A DNA stretch of 45,376 nucleotides from a virus. The translations under genes were made by a program, and so were the position numbers. The notes below the pieces were generated by a model. It searched no databases. It was not told the DNA's origin and saw only the letters and a program-made list of their open reading frames with translations. This document shows positions 1-45,376 of this stretch, piece after piece (position 1 is the stretch's first letter; each line of letters starts with the position of its first letter). The stretch is from IMG/VR virus record IMGVR_UViG_3300001828_000020, positions 1 to 45,376 of that record; one strand, written 5' to 3'.

Positions 1-1
1 G

Positions 2-406
2 AGGAAAGATTTCTATCCTCAGTTGAATTCCACGTTCTATTATGAGATCTGTTTCCAGAATGCATTTGATAAGGATTGTGACGATCCTGTCCTTGCTACA
101 ACTGGGTTTAGAGTCACTGAGTATCCCAATTTTGATGTATATCTCGAAGACAGGGATGGCAAAATTGTCCTATATAGACTAGACTCTATAACTGGCGAAA
201 AAGTTGTCCTCGACAAGGAAGTTGGTGACATTGACTATGACAAAGGTGAATTGAGAATGTATAATTTAACGATTATCAAAGGATCTTTCTTTAATAATCG
301 TATCTCAGTTAGAGTAAAACCGCTTTCTAATGATATCAAGGCATCTCGTGAGGTGTATCTTGATGTTGATGTAGCAAATTCAACCTTCATTGCATACAAA
401 GAGTAA
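2..406 (+). CDS. gp6: Baseplate wedge protein gp6, C-terminal fragment (5' partial)
   Basis: The reading frame is open from base 2 to the TAA at 404-406, so this is the end of a gene that starts upstream; the TTG at 23 is only an internal codon. About 134 residues remain, with alternating hydrophobic strands and no cysteine cluster or membrane segment (motifs include YYEICFQNAFD near the start). The assignment to gp6 rests mainly on position: in T4-like phages gp6 directly precedes gp7 and gp8, and both follow here. gp6 forms the dimeric ring joining neighbouring wedges of the baseplate. Only 4 bases separate it from the next start codon, so the two genes are probably co-translated. The family call is an inference from gene order; that the fragment is a real C-terminus is clear from the frame. 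Confidence 0.6.
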   Translation, partial: RKDFYPQLNSTFYYEICFQNAFDKDCDDPVLATTGFRVTEYPNFDVYLEDRDGKIVLYRLDSITGEKVVLDKEVGDIDYDKGELRMYNLTIIKGSFFNNRISVRVKPLSNDIKASREVYLDVDVANSTFIAYKE

Positions 407-410
407 TTAA

Positions 411-3400
411 ATGGCTATCAAGACCAAAAAGATCTCTGCTCTTATTGAGTCACAACTTCCTAGTTTTGTTGTAGATGAATATCCACTTTTCTCTAAGTTT
501 TTAGAGAAATATTATGAAGCTCAGGAAAGTTCTGGTCAGCCACTAGATTTAGCAAATAATCTGCTAACATATGCAGACATTAATTATTATGAGAAGAATC
601 TTCTAAACGAGAATAGCATTCTTCAGACTACTATTTCATCATCCGACTCTACTATTACTCTGGAAGACGGAAGTTCTTTTCCAGAGAATAACGGTTATAT
701 AAGAATTAATAATGAGATTATCTTTTATGCCACTAGATCTGGCAATACCCTCTCAGAATGCTCTAGAGGCGTTAGTGGCAACACCACCCTAGGAGATCTA
801 TACGAACAGAGCACATTCGTTACTACAGAGGCAGCAGCGCACGTCTCAGGGTCTGCTGTATACAATGTTAGTAATTTATTTTTGTATGCTCTGATCAAGA
901 GCTTTGAATCTCAATATCTATCATCATTTCCAGAAAAATATCTAAAGAGTGGTGTAGATAGAAGAACTCTTATCAAAAATATCAGGCAGTTCTACAAGAC
1001 TAAAGGAACGTCTGCTTCTATCAGATTTATTTTTAACTCAATTGTTTCTAAGGATAGCAGAGATATCCCAGAAACATACAACCCCAGAGACTACACATAC
1101 AAAGCTTCCAATGCGGATTGGATCAACGTATTTGCTCTTAAAGCAAAAATTGTATCTGGCGACCCAAATGACCTGATTGGAAACATTATTGTTCAGCAGG
1201 AAACTGATGAGTATGCATATGCATCAGCTGTTGTTGACAATGTATATCCAGATGGAACTGTCGATGGCGAATCAATCTGGAATATCGTATTAGCACCAGA
1301 AACGGTCAATGGAGAATTTGCTGTTTCTACTAAAACTAGACTAGAAAAAACTTTATCAGCAACCGATGGTGTTGGTAAGAGAGTTAATGTTTTTTCTACA
1401 ACTGGATGGGGAAAGACTGGCAAAATTCTAATTGGTCAAGAAACAATTGAATTTGAAGAAAAAAATGTAACTCAATTTGTAATTAAGAAAAGAGGTGATG
1501 TCACCTATACCCATAATGTTGGAAGTTCTGTTTATAAACCAGTTACCATCTCTGGTTCTAATGTAACTCTTCTAACATTTGGAGTAGTATATAATTTTAC
1601 TACATCATCTTCTCGTCCATATGCATATACTGGAGATAAGATTCAAATTTCAAATCCTGGATTTGAAACTTCTGATCCAAAGATTGTAAGAACTGGAAGC
1701 AATAACACTAGATGGATTCTTAATAACAATCTTCCAGTTAACATTCCATCGAAACCTTCTTTACAATCTTCATTAGGAGATATTTCAACAGATGTTTCTG
1801 CCATCTTCAGTGATGAGCAATACTACTATATTACTACTTCTGGATTCCCATCTCATAAAATTTTAGATGGTTCTGATGTAACTCAGACATTAAAGGATCA
1901 AAAAATTCTACGCATTATTAGAAAAGAAGCGATTAGAACGACTGAGAAGTATAAGACACCAAAATCGGATGTTGGTATTCTTCTCAATGGATCTAGAATC
2001 TATAGTTACAAAGATGATGAAAGCATCAGATATGGATCTTTAGAAGAAATTGTAGTTAATACTCAAGGAACTGGATATACAAAACCACCATTTGTGTTGG
2101 TTGATGGCGTTCCAAACAAAGCTAGGGCAGTTCTTTCTGGTTCTGTAGTAGAAAGGTATATTGTCGATACAAACGACATCTTCCCAAGAACTCCAGTAGT
2201 TGAGGTAACATCTGGTCGTGGTGCATCTGTTCGCGCTGTTGTTACTGGAGATAAAATTACATCTTTGGTTATTGATAATCCTGGAGAATATTATTCATCC
2301 CCACCGACTGTAAGAATTACAGATAGAAATGGAAAAGGAAGATTTGCTAATTATACCGCTGTAGTTGATACAGATGGTAAGATTACAGAATTCATTAAAA
2401 ATGATGAGGGAAGCTTCTATACTCAGGAAACTGTAAGAGTTGATATTATTCCAGTTGGAAATGGCGCTACTGCAATTCCATATTTGAAAGAGTGGAATTT
2501 TAACAGATTCAATAAGTTAAGTTCTCAATTTGACACCGAGTATGGTTATGTTTTTAAGAACTATAATCAAGTTTTAGAGTATGGTTATGGCCATGTTGGC
2601 AACCCAAAAGCATTAAGAGTAGCTCTAAATGACAATATTAGCAGCACTGGATCCGAACCAACAACCAAAGTCCACTCCCCAATCATTGGTTTTGCTTATG
2701 ATGGAAACCCAATCTATGGTCCATTTGCTCACGAGACTCCATTAGATCCACAGTCTCCTATTGTCAGAATGACTTCTAGTTATTCTCGCAAGGGATCTAG
2801 ACCCAATGGTCCATCTATTACAAAGTATCCACTAGGATCATTTACTAACGATTATTCTTACACCCACAAATCTGGTTCTCTAGACGAGAATAATGGAAGA
2901 TTTTGTGTTACACCAGATTATCCAGATGGTGTTTATGCATATTTCCTTACTATTGATAGTAATCAAATACCACAATACCCATATTTCTTAGGTGAGAATT
3001 TCTATTCTCTACCAGTAGAAAGTAATTATGCTTCTAACATCAACCAAAATGATGTTCCTAAGAAATCTAAGAGATTTTTTATTCCTGGTATGCCAAGAAA
3101 TGGCGATGGAGTTGTTGCTGAAATTGCAGAAGTAAAGTCTGGAACTGTAGACGGCATTGGTATTGACAGATCATCAGATAATTTTTCTGTCAACTCCAAA
3201 TTGTATTTTGATAATAGAGGAACCGAGGGATCTGATGCTGAGGCATTGGTTGAGTCAGTAAAAGGAAAAGAAGTATCATATTTGGACAGCTATGAGAATA
3301 AAGTAGTAAAACTTACTACAATTCAAAATGCTTACTTGTTTACTGATGATACGTTAAGGCAACCAACTTCTGGAGCATCTGGTGTTATCGTTGGTAACGT

Positions 3401-6400
3401 TACTAACGACAATACTATCGTTCTTAAAAATGTTATTGGAACATTCAATAATACTGGAACATTCTCCGCAGATATCAAAACTTTCTTTATTTTACTAGAT
3501 CAAGATAGTTCTTATACTAAAGGGGCAATACTTTCTTTAACTGATGGTTTAAACCCACCAGCTGCTAAAGGTATAGTTTTAAACGGCACTGCTAGACAGA
3601 ATATTGTTGAAATTAAAGTTACTGAAGGGGATTGGTTACTTTTTAATACTGCAGAATATTTCTTACAATCTAATAACGCATTTGACACTTCTGGAACTAG
3701 ACCTGTAATTTTGACTTCTCTCAGTGACAATTTAGAACCATTTGAAGTTAATCAGAGTGTTGCTCTTATTGAAACAGCAACAAATCATGGTCTTGGTATT
3801 GGTGATAGAATAAATGTTAATATCTTCCCAGATGATTCGTTAAAAACTAAGACATACTATCTTAGAAAAAGACTTTATCAAGATATTCAATTTAAAGTTC
3901 CTTCATTTGAATCTAATATTGATGATACTGGGGTCGGAAGATTCCAAATTTTAAATGGTGGTGCTACTTATACACCTGGAACTTATACTAACGTTCCCTT
4001 AACTGGTGGAACTGGAACAGGTGCTATTGCTACAATTGTTGTATCCGATGCTGGTGTTGTTTCGTCTATTCAAATTCAAACTTCTGGATCTGGATATAGA
4101 AAAGCAGATTATCTTGGAGTCGATGATGAATCTCTACTGAGAGCCGTTGCTTCTCTTAGCACTCAAAGATTGACTCTATATGTCGATCACGTTGGATTTG
4201 CTGCTGGATCAACTAAACTCACATTAGATAGCACAAATGGTCTTGCTGAAGGGGATCTGATTCTTATCGGAGAAGAGATTCTTGAAATTTCATCTATCAG
4301 TGGCAATGACCTGACTGTCTTGAGATCTAGAGAGTCAACACTAGACAAAGATCATTATGATGGTCAAAAAGTATCTCTATACAAACCCAGATATAATTTT
4401 GGTGATAATTTCCAAGTTGGATCTGGTATTGGGTCTGGATATATTTCTTCGTATGACTTAGAAACTCAAAAAGCAACAATTGTATATGATTACGCTACAA
4501 CAAAAGAAAATGCAACTAGTGTCAAGGTAAGCACCACATTCTTCGATGATAGTGTTCCTTCTAGATTGGTTTCGATTAAATCTGCTGATCCAATTGAATA
4601 CAAATTTGAATTTTCCGAAGATAACGTAAACTATATTCCAAATCCAAAAATTAGTATTCAGGAATACTACAAATATACATTTGATACATCACATTCATCT
4701 TTAATTGGAACTTACTTTGATTTAAGTCCTAGTAAGAATTATAACGTTATTACTGTAGAGAAGGAATCTTCTACTATTTTGCCAGGCAACCCTGGAGCAC
4801 AGACCAATGTTAAGTTTGGTTTTGGAGCAAGACTAGCTAGCAATGATTACCAAACAAAAGTCGGAACAGATTTTACTAATTTCTATTATTTTGATAAAAA
4901 AGGAGTTGTAGATTCTGATGGACAGTATTTGCAAATTGTCACAGATCCTCTCCAAGGAGAAAAAACAGTTAACTACGTTACTCCTAACAGATTTGTCTAT
5001 GATATTATTTCTCCTCCTCTTTGGGATGGTTCTGGCGACATTTCATACACAACCACTGGTCAATTTGCTGTCGGTGAACTCAATACCATAAAAGTTACTA
5101 ATCTAGGATTAAACTATAAAAAGTCTCCAGTGATTTCTGGCATTGATCCAAACCAAAACTTTAAAGCAAAAGCAGAAGTATTATACGATGCATCTACAAG
5201 TAGTATTGTTGGTGTGAGATTAGACGATAAAGGATCAAATTACTCAAATCCTAAAGTAGTTATTACTGATGGTGATGGAGTAGATGCAACGTTTAAAGTT
5301 GTTGTTAGAAATGGATCTATTTTCTCAATCACTGTAGATAATCCTGGAAGGGGATATACTTATGCTCCATCAATTGAAATTATCGAGGGTGACGTTGAAG
5401 TTTATGTCGAAAGCTCAACTATTGGTTTACCACAGAGCATAAACATTATTAGAAATGGCGGATCTTTCCATCTAGACAGAACAGTATCTTCAGAATTTAG
5501 TTCTAAGTATGTTGTTTCACTGAAAAATTTCAATGGCAATTTCCAAAAAGGAGAAACTGTAGTCCAGCGTATTGGTGCTAATGAGGTATCGAGATCTGTT
5601 GTTTCCGAATGGAGGTTTGGTTCAAATCTCCTAAAACTTGAAAACATTAGAGGAACTATCAGAGAAGACATTAATATTGTAGGATTAGTTTCTACTGCAT
5701 CTGGAACGGTCAAATCAGTTTATGTAAGCACATTTGCTGAAAATATTTCTGCATTCTTTGACAATGTTGGATATTATAAGTCAGATAAAGGTAAGTTAGG
5801 TGTATCAAACCAAAAGATTCTCGATAGTTTCTTCTATCAAGATTATTCTTATGTAATTAAATCAAAAACTCCAATTGAACAGTGGAGAGATTTAATTAAG
5901 TCAACGACCCACCCAGCAGGTTTTAAACTGTTTGGACAAGTTGATATCGAAGCTACTGCTCCAGTTGAGATGCCAGTAGAAATGCCAAAGGCATCACACT
6001 TTAGTATTGTTCAACTTTGGGATCCAGAGAAGAATAAAATCACTGTTGAGAACACTAGAAGAACTATAACCCAAACAATTCAAAAGGTAGATAACCAAAG
6101 AATTAGAAGAGGAATTGGTTCTGCTGCTACTTCTGAGTTCAATTTCAACGAATCCCGTGCATTTACTTTTACTCTAAATGGAGCATTTGATGGTTACTAT
6201 GATTCAAATGGAAGACTTCAAGGAACAACAACGTTCCAAGTTTTAGATGACAATGGACTTCCATTCTTCCCATCTAACGCAAAGAACTTAATTGTAACTC
6301 TGGATGGCATTCTTCAAGAACCAGAAGTAGCATACACAATCTCTTCCGATAATATTATTTTTGCTCAACCACCATTGGGAGCAAATCAGAAGTTAACTGG

Positions 6401-9400
6401 TAATAATTTAAGTGATTTGACTGACTATGCTGGCGTGACTTTCTATGGAAGATACTTTAATTTTAAAGATAGTCAGTATAACACGAGATACTTTAAAAAA
6501 CTCAGAAATATCTTCCAGAGAAGTGGAAGGTGGTTAGACTCTGCCAATCAAATTGAAAGAAATAAAGAATTCATTCTAAATGAAGTTCTTGGGTATGGAC
6601 AGTTTAAGTATCCATCATTGGATTGGAGAACTAAACTGGATGATTATAGAAGAGATATTGAGTATGTTTTGGATGCATATCAGCATGATATTAGATTTGG
6701 TGGAAATGTCAAAACCGTAGATTATGTTTCTATTTTTGATCAAGATACAAAATATGATTACATTACTGATAATAAAACAGAATCTTTAAGTATTTTTAAG
6801 TATGCAACTAATCTAGCAAAACTTTCTGTAAGAAATTGGGACGTTGTAGAGTCTGGAGTATCCTATATTCAAGGTTCTAGAACTGTTCAGGTATCAGATA
6901 CCAATAGACTTGCTGTTGGTATGCATATAAGTTCTGGTAGAGCATTCGCATCTGGAACTAGAATTATTTCCATCGATAGTGATACCCAGGTTACACTATC
7001 ATCGGCAGCACTAGCAAACTCTGGTGGTGGCGGTGGAGCTCCAGTTGGAAATACTACATTAAGTGGTTCTACCAGTGGAAATTTTGTTATGCCAACCAGC
7101 ACTGGCGTTGTCGCTCCTGGAGATACTTTTATTGTTGAACCAGGAGATAATCTTGTTGCTCCAACTTCTTTCTCTAGTTCAGATACAGCAACGTTCTTCT
7201 TTAGCGGTATTAATAGTGGAACATTCTATGATGCTGCAAATCTTATCGCAGCAAATAAAGGATACTTACAGGAAGAAATCAGTCAATATATTTACAACAA
7301 CTACTCCTTATCAACCAGTGTAGATAAATGTGCTAGAGATCTTGGATATCTAGTTGATGCTGTAGTTTATCATCTTAAGTTTGGTGGAAACGAGAAGGTC
7401 GTAGAATTTGCTAGACTTTATTACACCAATGCTGGATATCCATATGGAGAAGAATTAACCTTTATTAATAGATCAGCAGAAGAAACAGCAGCTGCTATTG
7501 ATGCATGGGAAAAACTTGGCGAAAAGATGATTCTCGCAATGAGAAATAACCTTGGAGTTGGAACATATACTTCTATCTCCCCAGTTCAAGATCCTAGTGT
7601 ATCAACGGACACTCAGTTCCCATATTGTGCTGAAGTTGCATCTGCTATTGATTCTTATGTTCAAATTGTTAAGGACATTCTTTCTAAAGGAACTGGTGCT
7701 GTAGATTCTGTTGGTATCAATGCAACTAAGTCTGGATATTGGACTAGCACAAAACCAACAATCGATTACAATCTAATTCCTGATGCACAGTTGCCATATA
7801 ATGGAGAGTGTGATGATGTAGTTTCTAGTATCGATTCTCTCTACGATAACATAGAAGATATTTTTGCATCTCAATTAGTTGCTAAGAATCTTCCTGATTA
7901 TGTCGATGGAGAAAATAAAGTATTTGAACTATATTGGGAAGATGGGTCGGAAGTTTCTACCGAAGAAGATGAAGATCTATTCTTAACTATCAATGCCGTT
8001 CTTCAGAGACCAAAATATAATGCAGATTATCCTGGAGAAGATTCTTATTATATTGATAGGAACACAATTCCCAACAAACTAATATTTGACGTAGCTCCTA
8101 TCTGGGATCAAGATTTTGGTGCGAAGAGTATTGGCGAACCAACAGCTGTTGAAAAAGTCATCGGCATTGGAGTTGGCAATTATAAGAGATTGACGATTGA
8201 TTATAACTTAGTAAATGGTGTAAGAAGTGGTCCTTTCTTGATTCTTGATGTTGAGGATAAAACTGTTCAAAGTGTAGAAGAAAAAGAGTATCTTTACGTC
8301 TTCTTAGATGGAGTTCTACAAAGAGAGGGATATAGTTACACTATTTCTGGTCCAAACATCTACTTCAATGTTCCTATTAAAAAGGAAATGAAGATCGATA
8401 TGAGATATCTCTATGGAAGAGATGTTGGTCAGATTCTTAACATTTATGATTTTGCTCCAGACACTTATTTCTCCACTGGAACGTTTGTTATTGATACTAC
8501 TCAGACCAATATTACAAACTATCTTTCATATCAATGGATGGGTAATCTATCTGGTTCTGGAATTCATTGTTGGCAACAAAAACCAGATGGAACTTATAAT
8601 GTAATTGGTAAAGTTACAAATCCATATGTAACTGGAACTTCTTTGAAACTTGACATTGTTAGATCTCAGAATGCAGAAATCATCCCTGGTTTAGACATTA
8701 CATTTGCAGTAGAAGGAAGATATTCCAGAACATTTATTATGTTAGATGCTGATATTACATCAGCAGTTCTTAATCTGAATACCGATGATGTTGGAAGAAA
8801 AATCCTAAGCAGTGAAGATGCTTACTGGTATGGAACTATCCTTAGAACATCTCACAAGAATCCTTTCGTAAGTCTCTCAAATGGTGATAAAATTCGTGTT
8901 GAAGGAGAAGATAAATTCAGAAGTATTAAAGTTCTTCCATCAAAGACTACATCTAAAGATGGTAGAAATGGAGAACAACTTTCTGATGATATTTTTGGAT
9001 CAGTAAAAGTTGAGACATATTCTGGTGTTACCCGTGGCGAAGGTCTCAGTGTTATTGCAAACGTAGAGAATGGAGTCATTACATCATTATCTTGGAATCA
9101 AAGAAGTTTTGATCCTCTAACTCAACCAACCGCTTATCAATATTTTACTCCACCCGTTTTAGAGTTTATTCCTCAAGATGGTAATGGTGGTGGTGCTAGG
9201 GCAGAAGTAATTGTAAGCAAAGGTCAAGTTATTAGTGTTGATCTTATTGATGGTGGATCTGGATACACTAAGGCACCAAAGGTCGTTGTTGCTAGAAGAT
9301 ATGAGATTCTAAACGAAAGAGACATTGGTGTTTCTCTAATTAGGGTTGGAGTCAATCCATATGTAGAGATGCAGGGAATGGCTGTAAGTTCAACCATTGA

Positions 9401-10988
9401 CCTTATTAATCTACCCGTTCCACTAGCGTTTACAACTTCTGCTATTGTGGCAGAAAGTCCAAAACGTGTTGATATTGATTTAGAAGCAGAAATTCAGTTA
9501 GTTAGGGATTCAAGTGAATCAGTAAATATTTCAACTACAGAAATTCGTGCTGATAGACCACAACCAACAGGTGCGGTTCTCATTGATACATTTACAGCAG
9601 TAAATCAATATCTATCACAAATTTCTGGACGTGTTTCTGATATTCTTTCCACTTCTGTTGTAACTGCCAATAGACAAATTACAACTACTGTAGATGTTCT
9701 TCTGCAGAATGATGCGCTGTCAAACATCAATTACTACGAAGTCGGTGCATATCTTGATGTTGATCTTGGACCTTCTGATACAGTCGTTTATATTCCAGAT
9801 ACCACCAAGTTTAAGACTAACGGTTACCTGTTGATTGGAAATGAAGTTGTTCGCTACATGCGTAAGCTAACTGATCGTTTCTTAATGGTTCAAAGAGGTC
9901 AGAACGGAACAACTCCTCAGTTCTGGTCAGCAGGAACATTTATTAGACAAATTCCAGATCCAGTTTCTATTGCATACGGTGGTGTTTCTGTAATTGAATC
10001 TGACTCCACCGTTTCTATGGTTGGAGCAACTAGTGGCGTGGCTTCCGCTGAAGGTCAGGATAGAGTTCGTTATCAACAAGTAGAATCTCCAAGTGTAACT
10101 CTCACTACGACTTCTAGAGTAATTGAATCCGAGATTCAACCTCAAATTAACGTTCAATCTATTACTAGAACTGAAACAGTTGTAAGATATAAACTAGAAA
10201 CCTCTATTAGTAGTGTTCCTAGTGCTACAATCACTTATGATCAATTAGAAGTAACTGCACAGATTCAAACGGTTCATGCTGAATTTACCGTTCAAAAAGC
10301 AGCAACTGAAGTTGTATTAACTCCACCAGCATCTGGTGTTATTGATGGTTATGAAGAAAGTGTTTATATTGCTGATCCAATTGGAACAAGATTGAATGGA
10401 TTTGTAGATATTCTTGACGATTATGGAGTTGTTAAGAGAAATAGTGACATCATTTATGTTTCTAACTTAGTATTTGGATCTGGTTCTGATTATATTGGAA
10501 ACTATACAACAACAAATGCTGGTTATGTCATTGGACATCTTGATGGAATCTTTGATGATGGATATTCTAATGTTTCTGGATTATCAATTCAGGAACTCAC
10601 GACATATTTTGCTTCGCTCACTATTAGAGATTTTACTGAAAGAAGAAGATCACAATACACACTTGCTGGTAGTAAGTTCAATCTATTACCACCATCAATT
10701 CAAAATCCTGCTACAATTGCAACATCTACTGGAGCATTGGATGGAGGATCCTATGGAGGAACAGCAACGACATTTAATGTCTCAAGCACAAATCAGTTCC
10801 CAGATTCTGGATATCTCTACTTATCAACCACGTTAGTTGGTGTTGGTGGAGCTCTAGTTTCTTATACAGGAAAGACCGCAACTTCATTCACTGGGTGTGT
10901 AGTTGTTAGGGAGCATGATGTATTGGGAACTAATGGTGGTTTGATTGTTGCAGGTGACACCAACGTTATACCATATTCAATTACCTAA
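411..10988 (+). CDS. gp7: Giant gp7-like baseplate wedge protein (3,525 aa) with YHYH domain and repeated modules
   Basis: Two segments resemble the C-terminal part of T4 gp7 as I remember it. Residues about 183-223 contain FYKTKGTSASIRFIF (T4: FYSTKGIEASYKFLF). Residues about 1804-1843 contain an SYVIKSK...W...I...HPAGF pattern (T4: SYYVMKIKS...W...HPVGF). The rest is expansion. A YHYH-type domain lies at about 728-850 (core AYDGNPIYGPF). There are many GxGYxxxPxV strands. A module built on G-x-L-x-IG-x-E-x-I occurs at about residues 80-140, 320-380, 1262-1327, 3116-3185 and 3445-3525. Two helical modules lie at 2043-2109 and 2271-2338. T4 gp7 has about 1,030 residues, so this protein is more than three times larger. 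T4 gp7 is a core wedge protein contacting gp6, gp8 and gp10. The ATG at 411 follows the previous stop by 4 bases. The gp7 call is fairly secure; the roles of the insertions are unknown. Confidence 0.75.
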   Translation: MAIKTKKISALIESQLPSFVVDEYPLFSKFLEKYYEAQESSGQPLDLANNLLTYADINYYEKNLLNENSILQTTISSSDSTITLEDGSSFPENNGYIRINNEIIFYATRSGNTLSECSRGVSGNTTLGDLYEQSTFVTTEAAAHVSGSAVYNVSNLFLYALIKSFESQYLSSFPEKYLKSGVDRRTLIKNIRQFYKTKGTSASIRFIFNSIVSKDSRDIPETYNPRDYTYKASNADWINVFALKAKIVSGDPNDLIGNIIVQQETDEYAYASAVVDNVYPDGTVDGESIWNIVLAPETVNGEFAVSTKTRLEKTLSATDGVGKRVNVFSTTGWGKTGKILIGQETIEFEEKNVTQFVIKKRGDVTYTHNVGSSVYKPVTISGSNVTLLTFGVVYNFTTSSSRPYAYTGDKIQISNPGFETSDPKIVRTGSNNTRWILNNNLPVNIPSKPSLQSSLGDISTDVSAIFSDEQYYYITTSGFPSHKILDGSDVTQTLKDQKILRIIRKEAIRTTEKYKTPKSDVGILLNGSRIYSYKDDESIRYGSLEEIVVNTQGTGYTKPPFVLVDGVPNKARAVLSGSVVERYIVDTNDIFPRTPVVEVTSGRGASVRAVVTGDKITSLVIDNPGEYYSSPPTVRITDRNGKGRFANYTAVVDTDGKITEFIKNDEGSFYTQETVRVDIIPVGNGATAIPYLKEWNFNRFNKLSSQFDTEYGYVFKNYNQVLEYGYGHVGNPKALRVALNDNISSTGSEPTTKVHSPIIGFAYDGNPIYGPFAHETPLDPQSPIVRMTSSYSRKGSRPNGPSITKYPLGSFTNDYSYTHKSGSLDENNGRFCVTPDYPDGVYAYFLTIDSNQIPQYPYFLGENFYSLPVESNYASNINQNDVPKKSKRFFIPGMPRNGDGVVAEIAEVKSGTVDGIGIDRSSDNFSVNSKLYFDNRGTEGSDAEALVESVKGKEVSYLDSYENKVVKLTTIQNAYLFTDDTLRQPTSGASGVIVGNVTNDNTIVLKNVIGTFNNTGTFSADIKTFFILLDQDSSYTKGAILSLTDGLNPPAAKGIVLNGTARQNIVEIKVTEGDWLLFNTAEYFLQSNNAFDTSGTRPVILTSLSDNLEPFEVNQSVALIETATNHGLGIGDRINVNIFPDDSLKTKTYYLRKRLYQDIQFKVPSFESNIDDTGVGRFQILNGGATYTPGTYTNVPLTGGTGTGAIATIVVSDAGVVSSIQIQTSGSGYRKADYLGVDDESLLRAVASLSTQRLTLYVDHVGFAAGSTKLTLDSTNGLAEGDLILIGEEILEISSISGNDLTVLRSRESTLDKDHYDGQKVSLYKPRYNFGDNFQVGSGIGSGYISSYDLETQKATIVYDYATTKENATSVKVSTTFFDDSVPSRLVSIKSADPIEYKFEFSEDNVNYIPNPKISIQEYYKYTFDTSHSSLIGTYFDLSPSKNYNVITVEKESSTILPGNPGAQTNVKFGFGARLASNDYQTKVGTDFTNFYYFDKKGVVDSDGQYLQIVTDPLQGEKTVNYVTPNRFVYDIISPPLWDGSGDISYTTTGQFAVGELNTIKVTNLGLNYKKSPVISGIDPNQNFKAKAEVLYDASTSSIVGVRLDDKGSNYSNPKVVITDGDGVDATFKVVVRNGSIFSITVDNPGRGYTYAPSIEIIEGDVEVYVESSTIGLPQSINIIRNGGSFHLDRTVSSEFSSKYVVSLKNFNGNFQKGETVVQRIGANEVSRSVVSEWRFGSNLLKLENIRGTIREDINIVGLVSTASGTVKSVYVSTFAENISAFFDNVGYYKSDKGKLGVSNQKILDSFFYQDYSYVIKSKTPIEQWRDLIKSTTHPAGFKLFGQVDIEATAPVEMPVEMPKASHFSIVQLWDPEKNKITVENTRRTITQTIQKVDNQRIRRGIGSAATSEFNFNESRAFTFTLNGAFDGYYDSNGRLQGTTTFQVLDDNGLPFFPSNAKNLIVTLDGILQEPEVAYTISSDNIIFAQPPLGANQKLTGNNLSDLTDYAGVTFYGRYFNFKDSQYNTRYFKKLRNIFQRSGRWLDSANQIERNKEFILNEVLGYGQFKYPSLDWRTKLDDYRRDIEYVLDAYQHDIRFGGNVKTVDYVSIFDQDTKYDYITDNKTESLSIFKYATNLAKLSVRNWDVVESGVSYIQGSRTVQVSDTNRLAVGMHISSGRAFASGTRIISIDSDTQVTLSSAALANSGGGGGAPVGNTTLSGSTSGNFVMPTSTGVVAPGDTFIVEPGDNLVAPTSFSSSDTATFFFSGINSGTFYDAANLIAANKGYLQEEISQYIYNNYSLSTSVDKCARDLGYLVDAVVYHLKFGGNEKVVEFARLYYTNAGYPYGEELTFINRSAEETAAAIDAWEKLGEKMILAMRNNLGVGTYTSISPVQDPSVSTDTQFPYCAEVASAIDSYVQIVKDILSKGTGAVDSVGINATKSGYWTSTKPTIDYNLIPDAQLPYNGECDDVVSSIDSLYDNIEDIFASQLVAKNLPDYVDGENKVFELYWEDGSEVSTEEDEDLFLTINAVLQRPKYNADYPGEDSYYIDRNTIPNKLIFDVAPIWDQDFGAKSIGEPTAVEKVIGIGVGNYKRLTIDYNLVNGVRSGPFLILDVEDKTVQSVEEKEYLYVFLDGVLQREGYSYTISGPNIYFNVPIKKEMKIDMRYLYGRDVGQILNIYDFAPDTYFSTGTFVIDTTQTNITNYLSYQWMGNLSGSGIHCWQQKPDGTYNVIGKVTNPYVTGTSLKLDIVRSQNAEIIPGLDITFAVEGRYSRTFIMLDADITSAVLNLNTDDVGRKILSSEDAYWYGTILRTSHKNPFVSLSNGDKIRVEGEDKFRSIKVLPSKTTSKDGRNGEQLSDDIFGSVKVETYSGVTRGEGLSVIANVENGVITSLSWNQRSFDPLTQPTAYQYFTPPVLEFIPQDGNGGGARAEVIVSKGQVISVDLIDGGSGYTKAPKVVVARRYEILNERDIGVSLIRVGVNPYVEMQGMAVSSTIDLINLPVPLAFTTSAIVAESPKRVDIDLEAEIQLVRDSSESVNISTTEIRADRPQPTGAVLIDTFTAVNQYLSQISGRVSDILSTSVVTANRQITTTVDVLLQNDALSNINYYEVGAYLDVDLGPSDTVVYIPDTTKFKTNGYLLIGNEVVRYMRKLTDRFLMVQRGQNGTTPQFWSAGTFIRQIPDPVSIAYGGVSVIESDSTVSMVGATSGVASAEGQDRVRYQQVESPSVTLTTTSRVIESEIQPQINVQSITRTETVVRYKLETSISSVPSATITYDQLEVTAQIQTVHAEFTVQKAATEVVLTPPASGVIDGYEESVYIADPIGTRLNGFVDILDDYGVVKRNSDIIYVSNLVFGSGSDYIGNYTTTNAGYVIGHLDGIFDDGYSNVSGLSIQELTTYFASLTIRDFTERRRSQYTLAGSKFNLLPPSIQNPATIATSTGALDGGSYGGTATTFNVSSTNQFPDSGYLYLSTTLVGVGGALVSYTGKTATSFTGCVVVREHDVLGTNGGLIVAGDTNVIPYSIT
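6538..6738 (+). repeat. Shared helical module, copy A (in gp7-like protein)
   Basis: Residues about 2043-2109 of the gp7-like protein read as a predicted helical unit: a DSANQIERNKEF helix, a linker, then a YRRDIEYVLDAYQHDIRFGGN helix-turn. The same pattern (A-x2-I-x2-N-(K/R)-x-(F/L), then RD(I/L)-x2-(V/L)-x2-A...FGGN) recurs at 7221-7424 in the same gene and twice in the tail-fibre gene. This copy lacks the Cys found before the RD pair in the other copies. Boundaries are approximate. Confidence 0.6.
7221..7424 (+). repeat. Shared helical module, copy B (in gp7-like protein)
   Basis: Residues about 2271-2338 contain FYDAANLIAANKGYL and then KCARDLGYLVDAVVYHLKFGGN, with Cys2307 at the conserved position. 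Two short motifs follow in the same protein, CAEVASAID (Cys2406) and CDDVVSSID (Cys2467), and similar C-x2-V-x2-(A/S)I motifs follow the copies in the tail-fibre gene. The whole block therefore looks like a unit shared between the two proteins. Confidence 0.65.
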
Positions 10989-11009
10989 ATAACTGCATAA
11001 ATATAAATA
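10985..11009 (+). promoter_or_regulatory. Cluster of three late-promoter-like boxes upstream of gp8
   Basis: CTAAATA (10985-10991) overlaps the stop codon of the gp7-like gene. CATAAATA (10996-11003) and TATAAATA (11002-11009) follow. TATAAATA is the canonical T4 late promoter -10 box, and CTAAATA/NATAAATA is the form used in T4-like cyanophages. The last box ends 33 bases before the gp8 start, which suits a short leader. The tight cluster in a 54-base intergenic gap supports function. Confidence 0.75.
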
Positions 11010-11042
11010 ACTCAGGCACAAACACTACGTCGGAAAAAACCA

Positions 11043-12854
11043 ATGGCTGCTATTATCTCTGATAAGTTTAGAATTTTTAATGCGAAGCAATTCCTGGAGT
11101 CGCTTACTGAAGGTGCTACCGATACTAGCGCCGAGCGTTCCAGAATGTATTTCTTCGTGGGTCGCCCACAACCCTGGAGAGCATACCTAGAAGTATACTC
11201 AAAGTCGGCAACCAACTTCACTGTTGGAAACGAAGTTTATATCGGAACATATGGATCTACGGCGTTCCGTGCCACTGTTGCTGCTGTTTATGATAGTGCC
11301 CTTCTTCTAACCGACGTTTTTGGCAGCAATGGTGTTAACTCTGCACCTCCTCTTGGCAGTGCTCTAAAAGAGACTGCTGATGGTGGTTCAACTGACACTG
11401 GTGCTACAGCAACCACTGGTGTTTATCGCTACGGAACAGAAGACGTTCCACCTCTCCCTTTAGATAACCAGAGAGAAAAAATTGGTCTATATGACGAGAT
11501 CATTGCTGCTAAGCGTGTTACCGATGCTTACGCAAGAACTGTTGTTCGCCGTTATAACTGGGATCTAGTTGCTAACCCCAAGTTTGACATGTGGAAGCCC
11601 GACTACTCTGCTACCCCTGGTGGTGGTGGTCAGATCGGTAAGCAATCTGCAACAGGTCAAGAAAGCATTGCAGATGCTAAGTTCTATGTAATGAACTCTG
11701 CATATGAAGTATTCAAGTGCATCTATAATGGAGAAAATCCATCAAATGCAACTGGTCAGAATGCAACCGAGGAACCATTGACATCTGGTGCTAACTATGA
11801 TGCTGCTACTGGTCTTTATACAGAGACCACTGGTGCTGGTTACATCTGGAAGCACATGTATACCATCCCAACTGATGATGTTCTAAAGTTCCTTTCTTCG
11901 GACTTTATGCCAATTGTTCTACCAGCACAACCTTCCAGAGTTGCGGTTGCTGGTCTAGCAGTTGCTGGTGCCATTGATGCAGTTCTCATCGAGGGTGCTG
12001 GAAACAATCTACCCGCATCACAAACTCTATATGTAGGAATTAAAGGTGATGGAACAGGCGGTGTAGTTGAATTTGCAACTGATGGAACTGGTTCTATCAC
12101 ATCTGCATCAATCGCTGCTCGTGGTCAAGATTACACTTATGCTAATATTCTTCTAGGAAATGGCAATCTTTACAGCGATCAAGCTCTAACTTCTGCTGTT
12201 ACAACTCCAGCAGGTGCTACTGGCGCTCTAGAAGCAATTCTTCCTCCTCAAGGTGGACATGGTTCAGATCATGAAACTGAACTAAATGGTAAGCGCGTTA
12301 TGACAAACATCCGCTTAACCTATGCAGAAGGTTCGGGTGACTTCCCAGTTGATAACGATTTCCGTAGAATTGGTATTATCAAGGATCCATACAACTATGG
12401 AACCACCACATATTCTACTTCAGATACTCTATCTGGTCTAAAAGCTGTTAAGATCACAGGTGCAACTGCTGACTTCATTCCCGATGAGACAATTACTCAA
12501 ACCGTAACGGGCGGAACTGCAAAAGGAACTGTAGTTTCATGGACTCTAGACAGTGGTTCGACAACTGCAGGTGTTCTTAAGTATATCCAAACAAATGATG
12601 CACACACTGATCAAGGTGTTGTAAGAGCATTTGAAAGCAATGGTTCTAACGTAATTAGTGGTGGATCATCTGCTGCTGACGGAACCGTTGATACAGGATA
12701 CTCAAATACACTCCTAGGTTCAACCTTTGCTTCAGGTTTAGCAAATCCTGAGATTGAAAATAATTCAGGTGACGTAATTTATATCGAAAACCGTCGTCTA
12801 ATCACTCGTGCTCCTGACCAGATCGAAGATATCAAACTAGTTATCGAATTCTGA
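11043..12854 (+). CDS. gp8: Baseplate wedge subunit gp8 with internal insertions
   Basis: Both ends and the middle match T4 gp8 as I remember it. The N-terminus has SDKFRIFNAKQFLES and FFVGRPQPW (about residues 36-44; T4 has ITFGRSEPW). The middle has AGYIWKHMYTIP (about 265-276; T4 DGYVWEYLFEIP). The C-terminus has SGDVIYIENRR...DQIEDIKLVIEF (T4 SGEMIYMENRP...DQTEEINILFTF). T4 gp8 has 334 residues and this protein has 603. Much of the excess is a glycine-rich stretch at about 305-400 with a GQDYTYANI strand, and another at about 460-570 containing TGGTAKGTVVSW, both like modules in the neighbouring giant proteins. gp8 is a dimeric wedge component that binds gp7 and gp10 in the T4 baseplate. 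The ATG at 11043 follows a purine-rich stretch (GGAAAAAA). The gene ends just before a strong terminator. Confidence 0.9.
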   Translation: MAAIISDKFRIFNAKQFLESLTEGATDTSAERSRMYFFVGRPQPWRAYLEVYSKSATNFTVGNEVYIGTYGSTAFRATVAAVYDSALLLTDVFGSNGVNSAPPLGSALKETADGGSTDTGATATTGVYRYGTEDVPPLPLDNQREKIGLYDEIIAAKRVTDAYARTVVRRYNWDLVANPKFDMWKPDYSATPGGGGQIGKQSATGQESIADAKFYVMNSAYEVFKCIYNGENPSNATGQNATEEPLTSGANYDAATGLYTETTGAGYIWKHMYTIPTDDVLKFLSSDFMPIVLPAQPSRVAVAGLAVAGAIDAVLIEGAGNNLPASQTLYVGIKGDGTGGVVEFATDGTGSITSASIAARGQDYTYANILLGNGNLYSDQALTSAVTTPAGATGALEAILPPQGGHGSDHETELNGKRVMTNIRLTYAEGSGDFPVDNDFRRIGIIKDPYNYGTTTYSTSDTLSGLKAVKITGATADFIPDETITQTVTGGTAKGTVVSWTLDSGSTTAGVLKYIQTNDAHTDQGVVRAFESNGSNVISGGSSAADGTVDTGYSNTLLGSTFASGLANPEIENNSGDVIYIENRRLITRAPDQIEDIKLVIEF

Positions 12855-12875
12855 TCTAAATTAAATATTATCAAG

Positions 12876-12903
12876 TCCCCCGAGAGATCGGGGGATTTTT
12901 TTT
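12876..12903 (+). terminator. Intrinsic terminator after gp8
   Basis: A perfect 8-bp GC-rich stem (TCCCCCGA at 12876-12883, TCGGGGGA at 12888-12895) closes a GAGA tetraloop and is followed by eight T residues (12896-12903). It lies 21 bases after the gp8 stop. It is the only clear intrinsic terminator seen in the window and separates the gp7-gp8 transcript from the DUF4815 unit. Confidence 0.92.
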
Positions 12904-12910
12904 ATCTCTA

Positions 12911-12917
12911 CTAAATA
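12911..12917 (+). promoter_or_regulatory. Late-promoter box CTAAATA upstream of the DUF4815 gene
   Basis: CTAAATA lies 7 bases after the T-run of the terminator and 34 bases before the chosen start codon. The terminator-then-promoter order makes this a fresh transcription start. The box is also the 5' arm of an inverted repeat (next entry). Confidence 0.8.
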
Positions 12918-12942
12918 CTAGGGACTAGTGACTAGTATTTGG
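12911..12942 (+). promoter_or_regulatory. Inverted repeat linking the late promoter to the ribosome-binding site
   Basis: Bases 12911-12921 pair with 12932-12942, giving ten Watson-Crick pairs plus one G-U, with a 10-base loop containing ACTAGT. The 5' arm contains the CTAAATA box and the 3' arm ends in the first two G of the Shine-Dalgarno region. A transcript begun at the box would start inside the repeat and lack the 5' arm. Only RNA reading through from upstream could form the whole hairpin. The pairing is seen directly; the regulatory meaning is inferred. Confidence 0.55.
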
Positions 12943-12947
12943 CGGAG
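12941..12947 (+). promoter_or_regulatory. Shine-Dalgarno site that fixes the DUF4815 start
   Basis: GGCGGAG ends 4 bases before the ATG at 12952. An in-frame GTG at 12928 lies upstream of this site and inside the inverted repeat, so the ATG (protein starting MPQKTNLNV) is the better start and removes eight residues from the longest open frame. Confidence 0.75.
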
Positions 12948-12951
12948 CAAG

Positions 12952-15900
12952 ATGCCTCAGAAGACTAACCTAAATGTAAACCCTTACTACGAGGACTTTG
13001 ACGCGAGCAAGAATTTTTATAAAATTCTCTTTCGTCCTGGTTACTCGATCCAAGGTAGAGAATTAACACAACTTCAATCTATCTTACAGAATCAGGTTGA
13101 AAGTTTTGGAAGATATGCATTTAAACAGGGTCAACTTGTGATCCCTGGTGAGGTAGGTCTAAACACAAAATTAGATTATGTAAAACTTTCTTCTGTATCG
13201 GAAGTAGCAATCAATGATGGAAATGATATTGTATATAAGAAGTATGATATCACTCAGTTGATTGGTCAGCAACTAAGAGGTTTGACTTCTGGTGTTAAAG
13301 CTACTGTATTAGCAGCGAATCTTGCTACTGGAAGTTCAGCAGATACTCTGTATGTAAACTATACAAATAGTGGTAACTCAAACTCAGAAGAGACATTTAG
13401 ACAAGGTGAGACACTAGAAGTAATTGATGGCGTCAATACTCCATTGATGGTAGTTGGAACTGATGGCAGTGTTCTACCAACTAGCATCAATGTAACTGAC
13501 CCAGATAGTGGTTTAACAACTGCACTTGATAGTCCTGCAATGGGTTATGCTTCTGCTGTAAAAGTAGAAGAAGGAATTTATTTTGTAAATGGTTACTTTG
13601 TTCGTAACCAAGAACAGTTGATGGTTATCGATGAGTATTATAACAAACCATCTGCAAAAGTTGGATTTACAATTATTGAAGAGATTGTAACTCCAGAAGA
13701 AGATTCTAGTCTATATGATAATGCTATTGGTTCTTCAAACTACACTGCTCCTGGAGCACATAGATTAAAGATTTCTCTTGAATTGAGAGAGTTTGCATTA
13801 AATGCAATTACAGACAAAAACTTCATTCAGTTACTAACAGTATCAAAAGGAGTTGTTCAAAGAAAGGTATCTCCAGCAGATTATACTCTTCTGGAACAAA
13901 CTTTAGCAAGAAGAACATTTGATGAAAGTGGAGATTATGTTGTAGATAATTTTGCTATTGATGTCAGAGAGTATGCCCAGAAAAACAATAACATGGGCAT
14001 CTATGCAGTAGACGAATTTGGATTCTATAATGGATTAACAGAATCTGAAGCATCTAAGAAAATGGTTGCCAGTGTCGGTCCTGGTAAGGCATATATCAAG
14101 GGTTACGAAATTGTCAACAAAGAAACTAAGTATCTTGAAATTAATAAAGCAAGAGAAAGTCTAAGAAGTGATAATGTAACTATTAAAACAAGAGGACTTC
14201 CAACGTATACTATTTCAAATGTTTTTGGAAGTGTTCCTCTAAACAAAGAAGGGTCTCAACTAACAGCATATCCAACTGTATATCTGTATTCATTATTCAA
14301 TGATGGATATGTTGGTTTAAACGGAACTGAATCTGATACTGATTATAGACAAACAATTCAGAGAAGAGGATTGTTCTATGATTCTAACATTGGTATTAAA
14401 ACAGTAACGTTAGAAATTGTTGATGTTAATATTCCCATTACATCGATTACGCCATCAGAACTAGAAACCACATTTGCAAAACTTTGGTATGTCAAAACAA
14501 GAGCTGGAACTAACGTAGTATCTAGTGTAGATGTCTTATCATATACTAAAGTTTTCAAACCACTAAAAAATCCTGGCACAGCGGAAGAATCTAGATTTTT
14601 TGAGGTTACTGTCTCTGGTTTGAAATCAGATTTAGATAATGTTTTTAAAGAGTATGATGAAAGTTCTCAAAACAAAAAGAGAAAATTATTCTTAACACAA
14701 GCAGATGCAATTGGAGATGAAAAAGAAGATCTGACATCAACGACTTTTGCAAATATTATTGATTACAGTAATACAATTACTCCAGTAGTTGGAACTGCAA
14801 AACCAAGTAATTTCTATTTGCAACAAAGAGGTGATGGATTCAATCCAGATTCCAATATTGTAATCTCCAAAGGAATTCTTCCACAAGGAACAGAAGCTTA
14901 CAATGCTAAGTTTGGTTTCTCTTATTTTGATCCTCAATTCTTCACAAAATTAACACTAGAGTCTCTCCCACCAGCAAATTCCTATGGAATTGGTATTTAC
15001 GTTTATGGTATAACCAGTGGAGCATATGGTGTTGTTGAAGGTGCTCCTGGCGGAGTGTTCTCATCTGGAAGAACTCTGTTTATCAAAACTCTTTCTGGAA
15101 AATTTGTTCCAGGGGAAACGATTAGAGATGAAGAGGGCAACCTTGTAAAAATTGCTCAGGAAAATACTCTATCACACTTTATTGTTCAGAACAATGGTTT
15201 AGGTTATCCATCGACATCATCTATTGTTATTGATGGTGTTACTTATGATCAATCTAAAATTGAAATTGGATTCCAGGGACAAGGAATTTATAAAGTAGAA
15301 ATTATTGATAGAACATCCGTAACAACTCAATATAGCAGACCACCTGTAGTAACTATCGATTCTGGAAGCACGACCCCAACTGATCGTGCTGCAGTGGTTC
15401 CAGTTCTTCATAAGAATACTGTAATTACCTACACACCACAAAATGTAAAATCTCTTGGTTGTTCATATGGTTCTGGAAATGCAAACAAATTTACATCCGA
15501 TATTGTAATTGATGATAGATCTTTTGCAGAAATTACTCCTGTAACAGATTTTACTTTCTTTGGTTCAAAAGGATCTAAGTTTCTTGAGTCTACTAGTTTT
15601 AGTGCAGATGCAAGTTCTGTTCTTCAGCAAGGTGATCTTGTTCAGTTCTCTGATGCATCAAATAATACAATTAGAGCAATTGTTCAATATGCAACTATTC
15701 AACAAGGTTCAGCAAAAACTAGAATCTATCTAGATGAAACTTTATATGATGATGTAACTAGCACAACAGTTGTTCGTTTGCGTCCTAAAGTTTCCAATTC
15801 AAACTCAGGAACATTACTATTCCCAACTGGCAGCAAGCAGGTATCTCAAATTTCTGCTGGAACTGATGATAGTAAGATTAAGTATTTCTTCCGTAGAGAT

Positions 15901-18900
15901 TTTGTAACTACTGGATCTACTGGTGGAGGATTAATTACTTTTGCGGCACAACTTCCATTTGGAACACAAAGATTTACAGCATTTAACGAAGCAAATTATA
16001 TTGTAACTGTTTTGAATAAAAACAGTGCTGATCTAGTTGAAACTGGAGATATTGTTTATATTGATGCAGATGATGTTCAAATTACCTCATCTACTGATAA
16101 TTCCAGTGGTTTAACTTCTGGCAGCATCCAGTTCAATTTACCAACATCATATTTCAATACCAATTTTGAAGGAGAGTCAAATTATGTTGCTCCAGAGTTA
16201 AAGCTTTCAGCAACTTTGGAAGTAACAAATGCAAAACCCAGACTCAAGACTTCGGTAAAAAATAAGAGAATCGTAGTTGATTCTGCTGGCGATAGAGTAA
16301 TTCCTCTCAGAGGAACTGACTATGATAGTGATGTTGTAGAAACACTTTCATATTCCGATGCATATAGACTAAGATATGTGTATGAAGGAACTAGCACACA
16401 ACCACCAGAAATTGATAGTGCTGGCAATTTGGTTTCTGGAACCGATGTTACTAATAGATATACATTTGACAACGGTCAAAGAGACACAATTTATGATGTT
16501 TCTAGAATAGTAATTAAACCAGGATTTGAACCATCTGTTGGTCAACTTGTAATCGCATTTGATTATTTTGAACACTCCCAAGGAGACTTCTGCACAATCG
16601 ATAGTTATCTTCACGAAGCTGGAGTTACAGAAGATGAAATTCCATCATTCAACTCTTCTGTTCTCGGTAATGTAGAACTTAAGAATATCATTGATTTCAG
16701 ACCAAAAGTAAATAGTCAAACAATTGTTCCTGGATTCCAGGATACTTCTTCATTGGAAGTAACAACTAGTAACTTCACTGGTGCTGGTTCTGTAGTTGCT
16801 AGCACTCCTGCTCCCGATACTACACTAGAATATACATTCTCATTCAGTCAAGTTCAGTATCTTGATCGCATCGATGGTATTTTCTTGAATAAGAAAGGAG
16901 AATTTATTGTCAAAGAAGGAAACTCTTCACTAAACCCATCAAAACCAGATCCTGTAAAGGATGCTATTCCTCTATTCTATGCTTATGTTCCTGCATATAC
17001 TAATACCAGCAGAGACGTAAGAATTACGCCTGTCGAGCATAAGCGTTATACAATGAAGGATATTGGTAAACTTGAGAAACGTATCGAGCGACTTGAGTAT
17101 TACACGACTCTCAGCATTCTTGAGCAGCAAGCACTAAACATGCAAGTCAAGGATGAAATTGGACTTGATAGATTTAAGTGTGGATTTTTTGTTGATAACT
17201 TTGAAGCCCATAAAGTAGGTAACTTGGTATCCGCAGACTATAAGTGCTCTATTGATAGCAAGCAGTCTGTTCTTCGTCCACAATCAAAAGAAGATTCTTT
17301 CAATCTAACTGAAGTATACACAAGACAAGATCAAAGATCTGTTGCTGGATATCAAAAGTCTGGTAATATTGTCACTTTACCATTTAGTAAGATCAAGTTA
17401 CTTGGTAATGACTTTGCATCTAAGACAATCAATCCAAATCCATTTGTTGTATTCCAGTATGTTGGTGATGGAAAAATTTCTCCAGAAATTGATCAATGGT
17501 ATGACCAAAACATTGATCCTTTAGTTGTAGACACTAATACCAGCATCTTCAATATTTTCCTAGCAAAGGATGATTCGAGAGAAAGTTTCTCAAGTCTACA
17601 TAATTCATTTATTGTTAATTGGGTTGGCAGTTCTTCATCATTTACAACTATCAATTCTCTTGGAGAGTCAAATACTACTGGAGCAAAGGCAACTGTAAGT
17701 GCAGCTTCTGTTGGCAGTTCGTCAAACATTAGTCCACAAAATAATGAAGTTGGAAAAGGTGTTCAATCCAAGTCTGTTGGAGAAAACTTAGTATCGACAT
17801 CACTTCAATTCTTCGCAAGAACTCAACCAATTAAATTTGTAATTGGTAGACTTAAACCAAATACTAAGGTCTCTGTATTCTTAGAGGGAAGAAATATTAA
17901 TCGTTGGGTAAATCCAGATTTGAGGTTTACTGGAATTGCTGGTAATTCACTATCCGCTTTCAATGGTGATATCATTACCGACGAAAGTGGCAATGCTAGT
18001 GGTTTAATTCTTCTTCCTGCTGGTCATCCACCAAGAGAAAATGCTACTTGGACTGGTGACGCAGGAACTGTAGACTACGATAATTCCGCAGAAGAATTGA
18101 GATTTACTGTTGGAACTTTAACATTTAGATTTACTTCAAGTGCTACTAATGCCGACAAAGCTACTGTAGATACTTATGCTGAGATGAAGTATTATGCTTC
18201 GGGAATTCTTCCTGAAAATCCATCAAGTATTGTTTCTACAAGACCTTCATACTTCAAGTCAAATGAAGGTGTTCAGTTTGTCGATAGCAATACAGATAAT
18301 CCAATTAGACCAAACCCACTTGCACAAACATTTAAGGTTGAAAACTATGATGGAGGTCTCTTTGTAACTGGAACCGATCTATTCTTTAGCAAGAAGAGTT
18401 CAGAAGTTCCTGTAAAAGTATATCTAACAAACGTAGACTATGACAAACCTGCAAAGAATATTGTTCCTGGAACAGAAAAAACTCTGACTCCAGACACATA
18501 TCTCAAGTGCTACGCAAATGGTAATGTTTATGTTACCAGAGGAGAGTATGTTGTTGGAACTACATCTGCTGCTTCTGGTCCTGTTTCTAAAATCTTTGAT
18601 AAGAATGGCGTTGAATTAACTCCAACATCAACTGGCATTTACACATTGACAAACGAGCAAGTATATACACTTGTTCTAAGCAATCATAATGGTCGTTCTT
18701 TCTTGCAAAACGAAGATCTAGAAATTCCTTCAGTAACATTAGCAAATGCTACGGGCGGAACAGATCTTAAATTAACTATTGCAAAAGACAGTGGAAAACT
18801 TTCTGATATTAGGATTACCAATCCTGGTCAGAATTATGACAGCGCAGTTCTAACAATCGAAAGCCCACAACTTCCTGGTGGTTCTGTCGCTACTGCTAGA

Positions 18901-21093
18901 GTCAATGTTTCTGGTGGACAAATTTATAATGCAGAGATTTCTATTCCTGGTTTTGGATATACCGAATCTCCTTCAGTTGTTATCAAAGGCGTTGGAAATG
19001 GCGCTGGAGGATGCACAGTTGAAACCTTCGTAGAGATTGATACCCCAGCAGTTAGAATGGGTGTTGCAACCGATTTTGAAGGTCTCACAGAGTCTACCAC
19101 TCCAACTAGATTTGAATTTGATTACCCAGTATATCTACAAAATGATACTGAATATGCTCTAGTTGTAGAGACCGATTCAATCGACTACGAAATGTGGGCA
19201 TCCAGACTAGGAGAGACTGATATCTCTACAAGCACCGTTATTACATCACAACCATCATTGGGTTCTGTTTATAAGTCACAGAATACAGAAAATTGGACTG
19301 AAGATATTTTCGAAGATCTTAAGTTTACTCTCTATAGAGCACAATTTGATATTACTAGACCAGCAGAGCTTCTACTCAAGAATACAAACCTTGGATACGA
19401 GAAACTAGATTCTGCTGCGTTTGAGACAAATGCTACTTCAGATTCAATTGCCACATCTAAGTTATTTAAGAACAACAATAGTGTAATCAAGGTCAATCAC
19501 AGAGACAATGGTTTTGAAGATGGTGGAAAATCTTATGTATTTTTCAGAAATGTATCTGATGTTGGTGGAATTACATCCGAAGTTCTAAACACCAACTTAT
19601 TTGAGGTTACAAACTCTGGTCTAGATTCGTATAATATTAGATCTTTAACCAAGGCATCTCAAAATGCTTTTGGTGGAGGTTCTATTGCATATGCTTCTTT
19701 CAATAGAAAGTTTGAAACTCTATATCCTCAAGTTCATTACTTAACAGTTACTGGAACAAAATTAGAAACTTTTGTTCAAACTACAAATGTCATTCCAGTT
19801 GATTCATCCACACAGAATTATACTTCATATTCTCAAACTGAATATGAAAAGACATTCTTAAATGAGTCACATTATTTCGACAACCAAAAAGTTATTGCAT
19901 CCGAAATCAATGAAACTCTAAACAATATCAAGAGATCTTTAACTTATAAGATGAATTTGTCATCGACTGTTTCATATCTATCTCCAGTAGTTGACCTATC
20001 TAATGCTTCGGTTAAGACTGTCACAAACAGAATTGAAAATGCTTCTGGTCAAGAAAATAGATATGGAAGAAGAGACCAAATTCTAGAGTTCTATCCAGTA
20101 TTCACATTCTCACTATCTACAACAACTGTTGGAGTAACCTATGAGAATCTACAAAGCATCAAGGGTAAGACATCTCAAGCTGCTGGTTCTATTGCTAAAG
20201 TAGATGGTAGCACAGTCTGGGTTAAGTTATCAACTAAGCAAGGATTTGTTAATGGCGAAGAAATAGAATTATCTGCTCAAACTATTGCAAATCCTGTTAC
20301 GGTTGGTTCAAATCCATCTATGATTACACCCGTTATCAATAGTATCACTCAATCTCCTGCAGGAGAATCTATTACGATTGTTGCTCGTAACCCAGTTCCT
20401 TCTAACATTTCTCAAGTTTATGAGAATAGAATTACTGGTAAGTCGATCATCTGGAATAAAACAACCAGAGAATTGACTCTTAGAACAGATATCAATCCTA
20501 TTAATGATGACTATTATGGCAGAATTATTGACAATAATTTGTTTGCTAGAACAAACGTAATTACAGATCAGATTCCAGATATCTTCCGCGTTGGTGATAT
20601 TATTTCATATCCAAACCAACCAGATGGTGAAGAGTTCTTTATGGAAGTTTCGAAAGTAACTTATACCAATGGTGTTGATTTTGTTGAGGAGGATACTTCC
20701 AAGAATAGTTCCTCTGTTGCTAAGTATGTAACCAAAGAGGTTTACATCAATACTCCAGCAACTGCAATCAATGTTCACCTTCTTGCAAATGTTAAGAACA
20801 TTTCAAATATTGAAGTTCTTTACAAATACAAGAGATCCTCAAGTCAAGAAAACTTTGACGATTCTGAATGGATCTACTTTAACGAGTCAGGAGAACCAGA
20901 TTCTCTAGAGATTGCAAGTGCAGAGAACACAATTTCAAGTGTTGTCGAGAAGCAATCTTCATATCAAGATCTTAAGTATAGTGTTGGAAATCTACCAGAG
21001 TTTTCATCATTTGCAATTAAAGTTGTGATGAAAGGAGTAGATCCAGCATACGTTCCTAAGATCCAAGATATCAGAGCAGTCGCAGCGTTCTAA
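12952..21093 (+). CDS. DUF4815-family virion structural protein, baseplate/fibre associated (2,713 aa)
   Basis: The first ~420 residues match the DUF4815 type found in T4-like cyanophages: MPQKTNLNVNPYYEDFD, then FRPGYSIQGRELTQLQSIL and VEEGIYFVNGYFVR. Later landmarks recall related phage proteins: a short coiled coil around residue 1365 (MKDIGKLEKRIERLEYY), GRLKPNTKVSVFLEGRNI near 1632, PIRPNPLAQTF near 1784, an EFDYPVYLQNDTEYAL segment, and the ending IQDIRAVAAF. Several GxGY-type strands (for example PGFGYTESPSVVIKG) are inserted. By position it stands where T4 carries gp9 and gp10, but I see no direct resemblance to either, so no gp number is given. Its likely role is a large baseplate or fibre-anchoring component. 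It has its own late promoter, hairpin and Shine-Dalgarno site. The length suggests module insertion, as in its neighbours. Confidence 0.8.
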   Translation: MPQKTNLNVNPYYEDFDASKNFYKILFRPGYSIQGRELTQLQSILQNQVESFGRYAFKQGQLVIPGEVGLNTKLDYVKLSSVSEVAINDGNDIVYKKYDITQLIGQQLRGLTSGVKATVLAANLATGSSADTLYVNYTNSGNSNSEETFRQGETLEVIDGVNTPLMVVGTDGSVLPTSINVTDPDSGLTTALDSPAMGYASAVKVEEGIYFVNGYFVRNQEQLMVIDEYYNKPSAKVGFTIIEEIVTPEEDSSLYDNAIGSSNYTAPGAHRLKISLELREFALNAITDKNFIQLLTVSKGVVQRKVSPADYTLLEQTLARRTFDESGDYVVDNFAIDVREYAQKNNNMGIYAVDEFGFYNGLTESEASKKMVASVGPGKAYIKGYEIVNKETKYLEINKARESLRSDNVTIKTRGLPTYTISNVFGSVPLNKEGSQLTAYPTVYLYSLFNDGYVGLNGTESDTDYRQTIQRRGLFYDSNIGIKTVTLEIVDVNIPITSITPSELETTFAKLWYVKTRAGTNVVSSVDVLSYTKVFKPLKNPGTAEESRFFEVTVSGLKSDLDNVFKEYDESSQNKKRKLFLTQADAIGDEKEDLTSTTFANIIDYSNTITPVVGTAKPSNFYLQQRGDGFNPDSNIVISKGILPQGTEAYNAKFGFSYFDPQFFTKLTLESLPPANSYGIGIYVYGITSGAYGVVEGAPGGVFSSGRTLFIKTLSGKFVPGETIRDEEGNLVKIAQENTLSHFIVQNNGLGYPSTSSIVIDGVTYDQSKIEIGFQGQGIYKVEIIDRTSVTTQYSRPPVVTIDSGSTTPTDRAAVVPVLHKNTVITYTPQNVKSLGCSYGSGNANKFTSDIVIDDRSFAEITPVTDFTFFGSKGSKFLESTSFSADASSVLQQGDLVQFSDASNNTIRAIVQYATIQQGSAKTRIYLDETLYDDVTSTTVVRLRPKVSNSNSGTLLFPTGSKQVSQISAGTDDSKIKYFFRRDFVTTGSTGGGLITFAAQLPFGTQRFTAFNEANYIVTVLNKNSADLVETGDIVYIDADDVQITSSTDNSSGLTSGSIQFNLPTSYFNTNFEGESNYVAPELKLSATLEVTNAKPRLKTSVKNKRIVVDSAGDRVIPLRGTDYDSDVVETLSYSDAYRLRYVYEGTSTQPPEIDSAGNLVSGTDVTNRYTFDNGQRDTIYDVSRIVIKPGFEPSVGQLVIAFDYFEHSQGDFCTIDSYLHEAGVTEDEIPSFNSSVLGNVELKNIIDFRPKVNSQTIVPGFQDTSSLEVTTSNFTGAGSVVASTPAPDTTLEYTFSFSQVQYLDRIDGIFLNKKGEFIVKEGNSSLNPSKPDPVKDAIPLFYAYVPAYTNTSRDVRITPVEHKRYTMKDIGKLEKRIERLEYYTTLSILEQQALNMQVKDEIGLDRFKCGFFVDNFEAHKVGNLVSADYKCSIDSKQSVLRPQSKEDSFNLTEVYTRQDQRSVAGYQKSGNIVTLPFSKIKLLGNDFASKTINPNPFVVFQYVGDGKISPEIDQWYDQNIDPLVVDTNTSIFNIFLAKDDSRESFSSLHNSFIVNWVGSSSSFTTINSLGESNTTGAKATVSAASVGSSSNISPQNNEVGKGVQSKSVGENLVSTSLQFFARTQPIKFVIGRLKPNTKVSVFLEGRNINRWVNPDLRFTGIAGNSLSAFNGDIITDESGNASGLILLPAGHPPRENATWTGDAGTVDYDNSAEELRFTVGTLTFRFTSSATNADKATVDTYAEMKYYASGILPENPSSIVSTRPSYFKSNEGVQFVDSNTDNPIRPNPLAQTFKVENYDGGLFVTGTDLFFSKKSSEVPVKVYLTNVDYDKPAKNIVPGTEKTLTPDTYLKCYANGNVYVTRGEYVVGTTSAASGPVSKIFDKNGVELTPTSTGIYTLTNEQVYTLVLSNHNGRSFLQNEDLEIPSVTLANATGGTDLKLTIAKDSGKLSDIRITNPGQNYDSAVLTIESPQLPGGSVATARVNVSGGQIYNAEISIPGFGYTESPSVVIKGVGNGAGGCTVETFVEIDTPAVRMGVATDFEGLTESTTPTRFEFDYPVYLQNDTEYALVVETDSIDYEMWASRLGETDISTSTVITSQPSLGSVYKSQNTENWTEDIFEDLKFTLYRAQFDITRPAELLLKNTNLGYEKLDSAAFETNATSDSIATSKLFKNNNSVIKVNHRDNGFEDGGKSYVFFRNVSDVGGITSEVLNTNLFEVTNSGLDSYNIRSLTKASQNAFGGGSIAYASFNRKFETLYPQVHYLTVTGTKLETFVQTTNVIPVDSSTQNYTSYSQTEYEKTFLNESHYFDNQKVIASEINETLNNIKRSLTYKMNLSSTVSYLSPVVDLSNASVKTVTNRIENASGQENRYGRRDQILEFYPVFTFSLSTTTVGVTYENLQSIKGKTSQAAGSIAKVDGSTVWVKLSTKQGFVNGEEIELSAQTIANPVTVGSNPSMITPVINSITQSPAGESITIVARNPVPSNISQVYENRITGKSIIWNKTTRELTLRTDINPINDDYYGRIIDNNLFARTNVITDQIPDIFRVGDIISYPNQPDGEEFFMEVSKVTYTNGVDFVEEDTSKNSSSVAKYVTKEVYINTPATAINVHLLANVKNISNIEVLYKYKRSSSQENFDDSEWIYFNESGEPDSLEIASAENTISSVVEKQSSYQDLKYSVGNLPEFSSFAIKVVMKGVDPAYVPKIQDIRAVAAF

Positions 21094-21102
21094 TTTCCGC
21101 GT

Positions 21103-21309
21103 ATGGGTTATATCAAAGTTAAAGGGCACGATGGTCTTGTCAGAGACGAGACCACAGGTGCTATCTTGAATCATAGCGATTCTGCCATAGAAGCTCGTCG
21201 TAAACAAAGACAACTAAATTCCGCGTTGGACGACATAAATATGTTGAAGAATGAAATCTCTGAAATTAAAACACTACTTAGAGAGTTAGTAAAAAATGCC
21301 AGCAATTAA
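21103..21309 (+). CDS. Small conserved phage protein with C-terminal coiled coil
   Basis: The 68-residue protein begins MGYIKVKGHDGLVRDETTGA, a form I associate with small proteins next to structural genes in T4-like phages. The first half resembles a short beta unit. Residues about 35-66 are heptad-like (LDDINMLKNEISEIKTLL), so a coiled-coil trimer or dimer is plausible. It starts 9 bases after the DUF4815 stop, and its last 14 bases overlap the start of the next gene. That suggests coupled translation and perhaps a role with the flanking fibre proteins. Its function is unknown. Confidence 0.7.
   Translation: MGYIKVKGHDGLVRDETTGAILNHSDSAIEARRKQRQLNSALDDINMLKNEISEIKTLLRELVKNASN
21234..21241 (+). 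promoter_or_regulatory. Possible internal late-promoter box CATAAATA
   Basis: CATAAATA lies inside the small upstream gene, 54 bases before the ATG at 21296. In AT-rich DNA such a match can arise by chance, and the spacing is longer than for the intergenic boxes, so this is tentative. Confidence 0.3.
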
Positions 21310-24300
21310 CGTCGCAAGAACTGATACCTTTGAACAGCAAAGGGTAAAGATTAACGAAATTGGTTCTCAGTTATTCAACGTTACTTCTGGTGGAAGTGAC
21401 TTGTCAACTGGTAATTTGAGACTTGGTGATGGACTAGTAACATCACCAAGTTTAGCATTTGTCAGTGATGATTCTCTAGGTATCTACAAGAATGGAAATG
21501 GAGTTCTGGGTTTTGCCAGTGCTTCTAAAAAGATTGCTGACCTATCTTCAGCATCAACAAAATACTATAGAGACTTCATTATTGAAAAGAATAGTCTCGA
21601 TGGTCTATATATTTCCATCATCAATAGCGGTGAAAATTATGACGGTGGTGACTATACAGATATCCCAGCAATTGGCGGAACTGGAGACTCGGCACTATTA
21701 GGATTTACCGTCGATGGTTTTACTGGTTCTATTACAAACACTGGAACAGGTTATACACCAGCAGCATATCTAAACATTCCTGTTATTGGCGGAAGTGGAA
21801 CAGGAGCTACAATTGACTTTACAGTTCCTCAAATCTCAGGATCTATCACTAACGGTGGTATCAACTATACTCCAGGAACGTATAACGGAGTTGCACTACT
21901 AGGAGGAACTGGGGCAAATATGACCGCAGATTTTGAGGTATCTGCATTTGCCGCAACTGTAACTTCAGGATCAAACTATCCAAATGGTTTATTCAAAAGT
22001 ATTCAATTAACAGGTGGTTCTGGAACTGGAATTAAAGTTAATCTACAAGTTCAGAATGGTGGTGTTCAACCTTTTGGTGGTGTTGATAGTAGTGAGTTTG
22101 TTTCAGTAACATCTCAATATCAAGTTGGAGATGTCTTAACTGGATCTATCAGCACAACTGGAACTCAGACTTTTATTGTTAAATCATCTCTTGGTAACAA
22201 GTATTTCCTTGACGGATTTGAGGGTGGCGATTTCTCTATCCTAAAAGGAAAGACATATGTCTGGAATGTCAATGATTCTACCAGCGATCAACATCCATTT
22301 TATATTTCATCAACTGCAGATGATACCAATTCTATTCTAGGATCTGCAGATGGTGTTACGTATGAGTTAAATGGATCTGTAGTTACTCCAGCAGATTTTC
22401 TTGCAAACTTTACTGCTTCTACTACCAGAACAGTAACATACGCAGTTCCAGCAAACCCAGCAAATGCTACGGTTTATTATAATTGTAGCGTTCACCCAAA
22501 TATGGGTGGTGCTTTAACACATGCAGATCCAAACGTTCAGCAGGGAGGATTCCAGTTAGTAGTTGATACACTAGGTGGTGTAGTTGAAACCGCAACAATT
22601 GCAGACTCTGGAGATGGGCAATACACCCTAGGTGATGTTCTTACTGTTGATCCATTAGAACTATACGATCAAAATAATCTACAAGCTGCTGTAGAAGGTT
22701 CTGGATTCCAACTGACTCTTGGTGGAAATTTTGGTGCAATCGAAGAGTTAGATCAAATCTCTGACTTTGGAACTGGATATCAAGTTGGTGATGTATTAAC
22801 TCTCCCATCTGCAGTTAATAACGTAACCACTTATGCTAGAGGAGAACTAGATTTCTTCGGATTGACATTCACTTCCAATGCTGGTGCAACAGCATTATCA
22901 TGGAGTGGTTCTGCTACTGGCGCTACAAGAACAATTACCAATATTGTTCCTACCAATTCTGGAAACACATCAGGTAGTGGATTAACAATTACTGTTGATG
23001 TCTTGTTTGCTGGCGGTAACTCTTCTTATGATAATGTTACTATTACCGCAAATGGATCTGGATATCTCCCTGGTGATACTTTGTATGTTCCTGGTTCTCA
23101 GTTAGGTGGTGCTGACGGTGCTCCTGGTGGAGGAGGTGGTGGTAACGACCTCTTGATTTCTATTACTAATATCGAACTTGGAAATCCACAAATTAATATT
23201 GGAGATACTACAGGTGTTTCTGTTGGAGACGCTGTTGATCTTATTCAGAATATCAACAACCCAGGTCAAATTCCTGGAGGAACTGTCGTTCAAAGTGTTG
23301 ACAGTGCTACCACAATTACGATGAGTGAGGCACCAACAACTCCTGGTGCTGTTGATCTTAAAATTACAAATCAAAATTTAACATACCTTACTGTTCCAGA
23401 TACTAGCAGCATTGCTACTGGATTCTTAGTAGTATATCAAAGTGGTAACGGTCAGATTATTGATGGAACTACCGTTACTGGTATCATTGATGCTACTACG
23501 GTTGAGATTTCTATTCAGCCAACAACTCCTGGTGCAATGGTTGTTAACTTCGAACCAGAGTATGGTGGAGGAAGTGGATTTGCATATACTATTAATAAAT
23601 TAGGTGTTATTCAAGAAGTAAGTGTTGTTGATGGTGGCAATGGTTATTCTGTTGGCGATATTCTTGGAGTAAATCCTTTTGACCTAGTTCAACCTGAAGT
23701 TTATGCAGTAACAAACTTACAAGTTGATAATATTACTTTTGTAAGTAATGTAATTCCAGATACAACTTTCTCAGTTGGAGATCAAGTTAGAGACGCTGGA
23801 GGAGGAATTTTAGCTTCGCAAGTCGATGTATCAACAACTGTAGCATCTGGCGCTGATGGTGTTTATTCTGGTGTAGCACAAATTGCAACTTCTGGATCTG
23901 GTGTTGGTGCTACTTTTGACGTTCAGAGAGATAACACTGGTGCTGTTCTTTCTGTCGTTATTACAACTGGATCTGAAGGAAGTTTCTATGCAAATAATGA
24001 TACTATCACTCTCCCTGGTGCAGCAGTTGGTGGTTCAACTCCAGCAGACAATATTGTTGTTTCGGTTACAAGCGTTACAGATCCTGGAGATCCAGTAACT
24101 GTAAGAAAGGTAAAATCATCTGGCGGAACGATTGATTATATTATTATTGATACGTTTGGATTTACCGATGGAGGAGTTCTTGTAAAAGATAATGCTCCAA
24201 CAGTTGGATATGATATTGATACTGTTGTTGTTGAGTATCGTTATTATATTGATTTGAATGATGGTAACGGAGCTCAATTAACTCCAAGTTGGACTATGTA

Positions 24301-26794
24301 TGCTGGTAATAGTTACCAGTTTGATTTGAGTGATGGATCAAATGGTTCTCATGTATTTGCACTATCTCAGTTTAGAGATGGTATGTGGGGACCAAGTAGA
24401 TTTGAGGGTGTAGTAACTACACTATCAACCGTAAGTCCTGTTATTACTGTCAATACAACTACAGGTATTCTTCCTGGAATGGTAGTTGTAAAAGAAGATG
24501 GAGATGGCATTCTTGCTGATGGCACTACTGTTGTTAGTGTTGATAGTCCAACACAGTTAACTCTAAGTTCTGCTGGAACTACCGCTGGTGCTATTACTGT
24601 TACCATCATGGGTGCAGAATATACAACTGGTGTAACTAGAGAAGGAGATACTTTAACTATCAAAATAACAGAGTCTACACCAACTCTTTATTACTACTGT
24701 GCTACTGATAATTCAGATCACATAAATGAAGGTGGCGAGGACAATGAAGAAGCTGTATTAACTATTGATCCCGTAAACACAAAGACGTTTGGATCTGGAT
24801 TCCAGTTACTTGTTACTGATGTAGCAAGAGAGGAAATTGTTAAAGGTGAAGTTCTGACGGGTGAATTCACTTGCACACTTTTAACAACACAAGATATCAA
24901 TTCTCCAGAAGGAACAATTAATGCTCTAACAGGATCCACAGTTGAATCTACAACCAGTGTTACAACACCACTATTGCAACCAGCTTCTGGAAACTTAGAC
25001 ATTGCAGTTAAAGTTCCAACAGTTGATAGTGTCAATGTTACAGCATTAAATCTAAACTTTGGTGCTGTTGCATTGATTGATTGTCAGGTTGGAGACTTTA
25101 CAACTGCTGGTTATGTAAGCACCCCCGAAGTCAGGATTGGATCAAACTTGAAGATTGAAGATGTAACATCTTCAATTAGTTCTTTCAACACTCAGGATAT
25201 TAATTTTATCCCAGACTTAGGAAGAATCGTTAATATTGATACTGTTACTGCACTTGCAGTTCCTGTTGGTAACACAAACGAAAGACCACCAGCTGGTATT
25301 GTATTGGACGGTTGTATTCGCTTTAATACAGAAACAAATCAATATGAAGGTTACTCATCAGCAACCCAAGCATGGTCTTCTCTTGGTGGTGTTAGAGACC
25401 TAGATGGCAACACCTACATTCTTGCAGAAGAAACAATTGGTGCGAACGATAATACTCTATGGTTTATTAACGATGATGTGAATACCATCAAGGTGTCTCC
25501 TCAGCATCTTGAATTCGTTAACATGAAGAAGATTCGTTCTGTTAACGTAACCGCTCCAGATTATGTTAATTGGAATGCTAACACTCCTGTGTTAGTAGGT
25601 GATTATCTCAAGTATAAGAACAATCTTTATGAAGTTACTGTAGCAGGAACTACAGCAACCTCTGGTAATGAACCAACTCACACCACTGGAGCTGCTATAA
25701 ATGGTTCAGCAGAACTGACTTATTGGGGTCTAGCAGTTGCTCCATTGACATTTGAAGATATTGAAGAATTGAGAGTTGGTCCTCTTGGTGGTCTTCCCTT
25801 AGTAATCAATGGAGATCTAAGACTACTACAGAACAAAGTAACTACGGATATTAATGATCTTATTCTTCAACCAAATACTGGTAAGAAAGTTACTATTAGT
25901 GCTGAGACTACATTAACTCTTCCTGTTGGAACTGACGCTCAAAGAGGAACTGCAGCGCAGGGTGGTGTTCGTTTCAATACATCATCATTACAATTTGAAG
26001 GTTATGATGGAGCGAACTGGGGTTCTCTCGGTGGAGTTAAAGACGTAGATCAGAACACTTATATTATTCCAGAACTTTCTCCAGGTTCCAATGAAAATGT
26101 TCTATACTTCTATAATGATGGTAGCAACACACTTCAGTTAACAACTACTGCTCTTGATTTCTTTGATGTTGATACTATTAGATCTGTAACCTCAGCAGAG
26201 TTTGAAATTACTGCAAGTTTGATGACATTCAATCAAGCAGAAACAACACTTGATAACACTGCAGCAGATAGAACATTCCTCCATACTAGCAAACAATACT
26301 TTGATCTAGGACTTTCATCTGGTGTTAGTGTCGATCCTGTCTTAAGATTAGATGATCAAGGTGATGTTTATCTGAATACTACATTTGGAACTGGAACATT
26401 CACTGGAGTCAAAGTATTTGACGGTGAGTTGAAAGAGTTTGAGTTAGCAGACGTAAAGATCCTTACTGAAAAAATCACTCTTGTCAAGGGAACTTCTAAC
26501 AATGGTAACTCCATTCTTTACAACACAACAGTGGAGAAAGGAGCAAGAACAACTGTTGCTGCAGAAAATCCATCTACTGGCGAAAGAGAATTCATAGAGT
26601 TTGGCATTATAGATAATGGTGTTGACGTATATCATAGTGAGTATGGTAACCTAAGAACAGGCAACCAGCTAGTCATCCCAACATTTGAAATTACACCGCA
26701 GAATGAAGTCAGAATTAATGTTGAGTTGGGTGCAGACGTTGCTCCAACAGAGTCTGTAATTATTACCTTTGTTTCAAACATCACTAAGAGATAA
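21296..26794 (+). CDS. Fibre-like virion protein with cupredoxin-like domains and repeats (1,832 aa)
   Basis: The N-terminus (MPAINVARTDTFEQQRVKIN, LFNVTSGG, SLGIYKNGNG) is of a type seen in cyanophage structural proteins. Residues about 100-240 hold consecutive Gly-rich strands (IGGTGD, IGGSGTGA, LLGGTGAN, TGGSGTG). A cupredoxin-like domain spans about 315-410 with His333, Cys397, His400 and Met403. A second, degenerate one spans about 1002-1150. It lacks the Met and is split by a ~70-residue module also present in tandem at about 629-755. Near the C-terminus two related blocks (about 1321-1410 and 1544-1625) share RFNT...EGY...W..LGGV.D.D.NTYI. The protein is probably an elongated fibre or baseplate spike component. 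It overlaps the preceding gene by 14 bases and is followed after 3 bases by the next. Copper binding is possible but unproven. Confidence 0.7.
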   Translation: MPAINVARTDTFEQQRVKINEIGSQLFNVTSGGSDLSTGNLRLGDGLVTSPSLAFVSDDSLGIYKNGNGVLGFASASKKIADLSSASTKYYRDFIIEKNSLDGLYISIINSGENYDGGDYTDIPAIGGTGDSALLGFTVDGFTGSITNTGTGYTPAAYLNIPVIGGSGTGATIDFTVPQISGSITNGGINYTPGTYNGVALLGGTGANMTADFEVSAFAATVTSGSNYPNGLFKSIQLTGGSGTGIKVNLQVQNGGVQPFGGVDSSEFVSVTSQYQVGDVLTGSISTTGTQTFIVKSSLGNKYFLDGFEGGDFSILKGKTYVWNVNDSTSDQHPFYISSTADDTNSILGSADGVTYELNGSVVTPADFLANFTASTTRTVTYAVPANPANATVYYNCSVHPNMGGALTHADPNVQQGGFQLVVDTLGGVVETATIADSGDGQYTLGDVLTVDPLELYDQNNLQAAVEGSGFQLTLGGNFGAIEELDQISDFGTGYQVGDVLTLPSAVNNVTTYARGELDFFGLTFTSNAGATALSWSGSATGATRTITNIVPTNSGNTSGSGLTITVDVLFAGGNSSYDNVTITANGSGYLPGDTLYVPGSQLGGADGAPGGGGGGNDLLISITNIELGNPQINIGDTTGVSVGDAVDLIQNINNPGQIPGGTVVQSVDSATTITMSEAPTTPGAVDLKITNQNLTYLTVPDTSSIATGFLVVYQSGNGQIIDGTTVTGIIDATTVEISIQPTTPGAMVVNFEPEYGGGSGFAYTINKLGVIQEVSVVDGGNGYSVGDILGVNPFDLVQPEVYAVTNLQVDNITFVSNVIPDTTFSVGDQVRDAGGGILASQVDVSTTVASGADGVYSGVAQIATSGSGVGATFDVQRDNTGAVLSVVITTGSEGSFYANNDTITLPGAAVGGSTPADNIVVSVTSVTDPGDPVTVRKVKSSGGTIDYIIIDTFGFTDGGVLVKDNAPTVGYDIDTVVVEYRYYIDLNDGNGAQLTPSWTMYAGNSYQFDLSDGSNGSHVFALSQFRDGMWGPSRFEGVVTTLSTVSPVITVNTTTGILPGMVVVKEDGDGILADGTTVVSVDSPTQLTLSSAGTTAGAITVTIMGAEYTTGVTREGDTLTIKITESTPTLYYYCATDNSDHINEGGEDNEEAVLTIDPVNTKTFGSGFQLLVTDVAREEIVKGEVLTGEFTCTLLTTQDINSPEGTINALTGSTVESTTSVTTPLLQPASGNLDIAVKVPTVDSVNVTALNLNFGAVALIDCQVGDFTTAGYVSTPEVRIGSNLKIEDVTSSISSFNTQDINFIPDLGRIVNIDTVTALAVPVGNTNERPPAGIVLDGCIRFNTETNQYEGYSSATQAWSSLGGVRDLDGNTYILAEETIGANDNTLWFINDDVNTIKVSPQHLEFVNMKKIRSVNVTAPDYVNWNANTPVLVGDYLKYKNNLYEVTVAGTTATSGNEPTHTTGAAINGSAELTYWGLAVAPLTFEDIEELRVGPLGGLPLVINGDLRLLQNKVTTDINDLILQPNTGKKVTISAETTLTLPVGTDAQRGTAAQGGVRFNTSSLQFEGYDGANWGSLGGVKDVDQNTYIIPELSPGSNENVLYFYNDGSNTLQLTTTALDFFDVDTIRSVTSAEFEITASLMTFNQAETTLDNTAADRTFLHTSKQYFDLGLSSGVSVDPVLRLDDQGDVYLNTTFGTGTFTGVKVFDGELKEFELADVKILTEKITLVKGTSNNGNSILYNTTVEKGARTTVAAENPSTGEREFIEFGIIDNGVDVYHSEYGNLRTGNQLVIPTFEITPQNEVRINVELGADVAPTESVIITFVSNITKR
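22240..22520 (+). other. Cupredoxin-like domain 1 with a complete type-1-copper-like ligand set
   Basis: Within the 1,832-residue protein, GKTYVWNVNDS is followed by QHPFYIS (His333) and ends YYNCSVHPNMGG (Cys397, His400, Met403). The order His...Cys-x2-His-x2-Met resembles the ligand order of plastocyanin-type proteins, though the spacing between the last two is shorter than in plastocyanin. The fold call is by motif only. Confidence 0.55.
24299..24730 (+). other. Cupredoxin-like domain 2, split by an inserted module
   Basis: The domain starts with YAGNSYQFDLSDGSNGSHVF (His1019), continues to MWGPSRFEG, and resumes at EYTTGVTREGDTLTIKI...YYYC (Cys1135). Between the two parts lies a module at about residues 1040-1107 (VNTTTGILPGMVVVKEDG, GTTVVSVDSPTQLTLSS) that also occurs twice elsewhere in the same protein. 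The Cys is followed by ATDNSDH, with no Met, so metal binding is doubtful. Confidence 0.55.
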
Positions 26795-26797
26795 AAA

Positions 26798-27298
26798 ATG
26801 GCAACTACAAGAGAAAAGTTTGATTCTGTTGGTGGATTTTCTATCGACAAGACCGTCGTTGTTGACGAGCTTAGAAATGCAAAAGATCTAAACACTCTAG
26901 AGATCAAAAATTCATTTTATTCGGATAGCAAGATTACCAATTACATTTTGCGAGGACTGAATACTTCAGTATTGCAATTGGATGATGTTGGAACTCAGAT
27001 TACTATTGATAACAATACTTTGAATTTTATTACTGGTAGAATTATTTGTGCTAATCCTCTAGGAACTGTTCTATCACTTAAGATTGAAAGCACACTTTTT
27101 TGTGATGCTGTTGGTGCTACTACAGTTCTTTCAAGCATGACTACAGTAATTAAGGATGATATTCCCTCAGGTCAAACGTGGGATATTGCCCCTCTTGGAT
27201 CTACTAATAGGTTTAGTTACACAACAACCAGAGCAGGAACAACCAACAATCTTAAGTGGGTAGCATCTACGGAAGTTGTCAGCATCGAATGGCAGTGA
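26798..27298 (+). CDS. Unassigned conserved-type phage structural protein (166 aa)
   Basis: I do not recognise a named family. The N-terminus (MATTREKFDSVGGFSIDKT, ELRNAKDLNTLEIKN) resembles proteins found beside fibre genes in T4-like cyanophages. The rest is beta-rich, with a Ser/Thr-rich middle and a short ending (VASTEVVSIEWQ). Two cysteines are present (CANP and FCDA) and no membrane segment. It starts 3 bases after the preceding stop and ends 2 bases before a late-promoter box, so it is the last gene of the unit begun at 12952. A role as a short virion or fibre-attachment protein is likely from context only. Confidence 0.6.
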   Translation: MATTREKFDSVGGFSIDKTVVVDELRNAKDLNTLEIKNSFYSDSKITNYILRGLNTSVLQLDDVGTQITIDNNTLNFITGRIICANPLGTVLSLKIESTLFCDAVGATTVLSSMTTVIKDDIPSGQTWDIAPLGSTNRFSYTTTRAGTTNNLKWVASTEVVSIEWQ

Positions 27299-27300
27299 TG

Positions 27301-27307
27301 CTAAATA
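27301..27307 (+). promoter_or_regulatory. Late-promoter box CTAAATA upstream of the 3,038-residue fibre gene
   Basis: CTAAATA lies in the 46-base gap between genes, 37 bases before the ATG at 27345. An AGGAG (27328-27332) lies between, 12 bases before the start. No terminator-like hairpin precedes it. Confidence 0.78.
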
Positions 27308-27344
27308 TAAAAGAGGATAAACGGGTCAGGAGCTAGTTGGCACC

Positions 27345-30300
27345 ATGAGTTTTAACATTAATTCCGATAAAGAGAGAATTAGAGGTTCTAAGCCACAGAT
27401 TATCGGTGATAATGAGGTTACTATTAGAAGTGGGGTAGATGCTTCTGAGAAGGAGATTCTACGAGCACAATTAGATTCTGAAACGAGTTTACCTCGTGTT
27501 GGTATTAACAGAACGGGACAGCGTGTAAACAACATTGAAATCACCAGCGGTGGTTCTGGATACACTGTTGTCCCAACTGTAACAATTGATCCACCAACAA
27601 CTGCTGGTGGAGTTCAAGCACTTGCTTCCGCGTTTATCTTCAACGGAAGAGTAATCAATATCGCTATCAACAACCCAGGTAGCGGATATACACAAAAACC
27701 AAATGTATTAATTACAGGTGGAAATGGTGCTGGTTGTATTGTAGAAGCATTTCTAGATACCGTTGATTACGAACTTGATATTAACGGTGCTATTAGAACT
27801 TCTACGTCTATCATTTCGGACACGGCAAGAATTCTAAACCTGGATATTGACAACTTCGTTACTCCAGACGCTGCATTCAGAGGTCCAAACCTCAAAACAT
27901 TTGTCAATAACACAGGTATTCCCTGGGCTGATAATGTCATCATTCAGAAAGATTCCTACAGATATTTTGGATCTAACGTTTATCAAGCATTAAATTCGGG
28001 TCAGACTGGAGATCTAGCACCAGAACATCTAGATGGCATTGAGCTTAATGGCGAAGTTCAATTCAAGCACATTGGTTTCCGTGTAGTTGATTCAAATGCT
28101 TTTGGATATAACGAAACTGGTGATGCTGGTGTATTCCCAAGATCTATTACTCCACTACTAGGAGACAGATCAGACAAGATTGCAACTACAGAATACGTCC
28201 TCAATCTAGCAACAAATGACGTTGGTGGTCGTATCTATGTTTCACAGCAGATTGGTAGTGACCTAAATGACGGTCGTTCTGCTGTAAACCCTGTTAGAAC
28301 AATTAAAAAAGCATGTCAGTTGGCATGGCAAACTCCTGGTGTTAAAGAAACTATTATCGTTTCTGGTGGTGATTACGTAGAAGACAACCCAATCTCAATT
28401 CCACCAGATGCTTCTATTGTTGGTGATAACCTTCGTTTGGTAATCATCAGACCAGCTAACCCTGGTAAGCACATCATGAAGTTCGGTGATAAGAACTACA
28501 TTATTGGTGTAACTTACAGAGACTTTATTGATTCTAACGGAGATCCAGTTCATACCTGGGACTTTGCTATGGTCTTTGACGATAAGCAAAAAATTGTTAT
28601 CGACAATGAAGTCAATGGAGACTTTGGTGTAGAATTCCCAGTCGGACATCAGGTTTTTGGACCACAACAGTATAGAATTGGTTTCCAGAACAATACTGGT
28701 CTGTCCGCTTTACAAACTGGTCTGGAGATTGTAGGTCAGAACCAGGGTGGTAGAGCAAATATTATTGGAGTTGATTTTGCATCAACTACAGGTGCAAATG
28801 CTTATGTTGCAGGAACAATTGATGTAAGACTAACGAGTGGAACTGTAATTGAAGGTGAAGTTTTTGATTACATCACTTCTGGATCTCAGGGATTAGCACT
28901 CACACCAAATGCAAGTCTTCTTCTAGAAAATAATTTCCTAAGATTTACCCAAGATCCTACCACAGAATACACTGATGGTAGGTATGTGTATCTTGATATT
29001 GTTCCCGCAACTGGTTCCCCATTTGCTGGTTATTATCAGGTTGTAGATACAGATGATGCTGTTCCAGGACAATGGGACGTTCAATTTGTGTCCGTATTGG
29101 GATCACCAAATTGGAATGTTAATAATAGTGCGACTATCACTGCTTATGCAGCAACTGTGAATATCGAGTCATTTGACTCCATCACTCTCGAATCAATTAG
29201 AGCTGAGGGTGAGGTTGTATCAGTCGATGATGATGTTGTATCTACTCTACCTATTGTAAGAATTGACTTCTCTCTTCAGGGAGATCCTTCGATTGCAACT
29301 GGTGGTTTCCAATATGAACAATTTGGAAATGCGGAAGATCTTGGTGGTATTATATTTTATACCAGCGAACTAGTTGGCAGAAATAATACACATGAATTAA
29401 GAGAGGGTCAAGAAATTGAGATCCTTGGTCTACCAACTTCAAACCCAGACCTATCATTCTTGATGGGTAAGCAGAGAATCTACAAAGTTCTCGAAGATGC
29501 TGATGGTAGAGCAAGAAGATTTGTAATTCCAAAGAAAGCTCCAACTATTACTGATGCAAACTTTGATCCAGGTCAGTTTGCAGAAGTTAGATCATATTCC
29601 AAAGTAGTTACTCTTACACTTTTAAACTCACCAAACACATTCCCACTATCTACACCAGTAGAAAGAAGATATCAGGATGCGTGTGTATACATCAGAAACA
29701 ATAGAGACTTCATTGCTGATGAAGTTGTAAGAAGAATTAACGATGAGTTTAAGAAAGAATATTTCTCTGTATATAATGTTTCTGGAAATTCATTCGATAT
29801 CTACTTAGGAACATCTAGATTTGAGCACATTTATGATACTGCAAATCCAACTGGCACAGTAACATTTGGTGGATCTACATACAACATTACTAATTTCTTA
29901 TATGATACTGCAGTAACTGGTGTTGCTACAATTACTACGGACAATCCAGTAGCTGCACTAGCAGAAGATAGCACTATCAGACTTGCTGATCTAGAAGTAT
30001 CTTGTGACAATGGAACTAAGGTATATCCAAGTTTCAATATTCCAGTAAGTGACGATCAGTGCCGTCAGGATATTGTTCACTTCCTTAACGCTCTTGTAAG
30101 AGACCTTGAATTTGGTTCGAACCACAACATCATCGAGGCAGCAGAAAAGTATATTGTTGGTGCTAAGGTTGCCTACGTTGAGAATGAAATCATTCAAACG
30201 GTTCGTGCAATTGAGTATGCTAGAGAGCTAGCAATCTATGCAATGTGTAATTGGAGAACTGGTGATAGAAGACCAGGAGATCCAGTATACGTTCCAAGAT

Positions 30301-33300
30301 ATTCATCACTCACTCGCTATTTTGATGACAGCGTAATTACTGCAACCGCAGGAACACCTGCTTGTGACGATGTAAGATCTGCTATTGACACACTATCTTA
30401 TCTCTGGGTAGATGTTATTGCTAATAATACATCTGGAACATTCTTGGATGGTGCATATCTAATCGCAAGAAACAGAGATCTAATTGCAGACCAGGCATTA
30501 CTAGACACCGAAGTTGCATATCCTTCATTAGGACTATCCGACATCAATCAGAGAAAGTGTCGCAGAGACATTAACTATGTTCTTTCTGGATTGATCAGAG
30601 ACCTTGCTCTGGGAGGTAACAGTGGCATTGTAACAGCAGCTGAGGCATACTTTACTGGAAATGTTTTAACAGGCATTCCAGAGGCACAGAGAGATGAAAC
30701 AATCTATGCATTCCAGCAAGCATTTGGATACGCACAGGATGCAATTCAGAATTGGGTAGCACCAACTGACATCGAGGAAGTAACTCCAACTAACGCAACA
30801 TACAATTCCACTACAGGAATTGTTGAGATTACTATCCCAACACCCAATACAATTCCACAAGGTTTAACTTTAGGTCAAACTGATAGAATTGCTTTTAAAG
30901 AAGGTGCTCTAACATTCAACTGCACCTCAAATGGTGGTGGAGATCTTTCAAGTCCAACACCAACAGATAGAAACTATGGAAATAGTCTTCCAATTATTGA
31001 TGCAGTTAATCTTGGTGGAACAGTTCGTATTAGATGTGATGTTGGAGATGCAGGATCAGCAACTGGTGTAGCGCACACATTTGTAAGTGCTCTCACAAAT
31101 GGAACCGTTCTAATCTTCAATCCAATTGAAACTACTTCACCAATTCCTAAGTTTGAAGATTGGAACATTCTGATTGATCCTATTCCAAACAGATGCGCTC
31201 AAGTAGATACTGCTATTGGAACTTCACTAGGAACTCTGGTAGATATTTTGGATGGTTCTGTTCTGCCTGGAGAGACTACAGTAACTACAGGAACTCTGTA
31301 TAATACTTCAACTATTGTCACATATCCAGACTCTTATATCTACGATCAAGATAACCAGAGAATGGCTATCCGTGGATATTATGATGACTATCCAATCATT
31401 GAAGCGTCACCATATACTCAGAACTCTTCTGTTATCTCCTTCCTAGGTGGTGGCGGTGCTCTAGTTGATGGTTCTAAGGTTAAGCAACCAAACTGTCCTT
31501 TCCCTGGTCTAGAACTAGACGGAACTGCTTCTTATCCTAATCAGGGTAAGTCGATGGTTGCATCTGCGTTTACCATCGTTTCCTTTGGTGGCACAGGATA
31601 CAAGGTTATTGAAGATGGTTACACCCAGTTGGTTTCGGTCTTTGTTATCTTCTGTGCTGATGGTGTTCTTGCTGAGTCTGGTGGTTATTGCTCTATCACT
31701 AACTCCGCTACCAACTTCGGTCAGTTTGCCCTAAGAGGTATTGGATACAGAAAGGATCCATATGAGTTTGATATTGCAACTGTCACCAATGTTTCTGCAA
31801 CTCCAACTGGAAGAACAATTCTTACAGTTAATGGTCTTGGTAGAGAACCACTGGAGCACTATGTTGTCAAGATTGATGGATATGAAAACACAGGAAAAGA
31901 TGATGGTGTTGAATACTTTATCGATGCTGTTGGCGCAGTAACTGTTGGTCCTCCTTTCTCCGCTCAACTAACAATTGATGATGGCACTGGTGGTGCCATG
32001 GATCTAACCGATATTTCAACTGGCAACCCAGTGTCTACTGGTGTTCTTGTTGGAGCTACAATTAACCTACACAGACCATCTATTGTTAATTCCTCCTCAC
32101 ACACTTGGGAATTTGCTGGTTCTGGAACTAACTATCTTGCTCTACCAGAAAACGGTGGAACCAAGATCGAAGCTAACGAGCAAGTTTCTGAAAACTACGG
32201 TCGTGTATATGTTTCTGGAACTGACGAACTTGGTGACTTCAAGGTTGGAACATTCGCAAGAATTGAAAACAGAACTGGTAACATTACCTTTACTGGAACG
32301 GTTACCATCTCGGAAGTTGAATTCTTGAAACTGAAAGGTGGTGACGTTGTTGTTACTGGTTTCGACGCATCCAACACACTTGGTGGTGCTAATGCAACTG
32401 ACTCCAAACTACCTACCCAGAAGGCAGTTAAGGATTACATTACCAACAACCTTGGTCCATATATCAACAAACCATACTCTACGAACGCTGTTCCTAGAGC
32501 ACTGGTCGAACTCACCGACTCTGGTAAGATTTCTATCGACCAAATCCCAGCACTCAGACCATTTAGTGTCTACACTGTTGCTAATCAAACAGAAAGACTT
32601 TCTATTGAAGGCGCACTTGCTGGTGACATTGCTATCCAACAGGATACTACAACATCATACATTCTGAATAATGATCTAGATAGTCTGTTCCTAGGATTTG
32701 CCGTTGACCCAACATTACAGTTTACTATTGGAGATATCTTCACTGGTAGTGTAAGTAGTGGTCGTATTCAGGCAACTGAATATAGAGAAGGTGTTCTATA
32801 CAGAATCAACATTACTGATGGTGGATCTGGATATACCTCGCCACCAACTATCACAATTTCTGGTGGTAACCCTGGTCTAGGTGCAGTTCAAGCTGCTGCA
32901 ACTTGCACCATCGCAAACGGTGAGGTTGTTACTGTTGATATTATCACCTTCAATGGATATAAAGGTGGTAAAGGATATACAACTGTTCCAACTGTAACGT
33001 TTGCTGCACCAGCTGGTGGCGGAACCCAAGCAACAGGAACAGCGTTGCTTGAGAGCAGACTATATGGTGACATTGTAAACAGAATCTCTATTGAAGATAC
33101 CGACAATATTGACAGTAGCGACATTCCCGCAGTCACGGTTGCTATTAACAGAGTTCAAAATACCTCTGCTTCAAATAGCAACAACTGGGTATCTCTATCC
33201 TCCAACCAGATTGCAGCATCAGATATTGTATCTGGTGTTATTGAAACGGATAGACTCGCTACTGGTGGTGCTGCAAACTCCTTCACATTCCTAAGAGGAG

Positions 33301-36300
33301 ACCAGAACTTCGCATTGGCAGTTCAGTCAATCAAAGGTTCTGAGAAGAGATACTTCGACAAACTATACAGTCAGGCAAATAGTGGAACTAGTCAACTAAT
33401 CTTCACAACAAATGCCGATGTTCTAATCGGTCATGAAGTTGTTGCTAATGTTGCTGGTATTCAAGCAAACACAAACATCACTGGAGTTCTAACTACTGGT
33501 GGTCTGACAACCATTTCACTCAACAACCCAATCACTCAAACGATTCCAATCAACACAATCATTGAGTTTGAGCGTGGCGATTCACCAATGGTATTTGAGT
33601 CTTCATATACTCAGGGTGGTTTCGTTGATGATATTGTTATCTCAAACGGTGGTGTTGGATTTACCAACGGTCAGTATTTCGATATCGAACTGACTGGTGG
33701 AACTGGAACTGGACTTAGAGCAAACATTATCGTTTCCAACAATACAATCAGCAGCATCACTGTTACTGATGGTGGATCTGGATATAACGCTGACTTCTCA
33801 ATTACAGTAGAACCTCTAGAACTAGGAACTGGTTCTGGAATGGTCTTAGAAGCTAAGATCTCTACTGTTAATAGACAGTATGCTAACGTTGCAATCGATG
33901 TCGCAAGAGTAACAGACCTTACTATTTCATCTGATCTCTATGGAACTATTGGTGTTTCTAGATTTAAGAAAGCACAGTTTAATCTAGGTCAAGCAGGAAA
34001 TGGTTCTGTCGAACTTAAGACTGGACCAGATAGCGGACTAGATGCTGACCTACTCGATGGCGCACAAGGTTCCTTCTATCTAAACTCCAGTAATCAGAAC
34101 TCAGGAACACTCCCAACTGATCGTCTTGCTGGCACATACAACATTGCGATTTCGGGTCAGTCAGCAAACACGATTAGATTGCTAACGGGTCAGAACAACC
34201 CAACATCTAACCCATCTCCAAACTCATTCCAGGCTGGTGTTGTCTCCAACACAGTAAACAATAACTCAAATGGTCTTGAGACTGCATTCCCATCTGTCAC
34301 AGCAGGTCAGGGATCTACTAAGCACTTGGTTCTAACTCTAAGAAACGGTGCTTCTGGTCTTGATGCATCTTCTGGTGGTGTAAGACAACTTGCATTCGCA
34401 GATGATGACAGCATGTATCTCCGTGGATCTGGATCTGGTGTTACCACATTCGGATCATGGGCGAAAGTTTGGCACTCATTAAACGATGGTGTTGGTTCTG
34501 GTCTTGACTCAGACAGACTTGATAACAAGCAAGGAACTTGGTATCAGAATGCTCTGAATATTAACTACGGAACACTTTCTGATAATAGACTACCAAGATT
34601 CATCAGCGCCCACGCTGTCAGAGATTCACTACAGATTAAATCATATAATGGTGATCCAAAGTATAGAATCTACATTTCTGGAAGAATTCTAACTACTACA
34701 CCATTTGTTCCAGGACAAGCAGTAAACCTATACAATGCTAACGCACAAGGAACTGGAACCATTGAAATTGACAATATTGTTACTAACAATGATACTATTG
34801 ACAACTTCAATGATTATACAATCATCGAAGGTAGACTATCAACTGGTAACTTTGTTGGCGCACTAACGATCGGAACCGCAACTCAAAGAGAAGAGTTCCA
34901 AGACTTTACAATCATGGATAGCAACACTATTCAGGTTGCTGAGCTTGAGAGTGATTCTGGAACTGCTAACCTACGATTGGGTAGAAAGGATGGAGTTCAG
35001 TCTTCTCCTGGTGTATACTTCAACTCTTCTCAGTTAGCAGCAAACTACAACGCAGCAATTATTGCTTCTGGTGGTAATGCTACTGATGGTTCTGGAACGC
35101 TAAACGCACAGGTTGCAAACGCTAACGGATTCAGCATCAATGGTAACACAATTTGGAATGCTGGAAACATCACATTCCAGTCTGCAAATGTTGCCAATAC
35201 CGCTGTAAAACGTGATGCAAACGGCAACTTTAGTGCTGGAACGATCACGGCATCCATCACTGGTGCTGCATCACTGAACGTTCTTAAGGCAGGCGACACC
35301 ATGACTGGTTCGCTAACCCTAACTGGCACTGGTTCTAACCTAAGTGTTCAGGGAACATCAGCACTAACAGGCAATGTCACCGTGACAAATGACCTGAAAG
35401 TTGATGGAACTACATTATATGTTGATAGTGCAGACAATAGAGTAGCGGTTGGAAATATCAATCCACAGAAGAAAGTTGACATTCAATCAGGTGATAATGA
35501 TGGACTAATTGTTTCCAATGCTCTTGGAAGTAATAATAATGGTATTGGTCTTGTTATGGGTTCTGGCACCCCATGGATTGACTTCAAGGGTGGTAGATTA
35601 GACATCAAGCTTAATAGCACTCTTGGAACATGGAACTCTGGAAACTACAGAGTAATGACCTTGCTTCAGGATGGAACATCAAACACATCAGGTAAGGTTG
35701 GCATCAACACCACCTCACCAAATACTAGTTTTGAAGTAACTGGTAATGCAATTCTTGCTACCAATACATCTTATGATATCGATGCTTACAACAATAAAGT
35801 ATTTGCTGGTGCTATTACTGATGGTTCATGGGGATTATCAACAGGTATTGGTGGTAGATCTGGAACAGGTCATGGTTGGGGTCTTGGATCAAATGGATCT
35901 AACTTCTACATGGGTTATGAGAATGGATCTTCCAATGATTCCATGCGAACCTTCTTGAGGGTAGATCCACAAAGAAACACATACCTCAACGAATCAAGTG
36001 GTGGTGTTGCAATTAGAACAAACGTTCTAACTGGAACTGATCCAGATACTAACACCAATAGAACATATGTTCTGAATATTGGTGGAGATATGAACATCAA
36101 CGGTCAGTTGTTCCAAAACAACGCCGAGTTCGTAACCTCCAGATGGACTGAAGCATCTAACCAAGCAGATATCTACAGACTATCAAGAGTTGGTATCAAT
36201 AAGGTTGATCCTACATACACATTACATATTGACGGTTCTGTCAATATTGAAGGAAGCACTGATGCTGGTAACAGAGTTCTTTATGCTAACGGTGAGAAGC

Positions 36301-36461
36301 AGTGGTTGGATAAGTGGGGTGTATTCAAGGCGAACAGAAACTTCGTTCAAGAAAATGTCACAATTCCTGCAAATACAAACTGCGTAAGTGCTGGACCCAT
36401 CACTATAAATAATGGAGTAACTGTAACCATCAACAGTGGTGGTAACTGGGCGATTGTATAA
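27345..36461 (+). CDS. Giant tail-fibre-like protein with beta-helix, helical modules and fibre-tip repeats (3,038 aa)
   Basis: In order: GxGY strands at about 65-140 (TSGGSGYTVVPTVTI); a pectate-lyase-like beta-helix at about 292-450 (GSDLNDGRSAVNPVRTIKKA, then GGDYVEDNPISIPPDASIVG); helical modules at about 776-940 and 1032-1105; a stretch around 1685-1770 with LPTQKAVKDYI and PYINKPYSTNAVPRALVE; fibre repeats DADLLDGAQGSFYLN (about 2232) and DSDRLDNKQGTWYQN (about 2387); a TMTGSLTLTG unit near 2650; three VGIN/VAVGN-type units near 2699, 2784 and 2947; and an ending (VTIPANTNC...GPITINNGVTVTI) common at the tips of marine phage fibres. No self-cleaving S74 chaperone domain is evident. Its likely role is a long host-recognition fibre. 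It has its own late promoter and is followed by an adhesin-like gene and a fibre chaperone. It shares modules with the gp7-like protein. Confidence 0.8.
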   Translation: MSFNINSDKERIRGSKPQIIGDNEVTIRSGVDASEKEILRAQLDSETSLPRVGINRTGQRVNNIEITSGGSGYTVVPTVTIDPPTTAGGVQALASAFIFNGRVINIAINNPGSGYTQKPNVLITGGNGAGCIVEAFLDTVDYELDINGAIRTSTSIISDTARILNLDIDNFVTPDAAFRGPNLKTFVNNTGIPWADNVIIQKDSYRYFGSNVYQALNSGQTGDLAPEHLDGIELNGEVQFKHIGFRVVDSNAFGYNETGDAGVFPRSITPLLGDRSDKIATTEYVLNLATNDVGGRIYVSQQIGSDLNDGRSAVNPVRTIKKACQLAWQTPGVKETIIVSGGDYVEDNPISIPPDASIVGDNLRLVIIRPANPGKHIMKFGDKNYIIGVTYRDFIDSNGDPVHTWDFAMVFDDKQKIVIDNEVNGDFGVEFPVGHQVFGPQQYRIGFQNNTGLSALQTGLEIVGQNQGGRANIIGVDFASTTGANAYVAGTIDVRLTSGTVIEGEVFDYITSGSQGLALTPNASLLLENNFLRFTQDPTTEYTDGRYVYLDIVPATGSPFAGYYQVVDTDDAVPGQWDVQFVSVLGSPNWNVNNSATITAYAATVNIESFDSITLESIRAEGEVVSVDDDVVSTLPIVRIDFSLQGDPSIATGGFQYEQFGNAEDLGGIIFYTSELVGRNNTHELREGQEIEILGLPTSNPDLSFLMGKQRIYKVLEDADGRARRFVIPKKAPTITDANFDPGQFAEVRSYSKVVTLTLLNSPNTFPLSTPVERRYQDACVYIRNNRDFIADEVVRRINDEFKKEYFSVYNVSGNSFDIYLGTSRFEHIYDTANPTGTVTFGGSTYNITNFLYDTAVTGVATITTDNPVAALAEDSTIRLADLEVSCDNGTKVYPSFNIPVSDDQCRQDIVHFLNALVRDLEFGSNHNIIEAAEKYIVGAKVAYVENEIIQTVRAIEYARELAIYAMCNWRTGDRRPGDPVYVPRYSSLTRYFDDSVITATAGTPACDDVRSAIDTLSYLWVDVIANNTSGTFLDGAYLIARNRDLIADQALLDTEVAYPSLGLSDINQRKCRRDINYVLSGLIRDLALGGNSGIVTAAEAYFTGNVLTGIPEAQRDETIYAFQQAFGYAQDAIQNWVAPTDIEEVTPTNATYNSTTGIVEITIPTPNTIPQGLTLGQTDRIAFKEGALTFNCTSNGGGDLSSPTPTDRNYGNSLPIIDAVNLGGTVRIRCDVGDAGSATGVAHTFVSALTNGTVLIFNPIETTSPIPKFEDWNILIDPIPNRCAQVDTAIGTSLGTLVDILDGSVLPGETTVTTGTLYNTSTIVTYPDSYIYDQDNQRMAIRGYYDDYPIIEASPYTQNSSVISFLGGGGALVDGSKVKQPNCPFPGLELDGTASYPNQGKSMVASAFTIVSFGGTGYKVIEDGYTQLVSVFVIFCADGVLAESGGYCSITNSATNFGQFALRGIGYRKDPYEFDIATVTNVSATPTGRTILTVNGLGREPLEHYVVKIDGYENTGKDDGVEYFIDAVGAVTVGPPFSAQLTIDDGTGGAMDLTDISTGNPVSTGVLVGATINLHRPSIVNSSSHTWEFAGSGTNYLALPENGGTKIEANEQVSENYGRVYVSGTDELGDFKVGTFARIENRTGNITFTGTVTISEVEFLKLKGGDVVVTGFDASNTLGGANATDSKLPTQKAVKDYITNNLGPYINKPYSTNAVPRALVELTDSGKISIDQIPALRPFSVYTVANQTERLSIEGALAGDIAIQQDTTTSYILNNDLDSLFLGFAVDPTLQFTIGDIFTGSVSSGRIQATEYREGVLYRINITDGGSGYTSPPTITISGGNPGLGAVQAAATCTIANGEVVTVDIITFNGYKGGKGYTTVPTVTFAAPAGGGTQATGTALLESRLYGDIVNRISIEDTDNIDSSDIPAVTVAINRVQNTSASNSNNWVSLSSNQIAASDIVSGVIETDRLATGGAANSFTFLRGDQNFALAVQSIKGSEKRYFDKLYSQANSGTSQLIFTTNADVLIGHEVVANVAGIQANTNITGVLTTGGLTTISLNNPITQTIPINTIIEFERGDSPMVFESSYTQGGFVDDIVISNGGVGFTNGQYFDIELTGGTGTGLRANIIVSNNTISSITVTDGGSGYNADFSITVEPLELGTGSGMVLEAKISTVNRQYANVAIDVARVTDLTISSDLYGTIGVSRFKKAQFNLGQAGNGSVELKTGPDSGLDADLLDGAQGSFYLNSSNQNSGTLPTDRLAGTYNIAISGQSANTIRLLTGQNNPTSNPSPNSFQAGVVSNTVNNNSNGLETAFPSVTAGQGSTKHLVLTLRNGASGLDASSGGVRQLAFADDDSMYLRGSGSGVTTFGSWAKVWHSLNDGVGSGLDSDRLDNKQGTWYQNALNINYGTLSDNRLPRFISAHAVRDSLQIKSYNGDPKYRIYISGRILTTTPFVPGQAVNLYNANAQGTGTIEIDNIVTNNDTIDNFNDYTIIEGRLSTGNFVGALTIGTATQREEFQDFTIMDSNTIQVAELESDSGTANLRLGRKDGVQSSPGVYFNSSQLAANYNAAIIASGGNATDGSGTLNAQVANANGFSINGNTIWNAGNITFQSANVANTAVKRDANGNFSAGTITASITGAASLNVLKAGDTMTGSLTLTGTGSNLSVQGTSALTGNVTVTNDLKVDGTTLYVDSADNRVAVGNINPQKKVDIQSGDNDGLIVSNALGSNNNGIGLVMGSGTPWIDFKGGRLDIKLNSTLGTWNSGNYRVMTLLQDGTSNTSGKVGINTTSPNTSFEVTGNAILATNTSYDIDAYNNKVFAGAITDGSWGLSTGIGGRSGTGHGWGLGSNGSNFYMGYENGSSNDSMRTFLRVDPQRNTYLNESSGGVAIRTNVLTGTDPDTNTNRTYVLNIGGDMNINGQLFQNNAEFVTSRWTEASNQADIYRLSRVGINKVDPTYTLHIDGSVNIEGSTDAGNRVLYANGEKQWLDKWGVFKANRNFVQENVTIPANTNCVSAGPITINNGVTVTINSGGNWAIV
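29670..30163 (+). repeat. Shared helical module, copy C (in tail-fibre protein), interrupted by an insertion
   Basis: The first helix, YQDACVYIRNNRDFIADEVV (from residue 776), and the second part, QCRQDIVHFLNALVRDLEFG (Cys906), match copies A, B and D. Here they are separated by about 95 residues of beta-rich sequence (SVYNVSGNSFDIYLG to SFNIPVSDD). CDDVRSAIDTL (Cys1007) follows. Confidence 0.6.
30438..30660 (+). repeat. Shared helical module, copy D (in tail-fibre protein)
   Basis: TFLDGAYLIARNRDLIADQA begins at residue about 1032, followed by KCRRDINYVLSGLIRDLALG and GN (Cys1072) without a long insertion. This is the copy closest in layout to copy B of the gp7-like protein (TFYDAANLIAANK, KCARDLGYLVDAVVYHL). 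A CAQVDTAIGTS motif (Cys1284) follows later. Confidence 0.65.
36404..36411 (+). promoter_or_regulatory. Possible late-promoter box TATAAATA inside the end of the fibre gene
   Basis: A perfect TATAAATA lies 59 bases before the ATG of the glycine-rich gene, within the last codons of the fibre gene. It could give that gene separate late expression. The match is exact but lies in coding DNA, so chance is possible. Confidence 0.45.
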
Positions 36462-36470
36462 CGAGGATTT

Positions 36471-37226
36471 ATGGCTGGTATTCTAAAGGTAGACCAGATT
36501 CAAAACACCGCTGGTGTTAACATCATGGATCTACAAAATGATGAACTAAGAGTTTGGAATGGTAGTGGTTATGAAGCCATGACCACTCCTGGCGCTTTGA
36601 TTCAGATTGATGTGTATAGTTCACAAAATGGAACTTGGAATAGCAATTCAACTTCTGGTGGTTCTGGAACATGGACTAAACCTTCTGGGTGTAGTCATGT
36701 TCTAGTTTATTGCACTGGTGGTGGAGGAGGAGCTAGAGTAAACGACAACTCATATCGTGGTGCTGGCGGCGGTGGCGGTGCTACTGCTATCAAATACATT
36801 GATGTTTCTGGGGTAAACAGCGTTAACTACACTTATGGTGGTGGCGGTGGATATGCCAGAAATGGTGGTCGCGGGGGAACTGGGGGAACTAGTTCGTTCG
36901 GTTCTTATTGCTCTGCAACTGGTGGACAAGGAGGTCAAACAGACGTTCCCCACCAAGGTGGTCCTGGCGGAGATGCTAGCGGCGGTGACATCAATATTCC
37001 TGGTGGTGGTGGCGAAATGGCACACGGAGCAGATAGAGAAGGTGGCGGCGGCGGAAGTTTCTGGCATAAAGCAGGATCTTCACACCATTACTATAACCAA
37101 CAAGAAGAAATCACTCACGGTCAGTGGGGTTCTGGTGGTGGTTATGGATATTATTCTCAAAACGGTTTCGCTCATAATAATGGTAATGGCGGCGCTGGTT
37201 GTGTTATTGTTTGGAGTTATACCTGA
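36471..37226 (+). CDS. Glycine-rich adhesin-like fibre protein (251 aa)
   Basis: The N-terminus (MAGILKVDQIQNTAGVNIMD) is a common attachment-type start in marine phage fibre proteins. Residues about 30-90 form a short beta region ending TWTKPSGCSHVLVYC. The remainder is rich in poly-Gly runs (five or more Gly at several points) separated by short conserved-looking strands (FGSYCSATGGQGG, GGDINIPGGGGE, GGAGCVIVWSY). Such glycine-rich motifs recall the polyglycine sandwich of T-even gp38-type adhesins, although no specific homology is claimed. It probably forms a fibre tip that binds the host surface. GAGG (36463-36466) lies upstream of the ATG. Its stop (TGA) shares one base with the start of the chaperone gene, as expected for an adhesin translated with its chaperone. 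Confidence 0.72.
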   Translation: MAGILKVDQIQNTAGVNIMDLQNDELRVWNGSGYEAMTTPGALIQIDVYSSQNGTWNSNSTSGGSGTWTKPSGCSHVLVYCTGGGGGARVNDNSYRGAGGGGGATAIKYIDVSGVNSVNYTYGGGGGYARNGGRGGTGGTSSFGSYCSATGGQGGQTDVPHQGGPGGDASGGDINIPGGGGEMAHGADREGGGGGSFWHKAGSSHHYYNQQEEITHGQWGSGGGYGYYSQNGFAHNNGNGGAGCVIVWSYT

Positions 37227-37579
37227 TGTATCAAGCACTAGTAAATAAGGAATCTGGAAGAGTTCTTCAGTTTGTAAAAGGAGGAACTGAAGCGAGATTT
37301 GAAGTTCATGAGAGTCTAATGTGGGTAGAAGGTCCATATGAGATTGCAAAAGGAACCGAAGCTCCCGATTATTGGTATTATCCAAATGATAGGGAAGTAA
37401 GAAGATTTGTTCCCAAAGCTCCTCCATATGATCTATCAAGAAGATTAGGATTTAAAGGGTTAGCAGATCAATTGGATATGCTATATCATGATATGGAAGA
37501 AGGAATAATTCCAGGAAAGGAATCATCTACTTGGTTTGCACATGTGAAATCGATTAAAGATCAATATCCCAAACCATAA
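37226..37579 (+). CDS. Tail-fibre assembly chaperone-like protein (117 aa)
   Basis: The N-terminus (MYQALVNKESGRVLQFVKGG) and the WVEGPYEI...YWYYPNDREVRRF section resemble small fibre-assembly proteins. The C-terminal part, GLADQLDMLYHDMEEGIIPG then FAHVKSIKDQYPKP, matches a helical ending (DQLDxLxHDI...IKxxYPKP) recurrent in phage fibre-assembly/XkdW-like proteins. The chosen ATG at 37226 overlaps the preceding TGA by one base and is preferred to an upstream in-frame start at 37199, which lies deep in the adhesin gene. Its likely job is to help fold or trimerise the adjacent adhesin or fibre. Its stop codon lies inside a late-promoter box. Confidence 0.72.
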   Translation: MYQALVNKESGRVLQFVKGGTEARFEVHESLMWVEGPYEIAKGTEAPDYWYYPNDREVRRFVPKAPPYDLSRRLGFKGLADQLDMLYHDMEEGIIPGKESSTWFAHVKSIKDQYPKP

Positions 37580-37582
37580 ATA
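37575..37582 (+). promoter_or_regulatory. Late-promoter box CATAAATA starting the adhesin-oxygenase operon
   Basis: CATAAATA overlaps the TAA stop (37577-37579) of the chaperone gene and ends 24 bases before the ATG at 37607. AGGAAAG (37590-37596) lies in between as a ribosome-binding site. From here to 45160 genes touch or overlap, with one further box inside coding DNA at 40463. Confidence 0.72.
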
Positions 37583-37606
37583 GAAATATAGGAAAGTAGT
37601 GTAACC

Positions 37607-38890
37607 ATGTCACAATTAACAGTTGGAACAGTTGTTACAGGAAATGCGAGTTTAACCACACAAGGTCTGAAGCTTCCATCCTTTAACAATGCGGGAAGAC
37701 CAGCAACTCCAAACATCGGTCAGTTGATTTACAACACTGATGAGGGCAAAGCTCAAATTTGGAACGGGTCTGACTGGGATGAAGTTGGCGGTGGCATTCC
37801 TGAACCAGCAAATGAAACCAGAGGTGCTTATTTAGTATCTGATGGTGAGAATGGTGTATTCTGGGCGTATCCAGGATCGACTGTAGCATCTGCTCCTCTA
37901 ACTGGATTTAGATATAGAAGTATCATTACCCATGGTTATCTAATTGCTGGATATAAAGGTTCGAATCCATGGAGAACTGTTAATAAGACTTGGCACCCAA
38001 CTGATATTACTTTCTATTGTGGCGAGCAGTTAGACAGAGCGATGACTTATGCTGACTGCACTTGGAGTGATTATTTTGGTTACGCTCATGGTTGCGTAAA
38101 CGCATTTACTGGATCATCCTCACACACATCTTCAATCAACCTACACACAAGTATGAGGAGAATGTTTGGTGACACTACTGGAAACCCTGGTGGTGGAACT
38201 TATTCTCCATCTAACTATGGTTTTGAGGGTGATGACCCTAGAGGCGTTATGGGATATAACGTTGTTGGTGGTTGGAACATGCCTGTTTCTAGAGACAGAA
38301 ACGCATGTGCTTCTGCACAAGTGCAGCAATTTGGTTACAACCTAGGTGGTGGTAACTCTGCTGTTGGTAAGTTACACTTCCCATCAGAGGTTATGTATCA
38401 GGTAGGTAACTCACCATCTGGTTCGGACCACACTGCATCTTGTGGTGATGAGAATAGATCTTGGGCATCCTTCCGTGGATCAAGACACTCCGTAGATCAC
38501 AGCAATGATTCTTGGTCTGGATGGTCTTCTAACGCTGCTCCAGATGGAGTTTGTAAGTTCCTTCCTTCTAAGTATGGTCATTTCTATTCTGGAACTGGAA
38601 ATAACGTTACATCACCATGGACTAAATACAGTGGAAGCAGTGGAGCTGGTCTGAAGAACGGAACTAAGGTTCGTTCTTATGGTGAAGAAAACTTCGAAAT
38701 GGGTCAAGACTGGGGATATATGATGGGTCAGTATGACGGTCAGCAAAACAATCACACAACCAAGTGGGATTATACTACGGACGTTGAAACTAACATGGGT
38801 GCTGCTACTCGACCAAAGGGACATTATGGACAATCATCTGGCGGTTGCTGTTCTGGTGCCGCTGCCGTTACCGTATTAAGAGCACAATAA
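37607..38890 (+). CDS. Putative adhesin / distal virion structural protein (427 aa)
   Basis: The first ~60 residues hold a unit widespread in phage fibres: LPSFNNAGRPATPNIGQLIY, then NTDEGKAQIWNGSDWDEVGG. The remaining ~330 residues are rich in Gly, Ser, His, Trp and Cys and have no obvious repeat, which suggests a compact globular tip domain. Cysteines occur at several points, including a CC pair (SGGCCSGAAAVTVLRAQ) at the end. I do not know a named family for this C-terminal part; it recalls conserved structural proteins of T4-like cyanophages. A host-binding tip is a reasonable inference because it lies between two chaperone-like genes. Its stop overlaps the next ATG by one base (TAATG). 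Confidence 0.65.
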   Translation: MSQLTVGTVVTGNASLTTQGLKLPSFNNAGRPATPNIGQLIYNTDEGKAQIWNGSDWDEVGGGIPEPANETRGAYLVSDGENGVFWAYPGSTVASAPLTGFRYRSIITHGYLIAGYKGSNPWRTVNKTWHPTDITFYCGEQLDRAMTYADCTWSDYFGYAHGCVNAFTGSSSHTSSINLHTSMRRMFGDTTGNPGGGTYSPSNYGFEGDDPRGVMGYNVVGGWNMPVSRDRNACASAQVQQFGYNLGGGNSAVGKLHFPSEVMYQVGNSPSGSDHTASCGDENRSWASFRGSRHSVDHSNDSWSGWSSNAAPDGVCKFLPSKYGHFYSGTGNNVTSPWTKYSGSSGAGLKNGTKVRSYGEENFEMGQDWGYMMGQYDGQQNNHTTKWDYTTDVETNMGAATRPKGHYGQSSGGCCSGAAAVTVLRAQ

Positions 38891-39699
38891 TGAGATATCT
38901 AATCATCAACGAGAAAGAAATTAAACCAGAGCAGTATGTCAATATGTCTGCAACTGGGGACTCTCGACTTCACTACAATGAAATTTTTTCTTTAATGCAC
39001 TTTGCGTGTGTTGAAGTTAGTGAAGAAATTTTTCAGGTAATCTCAAAAGAGTGGGAACATAAATTTACAGAGGTAAGTAAACCTCAGGCAATTAACGGTG
39101 CTAATTTCTTTGATGAGATTAGACCATTTGGTAAAGTAATGGCAACTGTTGGTGATGCAGGTTGGGCTTGGACTCCTGCTAATGATGTCCTCAAAGTTCC
39201 CGTTGAGATGACACCAGCAATCACCAAAGAAGTTGTTGACTTCAAGATTGCTTTTGCAAAAGAAATTATTGAAGATGAATATAATACTCGTTTTAGGAAT
39301 CTCAAAAGAACTTCGGATTTAGAAGTTGCTTCATGGGAAATCCAGAAGCATGAAGCAAGAGAGTGGTTGACATATAGGGGAGCAGATGGACATAGAACTC
39401 CTTTCTTAGATTATCTTGCAGGTGAAAGACAGATTGATAGAGATACTCTATCAAATAAAATTTTAGAAAAAGCAGAAGCATGGGAAGATGAACTGTCAAC
39501 CATGTTGGTTAATTATCAACTTCTCGTAAAAGAATTTGAATCCTGCGATAATATTTGGGACCTAAATACATTATACGAAGATTACTTCGGTATTATGATG
39601 CCACAACGTCAAGCGATTGATATGGGCAGAACAATCTCAGAAGAAGATTGGGACCGCAAACCTGAATATGAATTAACTCCTTATGTCTATAAATTCTGA
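38890..39699 (+). CDS. Protein with a fibre-assembly-chaperone-like helical C-terminal region (269 aa)
   Basis: The start is ATG 38890, overlapping the stop of the preceding gene; a longer in-frame start at 38845 would add 15 residues inside that gene and is less likely. Residues 1-120 (MRYLIINEKEIKPEQYVN...) are unassigned. The middle to C-terminal part is helical: VASWEIQKHEAREWL, then TPFLDYLAGERQIDRDTLSN and KILEKAEAWEDELSTML. That pattern (W..Q..EAR..L...TP.LD.LA..R.I....L...I..KA) resembles the C-terminal domain of many phage tail-fibre assembly proteins. It probably assists folding of the adhesin encoded directly upstream. Its end overlaps the next gene by 17 bases. Confidence 0.55.
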   Translation: MRYLIINEKEIKPEQYVNMSATGDSRLHYNEIFSLMHFACVEVSEEIFQVISKEWEHKFTEVSKPQAINGANFFDEIRPFGKVMATVGDAGWAWTPANDVLKVPVEMTPAITKEVVDFKIAFAKEIIEDEYNTRFRNLKRTSDLEVASWEIQKHEAREWLTYRGADGHRTPFLDYLAGERQIDRDTLSNKILEKAEAWEDELSTMLVNYQLLVKEFESCDNIWDLNTLYEDYFGIMMPQRQAIDMGRTISEEDWDRKPEYELTPYVYKF

Positions 39700-40528
39700 T
39701 GCTGATCTTTCAGATATTATATCTGATGTAAAAAATATTGTAAGTTCTGATACGGGTGAAATTAATCTTTCTAAATCATTTGTAGACGAATTCAATTTAA
39801 ATAATAAAGACTTCGAAGTTTTAGTAGGAAGTCTCCGTTTTAATAGCGGAATGACTAAGTATCAATGTGAGCATTTTGTTGCTGATACTCAACTAACTCC
39901 ATGGAGAAAAGTCCGTCAAGCTTTAATGGAACTTGAAGTTAGATACCATGCTTATATTGAAAATAGGCACAGTCTAAGGAAAGCAGAAGTTCTAAGAAAA
40001 AAACTTATCCTTAGTAAAGATCAAGAACCAGATGAGTTGAATAAAGAACTCATTCAAATTGATATGGAGAAAAATGATTATGATATCTCCATTTGGAAAA
40101 GAAAATTACGTCAATCTGAATTGGAACTTAAGTATTTTCTTGATGTTGTAGATAAGTATATTGATGAAGATCATCCACTAGAATACTTCCTAACAGAACA
40201 ACACGACGAAGAAAGAATATATTGGATTGCTCGCATGGGTAGACAAGCAGCAATGGATATTATTTCTTATGGAAGGATCGGATCTGGTAATATGACATCC
40301 ATTATGGATATGCCAGAAGAAGATCAAATCGAAGCTCTTGGTATTGCTGTTAAATACTCTGGTATGATTGGTGGTGGTATTGATAAATTGAATAAGATGG
40401 TTGCTCCACAAATTCAAGCACAACTCCGCGAAGAGGGCATTGCATTACCAAAGTTAGAGCATCATAAATATTCAGGACAGCTTCACTTAAAATCAGGAAC
40501 AGAAAATGGCGAATCAGAGGCATCTTGA
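39683..40528 (+). CDS. Unassigned mostly helical protein (281 aa)
   Basis: No family is recognised. The sequence is strongly helical and charged. Residues about 85-150 (LEVRYHAYIENRHSLRKAEV, then ELIQIDMEKNDYDISIWKRK and LRQSELELKYFL) look like a pair of long helices or a coiled coil. A second helical region (about 170-260) includes RMGRQAAMDIISYG and MDMPEEDQIEALGIAV. Only one cysteine (QCEHFV) is present, with no membrane segment or obvious catalytic motif. It starts 17 bases inside the preceding gene and its last 23 bases overlap the following one, so translation is probably coupled across all three. Its place between adhesin/chaperone genes and modifying enzymes could fit either a scaffold or an assembly factor. 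Confidence 0.6.
   Translation: MSINSDADLSDIISDVKNIVSSDTGEINLSKSFVDEFNLNNKDFEVLVGSLRFNSGMTKYQCEHFVADTQLTPWRKVRQALMELEVRYHAYIENRHSLRKAEVLRKKLILSKDQEPDELNKELIQIDMEKNDYDISIWKRKLRQSELELKYFLDVVDKYIDEDHPLEYFLTEQHDEERIYWIARMGRQAAMDIISYGRIGSGNMTSIMDMPEEDQIEALGIAVKYSGMIGGGIDKLNKMVAPQIQAQLREEGIALPKLEHHKYSGQLHLKSGTENGESEAS
40463..40470 (+). promoter_or_regulatory. Possible internal late-promoter box CATAAATA
   Basis: CATAAATA lies in the end of the preceding gene, 35 bases before the ATG at 40506. That spacing matches the intergenic late boxes (24-37 bases). If active it would give the enzyme genes extra transcription. It encodes HKY in the overlapping gene, so chance cannot be excluded. Confidence 0.4.
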
Positions 40529-40727
40529 ACTATTGGCAATTTGCCACCATTCAATCCTACAAAGATATCCAGAAACTAAAAACCTGGATGATTTGAATAG
40601 AGATAAAATGTTTGAGTTAGCAGAAAAAAATAAGCATATTCTGGATGCCAATCCAGAAGCAGAGCACATTTACATGGAGAAAGTGATTGTAGATTATGGC
40701 GATTTTCTCAATTCCAATCAACACTAA
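40506..40727 (+). CDS. Small unassigned helical protein (73 aa)
   Basis: The protein is predicted to be helical and acidic to neutral (LELLAICHHSILQRYPETKN, then LNRDKMFELAEKNKHIL, ending IVDYGDFLNSNQH), without recognisable domains. It overlaps the upstream gene by 23 bases and the downstream U32-methyltransferase gene by 32 bases. Retention of such a dense overlap suggests a real gene rather than a chance frame. Nearness to the fusion enzyme raises the possibility of an accessory subunit, but nothing in the sequence shows it. Confidence 0.55.
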   Translation: MANQRHLELLAICHHSILQRYPETKNLDDLNRDKMFELAEKNKHILDANPEAEHIYMEKVIVDYGDFLNSNQH

Positions 40728-42378
40728 GTTATCAGAAGAATTTGTAGAGGGAACTTTCATTCCTTTTTTAAAGGAATATAAACATCTCATTTACGATATG
40801 TATTTTACATGTCGTATGCCTCCCTTCACCCAAGATGCTATGGGTGATACAATTGATGGTGATATTAGAGAGACTACATTTAATGCTCTATACATTTCAG
40901 AACAAACTGGAATTCCTCTTTCTGCTACTTTCAATAATATCCAGGTGACTCCCAACCAGGAGAATCTGGATATTTTTATTGCCAATTTTAGACCATTATA
41001 TGATGCAGGGGTCCGCATTGTAACTTTACCTCATACCTCTTGGGTGATGACAGGTCAGATTCAAAAAGAATTTCCAGATCTGTTTATCAAGAACACTATC
41101 CTCAGAGAAGTAACTAGACCAAATGAGATTGTCAATCTTGCAAAGGCAGGATTCCACTATATCAATCTAGACAGAGATCTCATGCGTGACAGAGATCAAT
41201 TAGATAAGATTATGGAAGCAAAAGAATATTGTGCTTCTATTGGCAAACCAGTTAAGATCTCTTTGCTTGCTAATGAATGGTGCTGGGGTGGTTGTCCTAT
41301 CATGCCAGAACATTATCATTATAATATGCAAAGAGGTCCACAGGATCCTCAGTATTTCAATAGTGATATTAGTAGAATATCTTGCTCTAGTTGGGATGAG
41401 TATGATCCAGCTACAGCACTTAAAGCAGCAACTCTTCCTCCATGGAAAAAAGACTGGGAAGAGTTTATTGATTTGGGAATTGATGTGTTTAAAATGCATG
41501 GCAGAGAAAATGCCATGCGTCTATCAGAAACAATTGATATTATTAAACGTTGGGAATCTGGTGATGAACTCTTATATCCCCAGTTTAATGACTACATTGA
41601 AGACGTAACTCTCGAAGAGAAACCAATTGATATATGGAGAGAGAAGATCAAGACATGTGGATTTGATTGTTGGAAGTGCAACTACTGCGATTCTGTCGTT
41701 CAATCAAGAATGAAGAGAAGCGATAGAGAGATGGATTCTGATGTTAAACTTGTTCTCGAATCTATTGATAAAGCAGCAAGGGGTGATAGCAACTATAACC
41801 CAGAAGGATATAAGTATCGTGGTTTATCATCAGATACCGTTAGACATTTCTTGAATAATCTTTGTTCCAAAGAAGATGGTATATATCTAGAACTTGGAGT
41901 TCATGCTGGTAGCACATTCTTTGCTGCTACTATGGATAGAGATTTAGAGTCATTTGCGGTAGATGATTATTCTGAAAAATCAGTTTCTCCATTCAGAGAT
42001 GATTTAAGTTATGAAACATATGAAGATCCAAAAAAAGTATTCTTCAAGGGTCTAAAAGAAAAGCAATATTTCTGTCCTGTCAATATTCAAGACTTAACTC
42101 CAAGACATATCCACAAACAAGCTAATATTGTTTTCTATGACGCTAGTCATGACCCACAGGAACAGTATGATAATCTAACATATCTGATTCCAGCATTTGA
42201 TGATAAGTTTATTCTTGTTATTGATGATGCAAACTTTATGGGTGTGGTAGAATCTGCCAACTTCTTTGTCGAACAAAATAATTTAAATGTATTGTTCGAG
42301 AGAAAAATTCTTACCAAAGTTCCAGAAGATCCTAATGGATGGTGGAACGGTCTTTATATTATGGTTATTGCAAAATGA
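40696..42378 (+). CDS. U32-family (Fe-S hydroxylase-type) domain fused to a class I methyltransferase (560 aa)
   Basis: Residues about 1-300 follow the peptidase-U32-like pattern: an opening barrel part ending YDMYFTCRMP (Cys39), GVRIVTLPHTSWV, FHYINLDRDLMRDRDQL, KISLLANEWCWGGCPIMPEH (Cys196, Cys200) and GIDVFKMHGRENA. Cys39, Cys179, Cys196 and Cys200 recall the [4Fe-4S] ligand layout of the UbiV branch; Cys230 is also available. Known relatives (UbiU/UbiV, RlhA, TrhP) take part in hydroxylation, not proteolysis. A CGFDCWKCNYC cluster (321-331) marks the junction. Residues about 370-560 resemble Methyltransf_24: YLELGVHAGSTF (397-408), FAVDDYS, FYDASHDPQEQYDNL (480-494) and ILVIDDAN (506-513). 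The gene overlaps its upstream neighbour by 32 bases and the next by ATGA. The substrate is unknown; hydroxylation followed by methylation is only a hypothesis. Confidence 0.75.
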   Translation: MAIFSIPINTKLSEEFVEGTFIPFLKEYKHLIYDMYFTCRMPPFTQDAMGDTIDGDIRETTFNALYISEQTGIPLSATFNNIQVTPNQENLDIFIANFRPLYDAGVRIVTLPHTSWVMTGQIQKEFPDLFIKNTILREVTRPNEIVNLAKAGFHYINLDRDLMRDRDQLDKIMEAKEYCASIGKPVKISLLANEWCWGGCPIMPEHYHYNMQRGPQDPQYFNSDISRISCSSWDEYDPATALKAATLPPWKKDWEEFIDLGIDVFKMHGRENAMRLSETIDIIKRWESGDELLYPQFNDYIEDVTLEEKPIDIWREKIKTCGFDCWKCNYCDSVVQSRMKRSDREMDSDVKLVLESIDKAARGDSNYNPEGYKYRGLSSDTVRHFLNNLCSKEDGIYLELGVHAGSTFFAATMDRDLESFAVDDYSEKSVSPFRDDLSYETYEDPKKVFFKGLKEKQYFCPVNIQDLTPRHIHKQANIVFYDASHDPQEQYDNLTYLIPAFDDKFILVIDDANFMGVVESANFFVEQNNLNVLFERKILTKVPEDPNGWWNGLYIMVIAK

Positions 42379-42941
42379 ATTCATTCAGACATCAGTATAT
42401 GGTAATTCATCTAGATGATGATTTCTTTCCATTGTTAGAGAAAGCATTGGAACTACATACGGAATATGAACCGTGCAAAACAGATTACTGGGATGGAAAA
42501 GAATATGCCAGTAGAGATCATCAAGATCGTAGTTCCAAAGCTTGTTTCGTTGACGATAGCAAAGTCTATGAACTAGTTGATGGTCTCGTTCGATTTGCAA
42601 ACTCAAAGTGTGAGTGGAATCTAGATGTAGATTTTATCGAACCACTGCAACTAACTAAGTATGATGTCGATGATTTCTATGGTTGGCATATTGACGAATC
42701 TAATTGGACTCCAGGAAAAAGACCAAATGGTAGAATTAGAAAGATTAGTTTCTCTATTCTTTTGAACGATGAGTTTGAAGGGGGAGAATTTCAAATTAAA
42801 ACTAATGAACTAAAAACAATTGATCTAAAGAAAAAAGATATCATACTCTTTCATGCTGATACACCACATCAAGTTACTCCTGTAACTTCTGGTGTTAGGC
42901 ACTCTTTAGTTGGATGGACTCAAGGACCAGCATACCGATGA
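42375..42941 (+). CDS. 2OG-Fe(II) oxygenase, PKHD-hydroxylase type (188 aa)
   Basis: This is a double-stranded beta-helix dioxygenase. It has YGWHIDESN with Fe ligands His105 and Asp107, the strand RKISFSILLNDEFEGGEFQI, the distal His165 in FHADTPHQVTPV, and Arg175 in GVRHSLVGW as the likely 2-oxoglutarate anchor. This layout (HxD, GGEF, PHxVxPVxxGxRxSLVGW) is that of PKHD-type prolyl or related hydroxylases. The enzyme uses O2 and 2-oxoglutarate to hydroxylate a substrate; which one cannot be read from sequence. The start ATG 42375 sits in an ATGA overlap with the previous stop; a longer frame from 42339 would add 12 residues inside the upstream gene. It is the first of five oxygenase genes. 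Confidence 0.85.
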   Translation: MNSFRHQYMVIHLDDDFFPLLEKALELHTEYEPCKTDYWDGKEYASRDHQDRSSKACFVDDSKVYELVDGLVRFANSKCEWNLDVDFIEPLQLTKYDVDDFYGWHIDESNWTPGKRPNGRIRKISFSILLNDEFEGGEFQIKTNELKTIDLKKKDIILFHADTPHQVTPVTSGVRHSLVGWTQGPAYR

Positions 42942-43501
42942 AATTTATTAAAGAATATCAGTTAGACGATCTAACAATTTGCGATAAACTTATAGAACTA
43001 TTTTGGGACGCTCATGAAAAAGAGTTGACTTACGCTGGTCGTGTAGGCGGTGGCAGTGTTATTCCAGAAATTAAAAAAAGTATTGATTTCTTTGTAGAAG
43101 AAGGTGGAGAACTAGGTCCACCAGAAAAATACAAATTTGATTTATATAAGAATCAGTTGGATGGATTTATATCTCAATACTTGAGAGAATTGAATATTGA
43201 GAATCAAGAATTTGTAATGAAGCGTCTACCACAAATTCAATACTATAAACCAGGAGATGGGTTTTATACTTGGCATGTAGATGGATCTGGTTCTGATGGA
43301 TGTGATAGAGCATTTGTTTTTATTACATACTTGAATGATGTTCCTGGTGGAGGAACTGAGTTTTTCTATCAAGACTACACCGTAGAAGCAAAGAAGGGAA
43401 ATACAGTTATTTTCCCAGCTGGTCTGACACATAAACATAGAGGTCAGATATCAGAAGAGCATGAAAAATATATTATGACAGGATGGCTTTGGTGGGTATG
43501 A
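42938..43501 (+). CDS. 2OG-Fe(II) oxygenase, prolyl-4-hydroxylase-like (187 aa)
   Basis: Fe ligands are His113 and Asp115 in FYTWHVDGSG and His165 in FPAGLTHKHRG. The core strands FVFITYLNDVPGGGTEFFY are typical of prolyl-4-hydroxylase-like enzymes, and Lys177 (EKYIMTGWLWW) stands where these enzymes use Lys to bind 2-oxoglutarate. The N-terminal ~95 residues form a helical part starting MKFIKEYQLDDLTICDKLI. The chosen ATG 42938 overlaps the previous stop as ATGA; a start at 42914 would add eight residues within the upstream gene. A protein substrate such as proline is possible by family analogy, but free amino acids or other molecules cannot be excluded. Confidence 0.85.
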   Translation: MKFIKEYQLDDLTICDKLIELFWDAHEKELTYAGRVGGGSVIPEIKKSIDFFVEEGGELGPPEKYKFDLYKNQLDGFISQYLRELNIENQEFVMKRLPQIQYYKPGDGFYTWHVDGSGSDGCDRAFVFITYLNDVPGGGTEFFYQDYTVEAKKGNTVIFPAGLTHKHRGQISEEHEKYIMTGWLWWV

Positions 43502-44079
43502 TTGAACCTATTGTTATTAAAGATGTATTATCAGAATCCGAAAGACTGACATTATGGGATTACTTTGATCGCAAATCTCCCTCAATGAATAGTCTTGCTA
43601 CATGGACTTACAACAACGCTTCATACGGTAAAGGTGATCCTGTCTCATGGCAACATCCTCTTAGAACCGATTTAATTTTTACCAAGTGTGCTACTACAGT
43701 AAAATTAAAAATGATGAAGCACCTACGCAGAGATCTTAAACTTTGTAAGATTCATGCTAACGGTCAAACAGCAGGACAGAATACTCTTTTCCACAGAGAC
43801 TGGGAAGAACATAATGTATGGACTTTTATCTATTTCAATCAACCATATTGGAATATTGAATGGGGTGGTGAGTTTGTATGCCAGACTCCCGATGAAGAAT
43901 ACCACTTCACTCCATATGTTCCAAACACAGGGGTGTTCATTCCATCTAACTGGTTGCATAAAGGACAACCACCAAACAGCTTGATTGGAAATGAAATCAG
44001 GACTACAATTGCTTTTTCTTTTTGTGATCCAGATATTCATGATAAGATTATCGCACAGACAACAAGAAAATGGTATTAG
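43498..44079 (+). CDS. 2OG-Fe(II) oxygenase with HxD...H...R site (193 aa)
   Basis: The active-site set is His99 and Asp101 in LFHRDWEEHNVW, distal His154 in FIPSNWLHKGQPP, and Arg168 in EIRTTIAFSF. The central strands WTFIYFNQPYWNIEWGGEFV match the usual jelly-roll core. The preference for several Trp around the site (TWTYNNASYG, WEEHNVW) differs from the two preceding paralogues, so the substrate is probably different. The start at 43498 overlaps the previous stop as ATGA; five extra residues would come from an upstream ATG at 43483. The gene overlaps the next by 10 bases. Confidence 0.8.
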   Translation: MIEPIVIKDVLSESERLTLWDYFDRKSPSMNSLATWTYNNASYGKGDPVSWQHPLRTDLIFTKCATTVKLKMMKHLRRDLKLCKIHANGQTAGQNTLFHRDWEEHNVWTFIYFNQPYWNIEWGGEFVCQTPDEEYHFTPYVPNTGVFIPSNWLHKGQPPNSLIGNEIRTTIAFSFCDPDIHDKIIAQTTRKWY

Positions 44080-44558
44080 GAATCAGAGAGTATCCAGTTG
44101 ATATACAACCAGATGATCTAGTCAATTTTATTGACACATTATCATACACAGATCATCCCCATGTTACAAAGACGGATGATAATTTTCTGGAGCATGATGT
44201 TCCAGTAATTAAAAAACTTCGATGGTCTTTCTATGATGCTTGCTCTAGATATTGGGGTATGGACGTATTTGATTTTAATATAGATGCTTGGGTGTATGTT
44301 GATTGGAAAGGCAATAAAAATGAACCATACATGCACGCACATAACTTAGAGAATCCATATACGTTATCTGGTATAATGTATCTTACTCTTCCTGGCAATT
44401 CTGAAACTACGATGTTTCCTATTCCAAAAAGAGATCCATATTTTTTACCGAAGAAATTATTTACATGGTTCATATTCCCTTCAAATTTACCACACCTTCC
44501 TGGAAAAGGAGATGAGGATGAAAAACGTTATTGTCTCAGTGCCGATTTATACGCATGA
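44070..44558 (+). CDS. Putative 2OG-Fe(II) oxygenase, HxH variant (162 aa)
   Basis: The C-terminal half fits the small putative oxygenase family with an HxHxN entry: NEPYMHAHNLENPYTLSGIM (His89, His91), then YLTLPGNSETTMFP, FTWFIFPSNLPHLPG (distal His142) and KRYCLSADLYA (Arg153). The usual Asp of the HxD pair is replaced by His, as is common in this family, so metal ligation needs care. The N-terminal ~80 residues contain a predicted substrate-side region (WSFYDACSRYWGMDVFDFN). The start overlaps the upstream gene by 10 bases and the end overlaps the next as ATGA. Confidence 0.7.
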   Translation: MVLGIREYPVDIQPDDLVNFIDTLSYTDHPHVTKTDDNFLEHDVPVIKKLRWSFYDACSRYWGMDVFDFNIDAWVYVDWKGNKNEPYMHAHNLENPYTLSGIMYLTLPGNSETTMFPIPKRDPYFLPKKLFTWFIFPSNLPHLPGKGDEDEKRYCLSADLYA

Positions 44559-45160
44559 TTTATAATCAAAGTAACTTGACATTTGTATCCGAGAAGATAC
44601 CAGAAAATCTATACCAGAGTCTTCTTGCTTACACAAAGAAAAGAAGAAAGGATGAGACATGGAACTACAACGGAAGACTGGCTGGTGCTCTAGAACAGCA
44701 GTCAAGTTTATCTGAGTGGGTATATGAATGTCCTGGATTAGAAGAATATCTAATCAGTCTCTCAACTCAATTGTGGTCTGAGGTATATGAAACATGCCCT
44801 TGGGATTTCCAACAAACAAATGATGTTACTCCATATATTAAACTAAGAAATTTGTGGGTGAACTACCAAAGGAAGAATGAGTATAATCCTATGCATACTC
44901 ATTCTGGTATAGTAAGCTTTGTTATCTTCACAGACATTCCATACGGTCCAGAAGAAAGAAATACTCACAGAAGTAATGGAGCATTTCAATTAGAAGCAGA
45001 AGTATTACCTGTTGACAAATCATGGAATGGTGTTATACTAATGTTTCCTTCTACAACCAAACACGCTGTATACCCCTTTAAGTCTACAGATACTGAGAGA
45101 GTCACAGTTTCGGGTAACCTCACATGGAACGTGGAAGGACCAGATGAAGAGCACTACTAA
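44555..45160 (+). CDS. Putative 2OG-Fe(II) oxygenase, HxH variant (201 aa)
   Basis: The sequence LWVNYQRKNEYNPMHTHSGI carries His114 and His116. It is followed by the strand VSFVIFTDIPYG, MFPSTTKHAVYPF (distal His170) and ERVTVSGNLTWNV (Arg182). This is the same HxH-type subgroup as the preceding gene, here with a fuller N-terminal part (residues 1-95, with RRKDETWNYNGRLAGALEQQ). A prediction of enzymatic activity is reasonable but not certain. The start at 44555 overlaps the preceding stop as ATGA; a start at 44531 would add eight residues. Its stop codon forms part of a late-promoter box, so it closes the operon. Confidence 0.75.
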   Translation: MIYNQSNLTFVSEKIPENLYQSLLAYTKKRRKDETWNYNGRLAGALEQQSSLSEWVYECPGLEEYLISLSTQLWSEVYETCPWDFQQTNDVTPYIKLRNLWVNYQRKNEYNPMHTHSGIVSFVIFTDIPYGPEERNTHRSNGAFQLEAEVLPVDKSWNGVILMFPSTTKHAVYPFKSTDTERVTVSGNLTWNVEGPDEEHY

Positions 45161-45163
45161 ATA
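45157..45163 (+). promoter_or_regulatory. Late-promoter box CTAAATA at the end of the oxygenase operon
   Basis: CTAAATA includes the TAA stop (45158-45160) of the last oxygenase and ends 27 bases before the ATG at 45191. No intrinsic terminator precedes it. The arrangement is the same as at 10985 and 37575. Confidence 0.72.
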
Positions 45164-45190
45164 TTACACACACTATTCATTGCGATAACT

Positions 45191-45376
45191 ATGGATCCCG
45201 CAACACTAAAGAAAAACTTCGAAGATCAAATTGCACAGACTGTAAAACAAATTGGAGAACTTGAAGACAGCCTACGTAAAGCAAAAGAATACAAAATTAA
45301 ACTTGAAGGTGGTCTTGAAACTCTAGGACTTCTGGAAGGAGAACCAGAAGCACCAGCAGAAGAAGCACCTGCTGAA
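45191..45376 (+). CDS. Small coiled-coil protein, 3' partial
   Basis: The frame starts MDPATLKKNFEDQIAQTVKQ and continues open for 62 codons to the edge of the window. Residues about 5-45 are heptad-like (IGELEDSLRKAKEYKIKLEG) and the end is rich in Glu, Pro and Ala (EAPAEEAPAE), suggesting a helical hairpin with a flexible acidic tail. Short proteins with this layout are common in T4-like cyanophages, but no function is known to me. It lies directly after a late-promoter box, so it probably begins a new late transcript. The C-terminus is not in the window. Confidence 0.65.
   Translation, partial: MDPATLKKNFEDQIAQTVKQIGELEDSLRKAKEYKIKLEGGLETLGLLEGEPEAPAEEAPAE

Follow-up and report, generated by a model that had tools for sequence, protein, structure and literature searches.

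Plastocyanin, the product of the host-derived gene petE, is the copper protein that we know from cyanophages (PMC3037559). In the cyanophage records considered here, PetE (PF00127) is encoded by a separate gene, with an open frame of 114–134 aa, a hydrophobic N-terminal leader as judged by eye, and no virion domain. In amicyanin, the type-1 copper ligands are His53, Cys92, His95 and Met98, the last three of which have the spacing Cys-x2-His-x2-Met (PMC12723479). A host-contacting virion protein with bound metal is described in phage T4, where gp37 of the long tail fibre holds iron through paired histidines (HxH) and is not a cupredoxin (PMC11705849). For a copper-type cupredoxin domain in phage virion proteins, no open-access paper was found, by title or start of abstract, among the matches listed.

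Here, a domain of a virion protein from a marine phage is described. This domain (domain 1) shares the ligand order and the Cys-x2-His-x2-Met spacing of amicyanin. In contrast to amicyanin, which is a free electron carrier, it is internal to a virion protein of 1832 aa. Based on its sequence and predicted structure, domain 1 is probably a cupredoxin that has all the ligands of a mononuclear type-1 copper site and, most likely, binds copper; we assign this reading a probability of roughly 0.65. Taken as a statement about the ligand set and a remote ancestry, the copper reading is well supported by these sequences and models.

The domain lies in a virion structural protein

The window, meaning the whole stretch of DNA that was analyzed, is a virus record of 45,376 bases. 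Its virion gene set is that of a marine T4-like cyanophage and is arranged in the following order.

First: the end of a baseplate wedge protein (phrog_219)
Second: a virion structural protein of 3525 aa (phrog_4406)
Third: a baseplate wedge subunit (phrog_438)
Fourth: a protein of 2721 aa (phrog_358)
Fifth: a virion protein of 68 aa (phrog_473)
Sixth, at 21296–26794, plus strand: the carrier of domain 1, a virion structural protein of 1832 aa (open reading frame and profile phrog_6005)
Seventh: a virion protein of 166 aa (phrog_5449)
Eighth: a tail fibre protein of 3038 aa (phrog_5342)

The carrier gene is flanked in the window by baseplate-type and tail-fibre genes. The whole protein matches the PHROG profile of the virion structural protein phrog_6005 with 1749.6 bits (E 0), and its orthologues are labelled 'virion structural protein' in all nine of the named cyanophage records examined, in agreement with a preliminary description of this DNA that had placed the domain on the virion, and there on a putative fibre. 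In each of these nine records, the next gene downstream of the carrier encodes a small structural protein, and a gene for a tail fibre, a fibre-like protein or a baseplate wedge comes after it. Upstream of the carrier, a large virion-type or DUF4815 protein is found in eight of the nine (the exception is S-B43), and in four a small virion gene is annotated between this large protein and the carrier. One of the nine annotates the carrier 'similar to T4-GC_350'. Across 50,697 phage records, the C-terminal part of the carrier is present in 54, with at least 80% of the query covered in 48 of these. Forty-one proteins have been reported from S-SM1 virions (PMC3037559), and no mention of the carrier family among them was found in the main text of that source. 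The carrier contains 5 Cys, 9 His and 11 Met residues.

Domain 1 presents the candidate ligands of a type-1 copper site

Domain 1 and its four candidate ligands are located as follows, where rows refer to the 22-row alignment described below.

22151–22540, plus strand: domain 1, predicted cupredoxin fold, residues about 286–415 (ligand-masked profile, E 5.3e-27)
22292–22294, plus strand: His333, first copper-type ligand, immediately before a strand (22 of 22 rows)
22484–22486, plus strand: Cys397, ligand and last residue of a strand (22 of 22 rows)
22493–22495, plus strand: His400, second His ligand (22 of 22 rows)
22502–22504, plus strand: Met403, axial-type ligand (Met in 8 and Gln in 14 of the 22 rows)

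These residues present the type-1 ligand set, in which a His is followed in order by Cys, His and Met or Gln at the expected strand places. The preliminary description had named the same four residues and had seen in them the order of a type-1 site; both points hold, with the codons starting at 22292, 22484, 22493 and 22502 of the open reading frame. The span that it gave, 22240–22520, does contain the ligands, whereas the domain itself is wider. Its view that the closely spaced Cys-x2-His-x2-Met is unusual was mistaken, as amicyanin has this very spacing (PMC12723479).

Three other accounts of the motif were rejected. Chance seldom reproduces the ligands of domain 1: when the carrier's own composition was shuffled, C-x2-H-x2-M arose in 28 of 200,000 shuffles, and the same motif with a His 51–76 residues before the Cys arose in 1 of 200,000. 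A disulfide bond was dismissed because the window copy of the domain has a single Cys (a second Cys is found in some orthologues), and a multicopper oxidase because domain 1 has no further His cluster.

The preliminary description had named conservation of the four residues as a check, and relatives of domain 1 were collected in two scans of IMG/VR. The first gave 32 loci, with two of the six search words overlapping the ligands; the second, an alignment scan with both search words off the ligands, gave 38 loci, mostly on the same contigs. A first count used 31 rows including the window, 18 of them distinct, with the short fragments L032 and L033 excluded. Among the 18 distinct rows, His333 is present in 18 of 18, Cys397 and His400 are present in 17 of 17 (one row ends early), and position 403 is Met in 7 and Gln in 10. 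In the 22-row alignment, which was chosen from both scans and includes three identical rows, His333, Cys397 and His400 are likewise invariant and the fourth position alternates between Met and Gln. As these rows are close relatives and 41 columns of the alignment are invariant, the invariant ligands by themselves are weak evidence. The alternation at position 403 is the telling part of the conservation, since type-1 copper sites are known in which Gln is the axial ligand (PMC4059628). Non-conserved ligands, which the preliminary description would have taken as a refutation, were not seen in these rows.

Predicted structure of domain 1

An AlphaFold2 model of domain 1 (148 aa; pLDDT 87, pTM 0.81) consists mostly of strands. 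In the numbering of the model, His58 (His333) stands just before strand 60–63, Cys122 (Cys397) ends strand 117–122, and both His125 and Met128 are found in the loop ahead of strand 130–135. This predicted arrangement of strands and ligands is that expected of cupredoxins, and the prediction agrees with the cupredoxin fold, a Greek-key beta-sandwich of about eight strands, at TM-scores below 0.5 (0.42–0.46 to rusticyanins). A Foldseek search with the model returned 106 PDB matches at E ≤ 0.001, the top one being rusticyanin (E 1.8e-5). Rusticyanin is also the top match by VIA-align (2cal), with an rmsd of 2.7 over 103 residues, about 15% identity over the aligned residues, and a Z of 8.9 that is barely higher than the level the tool calls common. 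Rusticyanin differs from the phage domain in being a free electron carrier, and its Cys-to-Met spacing is longer. The Foldseek list also includes the N-terminal domain of protein arginine deiminases, proteins that are cupredoxin-like and are not known to have copper ligands. In a comparison with viral models, the named matches include baseplate wedge tail fibre connectors, fibre-like proteins and a virion protein of S-TIM5, and the top ranks are nameless.

Relation to known copper proteins

Domain 1 of the window has no match in Pfam even at E 10. It falls outside PF00127 (Copper-bind, plastocyanin/azurin; no match at E ≤ 10), a family that also has no match in the whole window record, and outside the amicyanin family TIGR02657 of NCBIfam (no match at E ≤ 1); the NCBIfam plastocyanin model does not match it either. 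Among 27 diverse relatives of the domain, PF00127 matches 6 at E ≤ 1 (best 0.005), and TIGR02657 weakly matches 3 (best 0.0094). The bacterial-contig relative L321 scores 20.2 bits against PF00127 (cut-off 21.2). In Pfam, the relatives come closest to PF25489 (At5g54830-like), which weakly matches 7 of the 27 at E ≤ 1 (best E 2e-6) but not the window domain. PF25489 is not a copper family and is, to go by its name, described from a plant protein rather than from phages.

A profile of 27 diverse domains of the family (profile A3) has 24 PDB matches at E ≤ 10, and 17 of these are copper proteins: nitrite reductases, multicopper oxidases, plastocyanins, amicyanins, pseudoazurin and azurin. The single match below 0.001 is a copper nitrite reductase, for which the Cys-x2-His-x2-Met loop stretch alone gives an E of 0.33. 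In addition, profile-profile alignment with five plastocyanins of cyanophages is weak (E 8.4e-4, calculated for one comparison; probability 24%) and places each of the four ligands opposite its counterpart. The domain family is likely to be related to type-1 copper proteins, though remotely. A plastocyanin gene of PF00127 is also present in five of the eight named cyanophage records that are analyzed with profile A3 below.

One further match was judged to be due to chance. Ribosomal protein L31, the sole PDB match of the single domain (E 0.012) and again the top match of a 17-row profile (0.0082), pairs its two stretches with the domain in the wrong order. The next match of the 17-row profile is a copper oxidase at 0.13.

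Orthologues of the carrier contain a second domain

The carrier was compared with its orthologues from nine named records among the 54 that have its C-terminal part. Domain 1 is found in five of the nine, in each case with the ligands His, Cys, His and Met (HCHM), and is absent from four. In the orthologue from Sf-CH1b (L362), the loop of domain 1 has the longer spacing Cys-x2-His-x4-Met, as in the phage plastocyanins. The carrier also contains a second, cupredoxin-like domain (domain 2), which is split by an insert.

24236–24421, plus strand: N-terminal half of domain 2, residues about 981–1042 (profile match), with His1019 at 24350
24422–24607, plus strand: insert that splits domain 2 (gap between the two profile matches)
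24608–24739, plus strand: C-terminal half of domain 2, residues about 1105–1148 (profile match)
24698, 24719 and 24728, plus strand: Cys1135, His1142 and Glu1145 of the domain 2 loop, Cys-x6-His-x2-Glu

Within the window's lineage, His1019, Cys1135, His1142 and Glu1145 are each present in 30 of 30 sequences (20 distinct), as found by a search that did not demand these residues; of its 36 loci, 7 stop too soon to be counted. Domain 2 is present in all nine orthologues, with HCHM in three and His/Cys/His/Glu in two. In the remaining four, Cys and the second His are lost, and three of these four retain the first His. One reading of this history, drawn from the sequences, is that Met was changed to Glu together with a lengthening of the loop. 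The AlphaFold2 model of domain 2 is poor (pLDDT 59), with its well-predicted part mostly in the inserted stretch, and the domain 2 site is therefore read from sequence only.

The composition of this second site bears on an explanation in which zinc, iron or some other metal naturally occupies the site, which would then not function as a copper site. Domain 2 of the window combines an axial Glu with a lengthened loop and would offer a harder ligand set, and type-1 sites can take zinc under copper scarcity. The long fibre of phage T4, with iron held through its HxH motifs, gives a case of another metal on a phage fibre (PMC11705849). In contrast, the choice between Met and Gln in domain 1 and the matches to copper proteins fit copper best. 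We consider it rather unlikely that another metal is the natural one and retain copper as the preferred metal of domain 1.

Ligand residues are kept or lost together in the wider family

By tblastn at E ≤ 1e-3, the domain was found in 246 of 50,697 phage records, all of which are named cyanophages or Synechococcus/Prochlorococcus phages. It is spread as a module among connector, baseplate-type and tail-fibre proteins. With megablast, one marine relative had no match among phage records. Two DNA pattern scans were run with Tyr-Tyr, Cys, His and Gly-Gly fixed and the axial residue free; the two sets overlap, and redundancy was kept. Among the matches listed, the axial residue in the first scan is Met in 187 of 188 and Glu in 1, and in the second, for those in frame, it is Met in 114 of 119, with Gln in 2 and Tyr, Glu and Arg in 1 each. 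The Glu comes from the same domain in both scans. For the listed matches with at least 90 residues ahead of the motif, a His is present within 25–90 residues upstream in 143 of 163 and 81 of 102, and the motifs that lack it do so in part because of split domains.

When the four ligand columns of the profile were masked, 314 distinct matches were obtained in the DNA collected, 91 of which (some of them split domains) miss a ligand column and were left untallied. The 223 that span all four columns consist of 204 HCHM, 13 HCHQ, 1 HCHE, 1 DCHM (a short match), 1 NCHM and 3 site-less domains, and 199 of them contain the very motif that selected their DNA. The other 24 consist of 16 HCHM, 5 HCHQ and 3 site-less domains; 11 of these, including all three that are site-less, stem from the eight named cyanophage records.

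The least selected test is a run of profile A3 over these eight records, which gave 27 matches. Cys, His and Met or Gln occur together, with the upstream His, in 14 of the 27, none of the three occurs in 13, and no match is mixed; this count is not blind and mixed sites may be under-found, because the ligand columns, as well as two of the 27 matches, went into A3. The records themselves were chosen from matches to the window domain, and one of them, metaG-MbCM1, may be a metagenome assembly rather than an isolate. For some of the 27 rows, the loop was read from the reading frame by eye where the profile alignment ended early, and one of the 13 site-less matches (P-RSM4, 89.5 kb, E 5.9e-5) may be no relative. 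As orthologous copies are not independent, few events of keeping or loss lie behind the two groups. By our own labels for the copies, the site is complete at the connector C-terminus (5 of 5) and in the first copy of the baseplate-type protein (5 of 5), and is missing from the second baseplate-type copy (0 of 5 complete) and from the fibre-type protein (0 of 5 complete; an annotated tail fibre in Syn9). The upstream His is kept in 4 of the 13 site-less copies, a looser linkage than that among Cys, His and Met. The fold profile still matches the second baseplate-type copies (L327, L332, L335, L339 and L345), from which the Cys, His and Met of the site are gone.

Within the limits of this test, the joint keeping or loss of Cys, His and Met favours one functional metal site, and the persistence of site-less copies shows that the fold survives without it. 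Such persistence, in baseplate-type and fibre proteins alike, would be expected if the cupredoxin fold were structural only, that is, an immunoglobulin-type spacer or adhesion module in which the four residues are metal-free in the virion. The loss of the domain 2 site in four of nine orthologues points the same way, as does the assembly of virion proteins in the cytoplasm, where little free copper is on offer. Against a purely structural fold stand the lack of any mixed site in the A3 run, the axial place, which in the 22-row alignment and among the matches listed in the pattern scans is Met or Gln and seldom another residue, and the one orthologue that changes the length of its loop yet keeps all four ligands. 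A metal-free domain 1 is thus judged improbable, and copper binding remains the favoured reading.

Relatives outside cyanophages

The domain is also encoded at fifteen loci from marine bacterial bins and single cells, and the Cys-x2-His-x2-Met loop is present in all of them. A complete copper-type domain is located near the C-terminus of T7-type tail fibres with a PF03906 N-terminus in two SAR11 contigs (L315 and L316), where the gene preceding the fibre matches an internal virion protein. Given this carrier and this neighbour, both contigs look like phage DNA. The Bacteroidetes contig L319 has the domain inside a repeat protein. In the Woeseiaceae contig L321, the domain is part of a cadherin-type protein, two neighbours of which match no PHROG. 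Judging from these sequences, bacterial surface proteins may also use the domain, and settings of this kind would suit the metal-free spacer or adhesion module considered above. At another locus (L318), one fibre-like neighbour stands beside the domain.

Possible roles of the site

The preliminary description had put forward redox sensing, stability or host binding in seawater as purposes that a virion-borne copper domain could serve. If domain 1 binds copper, its likeliest role, at odds somewhat short of even, is that of a metal staple. The ion would join the loop of His333 to the loop with Cys397, His400 and Met403, and the stapled end of the beta-sandwich would provide a rigid, resistant face that touches another virion protein or the cell. 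Copper would perhaps be loaded after lysis, because the N-terminus of the carrier, read by eye, shows no export signal. Electron transfer as such is less likely, since no redox partner or second metal centre is seen in domain 1.

A working device of another kind has also been considered by analogy, in which the site would take up electrons at the cell surface or act as a copper lure that exploits host copper uptake. The complete type-1 ligand set and the nature of the carriers, which are cyanophages and phage-like SAR11 contigs, would be in keeping with such a device, and an iron Trojan-horse analogue is in print (PMC11705849). Against it, the analysis found neither a redox partner nor a second copper centre nor a receptor, and the site can disappear from copies of the domain while the protein stays. 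Such a device is considered quite improbable, and the staple remains the preferred role.

The sequences and models suggest that marine cyanobacterial viruses of this kind may carry metal on their particles. The carriers of the ligand set are abundant marine viruses, and the presence of a type-1 ligand set in virion proteins across marine phages leads to testable questions, namely whether copper is found on the particles and whether infection depends on it. A broader and rather doubtful proposal is that marine cyanophages and SAR11 phages have several real copper sites per particle. Connector, baseplate-type and fibre proteins would provide classic His/Cys/His/Met-or-Gln sites, and in this lineage the carrier would add its second, re-cut His/Cys/His/Glu site. 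Their particles would then be copper-holding, metal-dependent attachment machines and a pool of copper ligands in seawater.

Other reading frames in the window

Two further regions of the window were recorded. Positions 42339–44558 contain four small overlapping open reading frames with the PHROG names 2OG-Fe(II) oxygenase or endonuclease V (best PHROGs phrog_61, phrog_61, phrog_274 and phrog_81). Positions 40696–42378 encode a protein of 560 aa and unknown function (phrog_1458) with a Trp-Cys-Trp-Gly-Gly-Cys stretch.

Follow-up and report, generated by a model that had tools for sequence, protein, structure and literature searches.

We analyzed an IMG/VR virus record in its entirety (the window, a linear sequence of 45,376 bases). 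On its + strand, a single uninterrupted reading frame runs from an ATG at 40696 to a stop at 42378 and encodes a 560-residue protein, in which an N-terminal TIM barrel with two groups of cysteines (residues 1–340; 40696..41715, +) is followed by a C-terminal domain resembling Rossmann-type O-methyltransferases (residues 376–560; 41821..42375, +). The start of this fusion gene is overlapped by a 73-residue ORF (40506..40727, +), which has homologues in 45 of the 97 loci with room for it and no Pfam or PHROG match; Pfam rules it out as a chorismate mutase. A homologue of GC353 (39683..40528, +) lies directly upstream, preceded by a GC352-like gene (38845..39699, +; phrog_1604) and a GC351-like gene ('sericin 1 precursor-like'; 37607..38890, +; phrog_1417) that adjoins the tail-fibre genes. 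Downstream of the fusion gene, positions 42339–45160 hold five consecutive 2OG-Fe(II) oxygenase genes; the third belongs to phrog_274, whose name, 'DNA endonuclease V', is probably a misannotation because Pfam matches 2OG-FeII_Oxy_3.

The fusion protein belongs to PHROG 1458 (phrog_1458, E 6e-236), the cyanophage family 'T4-LIKE GC 354', a label carried by homologues in Syn33, S-ShM2 and P-HM2 that are annotated as 'hypothetical protein'. The PHROG entry gives its function as unknown, and our literature searches found neither a described function for the family nor a paper describing a cyanophage U32 protein. The family is already catalogued but unnamed, and its catalogue entry assigns neither domains nor function. 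Full-length fused homologues, 50–57% identical to the window protein, are present in 123 isolate cyanophage records; in IMG/VR, at least 97 loci carry one. With approximately 390 cyanophage-named records having a baseplate gene, a gene without an assigned function is thus found in about a third of T4-like cyanophage records. The nearest homologue, on an independent contig (L001), is 96% identical, with 78 of 96 substitutions at third codon positions in the N-terminal domain and 39 of 44 in the C-terminal domain. The cyanophage gene block is also carried by two MAG contigs labelled Euryarchaeota (L086) and Dehalococcoidia (L087), which are probably misbinned phage contigs.

These data bear on several claims of the earlier note. 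Because the full-length fusion recurs in 123 phage records and on an independent contig, the assembly chimera that it had raised as a concern is excluded; the fusion gene encodes a real, conserved protein. The domain pair that it proposed to look for in marine phages is there and always fused, as both domains are present in every complete phage copy examined. Its description of a late operon is apt, since baseplate-wedge, virion-structural and tail-fibre genes lie on the window's + strand. Its remark that it knew of no described phage enzyme with this pairing holds for function, as far as our literature searches show, but overlooks the catalogued family, and what is new is the domain fusion inside an already known superfamily.

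We modelled the N-terminal domain alone with AlphaFold2 and obtained an eight-stranded TIM barrel (pTM 0.80) with low confidence in the cysteine loops. Foldseek matched this domain to many TIM barrels, with methylenetetrahydrofolate reductase (MTHFR) first by E-value for the isolated domain and also high for the whole protein, while the U32 protein Mk0906 (5d88) had the highest TM-scores among the best barrel matches (TM 0.47/0.62, E 5e-6). Therefore, the fold by itself is not specific for U32, and the E-value ranking would favour a coincidence in which the barrel merely shares its fold with U32 and is unrelated to it, as MTHFR is. Direct searches of the domain against Pfam and NCBIfam HMMs and PDB sequences returned no match, including a direct HMMER search of the window protein for U32 (PF01136).

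Sequence profiles are specific. Profile–profile comparisons were carried out with hhalign in local mode, using reversed profiles and decoys as controls. The N-terminal domain matched its standalone bacterial homologues (98.5%, E 2e-15), the bacterial family matched UbiU (93%), RlhA (86%) and TrhP (82%), and a combined profile matched TrhP (96%), UbiU (96%) and RlhA (94%), while reversed-profile controls remained below 1%. Using single-sequence templates, the combined profile matched TrhP at 71% and RlhA at 51%, compared to at most 1.6% for E. coli decoys that included the barrels TrpA, TrpC, MetF and PykF; when the bacterial profile alone was used in the single-sequence test, one decoy, PykF, reached 4.5%. 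By an independent route, the domain also matched a homologue from Straboviridae (92.5%, E 5e-7) that itself passes PF01136 (E 2.7e-11), a cut-off passed only by the Straboviridae relatives and not by the window protein. In the profile comparisons U32 scores far ahead of MetF and the other barrels, one family member passes PF01136, and a U32 structure has the best TM-scores; an MTHFR-like or other generic TIM barrel is ruled out by the comparison with decoys. A fold coincidence is accordingly a very improbable explanation of the U32 match, and largely refuted. Judged by its profiles, which rank U32 clearly above other TIM barrels, the N-terminal domain belongs to that superfamily, as a divergent branch because the canonical cysteine motif is missing.

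That motif, CX6CX15CX3/4C (PMC6747719), is retained in the window protein only in its CX3C half, the CX6C half being absent. We counted conservation across 58 unique homologues and found that C196, C200, C230, C321, C325, C328 and C331 are invariant (58/58), while C39 is kept in 56 (Ser in Syn33, Thr in P-RSM1) and C179 in 57. C179 is probably not a ligand, because the bacterial homologue L088 lacks it and the bacterial family as a whole has not fixed it. The first candidate Fe-S group then comprises C39 after barrel strand 2 (codon at 40810..40812, +), C196-X3-C200 after strand 7 (41281..41295, +) and C230 (codon at 41383..41385, +). When the bacterial family is aligned with TrhP by hhalign, the CX3C pair falls on TrhP C193-X3-C197, and the bacterial family has an invariant cysteine, C225, in the same loop as C230. 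On our reading of the alignments, the remaining ligand of this group seems to change place between lineages: cyanophages have it behind strand 2 (C39), the bacterial family behind strand 3 (C81, 31/31) and Straboviridae inside the strand-7 loop. A UbiV-type quinone hydroxylase does not fit: although C39 stands at the same place as C39 of UbiV, the UbiV motif CXnCX12CX3C is not found, with no clear counterpart of UbiV C180 at X12, and the hhalign match to UbiV is weak (0.4% for the N-terminal domain and 22% for the combined profile).

A second quartet, C321-X3-C325-X2-C328-X2-C331 (41656..41688, +), is a candidate second [4Fe-4S] site. Its CX3CX2CX2C spacing is the same in 30 of 31 bacterial homologues and becomes CX4CX3CX2C in Straboviridae, so that the quartet is common to the cyanophage, bacterial and Straboviridae members; E. 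coli-type U32 families do not have it among their conserved cysteines. Because the quartet spans the whole branch, unlike those families, two [4Fe-4S] clusters are likely in this group of barrels.

The C-terminal domain was matched by Foldseek to CCoAOMT/COMT-type enzymes. Methyltransf_24 (PF13578) is sub-threshold in the window protein (E 0.0013, 22.6 of 26.3 bits; E 2e-4 for the domain alone); 16 out of 19 members of the family pass the cut-off, the best at E 1.2e-8. The domain's profile had no meaningful match among PDB sequences. Invariant residues across the 58 sequences are G401, G405, D423, D482, D510, D511, N513, W550, N551 and G552. By analogy, we assign G401 and G405 to the glycine-rich SAM loop, D423 to the acidic ribose-binding residue and D482...D510-D511 to the acidic site. 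On its Pfam matches and conserved residues, the domain falls in Methyltransf_24, among the class I SAM-dependent methyltransferases, and its SAM-site and acidic motifs are intact. It diverges more quickly than the barrel (mean pairwise identity of 55%, compared to 75%) and has no signs of decay. Many members of Methyltransf_24 work on small molecules or sugars.

Much of the architecture proposed in the earlier note is therefore sound: a U32-related barrel is followed by a Rossmann-type second half, as predicted, within a late tail operon. Its U32 assignment had to be reached by a chain of profiles through intermediates in place of a direct HMMER match, and the protein departs from the canonical U32 cysteine motif. 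The cysteines that it listed (39, 179, 196, 200 and 230) are at those positions, but C179 is an unlikely ligand and the invariant quartet at 321–331 had been missed.

Relatives in Straboviridae provide a functional context for the barrel. Their gene has arabinose-5-phosphate isomerase / nucleotidyltransferase genes on one side and a thymidylate-synthase-like gene on the other, a type of cluster that corresponds to arabinosyl-5-hydroxycytosine DNA (PMC13390438; PMC6024577), and a weak U32 match of RB69ORF050c was already noted in 2006 (PMC1524935). A chorismate mutase (CM_2, E 2.4e-10 in CIP9) often lies beside the U32-like gene, with homologues in 51 records, and is within approximately 500 bases of it wherever both positions are listed. 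Loci in which a U32-like 'peptidase' neighbours the small chorismate mutase include L229:7911-9313, L230:7920-9564 and L253:4257-5662. At this place RB69 has an unrelated 79-residue ORF; Pfam gives no chorismate mutase match for its small ORF049c, which adjoins the U32 gene. The adjacency of 'peptidase' and chorismate mutase in 51 records suggests local production of prephenate to feed a hydroxylation in arabinosyl-hydroxycytosine-type Straboviridae. Prephenate is the product of chorismate mutase; TrhP and RlhA require it, and their U32 motif has been implicated in pyrimidine C5 hydroxylation (PMC6599085). Together, the chorismate mutase linkage and this requirement indirectly support an O2-independent first step by the barrel. 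No chorismate mutase was found in six cyanophage records carrying the fusion, so prephenate would need a host source.

We consider the chances even that the fusion is a late-expressed modifying enzyme with two activities, one that couples O2-independent U32-type hydroxylation to O-methylation. We infer that it would bind Fe-S clusters, use prephenate for hydroxylation, and carry out both hydroxylation and O-methylation on a shared substrate. The first cluster (C196, C200, C230 and usually C39) would be held at the barrel's C-terminal mouth and the second on the C-terminal tail (C321–C331). The barrel would install a hydroxyl without O2, in the manner of TrhP and RlhA, with prephenate supplied by the host shikimate pathway, and the tethered Methyltransf_24 domain would then use SAM to convert the new hydroxyl into a methoxy group, much as TrmR follows TrhP1/TrhP2. 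The precedent comes from B. subtilis, where one operon encodes both TrhP1/TrhP2, the U32 proteins that produce ho5U34, and TrmR, which O-methylates it to mo5U34 (PMC6599085). Hydroxylation followed by O-methylation is plausible by analogy, through the chorismate mutase linkage, the prephenate requirement of TrhP and RlhA, and the TrmR precedent. The leading options for the substrate would be a component of the tail-fibre module (GC351–353) or a nucleic acid (a tRNA or DNA pyrimidine).

Several observations weigh against this bifunctional enzyme. The N-terminal domain lacks a direct HMM match to U32, the CX6C half of the motif is missing, and C39 is replaced by Ser or Thr in two members. The six fusion-carrying records encode no chorismate mutase, and the cysteine numbers of UbiV agree by position while the direct profile match to UbiV is weak. 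The fusion gene also keeps company with tail-fibre-associated genes, and we know of no characterised U32 hydroxylase that travels with such genes. Finally, the neighbours of the bacterial relatives make other redox chemistry possible.

Among the bacterial U32-like genes (L233–L252), 9 of 20 loci have an adjacent QueG/reductive-dehalogenase-like Fe-S protein, and 6 of 20 an IclR regulator. This setting, together with a second quartet that classical U32 families lack and an altered first motif, would fit a branch with two clusters that performs some other redox or radical reaction, with the methyltransferase working at another site or on another substrate. We regard such a non-hydroxylating Fe-S enzyme as rather unlikely; the Straboviridae relatives belong to this branch and share its second quartet, yet their genes go with chorismate mutase and hydroxycytosine clusters. 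As a separate observation, the Victivallales neighbourhood of U32-like, QueG/RDH-like and IclR genes resembles an uncharacterised metabolic module, and two genomes hold tandem arrays of five (L251) and three (L252) U32-like paralogues. Single-protein queries of IMG/VR with the bacterial proteins L158 and L088 found no viral relatives.

Returning to the hydroxylase–methyltransferase reading, its substrate was examined through gene linkage. The GC351, GC352 and GC353 genes are upstream of the fusion gene in 59 of 63, 72 of 79 and 83 of 87 loci with room for them, respectively. GC353 is its linked partner, found in 123 phage records out of approximately 390 with a baseplate gene and with the same split across organisms as the fusion gene, as compared by count and split. 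Tail fibre genes precede this block, and the five oxygenase genes follow the fusion. These linkages would be explained if the enzyme modifies the virion, for instance hydroxylating and methylating adhesin side chains or glycans of the GC351–353 module along with the downstream 2OG-Fe(II) oxygenases, which we hold to be possible but not probable. The synteny of late genes can nevertheless last without a common substrate, and in S-ShM2 the fusion gene is approximately 5.8 kb away from GC353. Moreover, to our knowledge no U32 protein hydroxylates proteins or glycans.

Alternatively, the enzyme could hypermodify nucleic acid, with the U32 domain hydroxylating C5 of a pyrimidine in tRNA or phage DNA and the C-terminal domain methylating it to a 5-methoxy pyrimidine. 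In cyanophages, no other DNA- or tRNA-modification gene consistently adjoins the fusion, and the C-terminal domain is closest to Methyltransf_24, with its many small-molecule and sugar enzymes; we treat this substrate as a possibility of modest weight. The chemistry of TrhP, RlhA and TrmR points towards it (PMC6599085), as do the Straboviridae relatives, which reside in 5-hydroxycytosine DNA clusters that contain a thymidylate-synthase-like gene and, in many cases, a chorismate mutase (PMC13390438). However, the thymidylate-synthase homologue, and not the U32-like protein, is the reported 5-hydroxy-dCMP synthase of Mosigvirus (PMC13390438). Because linkage favours the tail module and family chemistry favours nucleic acid, we leave the two substrates about equal. 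Both overlap with the bifunctional-enzyme reading on mechanism, and consequently the confidences that we attach to these readings do not sum to one.

We propose, with less than even confidence, that a single polypeptide combines O2-independent hydroxylation by a two-cluster U32 barrel with O-methylation of the new hydroxyl, giving a methoxy group on a virion component or a nucleic acid, a modification that would be new to phages. If this is true, a single phage protein unites two steps that bacteria split between enzymes of the same operon, and an O2-independent hydroxylase has been recruited by phages of oxygen-producing hosts. The comparison also unites the RB69-type coliphage 'peptidase' genes, cyanophage GC354 and the bacterial family in a single branch of U32 that has a second cysteine quartet. 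The chorismate mutase link makes the oxygen source of phage hydroxypyrimidines a testable question.

Known systems share parts of this arrangement. TrhP (YegQ), or TrhP1/TrhP2 with TrmR, similarly employs a U32 barrel and then an O-methyltransferase in consecutive steps (PMC6599085), but as separate proteins with the canonical four-cysteine motif, one cluster motif and tRNA U34 as the substrate. In UbiV, a CX3C pair is likewise preceded by an upstream cysteine, C39 (PMC6747719), and UbiU and UbiV act in anaerobic hydroxylation; unlike the window protein, they form a heterodimer and have neither the second quartet nor a methyltransferase. The Straboviridae 'U32 family peptidase' (RB69p050, CIP9 gp147), also from T4-like phages, has a homologous barrel with the strand-7 cysteines and the C-terminal quartet, but it passes PF01136, stands alone without a methyltransferase, and is found in a DNA-modification cluster, often with a chorismate mutase. 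The bacterial relatives also lack the methyltransferase domain: L088, from a Victivallales MAG, is the only close standalone copy (39% identity) and has all eight candidate ligand cysteines, while L157 and L158 (Victivallales or the same phylum) share the CX3C pair, the loop cysteine and CX3CX2CX2C, with the upstream cysteine of the first group after strand 3 and not strand 2 in L157-type proteins. The O-methyltransferase-like domains of Methyltransf_24 (PF13578) have the same SAM-site and acidic motifs as the C-terminal domain, which here is fused to a U32-like barrel.
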